Of a stretch of DNA of 64,000 bases, positions 1-64,000 are shown one piece after another (position 1 is the first letter of the stretch; each line of letters opens with the position of its first letter). Below the pieces are notes generated by a model, which was given only the letters and a program-made list of their open reading frames with translations, did not search any database and had not been told where the DNA came from. Position numbers and translations under genes: made by a program. Source of the stretch: Gemmatimonadaceae bacterium (GTDB lineage Bacteria; Gemmatimonadota; Gemmatimonadetes; Gemmatimonadales; Gemmatimonadaceae); the NCBI GenBank assembly GCA_035606695.1, contig DATNEW010000026.1, positions 1 through 64,000 on the forward strand. The letters are read 5' to 3'.

Positions 1-270
1 TTGGAGCCGACTCCACGTGCATTTCACTCCGAAACACGGCAGCTGGCTGAACCAAGCCGAACTCGAATTGAGTCTGCTCAGTCGTGGTTGCCTCGGTCGC
101 CGTCGGCTCGACACGTTGCACCAACTCCGCGCCGAGACCAAGCCGAGACCAACGCATGGACGACGCGAGCGCATGAGGCCCGGACCAAAATCCAATGGCG
201 CTTCACACGCAAAGACGCCCGCCGCAAGTTTGGTTATCAAACGAAACTCTCTAGCCGGTCAAAGACCTAG
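1..270 (+). pseudogene. IS630-family transposase, C-terminal fragment, frameshifted
   Basis: The 3' end of a DDE transposase of the IS630 type; the window begins inside it. Reading from base 17 gives HFTPKHGSWLNQAELELSLL, the hallmark of the IS630 C-terminal region just after the last catalytic acid. After about base 140 the homology continues one frame back as TKIQWRFTRKDARRKFGYQ, the usual C-terminal ending, stopping at 268-270. The switch coincides with a perfect 11-bp tandem duplication (131-152); removing one copy restores one frame. Known of the family: some IS630 elements use programmed frameshifting, but the duplication is a simpler explanation here. The fragment lies only 4 bp from the left end of the IS5-type element. 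Confidence 0.85.
131..152. repeat. 11-bp tandem duplication inside transposase fragment
   Basis: GCCGAGACCAA occurs twice back to back (131-141 and 142-152). The added 11 bp shift the reading frame exactly as needed to explain the break in the IS630 fragment. Confidence 0.9.
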
Positions 271-274
271 CTAG

Positions 275-1476
275 GGAAGGTCTGAACTAAGAGTGTTTTT
301 GAACAGCGGAGTCGCGGTCGCGGCGAGATGAGGCAGTGGACAGGCGTCGTGCCGCCGCCGTGTGGAGCGAGCGGCGGTTGCGCCCGCCGGAGCGCCCGTG
401 CGCGACGCTACGAGAGACACGTCGCCGCCCGCGCGCCCAGCCGGTATCGCATCAGGTACAGATTGGCGAGCGCAAACGCGGCGAACGCACGCACGGTGTT
501 CTTGGCCAGGCCTCGGTAGCGCACCTTCATGAAGCCCCAAAGCGTCTTCGCCACGTGGAACGCGTGCTCGCCACGAGCGCGCACCCGCGACCGCGCCCGG
601 TTGATCTGACGCCAGCGCTCCGGAATCGGATGATGCGGCGTGCCGCGCCGATTCACGCGATAGCGAATACCGGCGGCTTCGCACAGCTGCCGATCGCGCT
701 CACTCCAGTACGCCCGGTCGCCGTAGAGCGCGCGTTCTTCGCCGTGCAACAGATGCGGGAGCTGCGAGACATCCATCTGCGCCGCGTCGGTTACGTGCAG
801 TGCGTGCACCAGCCCCTGACGATCGGTTCCCACGTGGACCTTCATCCCGAAATACCACGTCTTTCCCTTCTGCGCCTGCTTCATCTCGGGATCGCGCGTC
901 TTCGTCGCATTCTTCGTCGAGCTCGGCGCGTGGATCATCGTTGCGTCGACAATCGTGCCCGCTTTAAGCACGATACCGCGGGTCCCGAGCAGGTCGTGCA
1001 CCGCGGCGAAGATCGCCTCGGTCAACTGGTGGCGCTCGAGCAGATGTCGGAAGTGGAGAATGGTCGTCTCGTCGGCAAACGCGTCCTCGCCCAGGTCGAC
1101 GCCGACGAAGCGTCGCATCGTCTCACTGTCGTAGAGCGCGTCTTCCGCCGCGGGATCGGAGAGATTGAACCACTGCTGCAGGAAATAGATCCGGAGCATC
1201 CGCTCGAGGGGCATCGGCGGGCGCCCGCGCTTGCCGCCGGTCGGATAGTGTGGGGCGATCAGCGCGGTCAGCGTCGCCCACGGAATCACTGCATTCATCT
1301 CGGCGAGAACCTGCTCGCGGCGGGTGACTTTTTTCTTTCGCGCCCAGGCTTCACCGGCGAACGTCCGCTGCTCTCCCATGACACACGCTCCGCAAAACGA
1401 GTGAGGGCTTCGCTGCGCCAATACCGCAACACGGCCCTCGACACGCAAGAGAAAACGCTATTAAATCAGACTTTCC
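275..1476 (-). mobile_element. IS5-family insertion sequence, apparently complete
   Basis: About 1.2 kb, the usual IS5 size, holding one transposase gene on the minus strand. Imperfect terminal inverted repeats are visible: 275-291 starts GGAAGGTCTGA and the reverse complement of 1460-1476 starts GGAAAGTCTGA (13 of 17 positions match). The flanks are CTAG on the left (271-274) and TTAG on the right (1477-1480), matching the YTAR type of target reported for IS5 and leaving a 3-bp TAG duplication. It sits between the IS630 remnant and the 3' end of a histidine kinase gene, which is intact. Confidence 0.85.
408..1379 (-). CDS. IS5-family transposase
   Basis: A 323-residue DDE transposase that catalyses movement of the surrounding IS. 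It has the N-terminal DUF772-type region (RMLRIYFLQQWFNLSDPAAEDALYDS, here in parts: RMLRIYFLQQWF, then SDPAAEDALYDS) and a DDE_Tnp_1 domain. The first acidic residue is in VDATMI, the second in LYGDRAYW, and the final Glu in RARGEHAFHVAK, part of the Y-R-E-K signature. The start at MGEQRT was chosen because it matches the usual IS5 N-terminus; an upstream in-frame start would add 23 unconvincing residues. It looks intact, so the element may be active. Confidence 0.9.
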   Translation of the reverse strand: MGEQRTFAGEAWARKKKVTRREQVLAEMNAVIPWATLTALIAPHYPTGGKRGRPPMPLERMLRIYFLQQWFNLSDPAAEDALYDSETMRRFVGVDLGEDAFADETTILHFRHLLERHQLTEAIFAAVHDLLGTRGIVLKAGTIVDATMIHAPSSTKNATKTRDPEMKQAQKGKTWYFGMKVHVGTDRQGLVHALHVTDAAQMDVSQLPHLLHGEERALYGDRAYWSERDRQLCEAAGIRYRVNRRGTPHHPIPERWRQINRARSRVRARGEHAFHVAKTLWGFMKVRYRGLAKNTVRAFAAFALANLYLMRYRLGARAATCLS

Positions 1477-1502
1477 TTAGCGAAGTCCGCAGCCGGGGTT
1501 GA

Positions 1503-2639
1503 TCAGTCGCCTCCGACGTGACGCGGCAACGACACCGTGAACGTCGTGCCTTCGTTTCCTTGCGACCGCACGTCGATCCTACCGCCGTGAGCCGCGACGA
1601 TGCGCTCGGCGATGTACAGCCCGAGACCCAAATGCCCATCCGCTGAAACGGGCTGGCCGTCTGGCTTGAGCCGCTTGACGGGATCGAAGAGACGCGGAAT
1701 CTCTGCCGCGGGAACGACGCGGCCAAAGTTGTGCACGATCATTCTCACTTCGCTTTCGCCGCCTTCCACGTTCACCCGCACGGGCGTGCCAGGAGAGCCG
1801 TGCTGGATGGCGTTGGTAACGAGATTCGCCAGCACTTGGCTGATGCGGGCCGCATCCCAATTGCCGCGCAGCGTGCCGGCGGTCGTGAGGTGCACAATGC
1901 TCTCCGGGTTGGCAGCGGCCGCTTCCTCGACGGCGTGGCGCGCGACCTCCCCCATGTCCATCTCCGTTCGGACAATGGGAACTCCTGGACCAAGCCGGCT
2001 CTGAGTGAAATCCAGCAAGTCACCGACCAATCGATTCATTCGCCGAGCGCTTCGAAGCGATCCAGTCGCCAGTGCAACGTCCTGCTCCTTGAGTTCCCGA
2101 CGCTCGAGCATGAATTGCGACGACATGATGACCGCGTTCAACGGCGATCGTAGGTCGTGCCCAAGAATCGCGATGAAGATCTCCTTGGATCGGTCGAGGT
2201 CGATCATGAATCGGGTAATCGACTCGGCGGTAGCCTGATCGATCGCTTCGTTGAACCGGGTGAGGTCCTCCAGGTCTTCGCCGCTGAGCACGCCGCTCGC
2301 GTCCGTCCACAGGCGGATGATGCTGGCCCTCAGGGCTCGGTACTCCGATACCATCTCACTGAGAGTAAACCCGGAGGCGGCACGCACTGCTCCGTGGGTT
2401 TCCGCGGGAGTCGGCGAGCCAGACGAAACGGGTGCGTTGCCTTTCGCCTTTTCGGCTTGTTCGTCGTCGGTTTGACTGGTCTCCAAATCTCGGACAATCG
2501 TTTGCAGCATTTCCGAGGCGTGATCGCGAAGCGCGGTCAAATCCATCGACTTCCCCGCCAGCCCGGTGTGGCTTGCGAACGTGACCCACTCGGCGAGAAT
2601 TGGTTCGGTGTTCGCTTTGATGAATTCCGCGAGTCGCAG
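1503..2639 (-). CDS. Sensor histidine kinase with RsbRD-like N-terminal domain
   Basis: Soluble histidine kinase without membrane segments. Residues about 1-120 resemble the RsbRD/RsbT co-antagonist N-terminal domain (LAEFIKANTEPILAEW, MDLTALRDHASEML). The HisKA box is ILGHDLRSPLN with the phospho-acceptor His near residue 161. The HATPase domain has the N-box LANLVTNAIQHG and a G2 box GHLGLGLYIAE; the G1 box is degenerate (HNFG instead of D-x-G). The first ATG (2546) would cut the N-terminal domain in half. The frame stays open upstream to a CTG codon at 2639-2637 preceded 4 nt earlier by GGAGG, so CTG is the likely start; no ATG, GTG or TTG precedes it in frame. No partner regulator is adjacent. 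Confidence 0.8.
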   Translation of the reverse strand: MRLAEFIKANTEPILAEWVTFASHTGLAGKSMDLTALRDHASEMLQTIVRDLETSQTDDEQAEKAKGNAPVSSGSPTPAETHGAVRAASGFTLSEMVSEYRALRASIIRLWTDASGVLSGEDLEDLTRFNEAIDQATAESITRFMIDLDRSKEIFIAILGHDLRSPLNAVIMSSQFMLERRELKEQDVALATGSLRSARRMNRLVGDLLDFTQSRLGPGVPIVRTEMDMGEVARHAVEEAAAANPESIVHLTTAGTLRGNWDAARISQVLANLVTNAIQHGSPGTPVRVNVEGGESEVRMIVHNFGRVVPAAEIPRLFDPVKRLKPDGQPVSADGHLGLGLYIAERIVAAHGGRIDVRSQGNEGTTFTVSLPRHVGGD

Positions 2640-2945
2640 AGTGCCTCCGTTGGCAGGAAACGGCGCGTGGAACTGGCAAGCCTAGTGCGTCGGGATAATA
2701 GCGCCCAGGATGATTTGGCCGCCACCTGGCGACTCAGCGCGGTTCTCTCGTGGTTCGAGCGACCTCAACAATGCAGCGGCGTTAGCCCGTCACTCGCGGT
2801 ACCTGCTCGGCCCGCGACGACGTCGCTCTTCCGAATGACACTGCAACGTGGTTCGGCCCAAAAGTCCGCCGCTCGAATTCCGTGACATCGATTGCAGCGG
2901 CAACGGGGAGGCCGTGCTTCATCGCGGCTGGCGTCCCACAATGCG

Positions 2946-2978
2946 ACAGCGCCGAAGATCAGTACTCTTCGGCGCTGT
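2946..2978 (-). terminator. Strong hairpin after the 3007-3483 gene
   Basis: A perfect 13-bp inverted repeat (ACAGCGCCGAAGA / TCTTCGGCGCTGT) with a 7-nt loop, 28 bp downstream of the stop of the minus-strand gene. There is no T-run after it, so it may be a non-canonical terminator or an RNA-stabilising 3' structure. The remaining bases between 2640 and 3006 hold no supported gene. Confidence 0.6.
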
Positions 2979-3006
2979 AGAGTCACAGGCACGTTCCGTA
3001 CGACCG

Positions 3007-3483
3007 TCACGCACCGCCAGACAGGACCCACCGGGCGATGCTGGCAATCGACACAATCGCACCGACAGGGGGAACTTTGGTCTGAAGCTCACCGGCGCGA
3101 ACGCAGAGGCAGAGGACATACGCGCTGGATACGTTGCCGAGTTCTGAGGGGACATCTGCCGCGACGTACAGCGTCGAAGATACTTCGGTGAGGACGAGAC
3201 CATTGCGCACGACCCGAAACAACAGCGGACTGCCGCCCATGTCGCTCGCGCTCGCCCACGCGATCAACACCGTGTCGCTGTCATTCCTGACGTCGCCGAT
3301 GACGATCCGGCTCGCGTCCGCCGTTCCGCAGTGCGATCGCGCCTGCACGGCGCCGCCGACCCGCTCCAGCACCGTGCTGGCGACGATGCAATGCGCGCCG
3401 TGAATACTCACCAGGAACCGACTCGTCACATCGGCATCGGGCACAACGCCCGAAACGACCGATTTCACCGGCGTGGCTTTCAT
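3007..3483 (-). CDS. Protein of unknown function, 158 aa
   Basis: No family recognised. The start at MKATPVKSVV is fixed by an excellent ribosome site (AAGGAGG, 4 nt before ATG). The protein is rich in Val and Ser with alternating hydrophobic residues (HCIVASTVLE, DTVLIAWASA, LLFRVVRNGLVLTEVSS), suggesting a beta-sandwich. There is no signal peptide or membrane helix. Two Cys lie near the C-terminus in AYVLCLCVRAG. The upstream DNA is markedly AT-rich (ATTAATT, TTTAAATTA, TTATTTAA), which would serve as a promoter. It is a monocistronic unit ended by the hairpin at 2946-2978. Confidence 0.6.
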   Translation of the reverse strand: MKATPVKSVVSGVVPDADVTSRFLVSIHGAHCIVASTVLERVGGAVQARSHCGTADASRIVIGDVRNDSDTVLIAWASASDMGGSPLLFRVVRNGLVLTEVSSTLYVAADVPSELGNVSSAYVLCLCVRAGELQTKVPPVGAIVSIASIARWVLSGGA

Positions 3484-3982
3484 GGATCCTCCTTGAGGCT
3501 CTACGCGACTACGGCTTTGCAATTAATTGTCCAAACGGTGTGAGTATGCTTAAATAATCGCTTGGTAATTTAAACAACTGTAATTCTGTAACGTACGATA
3601 CAAGTGTCATGATCGAGCCGATGGACAGTCCCGCGAATTCGCGGGCAAGCGGGACGTCAGAGTGACCGGTATTCGCTGCGCGAGTGTGCGTCGTGCCTGT
3701 TCCCATCGCCGTCTTCACGCGTCCGTCGGTTCCGAAGATCGCGTTTTGCACCAGCCGCGGGCGTGAAATCGCCGTGGATCGAAAGCACCAGCGCGCGCTT
3801 CCGGGCGAGAGCATGCAGCTCGACGCGAAGAAGCGACTCGGTTCGAATCTGCGTCCTTCTTCAGTCTGGCTGCCGCCGTCATGCTGCGGTACCGGACCGG
3901 TGGTGCCCACGACGTTGCACGTTTGCGGCCGTGCATGACAGGAATGATCGAAGGATCGAGCAGTACTCAGCATCGCTTACAT

Positions 3983-3999
3983 ATTAAAGTTGCTTTAAT
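3983..3999. repeat. AT-rich palindrome, possible operator
   Basis: ATTAAAG-TTG-CTTTAAT, a perfect 7-bp inverted repeat with a 3-bp spacer in an AT-rich island. It is symmetric like a dimeric repressor site, but no regulator gene is adjacent. Confidence 0.35.
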
Positions 4000-4089
4000 G
4001 TTCGCGAGTGGGGCGGCCGCTCGGCCTTGGCATCTTGTCGCGCACCAGACGGCGTGCCGCACGGCACCGCCGGCCGAAGATCAATACTG

Positions 4090-4108
4090 CTCTAATAAAA
4101 CTCTAATA
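4090..4108. repeat. Direct repeat CTCTAATA with 11-bp period
   Basis: Two copies of CTCTAATA start 11 bp apart (4090 and 4101), about one DNA turn. Possible protein-binding site or old promoter; no clear gene follows. Confidence 0.3.
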
Positions 4109-4909
4109 CAACGATCGCCGTAAGTGTCGTGTCCACGCAGAGACGGCCTTGACGGGCATGATCATCCCTGAGATGAGCGATGCGATCGAATCGCAAAGTG
4201 GCGCAGCGTGAACCTCGGACGCAACTCTGAGAGCATGGTCATCGACGATGGCACAGCCGGATAACCGACGAGCACCGTCGCCGCATAGACGATGGTTCCT
4301 GCGGGCAGTGCTGCTCCGAGGAGCACCTTGATCACGGCGAATCCCGCGGCTGTACTCGACGGTGCGCCTCGCTTCTCCGGGTACGAGCAGCTCTTGGCAA
4401 GCTCGCGCGGCGAAAATGGCAAAGACGAAGCCGGAAGCACGCGGCGCGGAATGCGCCGGGCCACGCGCGCTGTTCTCATTAGACGTCTGTGCAACATAGC
4501 TCGGGCGTCAGAGAGCCCACGGATCACTCCGTGATTCACTCATCGGCCCGAGTGATGCGGCTCTCTCTCGCGCACATGTACCTACGTCGTAGATGCATTG
4601 AGGCGTGGCCGATCTGCATCTCGAGCGAGAACCGACGAAGGCGCGCGCCAACATGAAGACGCACGGCATCAGGTTCGATGAGGCCGAGACCGCCTGCTAC
4701 GATGACTACGCGGTCGCTTTTTGAGGATGGAATGGGACGCACGAGACGGTGGCCGCGTCGCCCTGGCCTCCGTTGACGCGAAATGAACCGTTGCACATCG
4801 CTGTCCGGCGCGCTATGGTTTGATCAACTCTCCATATCTCGTGATCACACACCGCACTGACTCAGACGCTCGGTCTTCCCTGACCGCGACCCGCCTCCAC
4901 GGCGGGACG

Positions 4910-5008
4910 GTGTGTTGTCGTGCCGCGCAGAGCGCCGCGTGTTGTTGTTGTTGCGCGGTCCTCTGTTCCGTATCCGCCACGCGGCCGACGAGCAGCCATA
5001 CGCCCTAG
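4910..5008 (+). CDS. Cys-rich leader peptide of the sulfite/cysteine operon
   Basis: A putative 32-residue leader peptide starting at GTG 4910: MCCRAAQSAACCCCCAVLCS, then VSATRPTSSHTP, stop at 5006-5008. Eight of 32 residues are Cys, with five consecutive Cys codons (TGT four times, then TGC) at 4940-4954. It ends about 100 bp before an operon for sulfite reduction and cysteine synthesis and is interleaved with mutually exclusive RNA hairpins (see attenuator). GTG has a GGCGGGA stretch just upstream with poor spacing; the frame is also open from TTG 4820, so the exact start is uncertain. An alternative frame would read a Leu run, but the context favours Cys. Confidence 0.65.
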   Translation: MCCRAAQSAACCCCCAVLCSVSATRPTSSHTP

Positions 5009-5070
5009 CGTAGGCTCGCATCGCAAGAAGAGCACACTCTCGGCCGCTCCCACGAGCGGCCGTTGTGTTT
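4934..5070 (+). promoter_or_regulatory. Cysteine-responsive transcription attenuator (predicted)
   Basis: Four segments give three alternative perfect 8-bp stems. Segment 1 (4934-4941, GCCGCGTG) pairs with segment 2 (4978-4985, CACGCGGC). Segment 2 (4981-4988, GCGGCCGA) also pairs with segment 3 (5040-5047, TCGGCCGC). Segment 3 (5041-5048) pairs with segment 4 (5055-5062) to form the terminator. The Cys codon run begins inside segment 1. A ribosome stalled for lack of Cys-tRNA would cover segment 1 and free segment 2 to form the 2:3 antiterminator. With ample cysteine, 1:2 and 3:4 form and transcription stops. This is the logic of the trp/his attenuators, inferred here from base pairing. Confidence 0.7.
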
Positions 5071-5072
5071 CT
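5041..5072 (+). terminator. Attenuator terminator hairpin
   Basis: CGGCCGCT, 6-nt loop CCCACG, AGCGGCCG, followed by the T-rich tail TTGTGTTTCT; all-but-two GC stem of 8 bp. Lies 45 bp before the first structural gene of the operon. Confidence 0.7.
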
Positions 5073-5106
5073 GGTCGCTCTTCAACGACATCCTCGCGAG
5101 GCCCAC

Positions 5107-6003
5107 ATGTCACGATCGCTGCACGGAATCACGGTTGCCCACTTCGAGGCGCGACACGAGGCAGAGCTGAACGGTTTGATCGCGCGCCACGGCGGAGTAC
5201 CGCGTGCGGCGCCGGCGCTCTCGGAGACTCCGATCGCCGCGGGAGAAAAAGAGCTCGCGGTGTTCGACGGGCTGGCGTCAGGCGCCTTCGACGTCGTCGT
5301 CCTGCTGACCGGCGGCGGAACGAGGCGACTCTTCGAGGAGGCGGCGCGCGCATGGCGCCTCGGCGCCGTGATGTCGGCGCTGCGTCGCGTGACCGTCGTC
5401 GCGCGCGGACCAAAGCCGGTGCCGGTGCTCCGCGAGCACCAACTCAGGGCCACGCATGTCGCGCCGGCGCCGCACACGTCGAGCGAGCTCCTCGCCACGC
5501 TCGAGACGATTCCCGTCGCGGGCCGGCGTGTTCTCGTCGTCAACGCCGGCGAGCCGCTCGAAGAGCCGTCGGGTTCGCTCCGCGTTCGTGGCGCGGACGT
5601 CGTCGAGCTACAGCTCTACGCGTGGACGCTGTTGCCGACGGATGCGGGCCGAATCGATGAATTGATCCGTGAGATCGTCGCGGCCAGAATCGACGCGGTG
5701 CTGTTCACGACGCAGGTCCAGGTCCGCCACGTCTTCGAGGTCGCGGCGCGGCGCGGCATGCGCGAGGCACTTCTGTCCGCGCTGCGCGAGCATGTGCTCA
5801 TCGGCGCGGTCGGTCCGACCGTCGCGCACGCACTCGCGCAACTCGGGCTCGATGCCGACGTCGTGCCGGACCATCCGAAAATGGGTCAGCTCGTCGTCGC
5901 GCTCGCCGATCACGTTACCACGCGTGCGCCGCGCGAAGCCCGCAAAGCGGAGCCGATTGTCGATTACGTCCAGGCCGTGTTGAGCGGACGAGGAGGCTTC
6001 TGA
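5107..6003 (+). CDS. hemD: Uroporphyrinogen-III synthase family protein (HemD)
   Basis: 298-residue two-lobed HemD-type protein, cyclising hydroxymethylbilane to uroporphyrinogen III, the precursor of siroheme and heme. Typical segments are FDVVVLLTGGGTRRLFEEA in the first lobe and the repeat-like RIDAVLFTTQVQVRHVFEVA and IGAVGPTVAHALAQLGLDAD in the second. The family is poorly conserved in sequence, so the call rests on this pattern and length. It is the first gene of an operon and its stop overlaps the ATG of the cysteine synthase (TGATG). Siroheme supply for the reductase two genes later explains its place. The start follows GCGAGG by 5 nt. Confidence 0.8.
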   Translation: MSRSLHGITVAHFEARHEAELNGLIARHGGVPRAAPALSETPIAAGEKELAVFDGLASGAFDVVVLLTGGGTRRLFEEAARAWRLGAVMSALRRVTVVARGPKPVPVLREHQLRATHVAPAPHTSSELLATLETIPVAGRRVLVVNAGEPLEEPSGSLRVRGADVVELQLYAWTLLPTDAGRIDELIREIVAARIDAVLFTTQVQVRHVFEVAARRGMREALLSALREHVLIGAVGPTVAHALAQLGLDADVVPDHPKMGQLVVALADHVTTRAPREARKAEPIVDYVQAVLSGRGGF

Positions 6004-6970
6004 TGCCGGCGACATTAGGGATCTCTAAAGTCGCGCTCGCGCGGCAGCTCGGCGCCGGCTACGGCATCGACGCAACCATCGGACGAACGCCGGTCGTGAA
6101 GCTCGATCGCGTCGTCGAGCCCGACATGGCCGAGGTTTGGGTGAAGCTCGAGGGGATGCAGCCCGCCGGCTCGATCAAGGATCGTACGGCGCTGGGCATG
6201 ATCGTCGATGCCGAGCAGCGCGGCATCCTGCGTCCTGGCCACTCGATCGTCGAGCCCACGTCCGGCAATACCGGAATTGGACTTGCCCAGGTCGCCGCGG
6301 CGCGTGGGTATCAGCTCACGCTCTGCTTGCCGGCACAGATGAGCGATGAACGCAAGCGAACGCTTCTCGCCTTCGGAGCGAAGCTCGTGCTCACGGATCC
6401 CGAGCGTCGAATGCTCGCGGCCATCGAAGAGGCCGAGCGGATTGCGGCGGAGACTGGCGCATGGATGCCGAATCAGTTCTCGAATCCGGCGAACCCGCGC
6501 GTGCACTACGAGACGACGGGTCCCGAGCTGTGGGCCCAGATGAACGGGCGAATCGACGCCTTCGTGTACGGATCCGGCACCGGCGGCACGATCAGCGGCG
6601 TCGGCCGCTTTCTCAAGGAGCAATTCGCCGACACGCTCGTTGTCGCGGTCGAGCCGGCGCGATCGCCCGTTCTCTCCGGTGGCGAGCGCGGACAACACCA
6701 GTTCCAGGGCATGGGTCCCGGGTTCATTCCGGCGAATCTCGATCGCACCGTGATCGACCGCGTCGTGCAGGCGTGGGAGGAAGATGCCTTTCCGCTCGCG
6801 CGTCGACTGGCACGCGATGAAGGATTATTCGTCGGCATGTCGAGCGGCGCGATCGTCTGGGCGGCGCTCGAGATTGCGCGCGAGCTTGGGCGCGGGCATC
6901 GCGTGGCCGCGATCGCTCCCGATTCGGGCGCGCGGTATCTCACGACGGCATTGTTCGCGGAGACCCAGCC

Positions 6971-6974
<4 letters not shown>
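6003..6974 (+). CDS. cysK: Cysteine synthase (O-acetylserine sulfhydrylase)
   Basis: 323-residue PLP enzyme of fold type II that joins sulfide and O-acetylserine into cysteine. The PLP lysine is in PAGSIKDRTALGMI (about residue 59), the substrate loop is EPTSGNTGIGLAQVAAARGY, and the phosphate-binding loop is GSGTGGTISGVGRFLKE. PTSGNTG favours CysK over CysM (usually ATSGNTG), though thiocysteine or O-phosphoserine synthase activity cannot be excluded. One-base overlap with hemD and a 4-base ATGA overlap with the downstream reductase indicate translational coupling. Under the predicted Cys attenuator it would be made when cysteine is short. Confidence 0.92.
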
Positions 6975-9246
<2,272 letters not shown>

Positions 9247-9250
<4 letters not shown>

Positions 9251-9921
9251 ATAGTCTAAACAATGTGAATGATGTGAATAATGTGCATGGGACGAACGGC
9301 GCGAGCCGTGTGAATCATGGAAGACCCGTCGGGCGCGTATGTGCGAAGATCTACTCGCCGAATGCGGCGTTTCCCGACGAACGGTTGGTTCCGATCTTCC
9401 AGCAGTGGATTCGCGACGGGGCGTTCGCCGGCGTGCTTCTCGACGTTGCGGATTACACGCATGTGCCGGATGGTCCGGGTGTCGTGCTCGTAGGACACGA
9501 GACGACGTTTTCGATGGATCGATCGGATGGGCGGTTGGGGCTCGTGGCGCAGCATCGGCGGCCGTTCGCTCGGGATACTGGTGATGCTGGCGACGGCGGT
9601 GATGCCAGTGGTGGTGTGGTTGCCACGCTTCAGGCGTTGTTCGACGTCGCCGATGAGCTCGAGCGCGCGATGGTCGACGCCGATGTTCGTCTCGACCGGA
9701 CGCGAATCCGGGTTGAGAGCAACGATCGGTTGCGGGCACCGAATACGGATGCGGGGTTCGCGAGCTTCGCGCCGGTGATTGCCGAGGCGGCGCGGCGGGT
9801 GATGGGTGGCGGGGAGGTTGTGGTCGAGCGTGTGGCGAATGATCGGCGGGAGCGGCTGGCGGTGGATGTGTGGGTGGTGGGATCGGCGAACCTGCCGCTT
9901 GACCAGGACGTTGGGTGGTAA
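9247..9921 (+). CDS. Conserved unknown protein of the sulfite reductase operon
   Basis: 224 residues, no enzymatic motif. After a low-complexity N-terminus (NSLNNVNDVNNVHG) comes a well-formed domain: KIYSPNAAFPDERLVPIFQQ, DVADYTHVPDGPGVVLVGHE, GLVAQHRRPFA, then LQALFDVADELE and ESNDRLRAPNTDAGF. I recall proteins of this form beside siroheme reductases in other bacteria, without a known role. The ATGA overlap with the reductase makes a functional tie likely, perhaps an accessory or electron-transfer partner. The Asn-rich start comes from a degenerate GTGAATAAT-like DNA repeat, so translation may really begin further in. Confidence 0.75.
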
Positions 9922-10178
9922 CACACTTCGATTACAGAATGGTAAAGGAACTCTGCGCAGCCAAGAGTCCGGCCGACGCCTACACTCGGTTCGTATTCAT
10001 GAACGACGATGGGTCCACTCGCGAGCTGCTGCCCGACGAGGCAGAGTATCTCGCGATGGCCTTCCATCCTGCTGATGGTGGTCGCCCGTACATCGAGGCG
10101 GCGGCCACAAGTCGCACACCGGACGGGCGACTGGGCGGCTTTCTGCGGCGTTCTGCCCTCGAGGAGGCTCGGTCCTGA
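9915..10178 (+). CDS. Small protein of unknown function
   Basis: 87 residues from a GTG that overlaps the previous stop, or 79 from ATG 9939. Contains FVFMNDDGSTRELLPDEAEY and AMAFHPADGGRPYIEA, ending GRLGGFLRRSALEEARS. Soluble, mixed alpha/beta, no cysteines beyond one near the start. The overlap suggests it is the last gene of the sulfite operon, though its last residues may be altered: the C-terminus ends abruptly after GFLRRS. No function assigned. Confidence 0.6.
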   Translation: MVTHFDYRMVKELCAAKSPADAYTRFVFMNDDGSTRELLPDEAEYLAMAFHPADGGRPYIEAAATSRTPDGRLGGFLRRSALEEARS

Positions 10179-10245
10179 GCGCATGCCTCCACTCGCGTCT
10201 TCCTGCGCGAGCTGTGCATGAACGACCATCTCACTGACCACCACC

Positions 10246-10268
10246 TGACGAACGCTGACGCTGACAAG
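10246..10268 (+). repeat. Gene-end 23-bp motif, copy 1 (attC-like arm)
   Basis: Reads TGACGAACGCTGACGCTGAC then AAG. Downstream, GAATTC at 10269-10277 and again near 10309 can pair, with one extra C in AAGCGAATTC against GAATTCCTT. CAGCG and GTTATGA follow just before the next gene at 10355. This recalls an attC hairpin with an extrahelical base, but R'' is not canonical. Confidence 0.45.
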
Positions 10269-10354
10269 CGAATTCCTGATTGTGCCGGCGGTTGCCCGGC
10301 GATCTTATTAGAATTCCTTGCCGCTAGCTCGAGCGGTGGCCAGCGACACCCGTT

Positions 10355-10705
10355 ATGATGAACGCCGAGATCCGCCGTGTAGAGGGCCCCGACGAGTTGT
10401 GCGAGCAGGTGCCGTTCACCTTGCGTCTGGAGCGCGCATCGCCTGGCCCCGGCGGGGCAGAGTACTGGCTTGCCCGTCTTGATTCCCCATTGACCTTCTC
10501 GAAGAATGGGCGCGCGACTCAGATCCGCTGGGTGGTTCTCGCGCCTCGCTTCCGAGGCCAGACGATCTCGTCTCGGGGTGGCGAAATCGCCGTCGGCTTG
10601 GCCTACGTGTTGGATGACGCTCAGCTTGCGCTCGAGGCGCTTGATATGAGCAAGTGCCTCTACGTAGCGATTGCCGATGCGTACATCCAGCCCGTCGCAG
10701 GCTGA
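10355..10705 (+). CDS. Protein of unknown function, 116 aa
   Basis: Starts at ATGATG; no recognisable family. Sequence suggests a small beta-rich soluble domain (AEYWLARLDSPLTF, ATQIRWVVLAPRF) with a helical tail (LDDAQLALEALDM). No signal peptide. It stands alone between two copies of the gene-end motif; its stop codon is the first triplet of copy 2. That arrangement, one short orphan gene per unit, is what suggests a gene cassette. Confidence 0.6.
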   Translation: MMNAEIRRVEGPDELCEQVPFTLRLERASPGPGGAEYWLARLDSPLTFSKNGRATQIRWVVLAPRFRGQTISSRGGEIAVGLAYVLDDAQLALEALDMSKCLYVAIADAYIQPVAG

Positions 10706-10725
10706 CGAACGGTGAAGCTGACAAG
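10703..10725 (+). repeat. Gene-end 23-bp motif, copy 2 (attC-like arm)
   Basis: Reads TGACGAACGGTGAAGCTGAC then AAG, beginning with the stop codon of the preceding gene. At 10882-10888 the DNA reads GTTGAAT, matching the GTTRRRY core. AACGG and TGAAGC of this arm can pair with CCGTT and GCTCA of the far arm, leaving one extra A. Confidence 0.45.
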
Positions 10726-10953
10726 GAAGTTGATGAATTGAGCCAGGCGTCATCCTGACACTTCTGCCGGGATCGGTGCGTAGAGCTCATCGAAGGACCG
10801 TCCGCTCCGCGTCGTCCGTCGTGCCGGCTCGCCCCGTGCCGCCGCACCAGTTCCTGACATCGTCACGCAGCGCTCATTCCCGTTGAATCGTTTGAATTGT
10901 GTGAATCGTTTGCTGAACCCCCTGCGAGATCACATCGGCCGGTCGCGACACAC

Positions 10954-11352
10954 ATGACGATCACGTTGCGCACTATTGGACTCGCGATGGCTTGGACGGC
11001 CGGCTGGGCGTGGGCCTTGCTCGCCGGTGTCGGCGGTCTGATGCTGCTCGTGCACGAAGGTCCCCTGCCGATTACCAATGGTTGGTTCGCGATGTTCTCG
11101 GGCGTCGCGGCCTGCCCCCTGACGGCGCGCCTCCTCGAGCGCGGGTTCGGCATCACCGTCTCTGGCTGGCTGCAGTTCGGCGTTGCTGTTCTGATCATGA
11201 TCGCCGGTCGCATCGCGGTCGTCGCGGTGTTGCACCGGCCCTTTCTGCCCGGGCCGTGGCCGCTGAGACTGGGCCTCGTTTCTCTCGTGGTCTTCGGTGG
11301 GTACTTGTGGCAGAAGCAGCGCACGTATCGCGACGCCGAGCGACGGCGTTAG
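10954..11352 (+). CDS. Small integral membrane protein
   Basis: 132 residues with about four transmembrane helices (LAMAWTAGWAWALLAGVGGL, GWFAMFSGVAACPLTA, WLQFGVAVLIMIAGRIAVVA, LGLVSLVVFGGYLW) and a basic C-terminus (KQRTYRDAERRR). No family assigned. Preceded by a 9-bp imperfect repeat (GAATCGTTT, GAATTGTGT, GAATCGTTT at 10885-10911) and a gap of 250 bp after the previous gene. It ends 20 bp before the P-loop kinase, so the two may be co-transcribed. Confidence 0.6.
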   Translation: MTITLRTIGLAMAWTAGWAWALLAGVGGLMLLVHEGPLPITNGWFAMFSGVAACPLTARLLERGFGITVSGWLQFGVAVLIMIAGRIAVVAVLHRPFLPGPWPLRLGLVSLVVFGGYLWQKQRTYRDAERRR

Positions 11353-11371
11353 AGAGCACACGAGCATCTGC

Positions 11372-11941
11372 GTGATTCATCTCATCGGTCCGGGTGGCGC
11401 CGGCAAGAGCACGGTGGCGCCCGTGGTTGCCGCGCTCCTCGGCGTCGCGGCGCGCGACCTGGACCGGCTCTTCGACGCCGAACATGGGAACATCGACGCG
11501 TACATCCAGGCGCACGGCTACGCTGCGTACGCAGGAACGAACGTTGAGACGTATTACGCGCACCGGCCGCAAACGACGGCGGTGTTTGCGCTCTCTTCCG
11601 GCTTCATGACCTATCCGGAGACGGCGCACCCGGCGATTGCCGAGCTTCAGCGGCAGCTTGCTCGAGCCTCGACGACCGTGCTTCTTCTGCCATCGCTCGA
11701 CCGAGAGACCTGCGTGGCGGAAATCGTTCGCCGCCAACAAACGCGGCCGCTCGCAATCCGTCGGTCACCGGAGCGAGACGAGGGCGTGATTCGAGAGCGC
11801 TTCGACGTATATCAGCGACTGTCGACGCCGGTCGTGACGACCATGCAGCCGGTCGAGGCAGTGGCGCGTGACATCGTTCGTTGCATCGCGCAGCGACCGG
11901 GGGATCCGGGTTCGACGCCGGTGCTCTCTCACGAACGCTGA
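11372..11941 (+). CDS. P-loop kinase of shikimate-kinase/AAA_33 type
   Basis: 189 residues from GTG. Walker A is GPGGAGKST at residues 6-14, followed by a DLD motif (RDLDRLFDAEHG) in the place where shikimate kinases bind substrate. An arginine-rich lid (RRQQTRPLAIRRSPERDEG) and a final helix VARDIVRCIAQR follow. The usual shikimate-binding residues are not clearly conserved, so the substrate is unknown; relatives phosphorylate small molecules or nucleotides. It begins just after the membrane protein gene and its last codons form part of motif copy 3. Confidence 0.7.
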   Translation: MIHLIGPGGAGKSTVAPVVAALLGVAARDLDRLFDAEHGNIDAYIQAHGYAAYAGTNVETYYAHRPQTTAVFALSSGFMTYPETAHPAIAELQRQLARASTTVLLLPSLDRETCVAEIVRRQQTRPLAIRRSPERDEGVIRERFDVYQRLSTPVVTTMQPVEAVARDIVRCIAQRPGDPGSTPVLSHER

Positions 11942-11951
11942 AGCTGAGAAC
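11929..11951 (+). repeat. Gene-end 23-bp motif, copy 3
   Basis: Reads TCACGAACGCTGAAGCTGAG then AAC and spans the stop codon of the kinase gene. About 75 bp later, TCGTGTTTAGCC precedes the next gene; TCGT and GCGT there could pair with ACGA and ACGC of this copy. Confidence 0.4.
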
Positions 11952-12037
11952 CAAACCGCCGCCGCTGTCGCGCCGAATGCACGCTTCCGCAGAAACACAG
12001 CGGTGACGGTCTGCGCGTCGGGTCGTGTTTAGCCTAG

Positions 12038-12427
12038 ATGAGGCGCTCAGTCATCGGTGTCGCCGTCGCCGCCCTTGGCGGAGTAGGATGCAGTCGTGCG
12101 ACCTCGCAACTGGCACCGGTTGTCTGCCCAGCGTCGGCGCCCGCTCCGTCGGCTCTACTCGCCGACCGTTTGAAACTCCGGCCGCCGACTTCAATGTTCG
12201 GCGCGCCGTACACTCTCGTGCTCGACGAACGAATCGTCGCGGTCATTCAGGATCCAGCGGATTCCGTCGAGGTCGGTCGGGCATTCCGGTCAATTGACCC
12301 AGCCACAATCATGGCCATCGAGGTCATTCGTGCGCCTGCCGCGCGCCAACGATATCCTCGCGCCACCGGCGACGTCCTTCACATCACGCGATGCCATCCG
12401 TTGGCATCCAGCCCCTCTAATCGATGA
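12038..12427 (+). CDS. Small lipoprotein with TonB-plug-like domain
   Basis: 129 residues. Signal peptide with lipobox GGVGC (Cys 18), so probably lipidated and membrane-anchored. The mature part resembles the plug domain of outer-membrane receptors without the barrel: YTLVLDERIVAVI, then SIDPATIMAIEVIRAPAA, RYPRATGDVLHITR. Such stand-alone plug-like proteins are common in Bacteroidota and Gemmatimonadota and have no firm function. The stop overlaps the next ATG by 4 bases. Confidence 0.7.
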   Translation: MRRSVIGVAVAALGGVGCSRATSQLAPVVCPASAPAPSALLADRLKLRPPTSMFGAPYTLVLDERIVAVIQDPADSVEVGRAFRSIDPATIMAIEVIRAPAARQRYPRATGDVLHITRCHPLASSPSNR

Positions 12428-12888
12428 AGATCCGATTTATTCGTGTCACTGGACTGCTGACCGCGCACCTGGTTTTCGTGGCGCCGGCGAATGGAGTCGC
12501 ACAGGTGACTCACGCGTTCGCGCGTCCGTCGAATCTCGGCGCGTCTCAGCAGGTACAGCCGCGGGCTCACGCCGACAACCATTTCGCGGAGGCCCTGGTC
12601 GTGTTGTCGCCACCAGCGGATTCGGCGGCGCATACGCATCGCCAGGCGGCGATGGCCGGCGGGGCGATCGGCGCCATCGTCGGCGGGCTATCGGCGGCCG
12701 CGTATGTCCTCAACGCCACGGCTTACAAATGCACGACGATCGGACCCGCATGTCCGGACGATCCGCACACGGTTCGCCGCGTTGTCGTCATTACCACCGG
12801 AGTCGTAGTCGGGGGCCCGGTCGGCGCGTGGATTGGCCGACGGATCGGAGGCTGGCTGACTAGTTTGAGATCACGACCAGCTCTTTAA
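12424..12888 (+). CDS. Secreted or membrane protein with glycine-zipper segments
   Basis: 154 residues, signal peptide cut probably after GVAQ. Two glycine-rich hydrophobic segments, MAGGAIGAIVGGLSAAAYVL and VVVGGPVGAWIGRRIGGW, are separated by a short loop with two Cys (YKCTTIGPACPDD) that may form a disulfide. This is the layout of a hairpin of two membrane helices. Coupled to the plug-like lipoprotein by ATGA, so the pair may act together in the envelope. Function unknown. Confidence 0.65.
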   Translation: MKIRFIRVTGLLTAHLVFVAPANGVAQVTHAFARPSNLGASQQVQPRAHADNHFAEALVVLSPPADSAAHTHRQAAMAGGAIGAIVGGLSAAAYVLNATAYKCTTIGPACPDDPHTVRRVVVITTGVVVGGPVGAWIGRRIGGWLTSLRSRPAL

Positions 12889-12908
12889 CGAACGCTAAAG
12901 ATGTCAAG
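12886..12908 (+). repeat. Gene-end 23-bp motif, copy 4
   Basis: Reads TAACGAACGCTAAAGATGTC then AAG, starting with the stop codon of the preceding gene. The next gene starts only 11 bp further on, so no full palindromic site fits here. Confidence 0.45.
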
Positions 12909-12919
12909 GGGGCCTGTCC

Positions 12920-13795
12920 ATGACCACGGCGATCAGATCGGCCTTTGCCTTCGGCGGCGCGTTCCTTCTTGCTCCCGGCGGGGGCGGCGCCCATGCGCCT
13001 GGCGTCGCAGCAACTCGCGAGGTCGAGATCGTTGCGCACGACTACGCGTTTGTCGCGCCGACGGAACTTCCCGCCGGCCAAACGACGTTTCGGTTGACGA
13101 ACGAGGGAAAGGTCATCCACGAGCTCGACATCGCATTGCTGAAGAATGGCACGACATCCAACGCGGTAATGTCGGCCCTGAATACGAAAACGCCTTTGAA
13201 GGCGCTGATCGAGACGCCAGTCGGAATCCTCATGGCGCGGGCCGGCCATCGGTCAACGGCGGGTTTGGCGACACAGCTCCTCACAGGTCGGAACTATCTG
13301 CTGATCTGCCGATTCCAGGACAGCGTGGGCGCGCCGGTACACTCGCGAATGGGGATGATCGCCGTCGTTCACGTTACACCGTCCACGACCGCGGAGGTGC
13401 TGGGCGCCGCAACAGACACCGTCCGTGGGTTTGAGTATGCTTTCAAGTCGCCGCGCACGCTTACGCCCGGACGTCACACGCTCACGTTCGTCAACGCGGG
13501 CAAGGTCCCGCATGAAGTGAACGTGGCGCTGCTTCGCCCCGGCATCACCGTGGCCCAAGCCCATGCGCTGCTCGAGCGGAATGGAGACGACGATGGTTTC
13601 GTCGAGGAATGGCTGGGCGTGCTGTTCGCGCATGCCGGCGCAGCGACGGCGGGGCAGTTGCGGCTCAACCTGCTCCCGAACAGAGACTACCTGATCTCAT
13701 GCGGATTGGCGAACGATGATCGCGCGCCGCCACATTTCGCGCTGGGGATGTTGGGCCTCATGCGAACGACGCGGCTACCAATGCCAAAATCATGA
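12920..13795 (+). CDS. Secreted protein with two cupredoxin-like domains
   Basis: 291 residues with an N-terminal signal sequence (ends near GGGGAHA). Two tandem domains of about 125 residues. Each keeps a complete set of type-1 copper ligand candidates: domain 1 has KVIHEL, then LLICRF and PVHSRMGM; domain 2 has KVPHEV, then ISCGL and PPHFALGM, i.e. His, Cys, His, Met in order. A large helical insertion separates the first His from the Cys in both. Likely a periplasmic copper or electron-transfer protein that arose by duplication. Its stop overlaps the next start (ATGA). Confidence 0.75.
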   Translation: MTTAIRSAFAFGGAFLLAPGGGGAHAPGVAATREVEIVAHDYAFVAPTELPAGQTTFRLTNEGKVIHELDIALLKNGTTSNAVMSALNTKTPLKALIETPVGILMARAGHRSTAGLATQLLTGRNYLLICRFQDSVGAPVHSRMGMIAVVHVTPSTTAEVLGAATDTVRGFEYAFKSPRTLTPGRHTLTFVNAGKVPHEVNVALLRPGITVAQAHALLERNGDDDGFVEEWLGVLFAHAGAATAGQLRLNLLPNRDYLISCGLANDDRAPPHFALGMLGLMRTTRLPMPKS

Positions 13796-14040
13796 AGCGC
13801 TATGGCAATCGCAGCGGTCATTCGGGCGTGGCCTTCTTCGATGACGGCCCGGACTTCATCAAGGTGCAGTTCGGCGAGACTGACACCGTCGTCTACGTCT
13901 ACGACCATGTCATTCCCGGCGCGGCAGACGTCGCTCGAATGAAGGCGCTGGCCGTTGCGGGGCGCGGCTTGAGCAGCTACATCAGCCAACATGTACGCGA
14001 CCGATATCGGCGAAAGGAAAATCGTAGCGTTACCGACTAG
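13792..14040 (+). CDS. Small KTSC-like domain protein
   Basis: 82 residues: KRYGNRSGHSGVAFFDDGPD, then FIKVQFG, VYVYDHVIPGAADVARMKAL and GLSSYISQHVRDRY. The pattern of a short beta segment, YVYxxVP-like, Lys-x-hydrophobic, glycine and SYIxxxVRxxY matches the KTSC fold seen in small proteins linked to nucleic-acid or phage functions. Coupled to the cupredoxin gene by ATGA, which is an unexpected partner for a cytosolic protein. Function unknown. Confidence 0.6.
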   Translation: MKRYGNRSGHSGVAFFDDGPDFIKVQFGETDTVVYVYDHVIPGAADVARMKALAVAGRGLSSYISQHVRDRYRRKENRSVTD

Positions 14041-14047
14041 TGTGCGC

Positions 14048-14069
14048 TGCCGAACGCCGAGCCTGGGGA
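14048..14069 (+). repeat. Degenerate fifth copy of the gene-end motif
   Basis: TGCCGAACGCCGAGCCTGGG follows the stop at 14040 by 7 bp and matches the motif at most positions. A 7-bp hairpin (14077-14095, TCGTCGC / GCGACGA) lies next to it. Confidence 0.3.
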
Positions 14070-14122
14070 TCGATTCTCGTCGCCGCTAGCGACGACGTTC
14101 GACGATCCGCATCATATTCCAG

Positions 14123-15331
14123 ATGTCTTCCGATTCCGCACCGTATCGGCCCGGCGGCCCGATCGTTCTCTGCGCATATGACGTTGCGTGGTCGAGAACG
14201 TACGACACGGCGGCGCGTGAGCTCCGCTCACAGTTGGGCGACGTCATGATGCGGGTGCATCATGTTGGCAGCACGGCTATTCCCGGCATTGCGGCGAAAC
14301 CGGTCATCGATATTCTGGCAGTCGTCACGGACCTGGACGCGCTGGATCAGCGCGCCGAAAGGCTCGTCACGATCGGCTATGAAGCGCTCGGCGAGTTCGG
14401 CATTCCGCGCCGCCGCTATTTTCGCCGCAACAGTCCGAGTGGAAGCCGCACGCATCAGGTGCACGCCTTTCCCGATGGCCACGATCAAATCGAGCGCATG
14501 CTCTTGTTCCGTGACTATCTCCGTGCAACGCCGACTGCCGCACAGGAGTATGAGGCTCTGAAGTATCATCTGGCGGCGCGATCCGGCGATGCCATCCAGC
14601 AATACGCCGAGTCCAAGACGGAGTTCGTTGAAATGATTCTCTCGAAGGCGCGGATCTGGGCGAGTGAGGTCCGGGCGCCGCAGCGGCCGGTTGATGAACG
14701 GCTGAGCTTCATGATTCAGAGAATTCTCAACGCGGCTCGTCGACGATCGGAGACACATCCTCGCCCTGTTCTCATCGCGTTGGATGGCCCTAGCGGCGCC
14801 GGAAAGTCGACCGTGGCTGTAGCGCTCGCGGAGACGGCCCGTTCGGCGGGGATAAGCACGGTCATCGTTCCAGGGGACGATTTCTTCGCTGCCGACATCA
14901 CGGCCGCCGAGTGGGATGCCCGTGATGCATCCGCTCGAGCGCGCGACGCCATCGATTGGCGGCGCTTGCGCCAAGACGCACTCGAGCCGCTTCGCGACGG
15001 AAGAGCGGCGGAGTGGCGGCCATTTGATTTCGCCGCGGGAGAACGTCCGGACGGCACGTACCCCATGGCTGGGGCCGTCGTCAGGCGTGAGCCCGCTCCA
15101 CTGATCATTCTCGACGGTGCATACTCGAGTCGGCCGGAACTGGCAGACCTTATTGATCTGTCGGTGCTGATCGAGGTGCCAGCCCTCAGTCGCGAACGCC
15201 GGCTAGCTCAACGCGAGGCGCCCGCGTTTCTCGCGGCATGGCACGCACGCTGGGATGCCGCCGAGGCGTTTTACTTTACGCACATTCGCCCTGCAGCAAG
15301 CTTTGATTTGGTCGTTGACGGCGGTGGCTGA
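14123..15331 (+). CDS. GrpB-family nucleotidyltransferase fused to uridine kinase-like domain
   Basis: 402 residues. Residues 1-180 are a GrpB/UPF0157 domain of the nucleotidyltransferase fold (VHHVGSTAIPGIAAKPVIDI, then THQVHAF and YEALKYHLAAR). Residues about 215-402 are a P-loop kinase like uridine kinase: DGPSGAGKST, GDDFF, WRPFDF, and IILDGAYSSRPELADLIDLS, RERRLAQRE. GrpB is known fused to CoaE in other bacteria; fusion with a uridine-kinase-like domain is different. A combined role in nucleotide or cofactor modification is inference. The C-terminus ends abruptly at VDGGG, slightly shorter than usual. Confidence 0.85.
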   Translation: MSSDSAPYRPGGPIVLCAYDVAWSRTYDTAARELRSQLGDVMMRVHHVGSTAIPGIAAKPVIDILAVVTDLDALDQRAERLVTIGYEALGEFGIPRRRYFRRNSPSGSRTHQVHAFPDGHDQIERMLLFRDYLRATPTAAQEYEALKYHLAARSGDAIQQYAESKTEFVEMILSKARIWASEVRAPQRPVDERLSFMIQRILNAARRRSETHPRPVLIALDGPSGAGKSTVAVALAETARSAGISTVIVPGDDFFAADITAAEWDARDASARARDAIDWRRLRQDALEPLRDGRAAEWRPFDFAAGERPDGTYPMAGAVVRREPAPLIILDGAYSSRPELADLIDLSVLIEVPALSRERRLAQREAPAFLAAWHARWDAAEAFYFTHIRPAASFDLVVDGGG

Positions 15332-15408
15332 GACGCTCCACTCGCCTCAGTCAATCGGCTTCACATCAATGGGCGGGGCGTTCGCTTTCGCCAGGAAGAA
15401 TGCGGTGT

Positions 15409-15771
15409 ATGAAGATTCTATCGGCGGCGATCGTGGTCGTCCTCGCGGTAGCCGCAGGCGTGAGCTGCAGCGACCCAGTCACGGTCTGCGGCGGCGTCGA
15501 GGTTATCGGCTTGACCATCCCCGACACGACAACGATCAAGATGGGCGCATCGACGCTCGCCATCGCCGGCGACGATTACGGTACTTGCAGCCCTCGGCCA
15601 GCGCGCGACTTCATTTGGAGTGTCAGCGACTCGACTGTTGTCTCGGTAACGCCACTCGACTCCGTCATCGCCAGTATCCATGCTCTGCGCCCCGGCCACG
15701 CCGCGATCACGCCACGGTATCGCGCAAGCGGTATTCCGGTCCCGTCGGTCGGCGTAACGGTCGTGCCGTAG
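15409..15771 (+). CDS. Lipoprotein with Big-like domain
   Basis: 120 residues. Start chosen at MKILSAA because AGGAAG lies 10 nt upstream. Signal peptide with lipobox AAGVSC (Cys 20). The mature part is one immunoglobulin-like Big domain: IPDTTTIKMGASTLAIAGDD, DFIWSVSDSTVVSVTPLDSV, ALRPGHAAITPRY. Likely envelope-anchored. It ends directly before an in-frame remnant of the hydrolase that follows, so the two genes abut at a possible recombination joint. Confidence 0.7.
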   Translation: MKILSAAIVVVLAVAAGVSCSDPVTVCGGVEVIGLTIPDTTTIKMGASTLAIAGDDYGTCSPRPARDFIWSVSDSTVVSVTPLDSVIASIHALRPGHAAITPRYRASGIPVPSVGVTVVP

Positions 15772-15846
15772 ACCGATTGGCCGAGCGTCACCGGCCACTC
15801 TCGCCGGCCATACTTCACCGAGGCCGAGGCCGGCGTCGTCCCGGCC

Positions 15847-16797
15847 ATGTCTCTCCAGCTGCTTCGCCAACCGCCCGACGCATTGCGTAACGCTGCCCGC
15901 CTTCCGACGAATGCGTCCGTCGGGGCGCCACCGGCCGACGGGCTGTTTCCCGTTGTGGTGTTCAATCACGGATACTTGTCGTACCCCGCCCAGCACAGCG
16001 CGTTGTTGCAGATCGGGCAGGCGCTGGGCGCGATCGCGGCGTACGCGGCTCCGACACGGACCGCGCAGCTCGATGCATTCCGCGAGTACGCCAAGATTCT
16101 GCGAACCATATCGGCGGGGCGGCTTGCGCCGGTCCGGCGAGACGACGTTTACTTCGTGCTCGACCGGCTCGAGGAAAACGCGATTCCCGCCGCGTCGTCG
16201 GTGGCAGCGATCGTCGATCACGAGCGCCGAGGATACATGGGCAATTCGTTCGGCGCGTACATCGCGGGAATGTTGGCGCAGGGCGACCCGCGATCGCGGG
16301 GCGTCGTCCACCTCGACGGTGGATTGTGGTCGTACGAATTAGCCGACACGGAGCTTCGCACGCCGTTTGTGACACTCGCCTCCGATGTGTGGGAAGATTT
16401 TCGAAAGATGCCGGAGCTGCCGCGCGGTATGGGCCCCGGCGTGCGCGAACCCTTGGGCCCGCAAACTCCGTCGGCGTCGGATCTCGCGTACGAGCGATTT
16501 GCACGGGCCGGACTCCGCCCCGACGGATTCCGCTTCGTGATCCCCGGCATTCGACATAGTGGCGTGTCCGATCTGCCCGAACCGGCGGGCGCTCCGGTGC
16601 TGCGTGGCAAGCTGGGGACGGAGGCCGCGCTCACCACATTCACCGCGATTCAGAATGACCTCGTGCGTGGATTCCTCGACCGTTACGTGAAAGGCGCGCC
16701 ATCCGACTTTCCGGCACGCGCACTCGCCGCGCATCCCGAGCTGATCGTTCAGGACTTGAGCTGGCTTCGCGACCGGGCCGAGGCGGAGCTGCATTAG
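15847..16797 (+). CDS. Alpha/beta hydrolase, PAF-acetylhydrolase-like, N-terminally truncated
   Basis: 316 residues. The nucleophile elbow is GYMGNSFGAYIAG, the oxyanion strand FPVVVFNHGYLSY, a later acid candidate in VVHLDGGLW and the His in GIRHSG. Full-length relatives have about 100 more residues at the N-terminus. The DNA just upstream, in frame, still reads YFTEAEAGVVPA, a stretch these relatives have before MSLQLL, and there it runs straight into the stop of the preceding lipoprotein gene. The 5' part therefore seems lost. No signal peptide remains, so secretion and activity are doubtful. Confidence 0.7.
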   Translation: MSLQLLRQPPDALRNAARLPTNASVGAPPADGLFPVVVFNHGYLSYPAQHSALLQIGQALGAIAAYAAPTRTAQLDAFREYAKILRTISAGRLAPVRRDDVYFVLDRLEENAIPAASSVAAIVDHERRGYMGNSFGAYIAGMLAQGDPRSRGVVHLDGGLWSYELADTELRTPFVTLASDVWEDFRKMPELPRGMGPGVREPLGPQTPSASDLAYERFARAGLRPDGFRFVIPGIRHSGVSDLPEPAGAPVLRGKLGTEAALTTFTAIQNDLVRGFLDRYVKGAPSDFPARALAAHPELIVQDLSWLRDRAEAELH

Positions 16798-17258
16798 GAT
16801 TCACTCATATCCCCCTCGTCCGCGCCATCTAATGAATGCCATGACCGCGACCAGCGCGCGCGGTCACGGCGCCGGCGATGACGATTGCTGACCTCGCGCC
16901 GCTGCGACGTACGCGATGCGGCTCGATGCGTGGTGCATCGCGACGCTCCGCGCGTACGGGCAAACGCTCCCATGACCACGATCTGACGGTGTTGCGCAGG
17001 CTTTGCCCGCCCCTTCTATTTGGTCCGCTTGCGGCTCAGCGACGCGTTATGCGAAGATCAACTCGGAGCGGACATGGGACAGTTTTTCACGGCGGTGAAG
17101 CGCGGTCTCCAGGCAATGGGCGAAGCGCCGACCGGCGAGCGTACTCGGTGGCCGGGGAGGCGGTGGGCTGCGGCCACTGCGGAAATCGGCTGAGCTGATC
17201 TCGCCGCCGGATGATCGCTGGGAATGGTTCCGCAACATGCAACGTGGCAAGGAGTGTC
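16798..17258. other. Intergenic stretch, no gene seen
   Basis: No frame with coding character, RNA gene or clear terminator. The last bases provide the ribosome site of the next gene. Confidence 0.5.
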
Positions 17259-17729
17259 ATGGCAGTCTGGCAAGTGGAGTTCGCGATTATTCCACGGGGT
17301 GCGTTCGCGAGCACCGTTCGCATACCGCTCTCGCGGCTCCTCGCTACCGACTGGTGGGCCGCCGAGCGGCTGCCGTCCGGTCATGAGCGACACCTGAGCG
17401 GGCTGGCTACGTCCGGAGCTTCCCCGACCGCAAATGTGCAAACGTGGGGTGAGGCGGATGGCAATCGAATCGATCTGTGGATGGAGAAGGGAAAGCCCGC
17501 CCGGATGACTGCATGCGTCGACGTCCGTCGCCTCGACGCCACGTTCAGCGCCAAGTTGCTCCAGTTTGTGCGGACGGCCGACGCGATGCTCGTCCGTCAC
17601 GATGGTCTGGTGATCGAACCGTCAGTGGGTGCCTTCGGCGCGGCGCTTCGAACATCCGAGGCCTGGAAATACGCGACGGATCCAGCTGCCCATCTTGCGT
17701 CATACTCCGACGAGGGCGACTCGAAATAG
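17259..17729 (+). CDS. Protein of unknown function, 156 aa
   Basis: Start fixed by AAGGAG five nt before ATG. Begins MAVWQVEFAIIPRGAF and has a Trp-rich first half (TDWWAAERLPSG, VQTWGE, RIDLWMEKGKPARM), then CVDVRRLDATFSAKLLQFVR, then ADAMLVRHDGLVIEPS, ending SEAWKYATDPAAHLASYSDE. This recurs in bacterial orphan proteins often placed near toxin loci as immunity-like genes, but no toxin is adjacent. Soluble, no signal peptide. Confidence 0.6.
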   Translation: MAVWQVEFAIIPRGAFASTVRIPLSRLLATDWWAAERLPSGHERHLSGLATSGASPTANVQTWGEADGNRIDLWMEKGKPARMTACVDVRRLDATFSAKLLQFVRTADAMLVRHDGLVIEPSVGAFGAALRTSEAWKYATDPAAHLASYSDEGDSK

Positions 17730-17941
17730 GCATTGCGGTGCTGACACCAAATTTTTCGACGGACGACGCGGTCGCGTGTCCCATCTCACAACTGCGACCC
17801 GCGCATGGGCTCGCGGTGCCGCTCGGCGGCCACGAAGATGCGGATCGGCACGACGCTCGGCTTCGTACCTTACGGAACCAGCATCGCCATCCGGTTCCGC
17901 CCGATTCCGCTGAACTGAATCACCGTCGCCCGATTCAAACG

Positions 17942-18517
17942 ATGTCTCGTCGTCTTGCGTTCGTGAGTTTGCTGTTGTGCGCGATCGGGGCTGGTGCGCG
18001 CGGGCAGGCGGCGCCCGACCCGATCTTGTGCTGGTCCACGCGGAGCTTGGGCTCGAGCCCGCATCTCGTGGTCGACCTCCGGCTCAAATCCGGCAACGGC
18101 AACCGCGTGCCGTCCGACGATGATGCCCGGGCGGTCACGGCGCTTGGCGGCACCGTGCTTCACCGGTTCAATGTGGCCGTACTCCGGGCATCGCTGGATA
18201 CCATCGCACTTCGGCATCTGCTTGCTGATCGCACCGGCGGCGCCGACGTCGCATATCCAGTCGCTGATACCGCGCGTCACGATGTTCGCGTTCAGATCTT
18301 CTACGTTCGCGAGCTCACTGCCGCCGATGACTCGATGCTCGTCACGATGGGTGCGACTGGACTCCGGCGGCCTCCGAACTCTCGAAACATTTCGGTGACC
18401 GTTCCGGATTCGGTGGTTCCGGCGATTGCCCGGCTTCCCGCCGTCACCTTCGTCCGCGCCCAGGCAATGGTTTGCGCGGTCGTGGAGGGCGCCAGGACGG
18501 TGCGTCGCCCCTACTGA
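17942..18517 (+). CDS. Secreted protein of unknown function
   Basis: 191 residues; signal peptide LAFVSLLLCAIGAGARGQ with cleavage near GQA. The mature part is beta-rich (HLVVDLRLKSGNG, HRFNVAVLRASLD, DVRVQIFYVREL, VTVPDSVVPAIARLPAV). Alternation of hydrophobic strands and one Cys at each end hint at a small disulfide-closed domain. The 210 bp before it contain a short frame MRIGTTLGFVPYGT that could be a remnant of another gene. Confidence 0.6.
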   Translation: MSRRLAFVSLLLCAIGAGARGQAAPDPILCWSTRSLGSSPHLVVDLRLKSGNGNRVPSDDDARAVTALGGTVLHRFNVAVLRASLDTIALRHLLADRTGGADVAYPVADTARHDVRVQIFYVRELTAADDSMLVTMGATGLRRPPNSRNISVTVPDSVVPAIARLPAVTFVRAQAMVCAVVEGARTVRRPY

Positions 18518-18602
18518 ATCCTTCGCGACGTCGCCGCGCGGTGAGGCGGCCGTGAGCAGATGAAACGTCAAAGTCATTAGCGTACTTGAATAACCAATCC
18601 CA

Positions 18603-19163
18603 ATGCGACCCCTCCGCTATTCCATCAACGTCACGCTCGACGGATGCTGCGATCATCAGGGCATCCCGCCCGACGAAGAACTGGTCCGTCACCACACCCG
18701 GAACCTCGAGCGGGCCGACGCGCTCCTGTTTGGCCGCGTGATCTACGAGATGATGGAGACCGCGTGGCGAGGTCCGGTTCCACCAGGAACGAGGCCTGAT
18801 TGGATGGAGCCGTTCGCGCGAACGATCGATGCGGCGAAGAAGTATGTCGTGTCGAGCACACTCGACCGCGTCGACTGGAACGCGGAGCTCGTGCGCGGAG
18901 ATCTCGCGAACGCCGTTCAACAGCTCAAACGAGAGCCGGGAAAGGGACTGTTCGTTTCCGGCGTGAAGCTTCCGTTGGCGCTGGCCGAGCTGGGACTGAT
19001 CGACGAGTATGAATTCGTGGTGCAGCCCAGACTCGTGGGCCATGGGCCGACGTTGTTCGCGGGGCTCTCGAAGTACATCGACTTGAAGCTCGTCAGTCGG
19101 CTGGAGTTTCGCTCCGGAGCGGTGGCGATGCGCTATGAGCCGCGTCCTCCCGTCGTTCCGTGA
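18603..19163 (+). CDS. Dihydrofolate-reductase-like (RibD C-terminal) protein
   Basis: 186 residues of the RibD C-terminal/DHFR-like fold, a NADPH-dependent reductase family. Family marks: MRPLRYSINVTLDGCCDH at the start, DALLFGRVIYEMMETAW, KKYVVSSTL, GLFVSGVKLPLALAELGLID, and VQPRLVGHGPTLFAG. Typically stand-alone in soil bacteria with unknown substrate. Overlaps the next gene: TGA at 19161-19163 lies within GTGA. Confidence 0.85.
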   Translation: MRPLRYSINVTLDGCCDHQGIPPDEELVRHHTRNLERADALLFGRVIYEMMETAWRGPVPPGTRPDWMEPFARTIDAAKKYVVSSTLDRVDWNAELVRGDLANAVQQLKREPGKGLFVSGVKLPLALAELGLIDEYEFVVQPRLVGHGPTLFAGLSKYIDLKLVSRLEFRSGAVAMRYEPRPPVVP

Positions 19164-19660
19164 AAATGTTCCTGCGTTCGTGTATCGCACTGTCGTTAGC
19201 ACTGTCGGTCGCGTCGGTCGTGTCGGCGCAGCAGTCCAAGCCATCGGCGCAAGTCGCCGTCGTTCTGCGATTGTACGCCGACTACGCGTGCGAGGCCGTC
19301 GTTGAACCGTTCTGCGACGCGCAGCACGAGCTCGTCGACCAGCCGCGCGCCGTCCTTGCCAGGTATTTCGACGACCGTCTTGTGCGCCTGTGGTTGACCG
19401 ACCGAGCCCGCGCCGTCCGCACTCGCGAGGTCGGCAATCTCGATTTTTCGCCGATCTGGGATTCGCAGGACGCCACTGGCAGCGTGGTACGCATCGTACC
19501 GACCGCGGATCCAACGATCGTCGACGCCAAGGTGTACCACGGATCGATGTCCCAGGAATCCGACCTTCGGTACACACTCATCAAGACGACCGCGGGCTGG
19601 CGGATTCACGACATCGCGCGAGGGACGGATTGGTCCCTGGTCGCTCTTCTATCGAAATAG
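19160..19660 (+). CDS. Secreted protein, DUF3828/NTF2-like
   Basis: 166 residues, signal peptide ending near VSAQQ. Mature part: VVLRLYADYACEAV, ARYFDDRLVRLWLTDRARAV, SVVRIVPTADPTIVDAKVYH, and the closing strand LIKTTAGWRIHDIARG, which is the usual ending of NTF2-like DUF3828 domains. Starts at GTG overlapping the previous stop or at ATG 19166. Periplasmic, function unknown. Confidence 0.65.
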   Translation: MKMFLRSCIALSLALSVASVVSAQQSKPSAQVAVVLRLYADYACEAVVEPFCDAQHELVDQPRAVLARYFDDRLVRLWLTDRARAVRTREVGNLDFSPIWDSQDATGSVVRIVPTADPTIVDAKVYHGSMSQESDLRYTLIKTTAGWRIHDIARGTDWSLVALLSK

Positions 19661-19787
19661 CGGTAGCTTCTCCGTCGATGGCGCGAGGCTGCGTCTTCCA
19701 CCTCATGGAAGAACACCGTGGCGCACGTGATTCCCACTTCCTGGGTCATGTTTTCGGAGCCACCATCATCGTGCAGTACCCGCGCCC

Positions 19788-20264
19788 TTGAGCATAGTCA
19801 TACGGCCGTTCTCCCCAAGCGACGCACTCGCCGTGTCGACGCTGATCGCGGTCACGATGCGTCGTTCGAACGCAACCGACTATCCGGCCGAGCGTCTGGA
19901 AGCGCTCATCGCGTATTTCACGCCTGAAAAGCTTCGCGTGCTGGCGCAGGAACGAGACTGCCTCGTTGCGGTATCGCATGACGAGGTGATCGGAACCGCT
20001 GCTCGAGACAACGAGGAGCTCGCGACGTTCTTTGTGCATCCGGACTGGCAGGAGCGAGGCGTTGGTACGCGGTTGCTCGATGAGCTGGAACGCAACGCGC
20101 ATGAACTTGGAATAAAACAATTGCGCGTCGACGCGAGCATTACAGGCGCGAGTTTCTATGAGCGTCGTGGGTATCGGCGGACCGGAGCGATTCTCGCCGG
20201 GACGGCCGGGCCGCAGATCACGTTGACGAAGGAGATAACGAAGCCATTGGATGCCGACCGTTGA
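19788..20264 (+). CDS. GNAT-family N-acetyltransferase
   Basis: 158 residues, start at TTG (SIVIRPFSPSDALAV). Acetyl-CoA binding region: ATFFVHPDWQERGVGTRLLD, then LRVDASITGASFYERRGYRR, with the conserved Q/R-x-x-G-x-G/A loop (QERGVG). Substrate unknown. It stands alone with 120 bp upstream and 66 bp downstream. Confidence 0.85.
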   Translation: MSIVIRPFSPSDALAVSTLIAVTMRRSNATDYPAERLEALIAYFTPEKLRVLAQERDCLVAVSHDEVIGTAARDNEELATFFVHPDWQERGVGTRLLDELERNAHELGIKQLRVDASITGASFYERRGYRRTGAILAGTAGPQITLTKEITKPLDADR

Positions 20265-20330
20265 CGCCGGCTCACGACACGCACTGCTGACAAGAATTTA
20301 TCTCTCGCCCAACTCCCACTCGAGACCCGC

Positions 20331-20885
20331 ATGACTCCAATCGCGTTGGCGCTGCCGATACTCGCGGCCACGGTCGTGGTGTTCGTCCTGTCGATGCTCA
20401 TTCAGATGGCGCCGTGGCACAAGCACGACTTCGACAACGTGCCGGATGACGACGCGGTCCTGAACGCGATACGCCAGCTCAACATTCCGCCCGGCGACTA
20501 CTGCGTGCCGAGCCCGCGTCTGCCGGACGGACGGCGCAATCCCGACTTCGTCGACAAGTGGGCGGCAGGACCGAGCGTGACGATGACCGTGATTCCGCCA
20601 AGCGCGAACATGGGTCGCTACATGGGGCAATGGTTTGCGTTCACGCTGCTCGTGGCGGCGATCGCCGGCTGGGTCACCTGTACGATCGTCGAGCGTTCCA
20701 ACAGCAGGCACGCGGTCTTCCACTACGGCGCGATCATCACACTTCTCTGCTATTCACTCGGCGCGTGGCCGATCTCGATCTGGTATCATCGCAAATGGTC
20801 GACCGCGTTCAAGAGCGCGTTCGACGCAATTCTGTACGGTGTGGCGACGGGGTTGGTATTCGTCTGGCTGTGGCCGAAGATGTAG
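20331..20885 (+). CDS. Membrane protein of unknown function
   Basis: 184 residues, three to four membrane helices: an N-terminal one (LALPILAATVVVFVLSML), then a roughly 75-residue soluble loop with a His-rich start (PWHKHDF), then GQWFAFTLLVAAIAGWVTC, HYGAIITLLCYSLGAWPI and FDAILYGVATGLVFVWLW. I recall similar proteins in other Gemmatimonadota-like genomes without a role. Confidence 0.6.
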   Translation: MTPIALALPILAATVVVFVLSMLIQMAPWHKHDFDNVPDDDAVLNAIRQLNIPPGDYCVPSPRLPDGRRNPDFVDKWAAGPSVTMTVIPPSANMGRYMGQWFAFTLLVAAIAGWVTCTIVERSNSRHAVFHYGAIITLLCYSLGAWPISIWYHRKWSTAFKSAFDAILYGVATGLVFVWLWPKM

Positions 20886-20886
20886 C

Positions 20887-21297
20887 ATGGCCATTCGCCT
20901 CGCCGGCCGTGTTCAACGCGGAAAGGGAGATGCATCTCGATGGCTGAGTCGCTTCAACGCCGCGTATTCCGGCAAGACCGGCATGCCCATCTTTCCTGGT
21001 TCCCTGAACCTGGCGTTGTCCGCCTCCTTCGATTGGTTCGCGCCGGAAATCGAGTCGCGAACGGTTTGGTTTGACCGCAGCGAGTACGGAGGCGAGCGCG
21101 ATATTCTGCTCGTTCCGTGTGTGTTGCTCGGTCTCCGTCGCGAGCCGGGATGGCTCTGGACGCCCACCACCGCGGCCCGAGAGCGGCCGGATCCATGGGT
21201 CATTGAGATCATCGCCGCCATCAATCTCCGTCAGACCTACGGACTCCGCGATGGCGACGTGGTCGAAGTGGAGTTGGTCGAAAGATTGGAGACGTGA
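20887..21297 (+). CDS. DUF120-like (CTP-dependent riboflavin kinase type) domain
   Basis: 136 residues. AIRLAGRVQRGKGDASRWLS followed by Y-x-x-x-x-G-MPIFPGSLNLAL matches the archaeal-type riboflavin kinase domain, where the G-x-V-x-x-G-x-G start and the P-G-T/S-L-N-L loop are signatures. Family knowledge: these enzymes use CTP to phosphorylate riboflavin to FMN. The last part (VIEIIAAINLRQTYGLRDGD, VVEVELVE) fits its end. An N-terminal regulator domain seen in some archaea is absent. Begins one base after the stop of the previous gene. Confidence 0.65.
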   Translation: MAIRLAGRVQRGKGDASRWLSRFNAAYSGKTGMPIFPGSLNLALSASFDWFAPEIESRTVWFDRSEYGGERDILLVPCVLLGLRREPGWLWTPTTAARERPDPWVIEIIAAINLRQTYGLRDGDVVEVELVERLET

Positions 21298-21298
21298 A

Positions 21299-21681
21299 AT
21301 GCGCGTTATCCGGCACCTCCCTCCGGAGATTCGAACCGAGCGCCTCGTACTTCGGCGCCAACATCCCGACGACGCGCCGCTGATCAAGGCCGCCGTCGAC
21401 TCGAGTCTCGCACATCTGCAATCGTCCGTTGCATGGGCGCAAACAGCGCCGGAGCCACTGCCGACTTTGGCCGCACGCCTTGCCGCGTCTGCCGCAGCAT
21501 TCGACGCCGGAACTGCGTGGTATGTCACGATCCCGCGAACGTCGCGAGCGAAGGCGTCCCGCGACGACTTGGCTTTCGCTGCGTCGGACTAGTCGCTGAC
21601 GCCGTGTTGCCCGGCCGTCAGGCCGCCGATGGCTCGCCCCGCCCCGAAACGAAGATCTGGGTTCTCGAACGCGGCACATAG
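21299..21681 (+). pseudogene. GNAT acetyltransferase remnant with internal deletion
   Basis: The first 75 codons are a typical RimJ-type start (RTERLVLRRQHPDDAPLIKA, then AAFDAGTAWYVTI). Directly after, in a frame one base away, comes the C-terminal part (DPANVASEGVPRRLGFRCVG, ending RPETKIWVLERG). The middle, including the acetyl-CoA loop, is missing: about 60-70 residues. The deletion joint lies near 21525-21535. No functional protein is expected. Confidence 0.75.
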
Positions 21682-21797
21682 CCGTACTTCGTCGATCGCG
21701 CATTTGCCGAGGTTCCCGTCCATAGCGATATTCGCGCGTCTCCAATCGGACTCACACCATCAGCTCGAGCTCCACAGACGGCGAGAACGCCGGCGGC

Positions 21798-22544
21798 GTG
21801 CCGCTGGACTTCAACGGCCGCGTCGCGATCGTCACCGGCGCCGCGCGCGGATTGGGCCGCGCCGTCGCCGAGCGATTGTACGAGCGCGGTGCGGCGCTGG
21901 CGGTCAACGTTCGCGACGCGACTCGCGCCGAGTCATTGGCGGCGTCGCTGGGCGATCGTGCACTGGCGGTGCCGGGCGACATTGCCGCCGACGGAGTGCC
22001 CAACGAGATCGTCCGCCGCACGCTCGACCGCTTCGGCCGTATCGACATCCTCGTCAACAACGCCGCCTTCGCGCGCTCGACGCGCTTTCCAAATCTCTCG
22101 GCGCAGGAATTTCGTGATGCGCTCGAGGTGAACCTCGTCGCGCCATTTCTGTTCACGAAGGCCGTGCTGCCAACGATGCAGGCGCAGCGTTACGGACGCA
22201 TCATCAACATTTCCTCGTCAGCGGGCCGCATGGTCAGCACGTTGGGCGGCGCGCACTACACGGCATCGAAGGCCGGGCTGCTCGGGTTGACGCGTGCCGC
22301 CGCGAAAGAGCTGGGCAAATTCGGCATCACGGTGAACGCGGTGTGCCCGGGCATGATCGACACGGAGCTGACGCACGAGAACGCGACACCGGACCTCCTC
22401 GAGCGTCTCGCCGCGAGCTATCCCGTTCCGCGGCTCGGGACCGCGCTGGAAGTTGCCGACCTCATTTGCTTCGCCGCGTCCGAGGCGGCGGGCTACATCA
22501 CCGGAACGTCGCTCGATATCAACGGCGGCGATCTGATGATGTAA
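21798..22544 (+). CDS. Short-chain dehydrogenase/reductase (FabG-like)
   Basis: 248 residues from GTG. Cofactor loop VTGAARGLGRA, NAG motif as NNAAF, catalytic Ser in INISSSAG, and Y-x-x-x-K as HYTASKAGLLGL; ends with YITGTSLDINGGDLMM as in FabG-type enzymes. Arg at RDATRAESL suggests NADPH preference. Not in a fatty-acid operon, so an unspecified ketone/alcohol oxidoreductase is most likely. Confidence 0.9.
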   Translation: MPLDFNGRVAIVTGAARGLGRAVAERLYERGAALAVNVRDATRAESLAASLGDRALAVPGDIAADGVPNEIVRRTLDRFGRIDILVNNAAFARSTRFPNLSAQEFRDALEVNLVAPFLFTKAVLPTMQAQRYGRIINISSSAGRMVSTLGGAHYTASKAGLLGLTRAAAKELGKFGITVNAVCPGMIDTELTHENATPDLLERLAASYPVPRLGTALEVADLICFAASEAAGYITGTSLDINGGDLMM

Positions 22545-22550
22545 CATTTC

Positions 22551-22556
22551 TATAAT
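22551..22556 (+). promoter_or_regulatory. TATAAT -10 element, possible leaderless start
   Basis: A perfect TATAAT just 8 bp before the ATG of the transporter gene in an otherwise GC-rich context. Transcription would begin at or next to the ATG. No good -35 box is seen at the usual distance. Confidence 0.4.
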
Positions 22557-22564
22557 ACTAATAT

Positions 22565-23824
22565 ATGAAAGAAAGTACACGCGTGCTCGTGGCGTTGGGC
22601 GCCGCGGTCGGCGCCGGCGCGCTCATCGCCGCGTCGGGCAGCAAGTCGTTGCTCGGCGTGGCCGACGCGATCGCACCGGTGGGCACGCTCTGGGTGAACG
22701 CCATTCGAATGACGGTCATTCCACTGGTGGTGGCGCTCCTCATCACCGGCATCGCGTCGGCGACCGACATCGGCGCGATCGGCCGCATCGGCGGCCGGAC
22801 CATCATCGTGTTCGCGCTGCTGCTGGCCGGGACCGCGGCGATCGTCGTTCCGCTCGCGCCGTCGTTGTTCGCGCTGCTGCCGCTTCCGTCGACCGCGGGG
22901 GCGAAGGCCTTGCCGGCAGGCGCCGCCGAGGCGGCGACTCAACTGGCGGCGGGCGGGCAGAGCTCGAGTTTCAGCGCGTGGCTCACGTCGTTGATTCCGT
23001 CGAATCCCATCGCCGCCGCGGCAAGCGGCGCGATGGTGCCGCTCATTCTATTCACCCTGATCCTCGCCATCGCGATCGCGCGCAGCCCCGAGTCCACGCG
23101 CACACCCCTCGTTGATTTTGCGCGCGCCCTGGGCGACGCGATGCTACGCGTCGTGCGATGGGTCGTGCTCGTCGCGCCGATCGGTGTCTTCGCGCTGGTG
23201 CTGCCGCTGGCCGCGCATCTCGGCGGCGCGGTCGCCGGCGCGATCGGCGTGTACATCGCGGCATACTCGCTCGCGAGCATCGCGGTCGTAGTGCTCGTCT
23301 ACCCGGTCGTGGCGGTGTTCGGCGGATTGTCCGTCGGCCGCTTCGCTCGTGCGGCGCTTCCCGCGCAACTCATCGCGTTCAGCTCGAGCTCGTCGATCGC
23401 ATCGCTTCCCGCACTGATCGAGAGCGGTGAGCGCGGGCTCGCACTCCCGAGCCGCATCACGGGATTTGTATTGCCGTTCGCGGTGTCGACGTTCAAGCTG
23501 GCCGCGCCGGTGTCGTGGACGATCGGCGCGCTGTTCGTCGGTTGGTTCTACGGCATTCCGCTCCATGCGCGCGAGCTCGCGACGGTCGCCTTCGCCGCGG
23601 TGTTCCTGGCGTTCGCGGCGCCGGGCGTGCCGCGCGGCGCGTTCATCATGCTCACGCCGTTGTTCCTGGCGATCGGATTGCCCGCGGAAGGCATTGGCAT
23701 CCTGATCGCCGTGGATGCGCTGCCGGACACGTTCGCGACGGTGCTCAACGTGACGGGCGATCTCGCGGCCGCGGTGCTGGTGGCGCGGGGCGATCGCCAG
23801 TCAGCGCCGCTTGCCGAGGCGTGA
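22565..23824 (+). CDS. Dicarboxylate/amino acid:cation symporter (DAACS)
   Basis: 419 residues, hydrophobic throughout, the glutamate-transporter-homologue fold. Marks: VNAIRMTVIPLVVALLITGI (TM3), the serine-rich hairpin IAFSSSSSIASLPALIES (HP1), VLPFAVSTFKLAAPV (TM7), and PAEGIGILIAVDALPDTFAT near the substrate site, where NMDGT and D-x-x-R motifs usually lie. FAVSTFKLAA replaces NMDGTALY and the C-terminal D-MXRT motif is VDALPDTFATVLN, so substrate or coupling ions may differ from GltP. Confidence 0.85.
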   Translation: MKESTRVLVALGAAVGAGALIAASGSKSLLGVADAIAPVGTLWVNAIRMTVIPLVVALLITGIASATDIGAIGRIGGRTIIVFALLLAGTAAIVVPLAPSLFALLPLPSTAGAKALPAGAAEAATQLAAGGQSSSFSAWLTSLIPSNPIAAAASGAMVPLILFTLILAIAIARSPESTRTPLVDFARALGDAMLRVVRWVVLVAPIGVFALVLPLAAHLGGAVAGAIGVYIAAYSLASIAVVVLVYPVVAVFGGLSVGRFARAALPAQLIAFSSSSSIASLPALIESGERGLALPSRITGFVLPFAVSTFKLAAPVSWTIGALFVGWFYGIPLHARELATVAFAAVFLAFAAPGVPRGAFIMLTPLFLAIGLPAEGIGILIAVDALPDTFATVLNVTGDLAAAVLVARGDRQSAPLAEA

Positions 23825-23907
23825 TCGCGCGGGCACGGGTGTACGCTGTCTGGAGGGTTCTCCATCGTGGACGTATCATTGCCGGACGTGGTCAAGAAGG
23901 AGAGAAT

Positions 23908-25145
23908 GTGCTCACTTCGCAGTCGATTGTTGAATGGTTCGCGCCGCCCGAGCTCTCGCGCCCCGACCTCCGGCAGCGCGCGCACACGCTCTGGACCCTG
24001 TCGTGGCGGTTCTTCGCGGTGATCACGCTGCTGCTCGGCATCGCGGTCCTCATCGAACCGTACACGGCGGCTCGGCGCGCCACCACCATCGGGGCGGTCG
24101 GTGCACTCATGGCCGTGTTGCATGCGATCAGTCGCGGAGGTCGTCCCGTGGTCGCGAGTTGGATGCTCGTGACCGGCCTCTCCGCCATCGTCACGCAACG
24201 CGCGTGGGTCACGGGAGGGATTCACTCGCCCGTGGCCGTGTTCTACGTGCTCTTCATCGTCATGGCGGGCGTTCTGCTTGGACGTCGCGGTGGACTCGCG
24301 ACCGCCGCGGTGTGCGCAGTCGGCGCGATTGTCCTCACCGCTGGTACGGCGTTCGCCGGGTCGGCGCCGGGAACAGGCGTCGGCTCAGCGCTCGGAGGAT
24401 TTGTCTTCGCGATGCTCGCGATCGGCCTCGCGCTCATCCTGCAGGCATCGGCGACCGCGGGAACACGGCGCGGAAGTCTCGACGTCGATGCCGTTCACAT
24501 GGTCGTCGGCGACATGCGGTCGCCGATGCAGATCGTGCTCTCGAGCCTCGAGGTGCTGCGGCGGCGTCTCACCGGTGAATACGCGACTGACGTCGAGGCG
24601 GCGATCGGTGGAGTCCGAAGTCTCTGCGTCGCATCACCAACTGCCTGCTCGACGTCAGCCGGCTCCAGGCGCGGCGCATGCCCATCCGGCGGTCGCTCAC
24701 TGACCTGTCCGTGCTGGCGGACGCGGTGGTTTCCGTCGTCCGCGTTGCCGACCCATCGAGTGACATCGCCGTCGAAACGCGCGGCGATCCGACGTTTCAC
24801 TGTGATTTCGAGCTCACGCGGCGCGTCGTCGAGAATCTCGTGAGCAACGCCGTGAAGGTCACGCGGGTCGGCGGGCGGGTGCGCGTCGTGATCTCGGGTT
24901 CGCGGGAGCGCGCGTTCATCTCGGTCACCGATGAAGGGCCGACGATTCCGATGGACCAGCGCGCTCACGTGTTCGAGCCTTATCGCGGCGACCGGCTATG
25001 GAATGCCGCGGGTGATGAGGCGTCGGGACTGAGCCTGGCGTTCTGTCGTCTCGCCGTCGAGGCGCAAGGCGGAACAATCCGGATCGAGAACGGTACGCCG
25101 CGAGGGAACGTGTTCGTCGTCGAGCTGTTGCGGTCGCAGCGGTAG
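23908..25145 (+). pseudogene. Degenerate histidine kinase, frameshifted
   Basis: GTG start behind AAGGAG. Six or so membrane helices (FFAVITLLLGIAVLI to FVFAMLAIGLALILQA), then a HisKA-like stretch MVVGDMRSPMQIVLSSLEVL in which Gly stands where the phospho-acceptor His should be. Near 24627 the frame breaks: AAIGGVRS continues one frame away as LRRITNCLLDVSRLQARR. Removing one CT from TCTCT restores it. The ATPase part keeps the N-box ENLVSNAVKV and DEGPTIP but the G2 loop is weak (ASGLSLAF). Either a real pseudogene or a sequence error in an already His-less kinase. Confidence 0.75.
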
Positions 25146-25196
25146 CCCTCCCCGAGCTGGCCCGTAGACTCACCCGGTCCGTGTCCATCGCCACGC

Positions 25197-25877
25197 ATGT
25201 TTAGAGTATTCGCACGGATCATCGCCGACGCACTCGTCATCGCGACCACGTTGTTCGTCGCGGCCGGCACGCTCGCCTGGCAGCGCGCCTGGATTCTTCT
25301 CGCCGTCCTCGTCGTCGTGAGGGCGTTGAGCGCGATCGCGATCTTCCGCGTCAATCCCGCCCTCCTCGCCGAACGGGCGACCGTGCTCATCCACCGCGAT
25401 CAACCCTGGATCGACAAGCTGGTCCTGTTCGCCTTCATGGGGACCGCGTTCGTCGCCGTGCCCGTCATCGATTCGCTCGACGTCTTTGGCTGGCACGTAT
25501 TGCCGATTCCATCCGTCCCGGTCGCGAGTATCGGCCTGCTGTTGTTCACCTTCGGTTGGATACTCATTGCCATAGCGCTTCGCACGAACGCGTTCGCGGC
25601 GACGGTCGTGCGTCTCCAGCATGAACGACAGCACACGGTGGTCGACAGCGGCATCTACGGCTTCATTCGCCACCCCATGTACGCCGGCAATCCGTTGGTG
25701 AATGTCGGTCTCAGCGTGTGGCTGGGATCGTACGCGGCGGCGCTGTTCGCGGTCGTTCCACTCGCGCTCTTGATCGTGAGGATCGGACTCGAGGAGCGGT
25801 TTCTCCGGCGCGAGTTGCCCGGGTACCATGAGTACACGACGCGCGTCCCCTACCGGCTGATTCCGCGTCTGTGGTGA
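25197..25877 (+). CDS. Isoprenylcysteine carboxyl methyltransferase (ICMT/PEMT) family
   Basis: 226 residues with about five membrane helices. The C-terminal S-adenosylmethionine region is typical: DSGIYGFIRHPMYAGNPLVN, then EERFLRRELPGYHEYTTRVP with the E-E-x-x-L and P-G-Y-x-x-Y motifs. Bacterial members methylate lipids or small hydrophobic substrates; the true substrate is unknown. It lies 60 bp before the glycosyltransferase/prenyl synthase cluster and could modify its product. Confidence 0.85.
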   Translation: MFRVFARIIADALVIATTLFVAAGTLAWQRAWILLAVLVVVRALSAIAIFRVNPALLAERATVLIHRDQPWIDKLVLFAFMGTAFVAVPVIDSLDVFGWHVLPIPSVPVASIGLLLFTFGWILIAIALRTNAFAATVVRLQHERQHTVVDSGIYGFIRHPMYAGNPLVNVGLSVWLGSYAAALFAVVPLALLIVRIGLEERFLRRELPGYHEYTTRVPYRLIPRLW

Positions 25878-25936
25878 ACCGCGGCCGCGACTAACCCGCC
25901 GCGGTTCGCTTCCTCTCCTGAATTCAGCAAACACTA

Positions 25937-27229
25937 ATGTACGCCCTCTTCACGGCGCTCCCCTTCGTCGGCCACTTGAATCCGCTCATCCGACAAGCCG
26001 CCGCGCTCCAGCGGCGCGGCTGGCGCGTCGCGGTCGCCAGCACGAGGGAGATGGCCGCCCACGTCCACTCCGAGGCGCCCGAGGTTCCGTTCGTCGACCT
26101 CGGCGAGCTGGGCGGTATCGCCGGCCGAATGCGCGCCGCCGAAGAAGCCGCGTCGGCGGAGCCCGACTATCGTCGCGGCGCCCTGCATTTTCTCGCGCCG
26201 CTCTCGGAGATGTGGCCCGTGCTGTTCGATGGACTCGTGCACGCAATGTCGAGCGATCGGCCCGACGTCGTCGTCGTCGATCTGTTTACGTCCGCCGGGT
26301 TCTCCGCCGCCGAGAAAGCGGGTCTGCCGTACGTCGTGAACAATCCGTCGCTGCTGAACGCGATACCGACGGAGCTCATGCCGCCGAACTGGCGGGTACC
26401 GTTCGCCATGTCGCCGCGCTCCGTCCACGACGCGCGCCCGCGACACCGATTGCTCGAGCCGATCACACGCCACGCGATGCAACTCGCCGTGAAGCTCACG
26501 ATCGGCCGACAGATCACGAAGCAGCGCGCCAGTCGCGGACTCCCGCCCGTGCCACTCCCCGAGTTGCTGCACGGCCGGACCATCGTCGTCAACGGCGCAT
26601 TCGGCCTCGACTACGAGCGAACGCTTCCTCCATATGTGCACATGGTCGGTCCCATGCTGGACGAGGACGTGCCGCCGCTTCCGGAAGCACTCGACCGCTG
26701 GCTGTCGGACGGCATGCCCGTGACGTACGCGAATCTGGGAACCGTCGTTCGCGCGTCGGTCGAGCAGGTTCGACGCATGGTCGAAGGCTTCGACGCATCG
26801 GGCATGCGCACGCTGTGGGTGGTGAAAGACTCGCTTCGCGAACGGCTCCCGAAGACGATTCCCGCGTCGATCTGCGTCGTGCCTCGGGTACCGTCGCCCC
26901 GCGCCGTGCTCTCCCATCCGAACGTCCGCGTGTTCGTCTCGCACTGCGGCATGAACAGCGTGTACGAGTCGATGGCGGCCGGGACGCCCGTGGTTGGCAT
27001 CCCGATGTTGTCCGATCAACGCGACATGGCCGTGCGCGTTGCCGACGCCGGCGTTGGACGCTGGATGGACAAGAGCCGATTCACCGCCGCGCAGCTGGCA
27101 TCGGACATCGCGCGCGTCGCTGGAGACGAGGCGTATCGCCGGCGCATCGCGCCGCTTCAGGACGCGTTCGCGCGTGCCGGCGGAGTCGAACGCGCCGTCG
27201 ATCTCATCGTGACGAGTGGGGAGTCGTGA
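25937..27229 (+). CDS. GT1-family glycosyltransferase, MGT-like (copy 1)
   Basis: 430 residues, GT-B fold. N-terminal acceptor domain begins ALFTALPFVGHLNPLIRQAA with the catalytic His in VGHLNP. C-terminal donor domain has PVTYANLGTVVRASVEQVRR and the PSPG-like motif: VRVFVSHCGMNSVYESMAAG, then TPVVGIPMLSDQRDMAVRV. UDP- or TDP-sugar is transferred to a hydrophobic acceptor, as in macrolide, terpenoid or carotenoid glycosylation. It shares the same start and architecture with the gene at 29624, which flanks the fusion on the other side; the two are paralogues. Confidence 0.9.
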   Translation: MYALFTALPFVGHLNPLIRQAAALQRRGWRVAVASTREMAAHVHSEAPEVPFVDLGELGGIAGRMRAAEEAASAEPDYRRGALHFLAPLSEMWPVLFDGLVHAMSSDRPDVVVVDLFTSAGFSAAEKAGLPYVVNNPSLLNAIPTELMPPNWRVPFAMSPRSVHDARPRHRLLEPITRHAMQLAVKLTIGRQITKQRASRGLPPVPLPELLHGRTIVVNGAFGLDYERTLPPYVHMVGPMLDEDVPPLPEALDRWLSDGMPVTYANLGTVVRASVEQVRRMVEGFDASGMRTLWVVKDSLRERLPKTIPASICVVPRVPSPRAVLSHPNVRVFVSHCGMNSVYESMAAGTPVVGIPMLSDQRDMAVRVADAGVGRWMDKSRFTAAQLASDIARVAGDEAYRRRIAPLQDAFARAGGVERAVDLIVTSGES

Positions 27230-27231
27230 CG

Positions 27232-27263
27232 TTTCATTTACCGCCAAGCATAGCGGAATGAAA
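27232..27263. repeat. Imperfect palindrome between GT1 and the fusion gene
   Basis: TTTCATT-TA-CCGC, 8-nt loop, GCGG-AATGAAA: an 11-bp stem with a 2-nt bulge in the 59-bp gap. It is the only sizeable non-coding gap in this cluster and could be an operator or RNA processing/terminator structure. Confidence 0.4.
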
Positions 27264-27288
27264 TACCGACGACTACAATGATCCCCAC

Positions 27289-29616
27289 ATGCCGGGTACA
27301 CATTCCGTAGTTGGACGAGAGCCGTCGCGCTTCACTCCCTCCGTCGACGCCGTCCCGATCGCTGAATTCGTCTCGTTCGATTGGCCGGCGCCCGGTCCAA
27401 TAGATCTGACGACGCACGACCTGCCACACGCATCGTCGACGATGGAGTGGTGGTACGTCAACACGCATCTGTCGTCGGCCGGGACGGGTCAGCGCGTCGC
27501 GCTGTTCGCTTCGTTCTTTCGCGTCGACGTCAGTGAGAGTGGCGCGAGCGAGCGCACGTTCGGGCACTTCCTCACCTGGGCATTGATCGACGTCGACGGC
27601 CAGCGGTTCTTCCCGCACACGGCCCTCGACCCGCGGTCGCCCGCGATGGCGGTCGCCGAGATCGACGGCACCGAAAGCTCGCGCGACGATCTCCTGCGCC
27701 GTGCGTTGCGCGAGGTCGTGGCACGCGGAACGGTGCCGCTGCCCGATCGCCTGCTCGCGTCGGATGCCCGGGTGAATGTCACGCGCCTGGACCTCGACTA
27801 CGACGGCAATCGCTTCGTGTGCGATGATGACGGCTCGTACGTGCTCGAGTTGCGAAGCGGCGACGGCCGCGAAGGATGCCGGCTGCGCGTGACGCTCGAG
27901 AAGGGCGTCGTCCGACACGGCGACGACGGTGTCGTTCGCGGCGTGGACGACGAGCGGATGTTCTACTACTTCTCGCCGCGCTGCCGCGTCGACGGCGCCG
28001 TGCTGCTCGACGGCGCGTGGATCGACGACATGCGCGGGTCGGGCTGGTACGATCACGAGTTCGGCGAGAAGCAGACGATCAGCGTCGGCGGCGAATCCGC
28101 GCTATCAGAGAACGCTAAAAAGGCGACCGTCGGCTGGAACTGGCTCGCGGTGCAGCTCGACAACGGCTATGAGATCAGCGCCTACGACCTGTTCGATCGC
28201 GAGGATCATTCCGTGTCGCGCGGACGTTGGGTGATCGTCGTCGATCCGTCCGGCGAGCGCCGCTCGTACGCCGACTTCGCGCTCGACGCGCACGGGTCGT
28301 GGACGAGCACCAAGACGTTCAACGAGTATCCGACGTCGTATTCGCTGCGCGTTCCCGAAGCGGGCCTGTCGCTCGAAGCGCAGGTCGTCATGCCCAATCA
28401 GGAAGTCATCACGATCATCTCGGCGCCCGCCTTCTGGGAAGGCGCCGTCTCGATCGCGGGCACGATGGGCGGCGCGCCGGTGAGTGGCGTGGGGTTCGTC
28501 GAGCGCAGCGGCGCGAGCGTCGTCGACACCACCGACGCCTTCTTCGCGTCGGTCGGCCGGGAGACGCGGCGCGCGATCGACGCGCTGCTGCCGGATCCAC
28601 TCCCCGCGTCCCGCGCGCTCGATCTCATCGGCAGCCACGCGCGCCCGCATTTCCTCGACGGTGTCGATCTCGAGCAGTTTTCGCGCACCGTCGTCCGGCC
28701 AATCCGTGAGATCATCCTTCGCGGCGGCAAGGCGTGGCGGTCGTACGGCGCGCTCGCCTGCATGGATCTCGTCGGCGGCGACTCCCAGCCGTTCGCCCAC
28801 TGGCTGGCGCTTCCGGAATTGCTCCACGTCGGATCGCTGATCATCGACGACGTGCAGGACGCATCCGACGTGCGGCGCGGCGGGCCATCGCTCCACAAGC
28901 TCTACGGCGATGCGCTGGCGATCAACGCCGGCTGCGCGAGCTATTTTCTCGCCCAGCTGCCGATTGGCGCCTCCAATCTTCCCGCGGAACGTCGTGTTAG
29001 CGTTTATGAATCATACTTCGAGTCCATCCGCTCGGCGCATGCCGGCCAGGCGCTCGACATCGACGGACTCGCCGCGCTGTTGCCGAACGTCGTCGAGAGC
29101 GGAGAGGGGGCGCTCCTCGAGCGCCGGGTGCTCGCGATCCACCGGCTGAAGTCGGCCGCGCCGGCCGGCGCGCTCGCGAGAACGTCGGCGTTCATCGGCG
29201 GCGGCACGGAAGAGCAGGCCGACGCCGTCGGCTGGCTGTTCGAGTCGTACGGAGTGGCGTTCCAGATCATCGACGATGTGCTCAACCTGCGCGGCTTCGA
29301 TGAGAATCGAAAAACCAAAGGCGAGGACATCGCGGCCGGCAAGATCACGGCGCCGGTCGCCAAGGCGATGGGCCGCTTGCCGCGCGACGAGCGCCGCCGG
29401 CTCGCCGACATCCTCGCCGCGCGTTCGACCGACAAGCGCGTGATTCGCGAAGCCGTCCGCCTGATCGACGAATGCGGCGCGCTCGACGCCTGCGAGAGCG
29501 ATGCGCGCGAGCTCATCGAATCGGCCTGGCAACGCCTCGACCCGGTCGTGCCGGACTCGCAAAGCAAGGTCCGCTTGCGGGCGTTCGGCTGGTTCGTCCT
29601 CGAGCGCCACTACTGA
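27289..29616 (+). CDS. Fusion: CrtC/AttH-like domain plus trans-prenyl diphosphate synthase
   Basis: 775 residues, two domains. Residues about 40-400 are like hydroxyneurosporene synthase/carotenoid 1,2-hydratase and AttH (STMEWWYVNTHLSSAGTGQR, RGSGWYDHEFGEKQTI, VGWNWLAVQLDNGYEISAYD). Residues about 430-775 are an isoprenyl diphosphate synthase: GGKAWRSYGAL, first Asp motif DDVQD (520-524), RRGGPSLHK, and second motif as FQIIDDVLNLRGF (662-666, Asn in place of the last Asp), then KTKGEDIAAGKITAPVAKAM. No aromatic residue precedes DDVQD to cap chain length, so the product may be C20 or longer. Carotenoid or other terpenoid formation is inferred. Confidence 0.88.
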   Translation: MPGTHSVVGREPSRFTPSVDAVPIAEFVSFDWPAPGPIDLTTHDLPHASSTMEWWYVNTHLSSAGTGQRVALFASFFRVDVSESGASERTFGHFLTWALIDVDGQRFFPHTALDPRSPAMAVAEIDGTESSRDDLLRRALREVVARGTVPLPDRLLASDARVNVTRLDLDYDGNRFVCDDDGSYVLELRSGDGREGCRLRVTLEKGVVRHGDDGVVRGVDDERMFYYFSPRCRVDGAVLLDGAWIDDMRGSGWYDHEFGEKQTISVGGESALSENAKKATVGWNWLAVQLDNGYEISAYDLFDREDHSVSRGRWVIVVDPSGERRSYADFALDAHGSWTSTKTFNEYPTSYSLRVPEAGLSLEAQVVMPNQEVITIISAPAFWEGAVSIAGTMGGAPVSGVGFVERSGASVVDTTDAFFASVGRETRRAIDALLPDPLPASRALDLIGSHARPHFLDGVDLEQFSRTVVRPIREIILRGGKAWRSYGALACMDLVGGDSQPFAHWLALPELLHVGSLIIDDVQDASDVRRGGPSLHKLYGDALAINAGCASYFLAQLPIGASNLPAERRVSVYESYFESIRSAHAGQALDIDGLAALLPNVVESGEGALLERRVLAIHRLKSAAPAGALARTSAFIGGGTEEQADAVGWLFESYGVAFQIIDDVLNLRGFDENRKTKGEDIAAGKITAPVAKAMGRLPRDERRRLADILAARSTDKRVIREAVRLIDECGALDACESDARELIESAWQRLDPVVPDSQSKVRLRAFGWFVLERHY

Positions 29617-29623
29617 CGTACGC

Positions 29624-30931
29624 TTGCCGTACGCTCTCTTCGCCGCCATTCCACTCATCGGCCACCTGAACCCACTGATCAGGCAGGCCGAGGAGCTCGG
29701 AAGGCGCGGGTGGCGCGTCGCGATCGCCGCGCACAGCGAGCGGCGCGCGCATGTCGCATTGGAAAGTCCGGCTTTAGAGTTCGTTGATCTCGGGCCGCTC
29801 GGTGCAATTGCCGCGGAGCTGCGCCGCACCGAAGAGGCGGCGTCGCGCGATCCCAATTTCGTCCGCGGCACCCTGCGCATCGTACGTGGACTCGGCGCCG
29901 TGTGGCCGTCGATGTATGACGGGCTGCTCGCATCGATATCGAGCGATCGTCCCGACATCGTGATCGCGGACCTGTTCTCATCCGCCGCCATGTGTGCCGC
30001 CGAGAGGGCGGGCGTTCCGTTCGCGGTGAACAATCCCGACTTGCTGGCGTCGCTGCCGGTGACGTTGCTGCCGCCGGCGGACCAGGTGCCATTCCTGTTC
30101 TCCGGCAAATCCATTCGCGACGTCGGTCGCGGCCAGCGAATGACCGGGCCAATCATCCGTCGCATAGCCGCCCTGGCGACGACGCTGACGGTGGGACGCG
30201 ACCTCAACGCGTACCGTGCATCGCGTGGTCTGACCCGAACGACGCCTGACGCGTTACTGCGCGATCATCTGATTCTCGTCGACGGCGCGTTTGGATTGGA
30301 GTACGAGCGCCCGTTGCCGCGCGACGTGCACATGGTCGGGCCGATGATGCCGGACGTCATACCGGCGCTGCCGGATGATCTCGCGCGGTGGTTGGCCGAT
30401 GGCCCGCCGGTGGTTTATGTGAATCTTGGCACAATGGCTGTGGCGACCGACGCGCAGCTCGCCGCGATGCTCGACGCGCTTACGAGCGACCGCTTCCGCG
30501 CGTTGTGGATTCTCGCGGCGCCGCAGCAGGCGCGATTGGCGCGCGCACGTTCGGCGTCGGTCCGCGTCGAGTCATGGGGACCGGCGCCGGCCGCGGTGCT
30601 GCGCCATGAGAATGTGCGCGTGTTCGTGTCGCATTGCGGGATCAACAGCGTGCACGAGTCGATCGTCGCGGGCACCCCAATCGTCGGCATTCCGATGTTC
30701 GCCGATCAGCGCGACATGGCGATTCGTGTTGCCGACGCCGGCGTCGGCGTCTGGATCGACAAGCGAAAGCTCGAGCGCGACGCGCTGCGCTCGTCGATCG
30801 TTCGCGTGATGGACGACGCGTCATTCGCCGCGGCGATTCCGAAGATTCAGGCGGCGTTCGCGCGGGCGGGCGGAGTGCGGCGCGCCGCGGATCTCATCAC
30901 GCAGCGGCTGGCCGAGTCGCGTAGAGCGTAG
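29624..30931 (+). CDS. GT1-family glycosyltransferase, MGT-like (copy 2)
   Basis: 435 residues from TTG, 7 bp after the fusion gene. The start was chosen by alignment with copy 1 (PYALFAAIPLIGHLNPLIRQ). Donor-site motif: VRVFVSHCGINSVHESIVAG, then TPIVGIPMFADQRDMAIRV; acceptor-side marks include ASRGLTRTTPDALLRDHLIL and FGLEYERPLPRDVHMVGPMM. Presence of two closely related transferases around a prenyl synthase suggests two sugars, or both ends of one product, are glycosylated. Its 3' end overlaps the convergent FkbM gene by 35 bp. Confidence 0.9.
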   Translation: MPYALFAAIPLIGHLNPLIRQAEELGRRGWRVAIAAHSERRAHVALESPALEFVDLGPLGAIAAELRRTEEAASRDPNFVRGTLRIVRGLGAVWPSMYDGLLASISSDRPDIVIADLFSSAAMCAAERAGVPFAVNNPDLLASLPVTLLPPADQVPFLFSGKSIRDVGRGQRMTGPIIRRIAALATTLTVGRDLNAYRASRGLTRTTPDALLRDHLILVDGAFGLEYERPLPRDVHMVGPMMPDVIPALPDDLARWLADGPPVVYVNLGTMAVATDAQLAAMLDALTSDRFRALWILAAPQQARLARARSASVRVESWGPAPAAVLRHENVRVFVSHCGINSVHESIVAGTPIVGIPMFADQRDMAIRVADAGVGVWIDKRKLERDALRSSIVRVMDDASFAAAIPKIQAAFARAGGVRRAADLITQRLAESRRA

Positions 30932-31820
30932 AGATTTGCAGCAGCTCGTGGAGCTTCCAGTCTTCGCGGGCGCGAGTAACGTGGAAGCCGTGTGATTCGA
31001 GCAAACGCGACATTCGATCGAACCGGCCGTCGACGTCGTGGACCTCGATCACGAGCTGATTGATGCGCGGCCAATCCGCGCCGCCGATTCCGGCGAGCAC
31101 GTCCTCCTCGGCACCCTCGACGTCGATCTTGAGAAGATCGATATGCGACTCGCCGCTGGTCGCGAGTGCCTGTGAGAGCGTGATCAACTTGCAGCGCGGG
31201 CGGCGAAGATAGATTCGGCGGCGGAGACCGAGCAGCGCGAGGAATGGCGCCATCGCGATCAGGACGAATGGACGCCAGACGCGCGAGGCGAGTCCCGCGG
31301 ACAAGGCGGTCAACGTCCTGCTCGGCGTCACGGCGGACGCATCATCCAGCGCGGCGGCGAGCCAGGTCGCGCCCGACACGCCGGGCCGGCGGTCGAACAC
31401 GCGTGGGTGCATGGAGGCCGAAATCGTCATGAATCGATCGACCTCGAAGACCGCGTCACCTTCGTGAGCCGCCACGCCGACGTTGTAGACACGGACTGAA
31501 GGCGCGTGTTCGGCCGCATTGCGCTGGAGCGCCTCGAAGAGTTCCGGAATCGGTTCGAAGGCGTGCACGCGAACGCCCGGCACGACACGCGGCAGGTGAA
31601 TGGCAAAGAGGCCGACGTTGGCGCCGACGTCGAACACGACCGCGTTCGGCTCGAGAGCGATCCCGTGCGACAGGTAGGTCGACTCGGCGACAACCTCGCG
31701 GTAGACGACGGCGGCCTCGACGGCGTTCGGCGCCCACACGGCTTGATGATTCGGTAATACTACTTTCTGCATGATTCGGATGATGCCCGGCGCGAGAGTC
31801 GTTGGACTCGAGACGTGCAC
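30897..31820 (-). CDS. FkbM-family methyltransferase
   Basis: 307 residues (291 if translation starts at the ATG 31772, QKVVLPNHQAVWAP). SAM-binding motif: VFDVGANVGLFAIHLPRVVP with acidic VHAFEPIPELFEAL; the FkbM mark HIDLLKIDVEGAEEDVLAGI follows, then INQLVIEVHD. A hydrophobic stretch in the middle (FVLIAMAPFLALLGL) is unusual for this family. O-methylates sugars or hydroxyl groups in natural products and glycans. Convergent with the GT1 gene, so it may methylate a sugar put on by them, though it is on its own transcript. Confidence 0.88.
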   Translation of the reverse strand: MHVSSPTTLAPGIIRIMQKVVLPNHQAVWAPNAVEAAVVYREVVAESTYLSHGIALEPNAVVFDVGANVGLFAIHLPRVVPGVRVHAFEPIPELFEALQRNAAEHAPSVRVYNVGVAAHEGDAVFEVDRFMTISASMHPRVFDRRPGVSGATWLAAALDDASAVTPSRTLTALSAGLASRVWRPFVLIAMAPFLALLGLRRRIYLRRPRCKLITLSQALATSGESHIDLLKIDVEGAEEDVLAGIGGADWPRINQLVIEVHDVDGRFDRMSRLLESHGFHVTRAREDWKLHELLQISTLYATRPAAA

Positions 31821-32566
31821 AACTTAGGTTGCGACGAGGCGCGGCGCTAGAAAACGACGATGACCCGGTCGACGATCCACTCTTCGCCTCATCGTCATGT
31901 GACGCCTTGCGCGAGGTCGCCGGGAGCCACGAGCACCATACGTTGTTGAAGAAGGCGCGCCAGCAGCTTGGGACCGTGGGGTCGGGCAATCACTACGTCG
32001 ACGTGTTCGCGGATGAAACGGGCGCGCTCTGGGGCGAGCGTGTGCGCGAAACCGAAGTGCTGCTCGATCTCTCGAAACCGCTTGGCGACGCGTACTGGCG
32101 TTTGATGGAGCTGGTGGGCGCATACGCATATACGGGCCGCGAGTGGGTCGCGCGTCAGGTCGTTAGCATTCTTGGCGGACGCGAGATGGAGCTGGTTCAC
32201 AACCATCACAACTTCGCGTGGAAGGAGCGTCATGACGATCGCGATCTCGTCGTGGTGCGAAAGGGCGCGACGCCGGCGTTTCCGGATCAGCGAGGCTTCG
32301 TCGGCGGATCGATGGGCGACGACGCCGTGATCATCGAGGGTGCGCGTGATGGCGACGAGTCGCTGCAGCGCGCATCGTTGTACTCGAGGGTGCATGGGGC
32401 GGGCCGAGTGATGTCGCGTACCGAAGCGCGTGGGAAAGTGCGTGGGTGGGGAAAGAACGCGCGCATCATTGCGGCGCAGGGTGATACCATCCGCGTGCTG
32501 CACACGCTGCGTCCGATCATCGTGGTGATGGCGGGCGAGAACGAAGTGGATCCATATAGGGATTAG
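31802..32566 (+). pseudogene. rtcB: RtcB RNA ligase remnant, N-terminus lost
   Basis: C-terminal two-thirds of an RtcB-type tRNA-splicing/repair ligase: QQLGTVGSGNHYVDVF, LVHNHHNFAWKE, DQRGFVGGSMGDDAVII, and the guanylylation-site stretch YSRVHGAGRVMSRTEA. The N-terminal domain with the D-x-x-G-C-G Mn-binding Cys is absent: recognisable homology begins at DDPLFASSSCDALREVA, near 31860. Bases before that belong to the start of the divergent FkbM gene. Metal ligand loss makes it inactive; likely removed by insertion of the methyltransferase segment. Confidence 0.75.
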
Positions 32567-32637
32567 AGTTCGCGAACATAACGGCCGCCGACGCGGATCA
32601 GTGTGCTGGGCGACCGGTCGTTTTCCCGGAGGGACTC

Positions 32638-33141
32638 GTGGTGGGCATTACAGTCCGACGCTTTGCCGCTCACGAATGGCCGTTGTATCGCGAGCTCCGG
32701 TTGCGTGCCCTGGCCGACTCGCCCGACGCGTTCGGCAGCACGCACGCGCGTGAGTCGGCTCGCGCTGACGCGGAGTGGGAAGATCGACTCCGCGTTGGCG
32801 TAGCTGCCGAGACGGAGATGCCTGTTGTCGCACTCGTCGATGAGATGCCGGTTGGTCTGGCGTGGGGCCGGCAGGATGAGCATGATGTATCCGTCGCGCA
32901 CGTGTTTCAGGTGTGGGTCGCGCCGGAAGCTCGTGGCAAGGGCGCCGGAAGTCTCCTGCTGAATGCCGTCATCGCGTGGGCGAAGGGACTCGGGGTACGC
33001 ACCGTGCGGCTCGGGGTGACGGCGAGTCACCCCGCGGCGTTTCGGTTGTACAAGCATGCCGGCTTCGTCGAGGATGGAAACGCGGAACCGCTTCGCCCGG
33101 GATCGTCGATTCTGTGTCAGCCGATGCAACTTGCGCTTTGA
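32638..33141 (+). CDS. GNAT-family N-acetyltransferase
   Basis: 167 residues, GTG start behind GGAGGG. Reads VGITVRRFAAHEWPLYRELR, then the CoA motif FQVWVAPEARGKGAGSLLLN and TVRLGVTASHPAAFRLYKHA, GFVEDG. Arrangement as in RimI-like enzymes. Substrate unknown; small monocistronic gene. Confidence 0.88.
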   Translation: MVGITVRRFAAHEWPLYRELRLRALADSPDAFGSTHARESARADAEWEDRLRVGVAAETEMPVVALVDEMPVGLAWGRQDEHDVSVAHVFQVWVAPEARGKGAGSLLLNAVIAWAKGLGVRTVRLGVTASHPAAFRLYKHAGFVEDGNAEPLRPGSSILCQPMQLAL

Positions 33142-33262
33142 GCCACGCACGCCGGATCACACGCCTCGAGAGTCGCCCACGGTGTGACAAAGTCATATCC
33201 TGTCGGTCGTACACGGTGAGTGGTGCGACGTTGTTCATTGTCGATTAGCCGGTTTCGGATTC

Positions 33263-33787
33263 ATGGCACTTGTCACGCTGCTCCGCGGTGTCAATGTCGG
33301 CGGCCATCAAACCTTCCGCCCCACGCGTCTTGCGCACGAGCTTCGCCGATTCGACGTGGTGAATGTCGGCGCAGCTGGAACATTCGTCGTGCGTCAGCCC
33401 GGGTCTCGCCGCGATTTCCGTGCGGCGCTCGTCAAGCAGCTTCCCATCACGACCCAAATCGTCATGTGTGAGGGCCGCGACCTCCTTCGTCTCGAGAGCT
33501 CGAATCCGTTCGGAGAGACGCCCGCGGACCCGGGTGTCACGCGGTTCGTGAGTTTTCTCTCGAAACGGGGCGGCGCGAGCCCAACCCTTCCCCTCTCACT
33601 CCCGCCTGGAGAGAATTGGTTGGTGCGCGTCGTCGCGTCGACGGACCGGTTTGTCTTCGGGGAGTATCGCCGGCACATGAAGACGATCGGGCATCTCGGG
33701 CAGCTCGATAAACTTTTCGGTGCGCCAATGACTACGCGAAACTGGAATACGATTCGTGCGATCCAGCGCGTGTTGCGGGACACGTGA
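33263..33787 (+). CDS. DUF1697 family protein
   Basis: 174 residues. Typical start ALVTLLRGVNVGGHQTFRPT and end GAPMTTRNWNTIRAIQRVL define DUF1697, a common soluble family without known activity. An expected MxxLR segment after residue 20 is degenerate. Stop and next start overlap (GTGA), giving a four-gene coupled run through the ankyrin protein. Confidence 0.85.
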   Translation: MALVTLLRGVNVGGHQTFRPTRLAHELRRFDVVNVGAAGTFVVRQPGSRRDFRAALVKQLPITTQIVMCEGRDLLRLESSNPFGETPADPGVTRFVSFLSKRGGASPTLPLSLPPGENWLVRVVASTDRFVFGEYRRHMKTIGHLGQLDKLFGAPMTTRNWNTIRAIQRVLRDT

Positions 33788-34239
33788 AGGCCGACGACTT
33801 GCTGCGCTTCATGCGCACCCAACGCCTGGCCGTCGAGGCATCGTGTACGCCGGACGGCGGACCGCAGGCGGCGTTGGTTGGAATTGCCGTGACCGATGCG
33901 TTCGAGATCGTCTTCGACACGCTGGACAGCACGCGCAAGGCGCGAAATCTTCGAGCATCGCCCCGCACGGCGTTCGTGCTCGGCGGGTGGAGCGGCGCCG
34001 ACGAGCGCACCGTTCAGTTCGAGGGAATCGCCGACGAGCCGCACGGAGCGGAGCTCGAGCGGATCAAAGCATCGTACTTCGCCGCGTGGCCCGACGGTCC
34101 AACGCGCGAATCGTGGCCGGGCATCACCTATTTTCGCGTTCGGCCGAGGTGGATTCGATTCACCGACTTTACCGGTGCGTCGCCGGACGTTACGGAATTC
34201 ACGGCAGACGAGCTCGCGGCATCCCCTCACTCTCGATGA
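33784..34239 (+). CDS. Pyridoxamine 5'-phosphate oxidase-like flavin-binding protein
   Basis: 151 residues, split-barrel FMN-binding fold: DDLLRFMRTQRLAVEASC, then GGPQAALVGIAVTDAFEIVF, DSTRKARNLRASPRTAFVLG, and the C-terminal YFRVRPRWIRFTDFTG. Typical of small flavin or F420/heme-binding enzymes. Coupled on both sides by 4-base overlaps. Confidence 0.85.
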   Translation: MKADDLLRFMRTQRLAVEASCTPDGGPQAALVGIAVTDAFEIVFDTLDSTRKARNLRASPRTAFVLGGWSGADERTVQFEGIADEPHGAELERIKASYFAAWPDGPTRESWPGITYFRVRPRWIRFTDFTGASPDVTEFTADELAASPHSR

Positions 34240-34538
34240 CGCACGACTCGTTGTCGGTGCTCGCGACGCGGTTGAGTCGAAGGATTGCCTGGCGGTTGCG
34301 TCTCGCGCGCTGGGGCAAGCTGCTCGTGCTTCCAACGTTTGTTGCGGCGTTTTACGCCGGACGCTGGAATGAACGTGCCGCGCTTCTCGGATTCGGCCTG
34401 TTCCTCCTCGAGGTCCTCGCCATCATGCTGGGCGAAGCACAGCGTTGCCCACTCTGCGAGGCGTCGCTCGTGATCGGGCGAGGCCCGCAGGAAGAATTCG
34501 TGGGGACCTGCCCGGATTGTGGGTATCCAATCGATTGA
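34236..34538 (+). CDS. Small membrane protein with zinc ribbon
   Basis: 100 residues. Two hydrophobic segments (LLVLPTFVAAFYAG, LLGFGLFLLEVLAIMLG) followed by a Cys4 zinc-ribbon pair: RCPLCEASLVIG and GTCPDCGYPID. ATG overlaps the previous stop; the last stop overlaps the next ATG (TGATG). Function unknown. Confidence 0.7.
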   Translation: MTHDSLSVLATRLSRRIAWRLRLARWGKLLVLPTFVAAFYAGRWNERAALLGFGLFLLEVLAIMLGEAQRCPLCEASLVIGRGPQEEFVGTCPDCGYPID

Positions 34539-35152
34539 TGACGGCATCACAGTTTCAAACGCTATTTCGCGCGATCGCGGCCGGCGACATCACGCATATC
34601 CACCGCCTGCTCGCCGCGGACCCTCGCCTCGTCGCGGAGCCAACGCCAACCGGCGCGTCACGAGCGGAGCCGGCTGCGTTCTATCTCGAGCGCATCGAGC
34701 ATTACGTCTACGCCGGCGACACGGCGCTTCATCTTGCCGCCGCGGCGTATCAAACGAGTCTTGCGTGCGATCTCCTGAAACGCGGAGCGCGGGTTGACGC
34801 AAAGAATCGGCGAGGGGCTGAGCCGCTTCACTATGCTTGCGACGGCAATCCGGGATCGAAGCGCTGGAATCCGGACGCCCAGGCAGCGACCATCGAGTGC
34901 TTGCTGTCGGCCGGCGCGAATCCAAACGCCGTCGACCGCGGCGGCGTTGCGCCGTTGCATCGCGCCGTGCGTACGCGTTGCGCCGCGGCGGTGCGCATAC
35001 TTCTCGAGCACGGAGCGAACGTCCGGCAATCGACCGGGCGCGGATCGACCCCGATGGATCTGGCTCTTCGGACGACCGGACGGGGCGGCAGCGGCAGTAG
35101 TGAAGCGCGCGCACAGCAGGCGGAGATCGTTCGACTTCTCGCCGGAAACTGA
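34538..35152 (+). CDS. Ankyrin-repeat protein
   Basis: 204 residues. At least four ankyrin units: FRAIAAGDITHIHRLLAADP, GDTALHLAAAAYQTSLACDL, LLSAGANPNAVDRGGVAPLH, RAVRTRCAAAVRILLEHGAN, each with the L-H-x-A-x-x and G-A helices. A protein-interaction scaffold; the partner is unknown. Last of a coupled four-gene run with DUF1697, flavin-binding and zinc-ribbon proteins. Confidence 0.88.
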   Translation: MTASQFQTLFRAIAAGDITHIHRLLAADPRLVAEPTPTGASRAEPAAFYLERIEHYVYAGDTALHLAAAAYQTSLACDLLKRGARVDAKNRRGAEPLHYACDGNPGSKRWNPDAQAATIECLLSAGANPNAVDRGGVAPLHRAVRTRCAAAVRILLEHGANVRQSTGRGSTPMDLALRTTGRGGSGSSEARAQQAEIVRLLAGN

Positions 35153-35300
35153 CGTGACACACTCCGCGGCATTCGGTGCCAGGCCTCGTTCGTTCACGAC
35201 GATCGCTTGTCGAACGGTTTTTGTCCGATGTCGTTGCCACGCGGGGGCCCCGTAAGCAAAAACTCACAGGCACACCAATTTCAACCAAACCGAGCGGCTC

Positions 35301-35768
35301 ATGCCGAACGACCTCCTCAAGAAGATGGTTGATCAAAACCGGATGACGAGCGCGTACTCGTTCGACCGGATCACCGACGACAATGCCTCCACGAGATTGA
35401 CGCCGAGCGCCGCATCGATCGGATTCATCTTTCGGCACATCGCCGAAACGATCAACCTGTTTTGCCAGTTCCTCGGCGTCCCGACGGATGTTCAAAACAC
35501 GACGATCGGCCGGACGGATGAAGGGCAGGGCACGGACATTCAACAGAGCCGCCGGCTCGTCGAGGAAGGGTTTGCAAAACTCTATACACTCGTCGAGACA
35601 CGCCCCGATGACTATTGGGGCGGCGACATCGAGACGCCATTTTTCGGGACCATTCCGCGAATTCGACTGTTCGCGCATACGCTCTTTCACAACTCGCATC
35701 ACGCGGGGCAGATCGCGTTGACCTTGTCGCGAGGAAGTAAACCGGAGTCGGGAGACCCCAAACAGTGA
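35301..35768 (+). CDS. DinB/YfiT-like metal-binding protein
   Basis: 155 residues. Four-helix DinB fold with His ligands in FIFRHIAETINLF and HTLFHNSHHAGQIALTL. Many family members are thiol transferases or stress proteins. GTG of the next gene overlaps its stop. Good AT-rich leader upstream (AATTTCAACCAAACCG). Confidence 0.85.
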   Translation: MPNDLLKKMVDQNRMTSAYSFDRITDDNASTRLTPSAASIGFIFRHIAETINLFCQFLGVPTDVQNTTIGRTDEGQGTDIQQSRRLVEEGFAKLYTLVETRPDDYWGGDIETPFFGTIPRIRLFAHTLFHNSHHAGQIALTLSRGSKPESGDPKQ

Positions 35769-36616
35769 GCGGCGCGCGTCTAGCGGGACTGTCGAGCATC
35801 GCGTTTGCGATACTGTTCATCCTCGAGCCGCGCGAGGCTCGCGCGCAAGCGGCATTTGCGCCACCTGAGACGGTCGTCGTGAACAGCGGCGGCCTCCGTC
35901 TCAAGGCGCTACTCTGGCGCCCGAGCGGCCCCGGTCCGTTTCCCGCGGTCGTGTTCAATCACGGCGAGGCGCCGCAGGCCATGACCGCCGCGCAAGCCGA
36001 GACCGTCATCCGGTCCGCGTTGGGTCCCGCGTTTCAACGGCACGGTTACCTGTTGCTCGCGCCCTTTCGGCGCGGCGAAGGATTGTCGCGCGGTGAAGGT
36101 ACGTCCATCCAGGAAGCTGTCGCGAAACGCGCGGCGGCCGCGACGGACTCGGGCACCCTGCACGATTCCTTGCTCGCGACCGAGCAGCTCGATGACGTGC
36201 GCGCCGCGATCGCATATGTCAGAACCCGCCCCGATGTGAATCGCGATCGCGTCAGCGTCGCCGGGCATTCACAAGGTGGCGTGCTCGCGATTCTGGCGGG
36301 CGCCCGCGACAGCACGCTCTACAGCGTTCTCGATTTCGCAGGTGCCGAGCGAGGCTGGAATTTCCCGTCGATTCGCCGCTTGCTCACGGACGCCGTCGGG
36401 CGGCTGAACGTCCCGCTGCTGATGGTGCACGCCGCGAACGGCAATCCACAGCCCGGCATCGCAATGCACGAAGCGTTGAAGGCGCGCGGAAGACCGAGCC
36501 GCCTTCTGGTGTATCCGCCGTTCGGCAGTACGTTCGAGGAAGCACACCGGTTCGTGCTCCTTGCCATCCCGAAATGGGAGACCGATGTGTTCGCGTTCCT
36601 GGAGCATCGATCGTGA
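35765..36616 (+). CDS. Secreted alpha/beta hydrolase (dienelactone-hydrolase-like)
   Basis: 283 residues with a signal peptide (ends near REARAQ). Oxyanion strand FPAVVFNHGEAPQAM, nucleophile elbow VAGHSQGGVLAILAGAR, acid region MVHAANGNPQPGIAM (probably Asn replaces the usual Asp), and catalytic His in EEAHRFVLLA. A periplasmic esterase or peptidase; substrate unknown. It starts within the DinB stop and ends within the GTGA of a VOC remnant. Confidence 0.8.
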   Translation: MSGARLAGLSSIAFAILFILEPREARAQAAFAPPETVVVNSGGLRLKALLWRPSGPGPFPAVVFNHGEAPQAMTAAQAETVIRSALGPAFQRHGYLLLAPFRRGEGLSRGEGTSIQEAVAKRAAAATDSGTLHDSLLATEQLDDVRAAIAYVRTRPDVNRDRVSVAGHSQGGVLAILAGARDSTLYSVLDFAGAERGWNFPSIRRLLTDAVGRLNVPLLMVHAANGNPQPGIAMHEALKARGRPSRLLVYPPFGSTFEEAHRFVLLAIPKWETDVFAFLEHRS

Positions 36617-36852
36617 CGTTTCGCGCGTTCGGCGAGCTCGTTGCGTTCGGCGCCACGACCGATGGCGGTCGTGCCGCCGACTTTGTACGAGACTGTTGGT
36701 CGAGGAGCTCGGGCGATATGGCAACGCCGGAGTGCTATCCATGGCTCGATCAGGACCCGGCCGGCGTGTGGCAGGCGCCGAGTGGCGCGCGGGTCGCGTG
36801 GTTGAAGGATCCGGATGGCAATCTGTTGTCGGTGGCACAGTATCCGGAGTAG
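36613..36852 (+). pseudogene. VOC (glyoxalase) family remnant
   Basis: 79 codons. The ends fit a VOC-type dioxygenase/glyoxalase: GELVAFGATTDGGRAADF at the front and GVWQAPSGARVAWLKDPDGN, LLSVAQYPE at the end. The usual length is about 120 residues, so the middle is missing. In the neighbouring frame the bases before 36722 read LLVEELGRYG, which matches the lost loop, showing that a deletion plus a frame change happened. Confidence 0.65.
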
Positions 36853-36955
36853 GCGGAATACCAGAACTGTAATGAAGCGCCGAACGCTTTCGGCGAATGA
36901 GGGGTCGAACAGCTATCGCCGGTCGCACCCCTCCTTCAATCCGCCGGAACGGACC

Positions 36956-38074
36956 ATGATGAAGATGCTCCTGTGCTCGGTCGCGCTCACCCTCGCCTGC
37001 GCCGCGTCAATGCCAGCGCAGGATCTGACCTGTCGCGGAGTCGCGTACGACGTGCCGGGCTTGAACGACGGTGTGATCAGCCTGGACATGCGTCGCCGGG
37101 ACGGCGAATGGAAACCGATTCACGGACGCATCGGCGATGCGGGCTCCCTGCATCCAACGTCGACCGTCACCCGGCACGACTCGCTGATCGTGGTCTTCGA
37201 CGAGCTGCACGCCACGTTCGCCGGGCCGCTGACTGGGAACCAAAACGTGATCCGCGGCGCATGGACGAAGGGCGGAACGCGTATGCCGCTGAATGTTCGG
37301 TGTCGAGCCGATGCGCCGGTTCTCGACACGACGCATCACACGGTTCGCTATGTGGCTGTCGAGAAGGGTGTGCAGCTCGAAGTGCTCGACTGGGGAGGCA
37401 CCGGACGACCGGTCGTGCTGCTTCATGGTTTGAATGCCACCGCGCACGTGTTCGACGAGTTCGCGCCGGTGCTCGCGAAGGAGTATCACGTTTATGGCAT
37501 CACGCGCCGAGGTTCCGGCCGATCGAGCATGCCGGACAGCGGCTACTCGTTCAATCGCAAAGGTGATGACGTGGTGGCGGTACTCGACTCGCTGCACCTC
37601 GCCCAGCCGGTGCTGGTCGGCCATTCCGCTGGCGGCGGGCCATTGAGCTCGGTCGGATCTCGCTATCCCAAACGCGTCGCAGGATTGGTGTATCTCGACG
37701 CGGCGTATCCGAACGCGTGGATCGACACGTCGCGGCTGAAGCTCGATTCCGGTTTGACGGCCGATGATCTCCCGAAGTGTCCATGCTCCCCCATCGAGCA
37801 AGCCGAGTCGGAGCCGACGGTCAAACACTTCGACCTGCCGCTGCCGGTGCTCGCGATCTACGCGATGCAGCCGGACTGGGAGACGAGAACGTTCGATAGC
37901 CGGGCACCCGACTGGACGCCCGCGGCGCAATCGCGAGAGTTCGAGCGCGGCGTGCCGACGGCGCGCGTCGTGCGCATTCCCAACGCGACGCACGAGGTCT
38001 ATCGATCGAATCAGGCGCACGTGCTGGAGGAGATGCGAAAATTCATTCGGTCGCTGCCGCCGGTGAAACCATAA
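36956..38074 (+). CDS. Secreted alpha/beta hydrolase
   Basis: 372 residues from ATGATG, signal peptide ending near MPAQ. A beta-rich N-terminal part of about 120 residues (CRGVAYDVPGLNDGVISLDM, LIVVFDELHATFAGPL) precedes the hydrolase fold: GRPVVLLHGLNATAHVFDEF, nucleophile VLVGHSAGGGPLSSVGSRYP, acid in IYAMQPDW region and His in PNATHEVYRS. The N-terminal portion has no known family and may bind substrate or anchor the enzyme. Confidence 0.82.
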   Translation: MMKMLLCSVALTLACAASMPAQDLTCRGVAYDVPGLNDGVISLDMRRRDGEWKPIHGRIGDAGSLHPTSTVTRHDSLIVVFDELHATFAGPLTGNQNVIRGAWTKGGTRMPLNVRCRADAPVLDTTHHTVRYVAVEKGVQLEVLDWGGTGRPVVLLHGLNATAHVFDEFAPVLAKEYHVYGITRRGSGRSSMPDSGYSFNRKGDDVVAVLDSLHLAQPVLVGHSAGGGPLSSVGSRYPKRVAGLVYLDAAYPNAWIDTSRLKLDSGLTADDLPKCPCSPIEQAESEPTVKHFDLPLPVLAIYAMQPDWETRTFDSRAPDWTPAAQSREFERGVPTARVVRIPNATHEVYRSNQAHVLEEMRKFIRSLPPVKP

Positions 38075-38147
38075 CTGGCGTCACTTCCGGTTCTCGCCGT
38101 ATGGCTCATAGCTTTGGGAGCATCCCCCGAAGCCTCGCCGCACTACC

Positions 38148-38408
38148 ATGCTCTTCATGATCATCGAGCACTTCCACGACGGCGACCCACGCCCCGTCTA
38201 CGCGCGGTTCCGCGAGCGCGGCCGGCTCGCGCCCGAGGGCCTTCGCTACGTCAACAGCTGGGTCACGAGCGATTTGACGCGCTGCTACCAAGTCATGGAA
38301 TGTGACGATCGCTCGCTGCTCGACCAATGGATCGCGGCGTGGGATGATATTGTTCAGTTCGAGGTTCACCCTGTCATCACGTCGGCCGAGGCCGCGGCGA
38401 GGGCATGA
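38148..38408 (+). CDS. DUF3303 family protein
   Basis: 86 residues: MLFMIIEHFHDGDPRPVYAR, LRYVNSWVTSDLTRCYQVME, DDIVQFEVHPVITSAEA. A small ferredoxin-like-fold family without known function. Alone on its transcript. Confidence 0.85.
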   Translation: MLFMIIEHFHDGDPRPVYARFRERGRLAPEGLRYVNSWVTSDLTRCYQVMECDDRSLLDQWIAAWDDIVQFEVHPVITSAEAAARA

Positions 38409-38467
38409 TCTAGGCGCGAGAGCTTGATCTCCGCCCGCACCTCGGCCTGACTATTCAGAGAACTCTC

Positions 38468-38908
38468 ATGACCGAGTGGCAGCCATACCGCGAGCCGATT
38501 CGTGTAACGCTCCTCCGAACGCTGAGCATCGCTCTCGTCGCGGGGGCGATCGTATCGATGTCGACGGGCGGCCTCAAACGATGGCCCATCCTCACGGTCC
38601 TGATGCTCTGGCCGTCATTTGGCGGGCACTGGATCGACCTCTTTTTTCTCAACGTGCTTCGGTCGCAGCTTCCTGCGCGTCGCGCGGCCCAACGACTCGC
38701 GAGAGTCGCGGTGTGGTTCGTCGGCGGCGTGATCCTCGCCGCGGGCGTACAGCTGACGGCGCGGCTGCTGTTCGAGCGGCCGCGGCTGGCATGGCTGACC
38801 TGGGCGACCGCGGGCGCGGCGGGCGCAGCGTTCGTCGCCATCGAGCTCGTCGCGCACGCGGCGCTGCATCTTCGCGGCCGAGCGAGCTTTTATGATGGAC
38901 ACGGGTGA
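38468..38908 (+). CDS. Small membrane protein
   Basis: 146 residues with three to four hydrophobic helices (TLLRTLSIALVAGAIVSM, ILTVLMLWPSFGGHWIDLFF, VAVWFVGGVILAAGVQLTAR, WATAGAAGAAFVAIELVAHA). Charged loops are basic, compatible with a cytosolic N-terminus. No family assigned. Confidence 0.6.
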   Translation: MTEWQPYREPIRVTLLRTLSIALVAGAIVSMSTGGLKRWPILTVLMLWPSFGGHWIDLFFLNVLRSQLPARRAAQRLARVAVWFVGGVILAAGVQLTARLLFERPRLAWLTWATAGAAGAAFVAIELVAHAALHLRGRASFYDGHG

Positions 38909-38917
38909 CGCTCGAAT

Positions 38918-39286
38918 ATGGGATTACTCGATGAATGGAGCCGGCGCGCACTCCAGCGCCGCGAGGGGAAGGTCGAGTTCCTCGGCGAACAGAGCGGGTC
39001 GGTCGAGGATACGTTCAAGCGCGATCTGATTTTCGAGTTCGCGACACGGCCGGATATTCGCCGCGCTTACCTCGCGCGCGCCGGCTTCGAGTCGCTGAGC
39101 GAACCGTCGATTGCGCTGTGCATCGTGTCGGCTCGCCCCGACGATCGATCGCTGGTCGTACGGGTGGGCGAGATCGCCAAGCGTCGCTTCGCGAAAGACG
39201 TCGCGCTGGACATTCTGTTCCTGACTCCGGAGCAGGACGTGGACATCAAGCGCGTGTGTTCGCCGTTTTACCGCGGCCCGGCGTAG
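38918..39286 (+). CDS. SseB C-terminal domain protein
   Basis: 122 residues: FKRDLIFEFATRPDIRRAYL, LCIVSARPDDRSLVVRVG, VALDILFLTPEQDVDIKRVC, SPFYR. Matches the C-terminal domain of the enhanced serine-sensitivity protein SseB. Function unknown. 9 bp after the preceding membrane-protein gene, likely co-transcribed. Confidence 0.75.
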   Translation: MGLLDEWSRRALQRREGKVEFLGEQSGSVEDTFKRDLIFEFATRPDIRRAYLARAGFESLSEPSIALCIVSARPDDRSLVVRVGEIAKRRFAKDVALDILFLTPEQDVDIKRVCSPFYRGPA

Positions 39287-39339
39287 CTGCAACTTGGAGC
39301 GGCTCGAGGGTTATAAGCCGTCACACTTTTCGTGAAGCG

Positions 39340-40023
39340 ATGATGACACAACCTCCGGACCATCCTGAACGTGTGGGGGAAGCGATCGCGCAACACCTCC
39401 TCGCGCGCGCCGCTACACTGGACACCGACGGGTTCAGTCTCGACCAGTTGCGCCAAGCCGCCGCCGAAGCAGGCATCTCCACCGCGGCATTCGACGCGGC
39501 CGTCGCAGAATGGCGTGCGAGGAGTCGGTCATCGTCGCGGCCGACGCTCGAAAAGCGCCTGACAGGCGCGTTGCTGCGGAACGCGGTGAGTTTCGCGGCT
39601 ACGTGGGTGGCAATGACCGCGCTGATCAGTCTGCAGCGGCTGATTGTTGGACCGGCAGTCATGCCGGACCTGATAATCATCACCAGCTTGGCGGCGGGCG
39701 CCATAATTTCCACGCGCCTTCGCGCACGAGTCGCGACCATCCTCCTCGGCGGACTTGCGGTGTCGCAGGGCGCCGAATTGCTGATGGCCCTCGCGTCGGG
39801 GAGGCCCGAGATCCACGGCTTTGGCGCGCACATGGCATTGATGATCGCCGGTGTGGCCGGGGTTGGCATTGGGATTCGGCTCTCTCGGCAGTCGACGCCT
39901 GAGGAGTCGGGCGACCGTTGGGAGGAGGACGTCGCCGGTTCGATACCCGACGATGCCCGATCGCGCCCAGCGAGCCACGAAGATATCAGAGCTGAAATGA
40001 GAGTTATAGAAGCACTTGCCTGA
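39340..40023 (+). CDS. Membrane protein of unknown function
   Basis: 227 residues. N-terminal soluble helix bundle (AIAQHLLARAATLDTDGFSL, AGISTAAFDAAVAEWR), then four membrane helices in two hairpins (AVSFAATWVAMTALISLQRL, LIIITSLAAGAIIS; ATILLGGLAVSQGAELLMAL, HMALMIAGVAGVGIGIRLS) and an acidic tail. The layout recalls 2TM-domain proteins from other bacteria. No assignment. Confidence 0.6.
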   Translation: MMTQPPDHPERVGEAIAQHLLARAATLDTDGFSLDQLRQAAAEAGISTAAFDAAVAEWRARSRSSSRPTLEKRLTGALLRNAVSFAATWVAMTALISLQRLIVGPAVMPDLIIITSLAAGAIISTRLRARVATILLGGLAVSQGAELLMALASGRPEIHGFGAHMALMIAGVAGVGIGIRLSRQSTPEESGDRWEEDVAGSIPDDARSRPASHEDIRAEMRVIEALA

Positions 40024-40040
40024 AGATCGTCATCCTAGAC

Positions 40041-40556
40041 TTGCACCGCATCGTGAGCGCCATCCGCCGCTGCCGCGCCGACGAACAGCCGACCATTCTC
40101 GCCATCATCAACGCCGCCGCCGAGCGATACCGCGGTGTCATTGCGGCCGATTGCTGGCACGAGCCGTACATGCCTGCCGAGCAGCTTGCGCGCGACATGA
40201 GCGCGGGCGTGAGCTTCTGGGGCTACGAGGATGCTGACGGCGAGCTGGCTGGCGTCATGGGCGTACAGCCCGTGCTGGATGTGACGCTCATCCGGCACGC
40301 GTACGTGAGGTCGGATCGTCAAGGGAAGGGCATTGGAGGCATGCTGCTGCGCCATCTCGAGACGCTCACCGATCAGCGTATTCTGATCGGAACGTGGGCG
40401 GCCGCGAGGTGGGCGATTCGCTTTTACGAGTCGCACGGCTACGCGATGGTCCCCGCGACTGAGACGCCGGCGCTGCTCGGGAAGTATTGGGACATCCCGC
40501 CGCGCCAGGTCGAAACGTCCGTCGTGCTGGCGAAGCCGGCGCGGGGATGGTCTTAG
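40041..40556 (+). CDS. GNAT-family N-acetyltransferase
   Basis: 171 residues from TTG. CoA-binding region: ELAGVMGVQPVLDVTLIRHA, YVRSDRQGKGIGGMLLRHLE, AIRFYESHGYAMVP. Strong Q/R-x-x-G-x-G/A loop. Starts 18 bp after the preceding gene. Substrate unknown. Confidence 0.87.
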   Translation: MHRIVSAIRRCRADEQPTILAIINAAAERYRGVIAADCWHEPYMPAEQLARDMSAGVSFWGYEDADGELAGVMGVQPVLDVTLIRHAYVRSDRQGKGIGGMLLRHLETLTDQRILIGTWAAARWAIRFYESHGYAMVPATETPALLGKYWDIPPRQVETSVVLAKPARGWS

Positions 40557-40562
40557 GCGGCG

Positions 40563-41105
40563 ATGCGTGCCTTTGTGCTGCTGTTATGTGCCATTGCGAG
40601 CGGCGTTGGCTGCGTACATCGAGTGAGCTCCGGCAGCGATCGCGTATTTGAATATTCTCATGTAGCGTTTAGCGGCTCCGCGACAATCGAATCGCCGCCG
40701 AACGGCGAATCAAAGCTGGTCGTGTTCGCGCGCCTTCGTAACCTGACGGACACGACGATCATGGTCGAGTCCAGCGTCAGCGATTGTGAGCCGCCGATCG
40801 TATTCGTCAATACGGTCACGAACCATCGATTTGTCTGGGGGCACGTTGCGTGGCGTCGACAGCACGTGCCGGTCGCGCCGCCGCTGAGCGTTGTGTGCGT
40901 GGGGACCGACTTGATCGTAACGCTTCGGCCTCGCGGTGACGGTGAGCTCGGGCGGCAGGGCTACCCTGTTCGCATGATCCGCGGCGACTCGATACCTGCT
41001 GGGAGATATGTGATCGGGATTCCGGTTCACATCGATCGCTGGGAGAATGGCTTCGTTCGCGACGATACACTCCGCATCTGGTCCCAGCCGAGCGTACTTC
41101 CGTAG
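40563..41105 (+). CDS. Lipoprotein of unknown function
   Basis: 180 residues, lipobox ASGVGC (Cys 17). Mature part is beta-rich: LVVFARLRNLTDTTIMVESS, FVWGHVAWRRQHVPVAPPL, DLIVTLRPRGDG, IPAGRYVIGIPVHIDRW, a pattern of an immunoglobulin-like sandwich with a disulfide (SDCEPP, VVCVG). Function unknown. Confidence 0.65.
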   Translation: MRAFVLLLCAIASGVGCVHRVSSGSDRVFEYSHVAFSGSATIESPPNGESKLVVFARLRNLTDTTIMVESSVSDCEPPIVFVNTVTNHRFVWGHVAWRRQHVPVAPPLSVVCVGTDLIVTLRPRGDGELGRQGYPVRMIRGDSIPAGRYVIGIPVHIDRWENGFVRDDTLRIWSQPSVLP

Positions 41106-41181
41106 TCCCATCACGCATCGCTACGTTCGTGAACATTCTACTTCACCACGACCGCTCGGCCGCTCATTCACCGGGCTTCCG

Positions 41182-41682
41182 ATGGCACACGTAACGGGTC
41201 TGTTCTGGCGCGCCCTTGCCGCGTTTCTGATTCTTCCCGCGACAATCGGCTTGGTCATCCCCTGGCTCCTGGCGCCGCCCGGTGTGCCGATTCACGCGAC
41301 CGGAATTTTCATCCTGATCGCGGGATCACTCTTGCTGCTCTCGTGCGTCCGCGAATTTTACGTGGCGGGACGGGGCACGCTCGCGCCGTGGGCACCTCCC
41401 CGGCAGGTCGTCACGAGCGGGCCGTATCGATTCTCGAGAAACCCGATGTACATCGGCGTCGTACTCGTTCTCGTCGGCTGGGCTATCGCGTTTCAGTCTG
41501 CGACGCTAGGGATCTACGCCGCGTGCATCACCATTGCGTTTCATTTGCGCGTGCTGACCTACGAGGAGCCGTGGCTCATGCGAACGCACGAGCGCGAGTG
41601 GCTCGCGTATCGCGCTCGGGTGCCGCGATGGTTGGGATGGCGAGCCATGCGACGCATTAAAGATTCTGAACGAACGACATGA
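41182..41682 (+). CDS. ICMT-like membrane methyltransferase family
   Basis: 166 residues, four membrane helices, C-terminal SAM motif: VTSGPYRFSRNPMYIGVVLV, then EEPWLMRTHEREWLAYRARV. Smaller than the relative at 25197. Likely methylates a lipid or other hydrophobic compound. Stop overlaps the ATG of the Nif3-like gene. Confidence 0.85.
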   Translation: MAHVTGLFWRALAAFLILPATIGLVIPWLLAPPGVPIHATGIFILIAGSLLLLSCVREFYVAGRGTLAPWAPPRQVVTSGPYRFSRNPMYIGVVLVLVGWAIAFQSATLGIYAACITIAFHLRVLTYEEPWLMRTHEREWLAYRARVPRWLGWRAMRRIKDSERTT

Positions 41683-42593
41683 CCGCACTCACGCAGATCG
41701 TCCATGCGCTCGATGAATTCTTCGACGTTCCGAATTCGGGCGCCGATCCCGCGTTCTCGCGCTTCCTGCCCGCGGTCTATGGAGCGGCGCCGCGTCCCTG
41801 GACCTCGTGGGTCGAATCCGCATTCGCCACACACTTCAATGGCCTGATGCTGCGCGGTGATGAGACCGTCCGCACCGTGTTCCTCGCCGCGTTTCCCAGC
41901 GAGCACGTCCTCGACGCACTTCTCGATCGCGCCGAGTCGGGCGACCTCCTGTTCGTGCATCATCCCATCGACTTGAAGTCGGGCGATCCGCGCGGCACCT
42001 GGGGCAACTTTTTCCAGCCAATCGCCGACGAAACACTCGCAGCCCTTCAGGCGAAGCGCGTGTCGATCTATTCGTGCCACGCGCCGCTCGACTATCACCC
42101 CACGCTCAACACGTCCGGCTCGATCGCGCGCGCACTTGGCGCCACTGTGACGGGTCATTTCTTTCCGTACGGCAGCGGTCACGCCGGCGTGATCGCGTCG
42201 ATGCCGTCGACCCCTGTCGAACTTCTACAGGAACGGTTGCGACATCTGTTCGGTGTTCCGTATCTTGACGCGGCCGGCGCACGCACGGCCGATATCGAAC
42301 GCCTCGCGATCGTCGCCGGTTCGGGAGACCGCGTCGACGAAATGCAAAACGCCGAACGACTCGGCGCCCAGGCCTACGTGACCGGCGAGATTCATTCACG
42401 AATCGATACCGAATACGGTCGTCGAAAGTTCGCCGCCGTCGAAGGCTTCGCCGAGTCGACGCGTATGGCGCTGTTCGGCGTGTCACACGCGGCGTCGGAG
42501 TTCCTCGTCATGGATCGTGAGATACAACCCTGGTTCACGGAACGCTTCGACGTCGCAACGGTTCCCCTGCGCGAGGAGCATTGGTGGCGATGA
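41679..42593 (+). CDS. Nif3-like dinuclear metal centre protein
   Basis: 304 residues. Conserved metal ligands appear in LLFVHHPIDLKSGD, YSCHAPLDYHPTLNTSG, YVTGEIHSRIDTEYG and MALFGVSHAASEFLVM. The protein belongs to the Nif3/YqfO family of hydrolase-like metalloproteins of unsettled function. A long N-terminal part (about 80 residues) replaces the first ligand region of typical family members. Coupled to the methyltransferase and to the following DUF998 protein by overlaps. Confidence 0.8.
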   Translation: MTALTQIVHALDEFFDVPNSGADPAFSRFLPAVYGAAPRPWTSWVESAFATHFNGLMLRGDETVRTVFLAAFPSEHVLDALLDRAESGDLLFVHHPIDLKSGDPRGTWGNFFQPIADETLAALQAKRVSIYSCHAPLDYHPTLNTSGSIARALGATVTGHFFPYGSGHAGVIASMPSTPVELLQERLRHLFGVPYLDAAGARTADIERLAIVAGSGDRVDEMQNAERLGAQAYVTGEIHSRIDTEYGRRKFAAVEGFAESTRMALFGVSHAASEFLVMDREIQPWFTERFDVATVPLREEHWWR

Positions 42594-43255
42594 TGTGGCG
42601 CCGTACATGGTGCACGGTCGGCGGCTCCATCGCCCTGGCGACCGGCTCCGCGCTTCGGTACCCCGGCGGTACCGCGCGCGACCCCACGAGGCTGCACTAT
42701 TCGCTTTCACAGAACTTTCTCAGCGATCTCGGAATGACGGTCGCATACGATCACGCGCCCAATCGGCTCGGCGCGACGCTGTTCGTGGCGAGCCTGCTGC
42801 TGCTCGTCGCCGGATTGGGGACGTGCCTCGTATCGATCGTTCGAACGCTCCTCAACGATGCGGGAGCGCGCCGGTGGGCGCGAATGGCCGGCGTGTTCGC
42901 CGCGCTCGCGTGCGCGGGATTCACGGGGGTCGCGGTCACGCCGGAGAACCGCGTGATGCCGATCCACGCCGGCTTCACCCGGTGGGCGTGGCGCATGGTT
43001 CCGCTCGCGGCCGCGTTTCTCGCGCTCGCGTCGCGTCAGTCCAAGATGTTTCGCGGTCGCGTCGCGATCACGTGGGCCATCGCCGCCATCGCGCTCGCCG
43101 GGTACGTCGCGGTGATGGTGTGGGGACCACGCGTTTCCGAGCCACACGGCCTCGTCGTGCAAGTGATTGCGCAGAAGGCGGCAACCGTCGCGCTCATTGC
43201 CGCGTTCCTCATCGTCGTGCGCGACACCGAAACGATTCTTCACGCCCGGGCGTAA
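42590..43255 (+). CDS. DUF998-like membrane protein
   Basis: 221 residues, six membrane helices. Family mark near the start: LHYSLSQNFLSDLGMTVAYD, followed by LFVASLLLLVAGLGTCLVSI, GVFAALACAGFTGVAVTPEN. ATG overlaps the Nif3-like stop (ATGATG); GTG 42584 would be an alternative. Confidence 0.7.
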   Translation: MMWRRTWCTVGGSIALATGSALRYPGGTARDPTRLHYSLSQNFLSDLGMTVAYDHAPNRLGATLFVASLLLLVAGLGTCLVSIVRTLLNDAGARRWARMAGVFAALACAGFTGVAVTPENRVMPIHAGFTRWAWRMVPLAAAFLALASRQSKMFRGRVAITWAIAAIALAGYVAVMVWGPRVSEPHGLVVQVIAQKAATVALIAAFLIVVRDTETILHARA

Positions 43256-43304
43256 TACGAGTGGCGGGTCCGCGGAGCCGAGTCGTTTGGACACGGAGGA
43301 GCGA

Positions 43305-43763
43305 ATGGGCGAGACACGTCGTTATCGCGGTCTGGTTCGCATCAGTCTGACGGCAGGCGTTGCGCTATCCGCGGTCGCCGTGAGCTTCTTTGTCGTGGGA
43401 CTCGCGAGCGGACTCGTTCCCGCGTCCGTCTTCGGACCGCGCGAGGTCGTCGCGATCGCGGTCCGAGCGTTTTGCGCCGGCGTGGTCGCGGGCGGACTGT
43501 TCTCGGCGTTTGCGATGCGCGGCGGACGAGGACACACTCTGGCGACGCTGTCCACGTGGCGCGTGGCGCTCTGGGGCGCGCTCGCCACCGGAAGCATTCC
43601 GCTGCTTCAGGCGTTGGGCGGCATGGGATCCGTTCCGCTGTCCGTTCTCGCCGCGGCGACCGCGCTTGCCGGCATCGGCGGTGGTGTCGCCAGCGCATTG
43701 ATGTTGCGACTCGCTCGTCGCTCGACGCAACGACTCGCCGAAGCGGAGTTTGTAAAACTCTAA
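43305..43763 (+). CDS. Small membrane protein
   Basis: 152 residues; four membrane helices (ISLTAGVALSAVAVSFFVVG, IAVRAFCAGVVAGGLFSAFA, VALWGALATGSIPLLQAL, SVLAAATALAGIGGGVASAL). Strong ribosome site (GGAGGAG). Ends 30 bp before the MerR gene. No family assigned. Confidence 0.6.
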   Translation: MGETRRYRGLVRISLTAGVALSAVAVSFFVVGLASGLVPASVFGPREVVAIAVRAFCAGVVAGGLFSAFAMRGGRGHTLATLSTWRVALWGALATGSIPLLQALGGMGSVPLSVLAAATALAGIGGGVASALMLRLARRSTQRLAEAEFVKL

Positions 43764-43793
43764 TGGCAACGAGTCTCGTTCGACGCGGTCAAT

Positions 43794-44216
43794 ATGTCCA
43801 ACCGTAGCGGGCTGTCGATCGGCGAAGTCGCGGAGCGCGCGGGTGTCGCCACGTCCGCGATTCGCTACTACGAGCGTGTCGGACTCTTACGCGCGCCGAG
43901 TCGTGAGAGTGGCCGCCGCGTGTACGACGAGGAGGTTTTCGAGTCGCTGGCGCTGATCGCCCTCGCGCGAGACGCCGGCTTCAGCGTCGCCGAGACGAAC
44001 GCGCTGATGCACGGCTTCGATCGCGCGACACCGGCCGGGCCGCGCTGGCGCGCGCTCGCCGGGCGCAAGCTCGAGGAGATCGCGGAACGAATCGAGCGAG
44101 CCGAACGCATGCGCGTGCTCATCGAGCGCCTCATGCGCTGCCAATGTCACACGCTCGGCGAATGTGTGCGGTCTCGGAAGGCGGCGATGACGGCGGCAAA
44201 ACTCCCGATCACTTGA
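43794..44216 (+). CDS. MerR-family transcriptional regulator
   Basis: 140 residues. N-terminal winged helix: LSIGEVAERAGVATSAIRYY, ERVGLLRAPSRESGRRVYDE, then a dimer coiled coil and a C-terminal Cys cluster RCQCHTLGECVRS (C-x-C-x5-C), as in effector- or metal-responsive MerR regulators. The stop overlaps the -35 box of a MerR-type promoter with a 19-bp spacer leading into the next gene. It probably twists this promoter to activate the secreted DinB-like gene; the inducer is unknown. Confidence 0.88.
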   Translation: MSNRSGLSIGEVAERAGVATSAIRYYERVGLLRAPSRESGRRVYDEEVFESLALIALARDAGFSVAETNALMHGFDRATPAGPRWRALAGRKLEEIAERIERAERMRVLIERLMRCQCHTLGECVRSRKAAMTAAKLPIT

Positions 44217-44243
44217 CTTAAACTGCACTTTAACTCGTACCGT
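44213..44243 (+). promoter_or_regulatory. MerR-type promoter with 19-bp spacer
   Basis: TTGACT (44213-44218), 19-bp spacer, TACCGT (44238-44243). The spacer holds the dyad GACTTAAAC-TGCA-CTTTAACTC (44215-44236, 7 of 9 pairs). Over-long spacers with a central dyad are diagnostic of MerR-controlled promoters. It leads into the DinB-like gene at 44279. Confidence 0.75.
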
Positions 44244-44278
44244 GCTCCGTCGGCCTCATTTCATCAACGGAGCACTGT

Positions 44279-44899
44279 ATGAGAATCAGAGTACTCGTAT
44301 TCGTCGTCCTGGCGTCGCTCGCACTCCCGTCGGCGCCGATCGGTGCGCAGCGTCGGCCCGAGCCGCCCGAACGCAAGACGGCCGCGACGACGGTGGCAGA
44401 TACGCTCTTCGCCCAGGAGCGGGCAAATTTCAGGCTGGCGCTCGACGGCTCGGTTCGGCGCAACATCGTTTCTCTCGCCGAGGCCATGCCGGCCGACAAA
44501 TACGGCTTCGCACCGACCGTCGGGGAGTTCAGCAACGTTCGCACCTTCGGCGCGCAACTCATGCACCTTGCCGCCACGAACTTCATTCTCGCCGCGGCCG
44601 CACTCGGCCAGGCACCGCCGGCGGACGCCGGTGACGAGGCGGGGCCGGACACGGTGATCACGAAGCGCCAGCACATCGCGTATCTCGAGCGGTCGTTCGA
44701 CGCGCTCGACAGTGCGATCGATGCGATCGGCGATCGGCGCATCCCCGTTCGATCATCGCCCATCTCGCCGTTTCAAGGCAACACGGCCACCCGCATCTCG
44801 CTCATCGCCGAGGCGATGATTCACGGATACGATCATTATGGGCAGATGGTGGTGTATCTTCGAATGAATGGACTCGTCCCGCCCGCCAGCCGCCGGTGA
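44279..44899 (+). CDS. Secreted DinB-family protein
   Basis: 206 residues; signal peptide ends near IGAQ. The mature four-helix bundle has NIVSLAEAMPADKYGFAP, NVRTFGAQLMHLAATNFILA and AEAMIHGYDHYGQMVVYLRM, with His metal-ligand candidates at MHL and HGYDHYGQ. Family members often bind zinc or act on thiols; the secreted version is typical of Gemmatimonadota and Acidobacteriota. Under the MerR-type promoter. Confidence 0.85.
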   Translation: MRIRVLVFVVLASLALPSAPIGAQRRPEPPERKTAATTVADTLFAQERANFRLALDGSVRRNIVSLAEAMPADKYGFAPTVGEFSNVRTFGAQLMHLAATNFILAAAALGQAPPADAGDEAGPDTVITKRQHIAYLERSFDALDSAIDAIGDRRIPVRSSPISPFQGNTATRISLIAEAMIHGYDHYGQMVVYLRMNGLVPPASRR

Positions 44900-44933
44900 C
44901 GGAGCGAGCGACGTAGATTTCTCGTTGTCGTAT

Positions 44934-44973
44934 GGTTGCAAGGTCGCAAGGTTGCAAGGTTGCAAGGTTGCAT
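44934..44973 (+). repeat. Five 8-bp repeats GGTTGCAA
   Basis: Units at 44934, 44942 (GGTCGCAA), 44950, 44958 and 44966 (last base T). They end 13 bp before the start of the VOC gene, right next to its ribosome site GGAGG, so copy number could change expression. Confidence 0.85.
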
Positions 44974-44986
44974 GGAGGCGATCCCA

Positions 44987-45391
44987 ATGGCCACCGTTCA
45001 AGTCAGATACATCGTGCTCGACGTCGATGCCGCGATCGACTTCTACGTCAAGCAGCTCGGCTTCGAGCTCAAGATGCATCCCGCGCCGACGTTCGCGATG
45101 CTCTCGCTCGGCGATCTGCGGCTCGTCCTCAGCGCGCCAAGTGCGGTGGGCGGCGGCGGGCAGTCGATGGCGGATGGAACGCAACAGACACCCGGCGGAT
45201 GGAATCGATTCGCGATTCAGGTCACCGACATCAGCGCGACCGTCGACCGGCTGCGCAAGGCCGGCGCCCGCATGCGCAATGAGATCGTCACCGGCGTCGG
45301 CGGCAAGCAAGCGATCGTCGAAGATCCATCGGGCAATCCGGTCGAGTTGTTCGAGCCGACGGCCGACGCGGCGCGGCTCGAGAAGTCGTGA
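44987..45391 (+). CDS. VOC/glyoxalase superfamily protein
   Basis: 134 residues: TVQVRYIVLDVDAAIDFYVK, QLGFELKMHPAPTFAMLSLG, RFAIQVTDISATVDRLRKAG, GGKQAIVEDPSGNPVELFEP. Start placed at ATG 44987, 8 nt after GGAGG. Two beta-alpha-beta-beta-beta units as in glyoxalase or bleomycin-resistance proteins; substrate unknown. An in-frame ATG 15 bp upstream lies at the repeat edge. Confidence 0.87.
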   Translation: MATVQVRYIVLDVDAAIDFYVKQLGFELKMHPAPTFAMLSLGDLRLVLSAPSAVGGGGQSMADGTQQTPGGWNRFAIQVTDISATVDRLRKAGARMRNEIVTGVGGKQAIVEDPSGNPVELFEPTADAARLEKS

Positions 45392-45723
45392 GTTACACTG
45401 ATTTCGTGCCGGCACCGGACGGGCCGCACCGCTTCGCCGCGGAGAGCGAATCGCATTTGCTCAGCATGGACGTGGCGCTCACGGCGCATCGTATTCCGCA
45501 CACGGTGCATCGCGAACATACGGAGAGCATCGCCGGGTGCAGTCTGTATGTCGCGGTGAGCGCGATCGACGCCGAACGAGCGAGCCCGGTCGTGCGCGAC
45601 GTGCAGCATACGCCGCTGCCCGGCGCGGCTTGGGACCAGCGGCGCTTTCGAATCTTCGCGATCGTGACCACGATTGTGGTGCTTGGCGGCGCGCTGCTGG
45701 TCCGCTATCTGTCGCGGAGCTGA
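45388..45723 (+). CDS. DUF2007-like protein with C-terminal membrane helix
   Basis: 111 residues from GTG overlapping the VOC stop. HLLSMDVALTAHRIPHTVHR followed by LYVAVSAIDAERA resembles the DUF2007 signal-transducing fold; a final helix IFAIVTTIVVLGGALLVRYL anchors it in the membrane. No role known. Confidence 0.6.
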   Translation: MSYTDFVPAPDGPHRFAAESESHLLSMDVALTAHRIPHTVHREHTESIAGCSLYVAVSAIDAERASPVVRDVQHTPLPGAAWDQRRFRIFAIVTTIVVLGGALLVRYLSRS

Positions 45724-45747
45724 TCGCGACGTGTCGCTCGCGCTCGC

Positions 45748-46230
45748 ATGCCCATCTCGAATCCACACGGACCTGAAGCATTCACGATGACACCAGCAAA
45801 AAAAGCGAGCGCGACTGAATCCGAATCAGCCTCGGCGCTCATCTCGAAACGAATCGCCGAGTTGGGCGACTGGCGCGGCAAGACGCTCGCCCACATTCGG
45901 AAGCTGATCAAACAAGCCGATCCGGCCGTCGTCGAGGAGTGGAAGTGGATGGGCACGCCGGTGTGGTCGCACGACGGGATCATCTGCACCGGTGAGTCCT
46001 ATAAGAACGTCGTAAAGTTGACGTTCTTGAAGGGTGCGTCGCTCGACGATCCAGCGCGCCTGTTCAACTCGAGTCTCGACGGCAACGCGCGGCGTGCGAT
46101 CGACATCCACGAAGGCGAAGCGATCGACGAGTCCGCGTTCAAGGCGCTCGTCCGCGAAGCGATCGCGCTCAATGGGTCGGCGAAGACGAAGACGGCACCG
46201 AAGACGAAAGCGAAGAAACGGAAGTCGTAG
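45748..46230 (+). CDS. DUF1801 family protein
   Basis: 160 residues (147 from ATG 45787). Core: RGKTLAHIRKLIKQADPAVV, EEWKWMGTPVWSHDGIICTG, SYKNVVKLTFLKGASLDDP, the usual DUF1801 signature, then a lysine-rich tail (KTKTAPKTKAKKRKS) that may bind nucleic acid. Function unknown. Confidence 0.85.
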   Translation: MPISNPHGPEAFTMTPAKKASATESESASALISKRIAELGDWRGKTLAHIRKLIKQADPAVVEEWKWMGTPVWSHDGIICTGESYKNVVKLTFLKGASLDDPARLFNSSLDGNARRAIDIHEGEAIDESAFKALVREAIALNGSAKTKTAPKTKAKKRKS

Positions 46231-46303
46231 GGCCCGGATATGACCTCGGTCAGCTGTGCAAGATCGCTTGCCTCGAGCGTCTCCATGAAGATCCGGAGAC
46301 GTC

Positions 46304-46543
46304 ATGAGATTCTTTGCGTTCGTCATCGTCGCTGCCGCAACCGCGTTCCATGCGCCTCAGCCGCGTCTCGTCCCACACGAACCGGCTGCGACGCCGGCCT
46401 GCGCTTCGCTCGATCGAATGCCGATCGTTCGTCCCGATACCACGCGCGGCGATCACATGCCCGTTGTTCGAGTCGACCTTCGGCGTCTCGAGCCAATGCC
46501 GACGATGAATCCATGCGATTCGTTGCATCGCGAGGCGCGTTAA
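46304..46543 (+). CDS. Small secreted protein, low confidence
   Basis: 79 residues: signal-like MRFFAFVIVAAATAFHAPQ, then PACASLDRMPIVRPD and HMPVVRVDLRRLEPMPTMNP, three similar M-P-(I/V/T) stretches. A weak GGAG precedes ATG. Short length and lack of family make it uncertain. Confidence 0.4.
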   Translation: MRFFAFVIVAAATAFHAPQPRLVPHEPAATPACASLDRMPIVRPDTTRGDHMPVVRVDLRRLEPMPTMNPCDSLHREAR

Positions 46544-46555
46544 CGGCAGCGTGCC

Positions 46556-46927
46556 GTGCGTAAGCAATACTACTTTCGTGATTCCCCGCGAGGCTTGCTG
46601 GCATGGGATGTCGATCGCCTCGTCGCGCGTTCATGTGACCTGCCGGTGCGTGCCGTGCAGCTCAGTGCCATTCGGGAGCTCGACGAGCCGATCCTGGTCG
46701 ACGGCAAGGCGCCGACATGGCGGACGCTTGCCGAGCACATGGCGCTCGTGCTCGCTGCTGACTTGGCGTTCCCCATCATCCTCGCCGCGAACGGCGACGT
46801 GATGGACGGCCGGCATCGCGTTGCCAAGGCGCTGCAGGACGGACACGCGACAATCGACGCGGTCCAATTCGCCGAGGACCCGCCGCCGGACTTCGTCGGT
46901 TGCGACCCCGGCGAACTTCCATACTGA
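46556..46927 (+). CDS. ParB-like nuclease-domain family protein, hypothetical
   Basis: 123 residues from GTG: QYYFRDSPRGLLAWDVDRLV, PIILAANGDVMDGRHRVAKA, ATIDAVQFAED. The GDVMDGRHRVAKAL segment is the ParB-type ANGDV-x-DGxHR motif. Stand-alone members are widespread in soil bacteria; role unknown. Confidence 0.7.
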   Translation: MRKQYYFRDSPRGLLAWDVDRLVARSCDLPVRAVQLSAIRELDEPILVDGKAPTWRTLAEHMALVLAADLAFPIILAANGDVMDGRHRVAKALQDGHATIDAVQFAEDPPPDFVGCDPGELPY

Positions 46928-46951
46928 ACTAGCGCATGATCCGGAGCATTG

Positions 46952-47419
46952 ATGGCGACCTTGCTGGACCCGCGCGATCGCGCCGCGATCGAAACGCGAC
47001 TCGCGAGCCTCACGCCCGATCGAGAACGGCGGTGGGGTCGAATGAATGCCTCGCAGATGGTATGTCACCTGACTGATGCATTTCGCGGCGCACTCGGCGA
47101 ACGCTCGAGCCCGAACACTCCGCGACCCGCCGGACTCCTCGGACGCACGCTCGTCAAATGGATGGCGCTCTACGTGCCGGCTCCATGGCCGCGCGGACTG
47201 CCCACGCCACCGATCGCGGACCAGGAGCGCGGCGGTACCCGGCCAACGACGTTCGATCGCGATGTCGAGATGTTGCGCGCGGCGCGCGATCGATTCATGC
47301 ACGAGCTGCCGGCGATCGCGCAGCGGCCGCACGTGTTTTTCGGGCGGCTGAGCCAGGCGCAGTGGGCGCGGTGGGCATATCGGCACATGGACCACCACTT
47401 GCGGCAGTTCGGGGTGTGA
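46952..47419 (+). CDS. DUF1569 (DinB-like) family protein
   Basis: 155 residues: RRWGRMNASQMVCHLTDAFR, GLPTPPIADQERGGTRPTTF, AYRHMDHHLRQFGV at the end. The W-G-x-M-x-x-x-x-M-x-x-H-L and M-D-H-H-L-R-Q-F blocks with His ligands define DUF1569. Shares a base with the following start (TGATG). Confidence 0.8.
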   Translation: MATLLDPRDRAAIETRLASLTPDRERRWGRMNASQMVCHLTDAFRGALGERSSPNTPRPAGLLGRTLVKWMALYVPAPWPRGLPTPPIADQERGGTRPTTFDRDVEMLRAARDRFMHELPAIAQRPHVFFGRLSQAQWARWAYRHMDHHLRQFGV

Positions 47420-48189
47420 TGCGTCGCAGGCGCTGGATCGGTTTTATGTTGATGCTCGGCGGATGTCGGGGACATATGCATCCACCGCTTGCCGGCCCGC
47501 ACGGGCCATACCGTGTTCAACAAACTGTAACACTCCGGCCGGCCGACGTCGGCGATGCGAGACTCGAGCTCCTCGAGGATGCGCGTATCACACCGTCGAT
47601 TCGCGCGGTGTTTCAGCGCGGTCTGCCGGACGATGCATGCGCTGATTCGCCGGCCGATTCGTTGCGTGCGTTCTGTGCCGCGATCGTTCGGCGGCCGCTG
47701 CTGCCGGCGCTGCTTCGCCTGATAGATGGGCACGGAACACCGCTCGACAGTGTCCCGCTCGAACGTTCCATCGGCGACATTGTGCTTGCGATTCCCGCCT
47801 CTGGTGCTCGGCCCGCGGTGTTCGGCGTCTCCGTCGATCTCAGCGCCGAAGCCGGGTCGTATTCCGGGCCGTTGCTGCAGTTGCTCGATCCGCGCGACCG
47901 CCGCCTCCGCTGGCTGCGCGCGCGAGATGTCGCGTCTGATTCGACGGTCGACGTCTTTCTTCCGACGACGCTCAAGACCGGGTGGAAGATCATTCCTGCC
48001 GATGGAGGAGCGGGCCCAGAGATTCTCCTCGTTGCGTGCAGGCCGGCATTTGGCGAGAACGGCAGCGATTTTAAGATTACATATACTCGATTCTTTATGG
48101 AGCGCGGGGGCTGGCGCCGCGTCCAGCGAACGGTGCCCGGATTCTGGGAGAACGAGGGCGACTTTCCGGTGCGATCGCTGTTTCCGTGA
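47419..48189 (+). CDS. Lipoprotein of unknown function
   Basis: 256 residues; lipobox LMLGGC (Cys 16). Mature part: VTLRPADVGDARLELLEDAR, SIGDIVLAIPASGARPAVFG, DVFLPTTLKTGWKIIPADG, FKITYTRFFMERGGWRRVQR. A Cys-bearing loop DDACADSPADSLRAFCAAI may hold a disulfide. No family recognised. Confidence 0.6.
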   Translation: MRRRRWIGFMLMLGGCRGHMHPPLAGPHGPYRVQQTVTLRPADVGDARLELLEDARITPSIRAVFQRGLPDDACADSPADSLRAFCAAIVRRPLLPALLRLIDGHGTPLDSVPLERSIGDIVLAIPASGARPAVFGVSVDLSAEAGSYSGPLLQLLDPRDRRLRWLRARDVASDSTVDVFLPTTLKTGWKIIPADGGAGPEILLVACRPAFGENGSDFKITYTRFFMERGGWRRVQRTVPGFWENEGDFPVRSLFP

Positions 48190-48369
48190 GCGGAGTCCGG
48201 CAGCTCAGGGCGAGCGCCCGATCCGGGTGCTGATCACCGGATTGCGCCGCACGGTCTTGTCGGCCTAATTCAAGTGCATGAGCCCTGACACGCGTTCCGC
48301 GGGCGTACGCCGCGTTGCGACGCACCCGCGCCGTAACGCTCGCTGAACGCGAACGGCCGCTCGGTCCTC

Positions 48370-48945
48370 GTGCTCGAGATTCGCGACGCAGACTATCGTT
48401 CGCTCGCGACGTACGGATCAATTCCGGCCGCATTCGAGGTTCGTGAGCGCGTCGACCTCTCCGCGCTCGACGTCGCATCCGGAGCCGTGCCGACGCTCCC
48501 GGTCTCGACGCCCTGGATCAAGAACTACGATGCGATGCCCGCGAACGATCCCGCGAGTTGGTCGTCGCACTACGACGTTCGACGCTGGTTCGTGTTCGCG
48601 GCGTTTGACGCGGGCCGCCGTGTCGGCGGCGCAATCGTCGTAATCGACTCGGATGCCGTCGTCGCACTCGGCGGGCGGCCGAACTACGCGCTGCTCTGGG
48701 ACCTGCGTGTCGCGCCGGAAATGCGTCATCGCGGCGTTGGCCGAGCGCTGCTCGTCCGCACCGAACGCGCCGCGCATGACGCGGGAGCGTTCGGCATCGA
48801 CGTCGAGACGCAGGACATCAATGTTGCTGCGTCTCGTCTCTACGCGGCGGCCGGCTATCGAATTCGAGAGATCTCGAAAGAGGCGTACCTCACTGCACCG
48901 GACGAGGCAAAGCTCATCTGGGCAAAAAGGCTTCCCGCGCCGTAA
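48370..48945 (+). CDS. GNAT-family N-acetyltransferase
   Basis: 191 residues from GTG. Start region LEIRDADYRSLATYGSIPAA; CoA motif LLWDLRVAPEMRHRGVGRAL, then GIDVETQDINVAASRLYAAA. The R-H-R-G-V-G loop is perfect. About 180 bp without a gene precede it. Convergent with the response regulator. Confidence 0.87.
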   Translation: MLEIRDADYRSLATYGSIPAAFEVRERVDLSALDVASGAVPTLPVSTPWIKNYDAMPANDPASWSSHYDVRRWFVFAAFDAGRRVGGAIVVIDSDAVVALGGRPNYALLWDLRVAPEMRHRGVGRALLVRTERAAHDAGAFGIDVETQDINVAASRLYAAAGYRIREISKEAYLTAPDEAKLIWAKRLPAP

Positions 48946-48975
48946 CGCCGAACGCTGCGACTGTGGCGACTGTCG

Positions 48976-49668
48976 TTAGTCGCCGCGCTCGAAGCGGTAG
49001 CCGACCTTCCAGACCGTGAGGATGTGCCGCGGCTCTTCCGTATCATCCAGCTTTCGCCGCAGCTCGGCCACATGGGAGTCGACCGTTCGCGTCATGATGA
49101 ACGCGCCGTAGCCCCACACTTCCGTCAAGAGATCGGTGCGCGACGCGACGTCGCCGTTGCGGCGAACGAGGGCGAGCAGCAGCTCGTACGCCTTGGGCGT
49201 GAGCGCGACCGGTGCACCGTTCCGCGTAACGGTGCGCGAGCCCAGCTCCACGACGACGTCGCCGAACGTGAGCGTCGCCGGTTTGTCATCACCGGCATCT
49301 CGCGCGGTACGCCGCAGCAACGCCGCGACACGCTCGAGCAACTCGAGCACGCCGAACGGCTTCGTCACGTATTGATCGGCGTCGAGCCGGAAGCCCCGTA
49401 CCTTGTCCGATTCTTCGGCCCTCGCGGTCAGAATGATGACCGGCACGCGATTGCCGCTCCCGCGAATCGCCTGAAGGACCTGGTAGCCGTCGAGCTCCGG
49501 CAGCATCAGGTCCAACAGCACGAGATCGGGATTCCACTCGGTCGCCTCCACGAGAGCCGATCGGCCGTCGCCGGCGACGCGCACCTCGTGGCCTTCGAGC
49601 GTGAGGTTGTACTCGATGCCCTTCGCGAGCGCGGCGTTGTCCTCGACGACGAGAATGCGCGCGCTCAC
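48976..49668 (-). CDS. OmpR-family response regulator
   Basis: 230 residues from GTG. Receiver domain: ILVVEDNAALAKGIEYNLTL, phospho-Asp in LVLLDLMLPELDGYQV, conserved Thr in VIILTAR and Lys in QYVTKPFGV. C-terminal winged helix: VALTPKAYELLLALVRRNGD, TRTVDSHVAELRRKLDD. Overlaps the sensor kinase gene by 4 bases, so they form one two-component system. Confidence 0.94.
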   Translation of the reverse strand: MSARILVVEDNAALAKGIEYNLTLEGHEVRVAGDGRSALVEATEWNPDLVLLDLMLPELDGYQVLQAIRGSGNRVPVIILTARAEESDKVRGFRLDADQYVTKPFGVLELLERVAALLRRTARDAGDDKPATLTFGDVVVELGSRTVTRNGAPVALTPKAYELLLALVRRNGDVASRTDLLTEVWGYGAFIMTRTVDSHVAELRRKLDDTEEPRHILTVWKVGYRFERGD

Positions 49669-51311
49669 GACGCGGTCTCCGTCGCGGCATCGACGGGCAG
49701 CGTGATCACGAATCGCGCGCCGCCGTGCGAACCTGTTTCCACGCGCGCCGCGCCGCCGTGGGCCGCGGCAACCTCGCGCACGATCGTGAGGCCGATCCCG
49801 CTGCCGCCCGTGTGATGTGCGCTGCGGCCGCGCGTGAAGGCCCGCCACACGGCGTCGCGCTCCGTCTCGTCGATGCCCGGACCCTCGTCGTCGATCGCGA
49901 TCGCCACGGAGCCATTGTCGCGCCGTACGGAAACTTGAATGGTCTGCCCCTCGGGGCCGTATTTCACGGCGTTGTCGAGCACGTTGAGCACCATGTGTCT
50001 CAGCGCATCCGGGCGCACACGCAGCGGTGGCACCGCGTCCGACTGGACGACGATGTGCGCACGGCGATCCGCCGCGAGCGGCGCGAACTCGCGCACGATC
50101 GTCTCGACTTCCGCCGTCGCGTCGATGGGCGAAGCAGCCGTCGCGTCGGAGGTCGCGAGCGTGGAGAAGCGAAGCGTCTTTTCGACGAGGTGAGAGAGGC
50201 GCGTCGTCTCGCGCGCGATGTTCGACAGCGCCCAGCGCCGCTGCTCTTCGGTTTCCATGCGCCCGAGCTGAAGTGTCTCGGTGTAGAGGCGCATCTGCGC
50301 GAGCGGCGTACGTAATTCGTGCGATACGCTCGAGACGAATCGCGCGCGCACTTCCGTCAGCTCGCCGTCGCGCCGCAGCTGCGCGACGGCGACGATCGAC
50401 AGCGCCGCGGCCAGCGCGAGCAACCCGAGCACGAAGGGCAGGCGAGAGCGCGGCAGGCCGCCGATGATGAGATCGCCCGCAAGCTCGGGACGTATGAACG
50501 CGTCGACCGAGAGAAGTCCCGCGCGCCACGGAAGATCGACGCGTGCCACGAGCCGCGATTCGATCGCCGGCGCCGAATCGAACACGGTGTGTCCCGCGCG
50601 ATCGTGCACGCGTACGGCCAGCACGTCCCGATTGTGCCGGCCGGCGGTGAATGTCGCCGGCAACAAGCCTTTGCCGTCGAGAACACCGGCCAGAATGCCG
50701 CGAAGCGAAGCCATGGAGTATTGCGCCGCGTACAACATCGTGTCGCCGCTCGCGGTGGGCATCAGCGTATATGCCAGCACCTCGGGCTCGCCGCCCGCAT
50801 CGCCTACGACGAGATCGAAGCCGTGGTCGGGCTGGCCGAGTCCGCGCGCGCGGCGCGTCAGCGTGTCGATGAGCCATCGGCTCTCATTCGGGCTCGGTGT
50901 CCGTACGTCGGCGCCCTCGATCCCGCTGTCGAGATGATCCTCGCCAATGCGCAACGCCAGGAAGGTCTCGGGCGGCGGCCCGAGTCTTGGCCGCCGACAT
51001 GCGCACGCGGGATCGCGGGGTAGATAGAACGCGAGCTCCTGCGCCGTGGGCACGCGCCGATTCATGTGTAATTCGTCGCCATGATTGACCGCGCCGACGA
51101 CTTCGCGTTCGATCTGCATGAGCGTGTCGGACAGCCGCTGCGCGAAGCTCCACGCGGCGAAACTGGCGTAGTCGTGAAGCGTCCGTTCGGCGAGGCGCTG
51201 CTGCGAACGCACCGTTCGCTGTGCCTCGACCGCCGCGATCGCGGTCAGGGCAATGCTGGCCAGCAGCACGACGAACGGCCAACGAAGATGCGGGAGACGC
51301 AACCGCGTCAT
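49665..51311 (-). CDS. Membrane sensor histidine kinase
   Basis: 548 residues: membrane helix near the start (FVVLLASIALTAIAAVEA), a roughly 250-residue periplasmic sensor part with a Cys pair (DPACACRRPRLG), a second helix LPFVLGLLALAAALSIVAVA, then HisKA (VSSVSHELRTPLAQMRLYTE, His near 332) and HATPase with N-box HMVLNVLDNAVKYG, DDEGPGIDE and HTGGSGIGLTIVRE. All catalytic boxes are intact. Cotranscribed with the OmpR-type regulator. The signal is unknown. Confidence 0.92.
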   Translation of the reverse strand: MTRLRLPHLRWPFVVLLASIALTAIAAVEAQRTVRSQQRLAERTLHDYASFAAWSFAQRLSDTLMQIEREVVGAVNHGDELHMNRRVPTAQELAFYLPRDPACACRRPRLGPPPETFLALRIGEDHLDSGIEGADVRTPSPNESRWLIDTLTRRARGLGQPDHGFDLVVGDAGGEPEVLAYTLMPTASGDTMLYAAQYSMASLRGILAGVLDGKGLLPATFTAGRHNRDVLAVRVHDRAGHTVFDSAPAIESRLVARVDLPWRAGLLSVDAFIRPELAGDLIIGGLPRSRLPFVLGLLALAAALSIVAVAQLRRDGELTEVRARFVSSVSHELRTPLAQMRLYTETLQLGRMETEEQRRWALSNIARETTRLSHLVEKTLRFSTLATSDATAASPIDATAEVETIVREFAPLAADRRAHIVVQSDAVPPLRVRPDALRHMVLNVLDNAVKYGPEGQTIQVSVRRDNGSVAIAIDDEGPGIDETERDAVWRAFTRGRSAHHTGGSGIGLTIVREVAAAHGGAARVETGSHGGARFVITLPVDAATETAS

Positions 51312-51396
51312 GCGCGGCGGGTGGGGCTCATGCGGACACTAATGTACCAGGCGGCGCCGGAAAATCGCCCGGAAAAGTGTGTTGGAACTGTGAATT

Positions 51397-52257
51397 TCAG
51401 CGCAATTTCTTGGCGGAGGCCTTTCCGGCCGTTCCAGCCTGGCCGACGGTGGGGGCCGAGAGGGTGGAGTCCGTCCGTTGTCGCGCCAGCCGCTGATCCA
51501 TCGACTGAAGCACGCTGCTGAACGCATCCGGTTTGATGCTCACGTCGCCTTGAAACGGATGCTCGAGCGCGCCGACCATGAGAATACTGAAAACGAGCAT
51601 CGTCGACACGACCCCGGTGACGGCGTACTGCGTCGCCGCGACGCGCGTTCCGAACACGAACATGAAGGCAATCGTCACTGCCCCGCCGCCGAGCAGCAGG
51701 CCCCACATGAGCGACGGCAGCGCCGCCGTCGCTTCGAGCATGCGAAGCCGTCTCAGCATTCCGAGCTCATTGAGCTCATGAATGGATTGCTCGTAGAATG
51801 CCGCTTGCTTCGGGTCGTTCGTCGCAGTCGGAACCGCGTAATACGCGTTCCAAAGATCCTCATAAGAGTTCGCCGTCGTGGCCTCCGCGCCTTTGCCCAC
51901 GGCCATGTTCGGCCATTCCTTGTCGACGACGTTCTTCGTGTACGTGTAGAGCTTGTCCTGCACCAGTGTCCGTGACGATGCCGGAAACACCTGGGCATCG
52001 CGCCACAACTCGCTCAGGTGCGTGGCTTCGTTCGTCGCGGTTTTGTCGGCGTCGCCGAACTGCTCCCACACCGCGATGATCGTGAACGCCAGGTACACGC
52101 CGTAAATGAGGCCGAGGACCTGGTACATCAATCCGCCGAACTCGTGGTTGTCCTTCATTTTCGCGTGCGGCGCATGGCGGCGCACGATGTTCACGGCAAG
52201 CATCGTGACAGCGAGCGTCACGAGAACGATTACGAGTCGCTTCGACATCGTGTCCAT
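51397..52257 (-). CDS. DUF4239 membrane protein
   Basis: 286 residues from the ATG with GGGGA upstream (MDTMSKRLVIVLVTL). Two N-terminal helices (RLVIVLVTLAVTMLAVNIV, YQVLGLIYGVYLAFTIIAVW), a helical soluble loop (TNEATHLSELWRDAQVFPAS, a family mark), and two C-terminal helices (MWGLLLGGGAVTIAFMFVFG, VVSTMLVFSILMVGALEHPF). Resembles bestrophin-like DUF4239 proteins. Function unknown. Confidence 0.75.
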   Translation of the reverse strand: MDTMSKRLVIVLVTLAVTMLAVNIVRRHAPHAKMKDNHEFGGLMYQVLGLIYGVYLAFTIIAVWEQFGDADKTATNEATHLSELWRDAQVFPASSRTLVQDKLYTYTKNVVDKEWPNMAVGKGAEATTANSYEDLWNAYYAVPTATNDPKQAAFYEQSIHELNELGMLRRLRMLEATAALPSLMWGLLLGGGAVTIAFMFVFGTRVAATQYAVTGVVSTMLVFSILMVGALEHPFQGDVSIKPDAFSSVLQSMDQRLARQRTDSTLSAPTVGQAGTAGKASAKKLR

Positions 52258-52640
52258 CGCGTTCCCCGGCGGAGTCTTCGCCGACGACATTAGCAAAAGA
52301 CACGCGGTTGCGGAACCACCACCGCGCCGGAAAAGACGAATCTTTGCAATCCGGCCGGATTGCATTGCCTGCACGGACGCGTCCTCCGTCGTACTGTCTC
52401 CCGCCGTGACGACCATCGATCGCGATCCCCACCGGCTCTCGAGCGTGTTTCGCCGCGTCGAGGAGGGTGTGTCGCCCCGAAGCTCGTGTACTGGCCGCTC
52501 GTCGTCGGCGCGTGCTTCGTGGTGACGCTTATCTTTCTGTATTGACGGCCGCGGGCGCCGATGCGGACGTGGCATGGCTCGAGCGGACGCATCGTTGACT
52601 CGCATCCTCTCAACTGACTTTCCCCGAGGGCCGCGCGACC
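52258..52640. other. Intergenic stretch between divergent genes
   Basis: Promoters of the DUF4239 and DUF2277 genes must lie here. I see no gene, RNA or clear repeat; a few short frames lack coding character. Confidence 0.5.
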
Positions 52641-52907
52641 ATGTGCCGCAACATTCGAACACTCGCCAACTTCGAACCGCCGGCGACCGATGATGAAGTC
52701 CGCGCATCGGCCTTGCAGTTCGTGCGCAAGTTGAGCGGGACGCATCATCCGTCGCGCGCTAACGAGGCCGTGTTCAACCAGGCGGTCGAGGAAGTGGCCG
52801 CCGCGGCGCACCGGCTACTGACGTCGCTCGAGATTCATGCGCCGCCGCGCGATCGCGAGGTCGAGCGGCAAAAGGCGCAGGAACGCGCCCGCAAGCGCTT
52901 CGCGTGA
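52641..52907 (+). CDS. DUF2277 family protein
   Basis: 88 residues: MCRNIRTLANFEPPATDDEV, ASALQFVRKLSGTHHPSRAN, FNQAVEEVAAAAHRLLTSLE, the whole span of this highly conserved family. Function unknown; conserved MCRNI start supports the start codon. Confidence 0.92.
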   Translation: MCRNIRTLANFEPPATDDEVRASALQFVRKLSGTHHPSRANEAVFNQAVEEVAAAAHRLLTSLEIHAPPRDREVERQKAQERARKRFA

Positions 52908-52920
52908 CCGCGGTATTTCG

Positions 52921-53166
52921 ATGAGCTGGTTTCGGTACGCCGCACCCGGCAGCCGCCCCGGTGACCTCGGCGCATGCTGCCCGGAACTCCACGAGACGGT
53001 CACGCGACGAGACGGCGTCGTCCGTCTCGATGCGCGAGGCATCGTGCATGTGATTGTCGGTGTCGACAGCCGCGCGACACTGCCGATGTACCACTGTCCG
53101 TTCTGCGGATTCGAGGTCCAAAGTCGACGCGCCGTCGAGAGAATGTCACGCGACGGCGCCCCATAA
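52921..53166 (+). CDS. Small zinc-binding protein
   Basis: 81 residues: MSWFRYAAPGSRPGDLGACC, EGIVHVIVGV-like strand (RGIVHVIVGVDSR) and MYHCPFCGFEVQSRRAV. Four Cys in two pairs (ACCP, CPFC) could bind zinc. It follows the DUF2277 gene by 13 bp. Confidence 0.55.
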   Translation: MSWFRYAAPGSRPGDLGACCPELHETVTRRDGVVRLDARGIVHVIVGVDSRATLPMYHCPFCGFEVQSRRAVERMSRDGAP

Positions 53167-53180
53167 ATCGAGTCGCGCCG

Positions 53181-53612
53181 CTACGCCTCGACCGAAAGAC
53201 TCGGCAGCGCGCGCTGGATCTCGACGAGCTCGGGCTGGCCGCCGAATTCACCACAGATCGTGACGTCGAACAGATAGCGGCTGCCTTCGGCGTCCGTCCA
53301 CGGAAAACCGCGACAGACCACTGGATAGTACGACTTGTCATGAATGGAGCAGGCACCGTCGCGCAGCATGACGCACCGCTTGTTGCGAACGCGCGTGCGC
53401 CACTCGCCCCATCTCGTCCGGTACACGAGGCCCGGTCCGTGATCCGCTTCAATCGCGGCGGCCTCTTCATCCGACACCGTTGTCCCATAGGCACAGCACG
53501 ACGCGTTGTGCGGACATGGATAGCACGGCAACGACGGCAACGACGGCAAGGACGGCAGCGGTGTTCGACGATCGGCGCTCATGTGGTTGATATAATAATC
53601 GAACGGCGTCAT
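53181..53612 (-). CDS. YkgJ-type cysteine-cluster protein
   Basis: 143 residues. CYPCPHNASCCAYGTTVSDE at the N-terminal part, RCVMLRDGACSIHDKSYYPV, VCRGFPWTDAEGSRYLF, ending DVTICGEF: the Cys8-like cluster pattern of YkgJ (CxxCxxxCC...C...C...C), thought to bind iron-sulfur or zinc. The N-terminal PSLPSLPSLP is encoded by a 9-bp DNA repeat. Start may instead be the ATG 53582. Divergent from the peptidase gene. Confidence 0.8.
   Translation of the reverse strand: MTPFDYYINHMSADRRTPLPSLPSLPSLPCYPCPHNASCCAYGTTVSDEEAAAIEADHGPGLVYRTRWGEWRTRVRNKRCVMLRDGACSIHDKSYYPVVCRGFPWTDAEGSRYLFDVTICGEFGGQPELVEIQRALPSLSVEA
53524..53559 (+). repeat. Four 9-bp tandem units GACGGCAAC-type
   Basis: CACGGCAAC, GACGGCAAC, GACGGCAAG, GACGGCAGC. 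In frame on the minus strand they encode the Pro-Ser-Leu repeats of the YkgJ-type protein, so changes in copy number keep the frame. Confidence 0.85.
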
Positions 53613-53665
53613 GATGCGGGAGCACCCCGCGCGACATTCCGCGCCGTCATTTCATTGAGGATAGT

Positions 53666-55087
53666 ATGATGGCTCGCCATTGGAGGGTCTGTTTTGCCCT
53701 GAGCGCCACCGCTACCGTCATCGCCGCGTCGGCCGGCGCGCAGAGCCAGACCATGCCGCGGCAAGCCGACCGCGACCTCGCCCGCTCCATCTACAAGGAA
53801 ATGGTCGAGATCAAATCCGGATACACGACGGGCGCCACGACGCCGGTCGCCGAAGCGGCGGCACGCCGCCTCAAGGCCGCCGGATTTCCCGCGTCGGACA
53901 TCTTCATCGGCGGCGCGAGTCCGGCCAAAGCCAATCTCGTCGTGCGATATCACGGCACCGGTCACGCGCGTCCGATCCTGCTGCTCGCCCACACCGATGT
54001 CGTCGAGGCGAACCGCGAGGATTGGAGCATGGATCCGTTCACGCTCACCGAGAAGGACGGCTACTTCTACGGGCGCGGCACCGGCGACGACAAGGCGCAA
54101 GCCGCGGTATGGATCGCCAATCTCATCCGCTACAAGCGCGAAGGATTCAAGCCCGACCGCGACATCATCGTCGCCCTCACCGCCGACGAAGAAGGCGGCG
54201 GGTCGTACAATGGCGTCGCGTGGCTGCTCAAGAACAAACGCTCGCTGATCGACGCCGAGCTCGCGCTGAACGAAGGCGGATGGGGCGAGTCGGTGGCGGG
54301 GAAGCCACTGTCGAACGATCTCCAGGTGAGCGAGAAGTACGTCATCAACTACCGGCTCGAGGTGCGCAACAAGGGCGGTCACAGCTCGCTGCCCGTGGCG
54401 GACAACGCCATCTATCATCTCGCCGGTGCGCTCGACCGGATCTCGAAATTTGGATTCCCGCTCAAGACCAACGACGTCACGCGCGCCTACTTCCGCGAGA
54501 TGTCGAAGATCGAGACGGGACCGATCGCCGCCGATCTCGGCAAGGTCGCGGATGGCGATGCCGCGGCGATGGCGCGCGTCGCGAGCTCGACAACGGCGTG
54601 GAATGCCACGCTGCGCACGACGTGCGTCGCCACGCAGCTCGAGGGCGGCCACGCGAAGAACGCATTGCCGCAGCTCGCGGCGGCCAACGTGAATTGCCGT
54701 GTGCTGCCCGAAGACGGCGTTGCCTACGTCACACAGACGCTCGATCGCGTCATCGCCGACACCGCGGTCAAGCTCATCGTCGACGGCACGCCGCAGCGCG
54801 GACCGGCGTCGCCCATGCGCAACGATCTCATGTCGGCCGTGAGCACCGTGACGAGCGCGATGTGGCCCGGGGTCGCGACGGTTCCCATGATGGTCATGGG
54901 CGCGACCGACGGGCTCTACCTGCGCGCCGCCGGAATTCCCACTTATGGTATTCAAGGATTCTTCTACGACCGCGACGACATCCGCTTTCACGGCCGCGAC
55001 GAACGCCTCAAGGTGAAGTCCTTCTATGAGGGGCAGACGTTCCTGTACGATCTCGTGAAGCGACTCGCCGGCGGTCCGGCGACCTGA
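53666..55087 (+). CDS. Secreted M20 family metallopeptidase
   Basis: 473 residues, signal peptide ending near ASAGAQ. Di-zinc site: LLLAHTDVVEANREDW, YGRGTGDDKAQAAVWI, catalytic ADEEGGGSYNGVAW, GGWGE and the C-terminal RFHGRDERLKV His. Dimerisation domain VRNKGGHSSLPVADNAIY. Cleaves peptides or N-acylated amino acids in the periplasm. Confidence 0.92.
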   Translation: MMARHWRVCFALSATATVIAASAGAQSQTMPRQADRDLARSIYKEMVEIKSGYTTGATTPVAEAAARRLKAAGFPASDIFIGGASPAKANLVVRYHGTGHARPILLLAHTDVVEANREDWSMDPFTLTEKDGYFYGRGTGDDKAQAAVWIANLIRYKREGFKPDRDIIVALTADEEGGGSYNGVAWLLKNKRSLIDAELALNEGGWGESVAGKPLSNDLQVSEKYVINYRLEVRNKGGHSSLPVADNAIYHLAGALDRISKFGFPLKTNDVTRAYFREMSKIETGPIAADLGKVADGDAAAMARVASSTTAWNATLRTTCVATQLEGGHAKNALPQLAAANVNCRVLPEDGVAYVTQTLDRVIADTAVKLIVDGTPQRGPASPMRNDLMSAVSTVTSAMWPGVATVPMMVMGATDGLYLRAAGIPTYGIQGFFYDRDDIRFHGRDERLKVKSFYEGQTFLYDLVKRLAGGPAT

Positions 55088-55109
55088 CCACGCGCATACC
55101 ACACAACGC

Positions 55110-55580
55110 GTGGGCCTTCACGTCGTTCTCGTTCATCCCGAGATCCACTGGAACACCGGTAACGCCGGCCGCAGCTGTCTCGCCGCCGGGGCCACGTTGC
55201 ACCTCATCGAACCGCTCGGCTTTTCCCTCGACGAACGCGAGGTGAAGCGCGCGGGCCTGGATTATTGGGAGCACGTCGACCTGCGCGTGTGGCCGAGCTG
55301 GGAGGCATTCGAGCGCGAGCTGCCGGCGCTCGGCGAGCCATTTTTCTTCTCGACCAAAGCCAAACGGGTGTACTGGGACGCTCCGCTCGGCGGCGCCGCC
55401 GACGTCGTGTTGGTCTTCGGACGCGAAACCGGCGGCTTGCCGGCCGACCTTCACGAACGCTATCATGAGCGTTTTGTAACGATGCCCATTCTCTCGCCCC
55501 GCGTCCGCTCACTCAACCTGTCGACGAGCGTGGCGGTGGCGCTGTACGAAGTGTTGCGACAGCGGCGCGCATCCGCGTGA
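55110..55580 (+). CDS. trmL: tRNA (cytidine(34)-2'-O)-methyltransferase
   Basis: 156 residues from GTG. SPOUT-class marks: HVVLVHPEIHWNTGNAGRSC, VVLVFGRETGGLPADL, MPILSPRVRSLNLSTSVAVA. Methylates the wobble ribose of tRNA-Leu. Motif 1 (N-T-G-N), 2 (F-G-R-E-T-G-G-L) and 3 (R-S-L-N-L-S) are complete. Length matches TrmL/YibK. Confidence 0.93.
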   Translation: MGLHVVLVHPEIHWNTGNAGRSCLAAGATLHLIEPLGFSLDEREVKRAGLDYWEHVDLRVWPSWEAFERELPALGEPFFFSTKAKRVYWDAPLGGAADVVLVFGRETGGLPADLHERYHERFVTMPILSPRVRSLNLSTSVAVALYEVLRQRRASA

Positions 55581-55634
55581 AACTTCCGGGCGCGAGGCTT
55601 GTACTACGTCGAAACCTGACTCCAGGAGTCGAGC

Positions 55635-56006
55635 ATGATGATGCACCCGGCGCTCCACCGCTTCCTCGGATATGCACTCGTGTCGATTGGACTCGGCGCC
55701 TGCGGCGACACGCCGGCCACTCCGCCCTCCGCCGTAGCCCCTTCGGCTTCGGCGGTACGCATTGCGCCGTCGCCCTTGCGCATCGCCGTGGGGGCCGACA
55801 GTCAGGCGATCGCGATCGTGACCGACGATCGAGGCACCATTCTGTCGAACCAGGACGTCCGGTGGAGCTCGACCAACGTGTCGGTCGCGTTCGTGACCGA
55901 CGGCGGACTCGTACAGGGGCGCGCCGCCGGCACGGCGATCATTACGGCGATCGTCGGAAACCACATTGGCCTCGACACCGTCACCGTGGTGGGACCCACA
56001 TCGTGA
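55635..56006 (+). CDS. Lipoprotein with Big-like domain
   Basis: 123 residues, lipobox GLGAC (Cys 23), then a Pro/Ala/Ser-rich linker and one Big domain: IAVGADSQAIAIVTDDRGTI, VRWSSTNVSVAFVTDGGLVQ, GRAAGTAIITAIVGN, the classic BIG_2 pattern. Related in form to the gene at 15409. Surface-anchored. Confidence 0.75.
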   Translation: MMMHPALHRFLGYALVSIGLGACGDTPATPPSAVAPSASAVRIAPSPLRIAVGADSQAIAIVTDDRGTILSNQDVRWSSTNVSVAFVTDGGLVQGRAAGTAIITAIVGNHIGLDTVTVVGPTS

Positions 56007-56040
56007 TCGGATGGTTCCGCGCGCGATGTGACCTCACGCC

Positions 56041-56589
56041 ATGAGCGTCCCCGGCGAGCTGCGCACGGCGCGCCTGTATATGCGACCATGGCGCGCCGAC
56101 GACGCGGCTCTGCTTCATCCGGTGCTCGTCGCCAATCAGGCGCACATCGCGCCGTGGATTCCACGCCGCGTCTCCGACCCCGCTACCGTTGCGCTGCTCG
56201 CCGAGCGGCTCAGCGGGTTCGCCGCCGACTTCGCGGAGGATCGCGAATGGCGGTACGCGCTCTTCACGCCGAACGAAGCAAAAGTCCTCGGCGAAGCCGC
56301 GCTGTTTCCACGCTCGGAAACATCGCGCGCGTCATTCGATGAATCCGATCGCGTCGAGCTTGGCTACTGGTTGCGCCAGGACGTCACGGGTAACGGTTTC
56401 GTCACGGAGGCGGTCGAGGCGCTGCTGCGTGTGGCGTCGAGCATCCCGCGATTCACCCACGCCGAGATTCGCTGCGACGCGCGGAATGCGCCCAGCGCGG
56501 CGATTCCGCGCCGCCTGGGCTTCGCGCTGCCGAACGACGAGGAAGGCGAGGGCCGCCTTCAGGTCTGGACGCTCCCGCTCGTTCGCTGA
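56041..56589 (+). CDS. GNAT-family acetyltransferase, RimJ/RimL type
   Basis: 182 residues: GELRTARLYMRPWRADDAAL, then VELGYWLRQDVTGNGFVTEA and HAEIRCDARNAPSAAIPRRL, GFALPN. Complete version of the type seen as a pseudogene at 21299. Substrate may be a ribosomal protein N-terminus or a small molecule. Confidence 0.87.
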   Translation: MSVPGELRTARLYMRPWRADDAALLHPVLVANQAHIAPWIPRRVSDPATVALLAERLSGFAADFAEDREWRYALFTPNEAKVLGEAALFPRSETSRASFDESDRVELGYWLRQDVTGNGFVTEAVEALLRVASSIPRFTHAEIRCDARNAPSAAIPRRLGFALPNDEEGEGRLQVWTLPLVR

Positions 56590-56641
56590 GCCGCGCATCG
56601 CTCCTTGCCGGACAGCGTCGAACGCACGCATACTGCGAGGC

Positions 56642-57817
56642 ATGCCGACTCAGTCTCCCTCGCCGCGGCGCGCTGCGCACAGCCTGCATTCGGACTATCG
56701 GCCGTCGGACGCGCAGCGCGTGTACAGCTCCGAGTCGGGCCGCACGTATCGGCTCGACCGGTTGATCGGCAAGGGCGGCTTCGGCGAAGTCTTTCTCGCG
56801 ACGCCGACGCCGCACGATGATCTGCCGCGACAAGTGTGCGTGAAGATCAGCGACCGCTTGTCCGCGTGGCTGCGCGAAGCCTACTTCGCCGAGCTGCTCG
56901 CGCGCGAGCCGCGCGCATTGCGCGTGTTCGATCGCTTCGCCGACGTGCAAGGCACGCAGATGCGTTATTGCCTGGCCATGGAATACGCGGAGCACGGCGA
57001 CCTGGGTGCGTGGTTGGCGCGAACGGGCGCACAGTCCGAGCGGTTCGTGCGCCGGGAGATCGCCGCGATACTCGGCGCGCTCGATGGGTTGCATCGCGGT
57101 CAGGCGCTGCATCGCGATCTCACGCCGTTCAACGTGTTCGTGTGCGAGGGCGAGCAACTCAAGCTCGGCGACTTCGGCATTGCGACGCATCAGCGGAGTC
57201 GCCGCGGTGTGACGGCGGAGGCATTCAATCCGTTCAACGCGCCGACCGAGATCGCGTGGGGACGGGTGCGCCGTTGGCAGCAGCGCGACGACATCTATCA
57301 GGTCGGGCTCATCGCCGCGTTGCTGTTGCACGGCGACATCACGAGCCCAATGCGCAGCAAGGATGTCCGCACGTTGCCGTGCAGCGATCATCTCAAGGAA
57401 GTCATTCACCGCTGCCTCGGCGTCCGCGGCAAGCGTTACGAAGCCGCCGGTGATTTGATCGCCGCGCTTCGGCAACGACCCGAGGAAGTTCGGCTCGCTC
57501 GCGTGCAGAGCCTGAAGGCAATGCGTCTCTCGTTCACCGGATTTCTCAGCCGCCCGCGCAGCGAAGCGATGGCCGCCGCGAAAAAAGCCGGGGCGATCGT
57601 CCAGTCGAAGCCCGGCCAATCGACCGACATTCTGGTGCGCGGCCGGCCCAACACGCAGCAGATCGCCGGCAAGGCGGGCGGCACGAAACTGATGGATGTG
57701 CGGCGACTCGCCGCGCGCGGACACATGGTGCGCGTCATCGGCGAGCGTCAGTTCTGGCGACTCGCGGAAGCCGGCGCGGCGAAGCGACAACCTACTCGAC
57801 GGCGCAACGCGAAATGA
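56642..57817 (+). CDS. Ser/Thr protein kinase fused to a BRCT-like domain
   Basis: 391 residues. Kinase (about 45-290): GKGGFGEV loop, VCVKIS Lys, HRDLTPFN catalytic loop with D and N at 157-164, DFGIATHQ near 177, PTEIAWG in place of APE. C-terminal about 295-385 reads LSFTGFLSRPRSEAMAAAKK, AGAIVQSKPGQSTDILVRG, KAGGTKLMDVRRLAARGHMV, RVIGERQFWRL, which fits a BRCT fold (T-G, AGA-V, T-x-x-L-V-x-G, K-x-x-x-A, E-x-x-F-W). BRCT domains bind phospho-peptides or DNA ends; a kinase-BRCT fusion in a bacterium is unusual. ATGA overlap with ridA. Confidence 0.85.
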   Translation: MPTQSPSPRRAAHSLHSDYRPSDAQRVYSSESGRTYRLDRLIGKGGFGEVFLATPTPHDDLPRQVCVKISDRLSAWLREAYFAELLAREPRALRVFDRFADVQGTQMRYCLAMEYAEHGDLGAWLARTGAQSERFVRREIAAILGALDGLHRGQALHRDLTPFNVFVCEGEQLKLGDFGIATHQRSRRGVTAEAFNPFNAPTEIAWGRVRRWQQRDDIYQVGLIAALLLHGDITSPMRSKDVRTLPCSDHLKEVIHRCLGVRGKRYEAAGDLIAALRQRPEEVRLARVQSLKAMRLSFTGFLSRPRSEAMAAAKKAGAIVQSKPGQSTDILVRGRPNTQQIAGKAGGTKLMDVRRLAARGHMVRVIGERQFWRLAEAGAAKRQPTRRRNAK

Positions 57818-58200
57818 CGCATCAATACGTGCACAGCGCGGGTCTGCCCAAACCCGTTGGTCCGTATTCGCCGGGCATCGCGTTCGATCGGTTGATCTTC
57901 GTGTCGGGCCAGGGCGCGACCGATCCCGAAACCGGCAAGCTCGCCGGCGCGGACGCCGCGACGCAGACGGAGCAATGTCTGCACAACGTGCGAACGATTC
58001 TTCAGGCCGCCGGTTCCGATCTGCAACACGTGCTGCGCTGCGGCGTGTTTCTCCTCGACATGAAGGAGTTCGGGGAGATGAATCGCGTCTACGAACGCGT
58101 GTTCGGCGAGCATCGTCCCGCGCGCACGACGATTCAGGCAGCCGCGTTGCCGGGCGAGGGGCTGCGCGTCGAGATCGACTGCATCGCGTATCGTCCTTGA
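57814..58200 (+). CDS. ridA: RidA family enamine/imine deaminase
   Basis: 128 residues: LPKPVGPYSPGIAFDRLIFV, SGQGATDPETGKLAGADAAT, LHNVRTILQAAGSDLQHVLR, ARTTIQAAALPGEGLRVEID. Catalytic Arg in PARTT and Glu in RVEID-like end are present. Removes reactive 2-aminoacrylate. Coupled to the kinase gene; its stop codon is the first part of a heptamer repeat run. Confidence 0.92.
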   Translation: MTHQYVHSAGLPKPVGPYSPGIAFDRLIFVSGQGATDPETGKLAGADAATQTEQCLHNVRTILQAAGSDLQHVLRCGVFLLDMKEFGEMNRVYERVFGEHRPARTTIQAAALPGEGLRVEIDCIAYRP

Positions 58201-58275
58201 ACGTTGAACGTTGAACGTTGAACGTTGCGCGTTGCGCGTTGAGCCTTGAGCCTTGAGCGTTGAGCGATGGACGAT
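58199..58275 (+). repeat. Run of eleven 7-bp units (GAACGTT and variants)
   Basis: From the stop codon of ridA: GAACGTT four times, GCGCGTT twice, GAGCCTT twice, then GAGCGTT, GAGCGAT, GGACGAT, followed by GGCGAT units. Stepwise variants side by side suggest slippage plus point change. The rest of the gap to 58426 holds no gene. Confidence 0.9.
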
Positions 58276-58425
58276 GGCGATGGCGATGGCTGAACACAGG
58301 AGCCCAATCATCCATGTGTGCAACAGTGGGCGCCTATTCAACTCGTAGAAAAATTTGATTGAGTTGGCGCGTGACGCGCGATAGCTTCCAATCGTTCGTC
58401 CCTCCCCCACCCAGTTTTGCCCAAC

Positions 58426-59586
58426 ATGTTGAACAGCCGATCCGCCGTTGGGTCGCGGCGCGTCAAGTGCGTGATGACTTCCGCACTCGCGCTGGTGATG
58501 TCGTGCAGTGAACGCTCGGCAACCGAGCCCGCGATGAACGCGGCGTCCTTCAGCGCCTCCGTCGCCGCCGAGCGTCCGGTGTTCCTGAGCGAGCCGGTGC
58601 TGATGAGTATTCCTACATACGACGGTTCGGGCCAGAGTGTGCATCCCGACGTCGTGGCGTTCGGATCGGCATGGCACGGGGCGAGGTACTGGCTCACGAT
58701 GACGCCGTATCCGAAGTCGGATCAGCATCTCGAGAATCCGTCGATCCTCGCGAGCGACGACGGCGAGTCGGTGCGCGTTCCGGGCGGGGTCGCGAATCCT
58801 GTCATCAAGGCGCCGGGCAAGCGCAAGGATTACAACTCCGATCCCGAGCTCGTATACGAGCCGCAGAGCGACCAGCTCGTGCTGTTCCACCGGTTCGTCG
58901 AGGCGAAGACGAACACCATTCACGTGGCGACGTCGCACGACGGCGTGACGTGGACCCACTTGCGGGCCCCGTTTTGGGAGCGGGCGCACAACCTCGTGTC
59001 GCCGACCGTCGCGCCGCGCGCCGCCGCGCCGGCCCGCATGTGGTACGTCAGCGCCGGCAAGGCGGGTTGCGACGCCAGGTCGACGACGGTGATGCTGCGC
59101 ACGGCGACCGACACCACCGGCCGCGTCGTCGATACGAAGTGGGCTGGCGCGACGCGTACGGACTTGAGCATTCCTGGATATAATATCTGGCATATCAAGG
59201 CGCGCTGGATTCCCGAGAAGACCGAATACTGGATGCTCATCTCGGCCTTTCCGGTGAACGGAGACGGATGCAAGACCGACGATCTCTTCTTCGCGCGCAG
59301 CACCGACGGCCAGCACTGGACGGCGTACGCGCAGCCCGTCCTGCGCCACCAGGATCGCGCCTGGACCGCGGCGACGGTCTATCGCAGCAGCTTCCTCTAC
59401 GACGCGGCGAACGATGTCCTGGAGCTGTGGATTTCGGGACGGGGCACCGACGGCACGTGGGGCATGGGCCACGCTCGTGCTCGCTTCAGCACGCTGCTGT
59501 CCGCGCTCGAGCGCAACGTGCAGGTTTCTCCCAATTCGCGTGTCGTGTACACAGCGCCGGCACTGCAGCCCGGCGATTTGCCGTAA
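58426..59586 (+). CDS. Lipoprotein with beta-propeller, glycosidase-like
   Basis: 386 residues from ATG; possible lipobox ALVMSC (Cys 27 or so). Mature protein has five repeated strand sets with Asp-box-like turns: MSIPTYDGSGQSVHPDVVAF, YNSDPELVYEPQSDQLVLFH, HVATSHDGVTWTHLRAPFWE, WIPEKTEYWMLISAFPVN, FARSTDGQHWTAYAQPVL. This is typical of GH43/GH32-type or sialidase-like five-bladed propellers; catalytic acids are not certain. Surface-anchored, probably glycan-binding. A TTG 9 bp earlier is an alternative start. Confidence 0.72.
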   Translation: MLNSRSAVGSRRVKCVMTSALALVMSCSERSATEPAMNAASFSASVAAERPVFLSEPVLMSIPTYDGSGQSVHPDVVAFGSAWHGARYWLTMTPYPKSDQHLENPSILASDDGESVRVPGGVANPVIKAPGKRKDYNSDPELVYEPQSDQLVLFHRFVEAKTNTIHVATSHDGVTWTHLRAPFWERAHNLVSPTVAPRAAAPARMWYVSAGKAGCDARSTTVMLRTATDTTGRVVDTKWAGATRTDLSIPGYNIWHIKARWIPEKTEYWMLISAFPVNGDGCKTDDLFFARSTDGQHWTAYAQPVLRHQDRAWTAATVYRSSFLYDAANDVLELWISGRGTDGTWGMGHARARFSTLLSALERNVQVSPNSRVVYTAPALQPGDLP

Positions 59587-59634
59587 CCGCTCCAACTCAC
59601 TCGACGCGCACGCGACCTGCGCAGTAGGAATACA

Positions 59635-60795
59635 ATGCGTGTGCTGTTTGTCGGCACCAACCCTGGCGGCGGCGGTACCGAGAGCCATTTCATCTCGCTC
59701 GCGCGTTCACTGGCCGATGCCGGACACGAAATCATCGCCGCGGTTCGTCCAGATGACTTCATTCACCGCGGCCTGGCCGACCATCCTCGCGTGCGCCTGG
59801 TGCCCGCGGAGTTCAGAAGCCGCCGCGATCTCCGCACGATTCGCGAACTGTCATGCTTGATGCGATCCCTGCGGCCCGATTGGGTCGTTGGTGCGTTCAA
59901 GGCGGAATACTGGGGACTCGCCGTCGCCGCAAAGCTGGCCGGCGTGCGCCTCGTCCTATTCTCGCATCTCGATCAGCGCATTCGTCCCGCCATGGTCCAT
60001 GACTTCGCGCGACTGGTGCGCGGCATCGTCGTGCCGTCCGAATATTTGCGGCGACGAACCATCGAGCGCGGCGTACGCGGGGACCTCGTCGCGGTTCTGC
60101 CGAATCCGATCGACGTCGATCGATTCACCGTCACGTCCGACCTGCGCGCACGCGCTCGCCATTCACTCGGACTCGGCGACGACGATCTCGTCGTCGGTTA
60201 CGTGGGTCGTTTCGAGCCGGCGAAAGGCGTGATGACGCTCGCGAGCGCGCTCGGTCAGACCATGGCGCGCATTCCGCGCTTGCACGCGTTGTGGGTGGGG
60301 CACGGCAAATCCGAATCGGAGCTGCGAAGCCTGACCTCAGCGACTTGCTTCGAGTCGCGGCACCATTGGTTGCCGTGGCTCGACGACGTGTCTCCGGCGT
60401 ACGCGGCCATGGACATGCTCGCCCTGCCTTCAGAGGGCAGCGAAACCTTCGGCCGCGTCCTCGTCGAAGCACAGGCCTGCGGCGTACCCGTGCTCGGCGC
60501 CCGCAACGGCGGCATTCCTGAAGCGCTGTTCGAGGATCGCACAGGATGGCTCGTCGCGCCGGGCGACGTCCCGGCATGGGACCGCGCGATCGAGATGCTC
60601 GCCGGCAACGACGCGAGGCGCCATCGCTTCGCGGAACGTGGCCGACGGTTCGCGCTGCAGTTCGACAGCCGTCGCATCGCTGAGAAGTTCCCGCGCGTGC
60701 TGGCGTCGTTCGATGGCCGCCCGGTCGTTGAGTCGCCTCGCGTCGAGCGGCTCGATCCGGTCGTCACACTCGCACGAAAAGCCGTCGCCGACTGA
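59635..60795 (+). CDS. GT4-family glycosyltransferase
   Basis: 386 residues. N-terminal RVLFVGTNPGGGGTESHFIS, HLDQRIRPAMVHDFARLVRG, C-terminal VGYVGRFEPAKGVMTLASAL, then LALPSEGSETFGRVLVEAQA, CGVPVLGARNGGIPEALFED. The E-x-F-x-x-x-x-x-E motif of GT4 is complete. Retaining transferase of cell-surface polysaccharide or glycolipid. Its end overlaps the convergent acyltransferase by 32 bp. Confidence 0.9.
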   Translation: MRVLFVGTNPGGGGTESHFISLARSLADAGHEIIAAVRPDDFIHRGLADHPRVRLVPAEFRSRRDLRTIRELSCLMRSLRPDWVVGAFKAEYWGLAVAAKLAGVRLVLFSHLDQRIRPAMVHDFARLVRGIVVPSEYLRRRTIERGVRGDLVAVLPNPIDVDRFTVTSDLRARARHSLGLGDDDLVVGYVGRFEPAKGVMTLASALGQTMARIPRLHALWVGHGKSESELRSLTSATCFESRHHWLPWLDDVSPAYAAMDMLALPSEGSETFGRVLVEAQACGVPVLGARNGGIPEALFEDRTGWLVAPGDVPAWDRAIEMLAGNDARRHRFAERGRRFALQFDSRRIAEKFPRVLASFDGRPVVESPRVERLDPVVTLARKAVAD

Positions 60796-62008
60796 GTCGC
60801 GATAGCACCAACCACCACGCGGCAAGAAACAGCAACGCCCACGCGAGCGACGCGGCCTTGGGTGCCAGTCCGACGTTCTCGATTTGACGCGTCGTCCATT
60901 CGTCGAGCCCAATTCGTCCACCCGTCGCGCGCAGTTTGATCGACGAATGAAGAATTCTTCGCGCCAGCTCCGATCCCGCGTACGCAATGAGCGGATTCGC
61001 GCCAAACGCAATGAATGGCTGTGACCAACGTGCACGCGCGCGGCCATCGAGCAGCGCGCCGAGGATCCCGAGCAGCACCGCGCCAACACCAGCGGTGTAC
61101 ACGACGTACGATCCCGTCCACAGCGGCTTGTTCAGCGGGTACACGAAACTCCAGCACCAGCCAACGACCATCGCCGCCGCGCCCACCACGAACAGCGGGC
61201 GTAGCCGTTGTTCAGGCGTTCGCGACAACGTCCAGCGGCCGCACACCACGCCGAGCAGCACCGTCGCGACCGACGACACGGTCGAGAGCGCCCCTTCCGG
61301 ATCCCATGTCAGGGCGCTGTCCCACAAATGATTCCCCAGTCCCCAGCGCGTCCAGTCGAAGAGCGCGCGGTCGGTGTGCGCGACGATCGTGCGCGCGGGG
61401 TGATCGAGCACCGCGGCACCGATCACACCTTCGCTGGGAACCGGAACGACGGTGAGCAGCAGCCAATAGCCAATGAGCAGCGCCAGTATACCGATTGCGA
61501 TCGTCCGCGACGAAGCGCGCCAGGCGATCAGCGCCGCCGCGAGATACGCGACGCCAATGCGCTGCATCACGCCGGGAATGCGCAGCAACAACAACCGCTC
61601 GGCCATTCGGTCGGGCAAACCCGGATGCGTCGTCCACGGAATGTCGCCCGATTGATAAAAGGGAAACCAGTTGAGCGCGACACCGATTCCGACGATGATC
61701 GTGGCACGACGCCAGATTCGCGCGCGCGCGGCCGCGTCGTCGCCGCGACGCGCCATCGCGGTGAGAGAGATGGTGGTCGTGATACCGACGACGAACAGAA
61801 AGAAAGGAAAGACGAGGTCGGCGATGGTGCAGCCATGCCACGCGGAGTGCTCGAGCTGCGTGTAGACCGCGTCGTGATTTCCAGGATTGTTTACGAGGAG
61901 CATTCCGATGACCGCGAGCCCTCGAAACGCGTCGAGCCCGCGCCAGCGGCCGGCCATGGCGGCGGTGCGCGTGCTGGACGAGGTGGTCGGGAGGTCGGCA
62001 GATTGCAT
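60764..62008 (-). CDS. Heparan-alpha-glucosaminide N-acetyltransferase-like (NagX/DUF5009)
   Basis: 414 residues, ten or so membrane helices. Typical start: GLDAFRGLAVIGMLLVNNPG, then CTIADLVFPFFLFVVGITTT, GVMQRIGVAYLAAALIAW, and FVYPLNKPLWTGSYVVYTAG near the end. Members acetylate amino sugars across the membrane from cytosolic acetyl-CoA. The conserved catalytic-loop His is likely the one in LEHSAWHGCT. Convergent with the GT4 gene, divergent from the DinB gene. Confidence 0.88.
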   Translation of the reverse strand: MQSADLPTTSSSTRTAAMAGRWRGLDAFRGLAVIGMLLVNNPGNHDAVYTQLEHSAWHGCTIADLVFPFFLFVVGITTTISLTAMARRGDDAAARARIWRRATIIVGIGVALNWFPFYQSGDIPWTTHPGLPDRMAERLLLLRIPGVMQRIGVAYLAAALIAWRASSRTIAIGILALLIGYWLLLTVVPVPSEGVIGAAVLDHPARTIVAHTDRALFDWTRWGLGNHLWDSALTWDPEGALSTVSSVATVLLGVVCGRWTLSRTPEQRLRPLFVVGAAAMVVGWCWSFVYPLNKPLWTGSYVVYTAGVGAVLLGILGALLDGRARARWSQPFIAFGANPLIAYAGSELARRILHSSIKLRATGGRIGLDEWTTRQIENVGLAPKAASLAWALLFLAAWWLVLSRLSRRRLFVRV

Positions 62009-62051
62009 CGGTAGGCGGAAACTTGGGACGCTCGATCACACTTCGCCAAAC

Positions 62052-62576
62052 ATGGATTTCAATCTCCAACAGGGCATCGCCGTTCTCGAGCGCACATCCG
62101 CGACGCTCCGCGCGATGCTCCTCGGGCTGCCCCGCGAATGGACGGAAGCCAACGAAGGTCCGAACACGTGGAGCGCCTACGACATCGTCGGGCACCTCGT
62201 GCACGGCGAGCGGACTGACTGGATTACCCGCGCGAAGATCATCCTGGCGCAGGGCGTCGACACGCGGTTCACGCCGTACGACCGCTTCGCGCAATTTCGG
62301 GAGAGCGAAGGGAAGTCGCTTCCACAGCTGCTCGACGAATTCGCGCGCTTGCGTACCGAAAATCTGACGCAGCTTGCCGGTTGGAGACTCACCGACGCGC
62401 AGCTCGCGTTGGAGGGCGTGCATCCGGAGTTCGGCGCCGTGACGCTGCGACAACTCTTCTCGACATGGGTTGCTCATGACCTCGGCCACATTGCGCAGAT
62501 TGCCCGGGTAATGGCGAAACAGTATCGTGACGCGATCGGTCCGTGGCGGGCATACTTGCCGATCATGGAGCGATAA
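62052..62576 (+). CDS. DinB-family protein
   Basis: 174 residues: IAVLERTSATLRAMLLGLPR, NTWSAYDIVGHLVHGERTDW, LRQLFSTWVAHDLGHIAQIA, with His ligands in GHLVHGE and AHDLGHIAQ. Starts 43 bp after the divergent acyltransferase. Stop shares a base with the ATG of the glycogen synthase. Confidence 0.88.
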   Translation: MDFNLQQGIAVLERTSATLRAMLLGLPREWTEANEGPNTWSAYDIVGHLVHGERTDWITRAKIILAQGVDTRFTPYDRFAQFRESEGKSLPQLLDEFARLRTENLTQLAGWRLTDAQLALEGVHPEFGAVTLRQLFSTWVAHDLGHIAQIARVMAKQYRDAIGPWRAYLPIMER

Positions 62577-64000
62577 TGTTGTTGGAATCGTCCTTGCCAC
62601 TGCGCCGGGAAGGTATGCAACGGACCCCGCCGCCTCTCGTATCGCCCGACGGGCGCGCCGTGCGAGTCGTGCATCTCGTCGCCGAGCTCGCTCCGTTCGC
62701 GCGAAGCGGTGGATTGGGTGAGGCGATCGCGAGCCTGGCGCGATTCCAATCCGCGTCCGGCGTTTCGACGGCGATCGTGATGCCGCTGTACGATCGCGTG
62801 CGCGACGTCGTCAGCGACATGGAGCCGGTCGGCTCGACATTTCACGTGCAGGTTGGTCCGCGTGCCGAGCGCGTTCGGCTCTGGAAGCATCGCCCGCAGG
62901 CGCACGAGGCATTGGCGGCGACCGACGTCTATTTCCTCGAGGCCGACGAGTACTTCGCCCGTCCGTACATCTACGGACCGCCGGGCTCCGACTACCCCGA
63001 CAATGCACGGCGCTACGCGTGCTTCGCGAAGGCGGCCGTGAGTGCGCTGCCGTTGATCGCGCCGGGCGCGCCGGTGTTGCTGCACGCGCACGATTGGCAC
63101 ACGGCGTTGGCACCCGTCTATCTCCGCTTGATGCCGCCCCTCCTGAATGTCGGCACCGTGAAGTGCGTGTTCACCGTTCATAACGCCGGCTTTCAGGGAC
63201 ACTTTCCGCCGGCCACGCTGGCGGACATTGGCTTGCCGGCGTCGCTGTTCAACATGCGGCAGCTCGAGTGGTACGGCATCGTGAATCTGCTCAAGGGCGG
63301 GCTGGTCTTCGCCGACGCGGTGACGACGGTCAGCCCGACGCACGCGCACGAGCTGCGCACGGGCGCCGGCGGCTTCGGACTGGACGGTGTGTTCGTCGCG
63401 CTGCGCGACCGATTCAGCGGCATCCTGAACGGCATCGACCAGGCGGCGTGGGACCCGGCCACCGATCGAGTCCTGCCATCCAACTACTCATTAGAGGATT
63501 TGAATGGCAAGTACGCCTGCCGCCAGGCGCTGCAGCTCGAGACGGGCCTTCGCGCCACGGACGAGATGCCGATCGTCGCCATGAGCGCCCGGCTGGTCTC
63601 CCAGAAGGGTCTGGATCTCATTCTCGGCGATCCGGCCTACTTCGCCATCGACGCCCAATTCCTTTTCCTCGGCAGCGGCGAGCCGCGCTATGAAGCCGCA
63701 CTGCACGCGATCGCGGACCGCGCGCCCAACCGCATCGTCGTCGAGACGCGCTTCTCCGAGGAGCTCGAGCATCGCCTGCTCGCCGGCGCCGACGTGTGCC
63801 TCATGCCCTCGCAGTACGAGCCGTGCGGCCTCACGCAAATGCGCGCGCAGCGCTACGGCACCATTCCCGTGGCGCGACGGGTCGGCGGTCTCGCCGACAC
63901 CATCGAGGACGGCGAGACCGGATTCCTGTTCGACGAATACACCTCGTCGGATTTCATGCGCGCCGTCATGCGCGCGGTCGAACAGTTCGAGGAGCCCGAC
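62576..64000 (+). CDS. glgA: Glycogen synthase, 5' part (runs off the window)
   Basis: GT5 starch/glycogen synthase, 475 residues visible, no stop. ADP-glucose loop appears as RSGGLGEAIASLARF (Arg for the usual Lys in K-x-G-G-L), then YGPPGSDYPDNARRYACFAK, HDWHTALAPVYLRL, TVHNAGFQGHF, ILNGIDQAAWDP, ARLVSQKGLDLIL, and LMPSQYEPCGLTQMRAQRYG, TIPVARRVGGLADTIEDGE. ATG 62576 overlaps the previous stop; ATG 62615 behind GGAAGG is an alternative that would trim 13 residues. Confidence 0.9.
   Translation, partial: MLLESSLPLRREGMQRTPPPLVSPDGRAVRVVHLVAELAPFARSGGLGEAIASLARFQSASGVSTAIVMPLYDRVRDVVSDMEPVGSTFHVQVGPRAERVRLWKHRPQAHEALAATDVYFLEADEYFARPYIYGPPGSDYPDNARRYACFAKAAVSALPLIAPGAPVLLHAHDWHTALAPVYLRLMPPLLNVGTVKCVFTVHNAGFQGHFPPATLADIGLPASLFNMRQLEWYGIVNLLKGGLVFADAVTTVSPTHAHELRTGAGGFGLDGVFVALRDRFSGILNGIDQAAWDPATDRVLPSNYSLEDLNGKYACRQALQLETGLRATDEMPIVAMSARLVSQKGLDLILGDPAYFAIDAQFLFLGSGEPRYEAALHAIADRAPNRIVVETRFSEELEHRLLAGADVCLMPSQYEPCGLTQMRAQRYGTIPVARRVGGLADTIEDGETGFLFDEYTSSDFMRAVMRAVEQFEEPD

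Follow-up and report, generated by a model that had tools for sequence, protein, structure and literature searches.

In the trp and his attenuators of enterobacteria, a short leader ORF carries codons for the amino acid of the operon, and the 3:4 terminator competes with an alternative 2:3 antiterminator of comparable stability. The polycysteine leaders of mycobacteria and other Actinobacteria contain runs of Cys codons in a short ORF before cys operons, and cysteine-responsive attenuation at the mycobacterial leaders is credited to Canestrari et al. (2020) in PMC9094748 and PMC13236596. A survey of premature terminators in 2010 stated that leader peptides had previously been found only in Proteobacteria and Actinobacteria and added the Firmicutes, where histidine leader peptides belong to hisS and hisZ (PMC2965389).

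In our study, a cysteine leader was examined in a window of 64,000 nucleotides (the whole stretch of DNA analysed) from a Gemmatimonadaceae bacterium. Like the trp and his attenuators, it contained a short leader ORF that repeatedly encodes the amino acid of its operon, a 3:4 terminator and a 2:3 antiterminator of comparable stability. As in the Actinobacteria, the Cys run was present in a short ORF before sulfur genes, and several of the Gemmatimonadota leaders are probably leaderless. As in the Firmicutes, the attenuation would be of the terminator type and outside Proteobacteria and Actinobacteria. The region 4790-5106 is very probably a ribosome-controlled transcription attenuator of the terminator type that senses charged Cys-tRNA, and the core of the original prediction, attenuation by cysteine, was supported. 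This reading draws on sequence and comparison: an open frame holds the Cys codons, a terminator follows it, the 2:3 pairing competes with that terminator and co-varies, and sulfur genes are linked to the leader.

Leader frame and cysteine codons

The following features were found in the 5' part of the region:

4791 to 4819, + strand: candidate promoter TTGCAC-17-TATGGT, the top match of a weighted scan (chance 0.07), weak
4841 to 5008, + strand: leader ORF in its longer form, 55 codons in an open frame, with a putative start at GTG 4841 and a stop at TAG 5006
From GTG 4910, + strand: leader ORF in its shorter form, with the same frame and stop
4940 to 4966, + strand: putative regulatory Cys codons in the sequence, five adjacent (4940-4954) plus another at 4964-4966; 44 other loci have Cys-rich leaders in this position

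The frame from 4910 to 5008 (+) is translated as VCCRAAQSAACCCCCAVLCSVSATRPTSSHTP followed by the stop, with eight Cys among its 32 codons. Four TGT codons and one TGC codon were adjacent at 4940-4954, and all coordinates given in the original prediction for this run and for the eight Cys in 32 residues were verified. The predicted frame and its Cys content held as well, with an uncertain start codon in a frame that was open further upstream. Translation of the leader may begin at GTG 4841, and GTG 4910 may be internal, since GTG 4841, located 21 nt past the -10 box of the candidate promoter, fits the nearest promoter-like site better. A stricter consensus scan gave no promoter for the window leader. 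The -10 sequence TATGGT was also present in one relative (L090), there behind TTGACT. The last Cys codon (4964-4966) ended about 40 nt 5' of the stop codon at 5006.

RNA segments of the leader

The leader RNA contained the following segments and hairpins:

4934 to 4941, + strand: segment 1 of the original prediction, pairing with 4978-4985 over exactly 8 bp; p 0.56 against shuffles, not kept in the closest subgroup
4980 to 4988, + strand: segment 2, 5' strand of the antiterminator, pairing with 5040-5047; p 0.02; part of the consensus helix from 10 relatives, in which compensatory pairs occur
4989 to 5023, + strand: hairpin within the antiterminator loop that holds the stop codon, in the fold before segment 4 exists; z -3.9
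5029 to 5040, + strand: small hairpin immediately 5' of the terminator, from folding; similar ones in most subgroup members, individually not significant
5040 to 5049, + strand: segment 3, 3' strand of the antiterminator and 5' strand of the terminator, from folding, the shuffle test and the consensus helix
5054 to 5070, + strand: segment 4 of the intrinsic terminator and its U-rich tail, with a 9-bp stem, z -3.9 and a match in the terminator scan

Three exact 8-bp pairings were found (4934-4941 with 4978-4985, 4981-4988 with 5040-5047, and 5041-5048 with 5055-5062), which are mutually exclusive because they share bases. The original prediction had described these three stems, the last of them as a terminator with a T-rich tail, exactly to the base. 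The terminator stem is actually 9 bp long (5041-5049 with 5054-5062), the dG of the terminator region was -24.4 with a z of -3.9, and the leader RNA was structured overall (z -3.5). The fold before segment 4 was a three-way junction closed by the 2:3 pairing, followed by the terminator once segment 4 was included. The small hairpins of the 5029-5040 type differed in the sequence of their arms among subgroup members; they might serve in pausing or stacking.

Segment 1 had also been proposed as a functional part. Its pairing is perfect, yet its place was not conserved in the closest relatives, and a match of this quality (p 0.56) is expected by chance because the leader is G+C-rich. A free duplex search for segment 1 across the units described below gave no signal (combined p 0.23). 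The protector hairpin 1:2 was at chance level and not conserved in the window. When the search was confined to the position directly 3' of the Cys run, a hairpin was found in other subgroups, with some covariation, and not in that of the window.

Genes behind the leader

Four genes on the same strand were found behind the leader:

5107 to 6003, + strand: hemD, uroporphyrinogen-III synthase (PF02602, 2e-34)
6003 to 6974, + strand: cysK-like PLP-dependent cysteine synthase (PF00291, 5e-71)
6971 to 9250, + strand: sulfite reductase of 759 aa (PF01077 and PF03460), with 71-73% identity to proteins in five Gemmatimonadota MAGs
9247 to 9921, + strand: protein neighbouring this type of sulfite reductase, no Pfam match; the neighbour is 44-48% identical in five MAGs and 31% in a sixth

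The Pfam matches agreed with the operon of HemD, CysK and sulfite reductase that had been claimed, and the genes under control would make the sensed amino acid. A transposase-like ORF with an IS5-like look from its translation was present at 408-1448 (-), a few kb 5' of the operon.

The sulfite reductase of the window differed in type from those of the two genus-mates that possess one (G002 and G005), with about 35% identity to them and 72% to those of more distant members of the phylum. The leader of the window resembled that of the genus-mate G002, including CGGCCG as in-frame Arg-Pro codons. The enzyme was probably exchanged behind a native attenuator that was kept. In most members of the subgroup (window, L078, L080, L081, L082, L083, and L240), the segment 2 codons CGG CCG (Arg-Pro) were located in the leader frame shortly 5' of the stop codon.

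Cysteine leaders across Gemmatimonadota

Sixty-five regions around sulfite reductase genes were collected from Gemmatimonadota genomes by protein search, and leaders were not considered in the choice; hemD was too divergent to serve as a probe for relatives. Up to about 6 kb upstream was taken per region, and many of the genomes were draft assemblies. Promoters and terminators were scored by simple rules. We found 46 units, each made up of a short ORF rich in Cys, then a strong terminator and then a gene of sulfur assimilation, in 44 of the 65 regions and the window. Cys runs in the leaders of orthologues, on which the original prediction had depended, were present in these 44 regions and the window. 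A looser look raised the number to about 51 of the 65 regions, adding L081, L086, L087, L129, L177, L180, and L181; L129 contained a Cys leader and no clear terminator. About 14 of the 65 regions were without a unit, some owing to contig ends.

The genes behind the leaders, identified by Pfam or protein match, encoded three types of sulfite reductase, PAPS reductase, APS kinase, a CysN-APS kinase fusion, cysteine synthase, siroheme synthase, a TauE-type exporter, and rhodanese. The leaders go with the sulfur assimilation pathway in general and not with a single gene family. Novelty had been claimed for one Gemmatimonadota-like genome; this statement was too narrow, the arrangement not being peculiar to that genome and being spread over the phylum. 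No report of a Gemmatimonadota cysteine leader was found in the literature searched.

By the same simple scoring, TTGACA-like promoters were present upstream of most units. In 19 units the first in-frame start codon was located 6-10 nt past the -10 box, so that the leader ORF would begin at or beside the first RNA base, and many of the relatives' leaders appear to be leaderless. Two different Cys leaders in tandem, both equipped with a terminator-like hairpin of their own, were found at L179:5097-5542 (-), L180:4107-4560 (+), and L182:2973-3540 (+) in the genomes G447, G419, and G407, respectively; a TauE/SafE-type exporter was present behind them in G447 and G407.

A structure-only search that ignored the Cys codons was performed in 177 genomes of the family, with segments 2, 3, and 4 as spaced DNA words. 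It returned ten rows from nine places in eight genomes, and none for the reversed-pattern control. Six of the places were leaders before sulfur operons, the window included, and the three new ones were located upstream of rhodanese genes with 2 to 12 Cys codons in the leader; thus all nine contained Cys codons in the leader and sulfur genes behind it. The window's own genome contained a second candidate Cys attenuator (contig C26, 304768-304856) with 12 Cys codons before a rhodanese-type sulfurtransferase. This second unit corresponds to L240:1350-1640 (contig C26, about 304600-304890), and the same arrangement was found in G005 and G091.

Covariation of the antiterminator pairing

In each unit, the stretch from the last Cys codon to the terminator was searched for its best pairing with the 5' arm of the terminator. 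Compared with shuffles of the stretch, the best pairings gave a Fisher combined p of 1.5e-16 (0.02 for the window alone). This and the other sequence-level tests are inflated by the kinship of units within subgroups, for which the statistics correct incompletely, and segment 2 was by design the best duplex found. The cognate 2:3 pairings were better than pairings with non-cognate arms among the 46 units (permutation p 5e-5), and also after the units were merged into 16 subgroups (p 1e-5). The stems were wholly different among subgroups (for example CGGCCG, GAGAGCGG, GGGAAGCGG, and AATTCGCGGCC), with the pairing kept within each unit.

The RNAalifold consensus of the segment 2-3 region in ten units of the window's subgroup was exactly the 2:3 helix. 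A compensatory change was found in the window, where an A-U pair is present in place of the G-C pair of other subgroup members. The compensating base changes in orthologues that had been looked for were therefore found, in this A-U pair and in the covariation of the 2:3 pairing (p ~1e-5). The stretch from segment 2 to segment 3 folded with 2:3 closed in 44 of the 46 units, a count that is to some extent a product of the method, in which the best partner was taken as segment 2. As MAFFT put some stems wrong in longer alignments, we relied on the cognate and non-cognate pairings and on the short alignment A3. The antiterminator pairing that excludes the terminator is under selection.

Proposed mechanism and alternative explanations

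The proposed mechanism adds a putative promoter, translation, stalling, a direction of response and a block on the pairing of segment 2 when cysteine is ample. RNA polymerase would start near 4826 and a ribosome would translate the leader. Under a shortage of Cys-tRNA, the ribosome would stall on 4940-4966 and segment 2 (4980-4988), lying just ahead, would stay free; on pairing with the emerging segment 3 (5040-5048), it would block the terminator, and hemD, cysK and the sulfite reductase gene would be transcribed. When Cys-tRNA is plentiful, the ribosome would read on through segment 2 and approach the stop codon at 5006; that segment would be covered or paired upstream, and 5041-5062 would fold as an intrinsic terminator. 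By our estimate, the front edge of the stalled ribosome lies near 4965-4977 (about 16 nt beyond the P site), which leaves segment 2 just beyond it. In the family as a whole, the usual distance from the last Cys codon to the start of segment 2 was 5-15 nt, a placement just ahead of the stalled ribosome that would expose the antiterminator during stalling.

The off-state is explained incompletely, because segment 1 of the window is at chance level and a ribosome at the stop codon would, by our estimate from the size of its footprint, scarcely reach segment 2. The stop codon was located 1-16 nt past segment 2 in the window and in most of the relatives closest to it, and within segment 2 in another subgroup. 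In one large subgroup, a hairpin directly 3' of the Cys run is predicted to be masked by the stalled ribosome and otherwise free. In the window, segment 1 of the original prediction would act as such a competing hairpin. Published models of the trp and his leaders give two routes to an off-state, a stop codon placed late and a hairpin that competes (PMC1183508).

It might be argued that the terminator just ends upstream transcription and that the run of Cys codons arose by chance in DNA rich in G+C. Four consecutive TGY codons were indeed common in the window's genome (111 sites, against 137 for the reversed pattern), so that the Cys run alone is unconvincing, and a genome-wide search by the Cys-codon pattern alone was rejected as useless. 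What is beyond chance is the combination of Cys leader, terminator and sulfur gene, which recurred in 44 other loci. In the regions chosen only for sulfite reductase, a strong terminator was present 3' of 30 of 49 short CCC ORFs (61%), against 7 of 378 AAA, 12 of 905 RRR, none of 536 SSS, and 7 of 191 GGG frames in the same DNA; the rate was 0-4% for the Ala, Arg, Ser, Gly, and Pro control frames. Leu frames were somewhat raised (9 of 75), as expected because TTG repeats are another frame of TGT repeats. Since moreover no + strand gene was evident just upstream of 4800, we regard a chance run as very improbable. Among the short HHH frames, 5 of 13 were followed by a terminator; these could be other leaders.

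Control by cysteine through hemD translation or Rho instead of intrinsic termination would follow the polycysteine leaders of mycobacteria, where Cys runs occur with no conserved terminator hairpin (PMC1262725), and many leaders here seemingly begin at or beside the transcription start, as do the mycobacterial ones called leaderless in a title cited in PMC9094748. This explanation is unlikely, as in 46 units the leader is separated from the first gene by a strong hairpin with a T tail, covariation links this hairpin to the upstream segment, and the terminator hairpin of the window does not touch the hemD start (5107). The structured leader RNA (z -3.5) might also suggest a metabolite riboswitch, a T-box or a protein-bound leader with an incidental Cys frame. 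The riboswitch and T-box covariance models of Rfam at gathering score gave no match in the window or in the loci of 12 relatives, and no Rfam family was found there beyond chance-level matches at a relaxed threshold. There was no conserved unpaired core, the stems changed between subgroups and the Cys codons stayed, all of which makes such a sensor extremely improbable.

Comparison with known attenuators

It is somewhat more probable than not that the Gemmatimonadota possess a phylum-wide cysteine regulon that is controlled largely by leader-peptide attenuators, with stems rewritten in each subgroup, Cys codons and pairing logic kept, many leaders leaderless, some in tandem, and the unit inherited while the enzyme was exchanged. 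If true, this would be, to our knowledge, the first terminator-type attenuator family described for cysteine and for the phylum; cysteine is not usually counted with the amino acids known for leader attenuation of the terminator type. For a phylum in which genetic tools are scarce, this would provide a predictable, testable cysteine sensor and a route to annotating its sulfur regulon. The subgroups with their own stems are a natural series for studying which attenuator parts are needed (segment 1, the position of the stop codon, the leaderless start, and the tandem copies).

Of the features that define the trp and his type, the window contained a cluster of Cys codons, an intrinsic terminator before the first gene (5041-5070), an antiterminator, and sulfur genes. 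It differs from the trp and his attenuators in the amino acid (cysteine) and the phylum, in that a 1:2 hairpin is not evident in the window's subgroup and the stop codon falls within the loop of the antiterminator, and in that many Gemmatimonadota relatives are seemingly leaderless at their start. The actinobacterial leaders have no conserved terminator hairpin (PMC1262725), whereas those of Gemmatimonadota as a rule have an intrinsic terminator and an antiterminator that co-varies with it; the Cys run lies near the stop codon in the former and about 40 nt from it in the window. The hisS and hisZ leaders of Firmicutes differ in amino acid, genes, and phylum. The class of mechanism is thus old, and what is new is the use of cysteine with an intrinsic terminator, the spread over the phylum, the tandem copies, and the frequent, apparently leaderless start.
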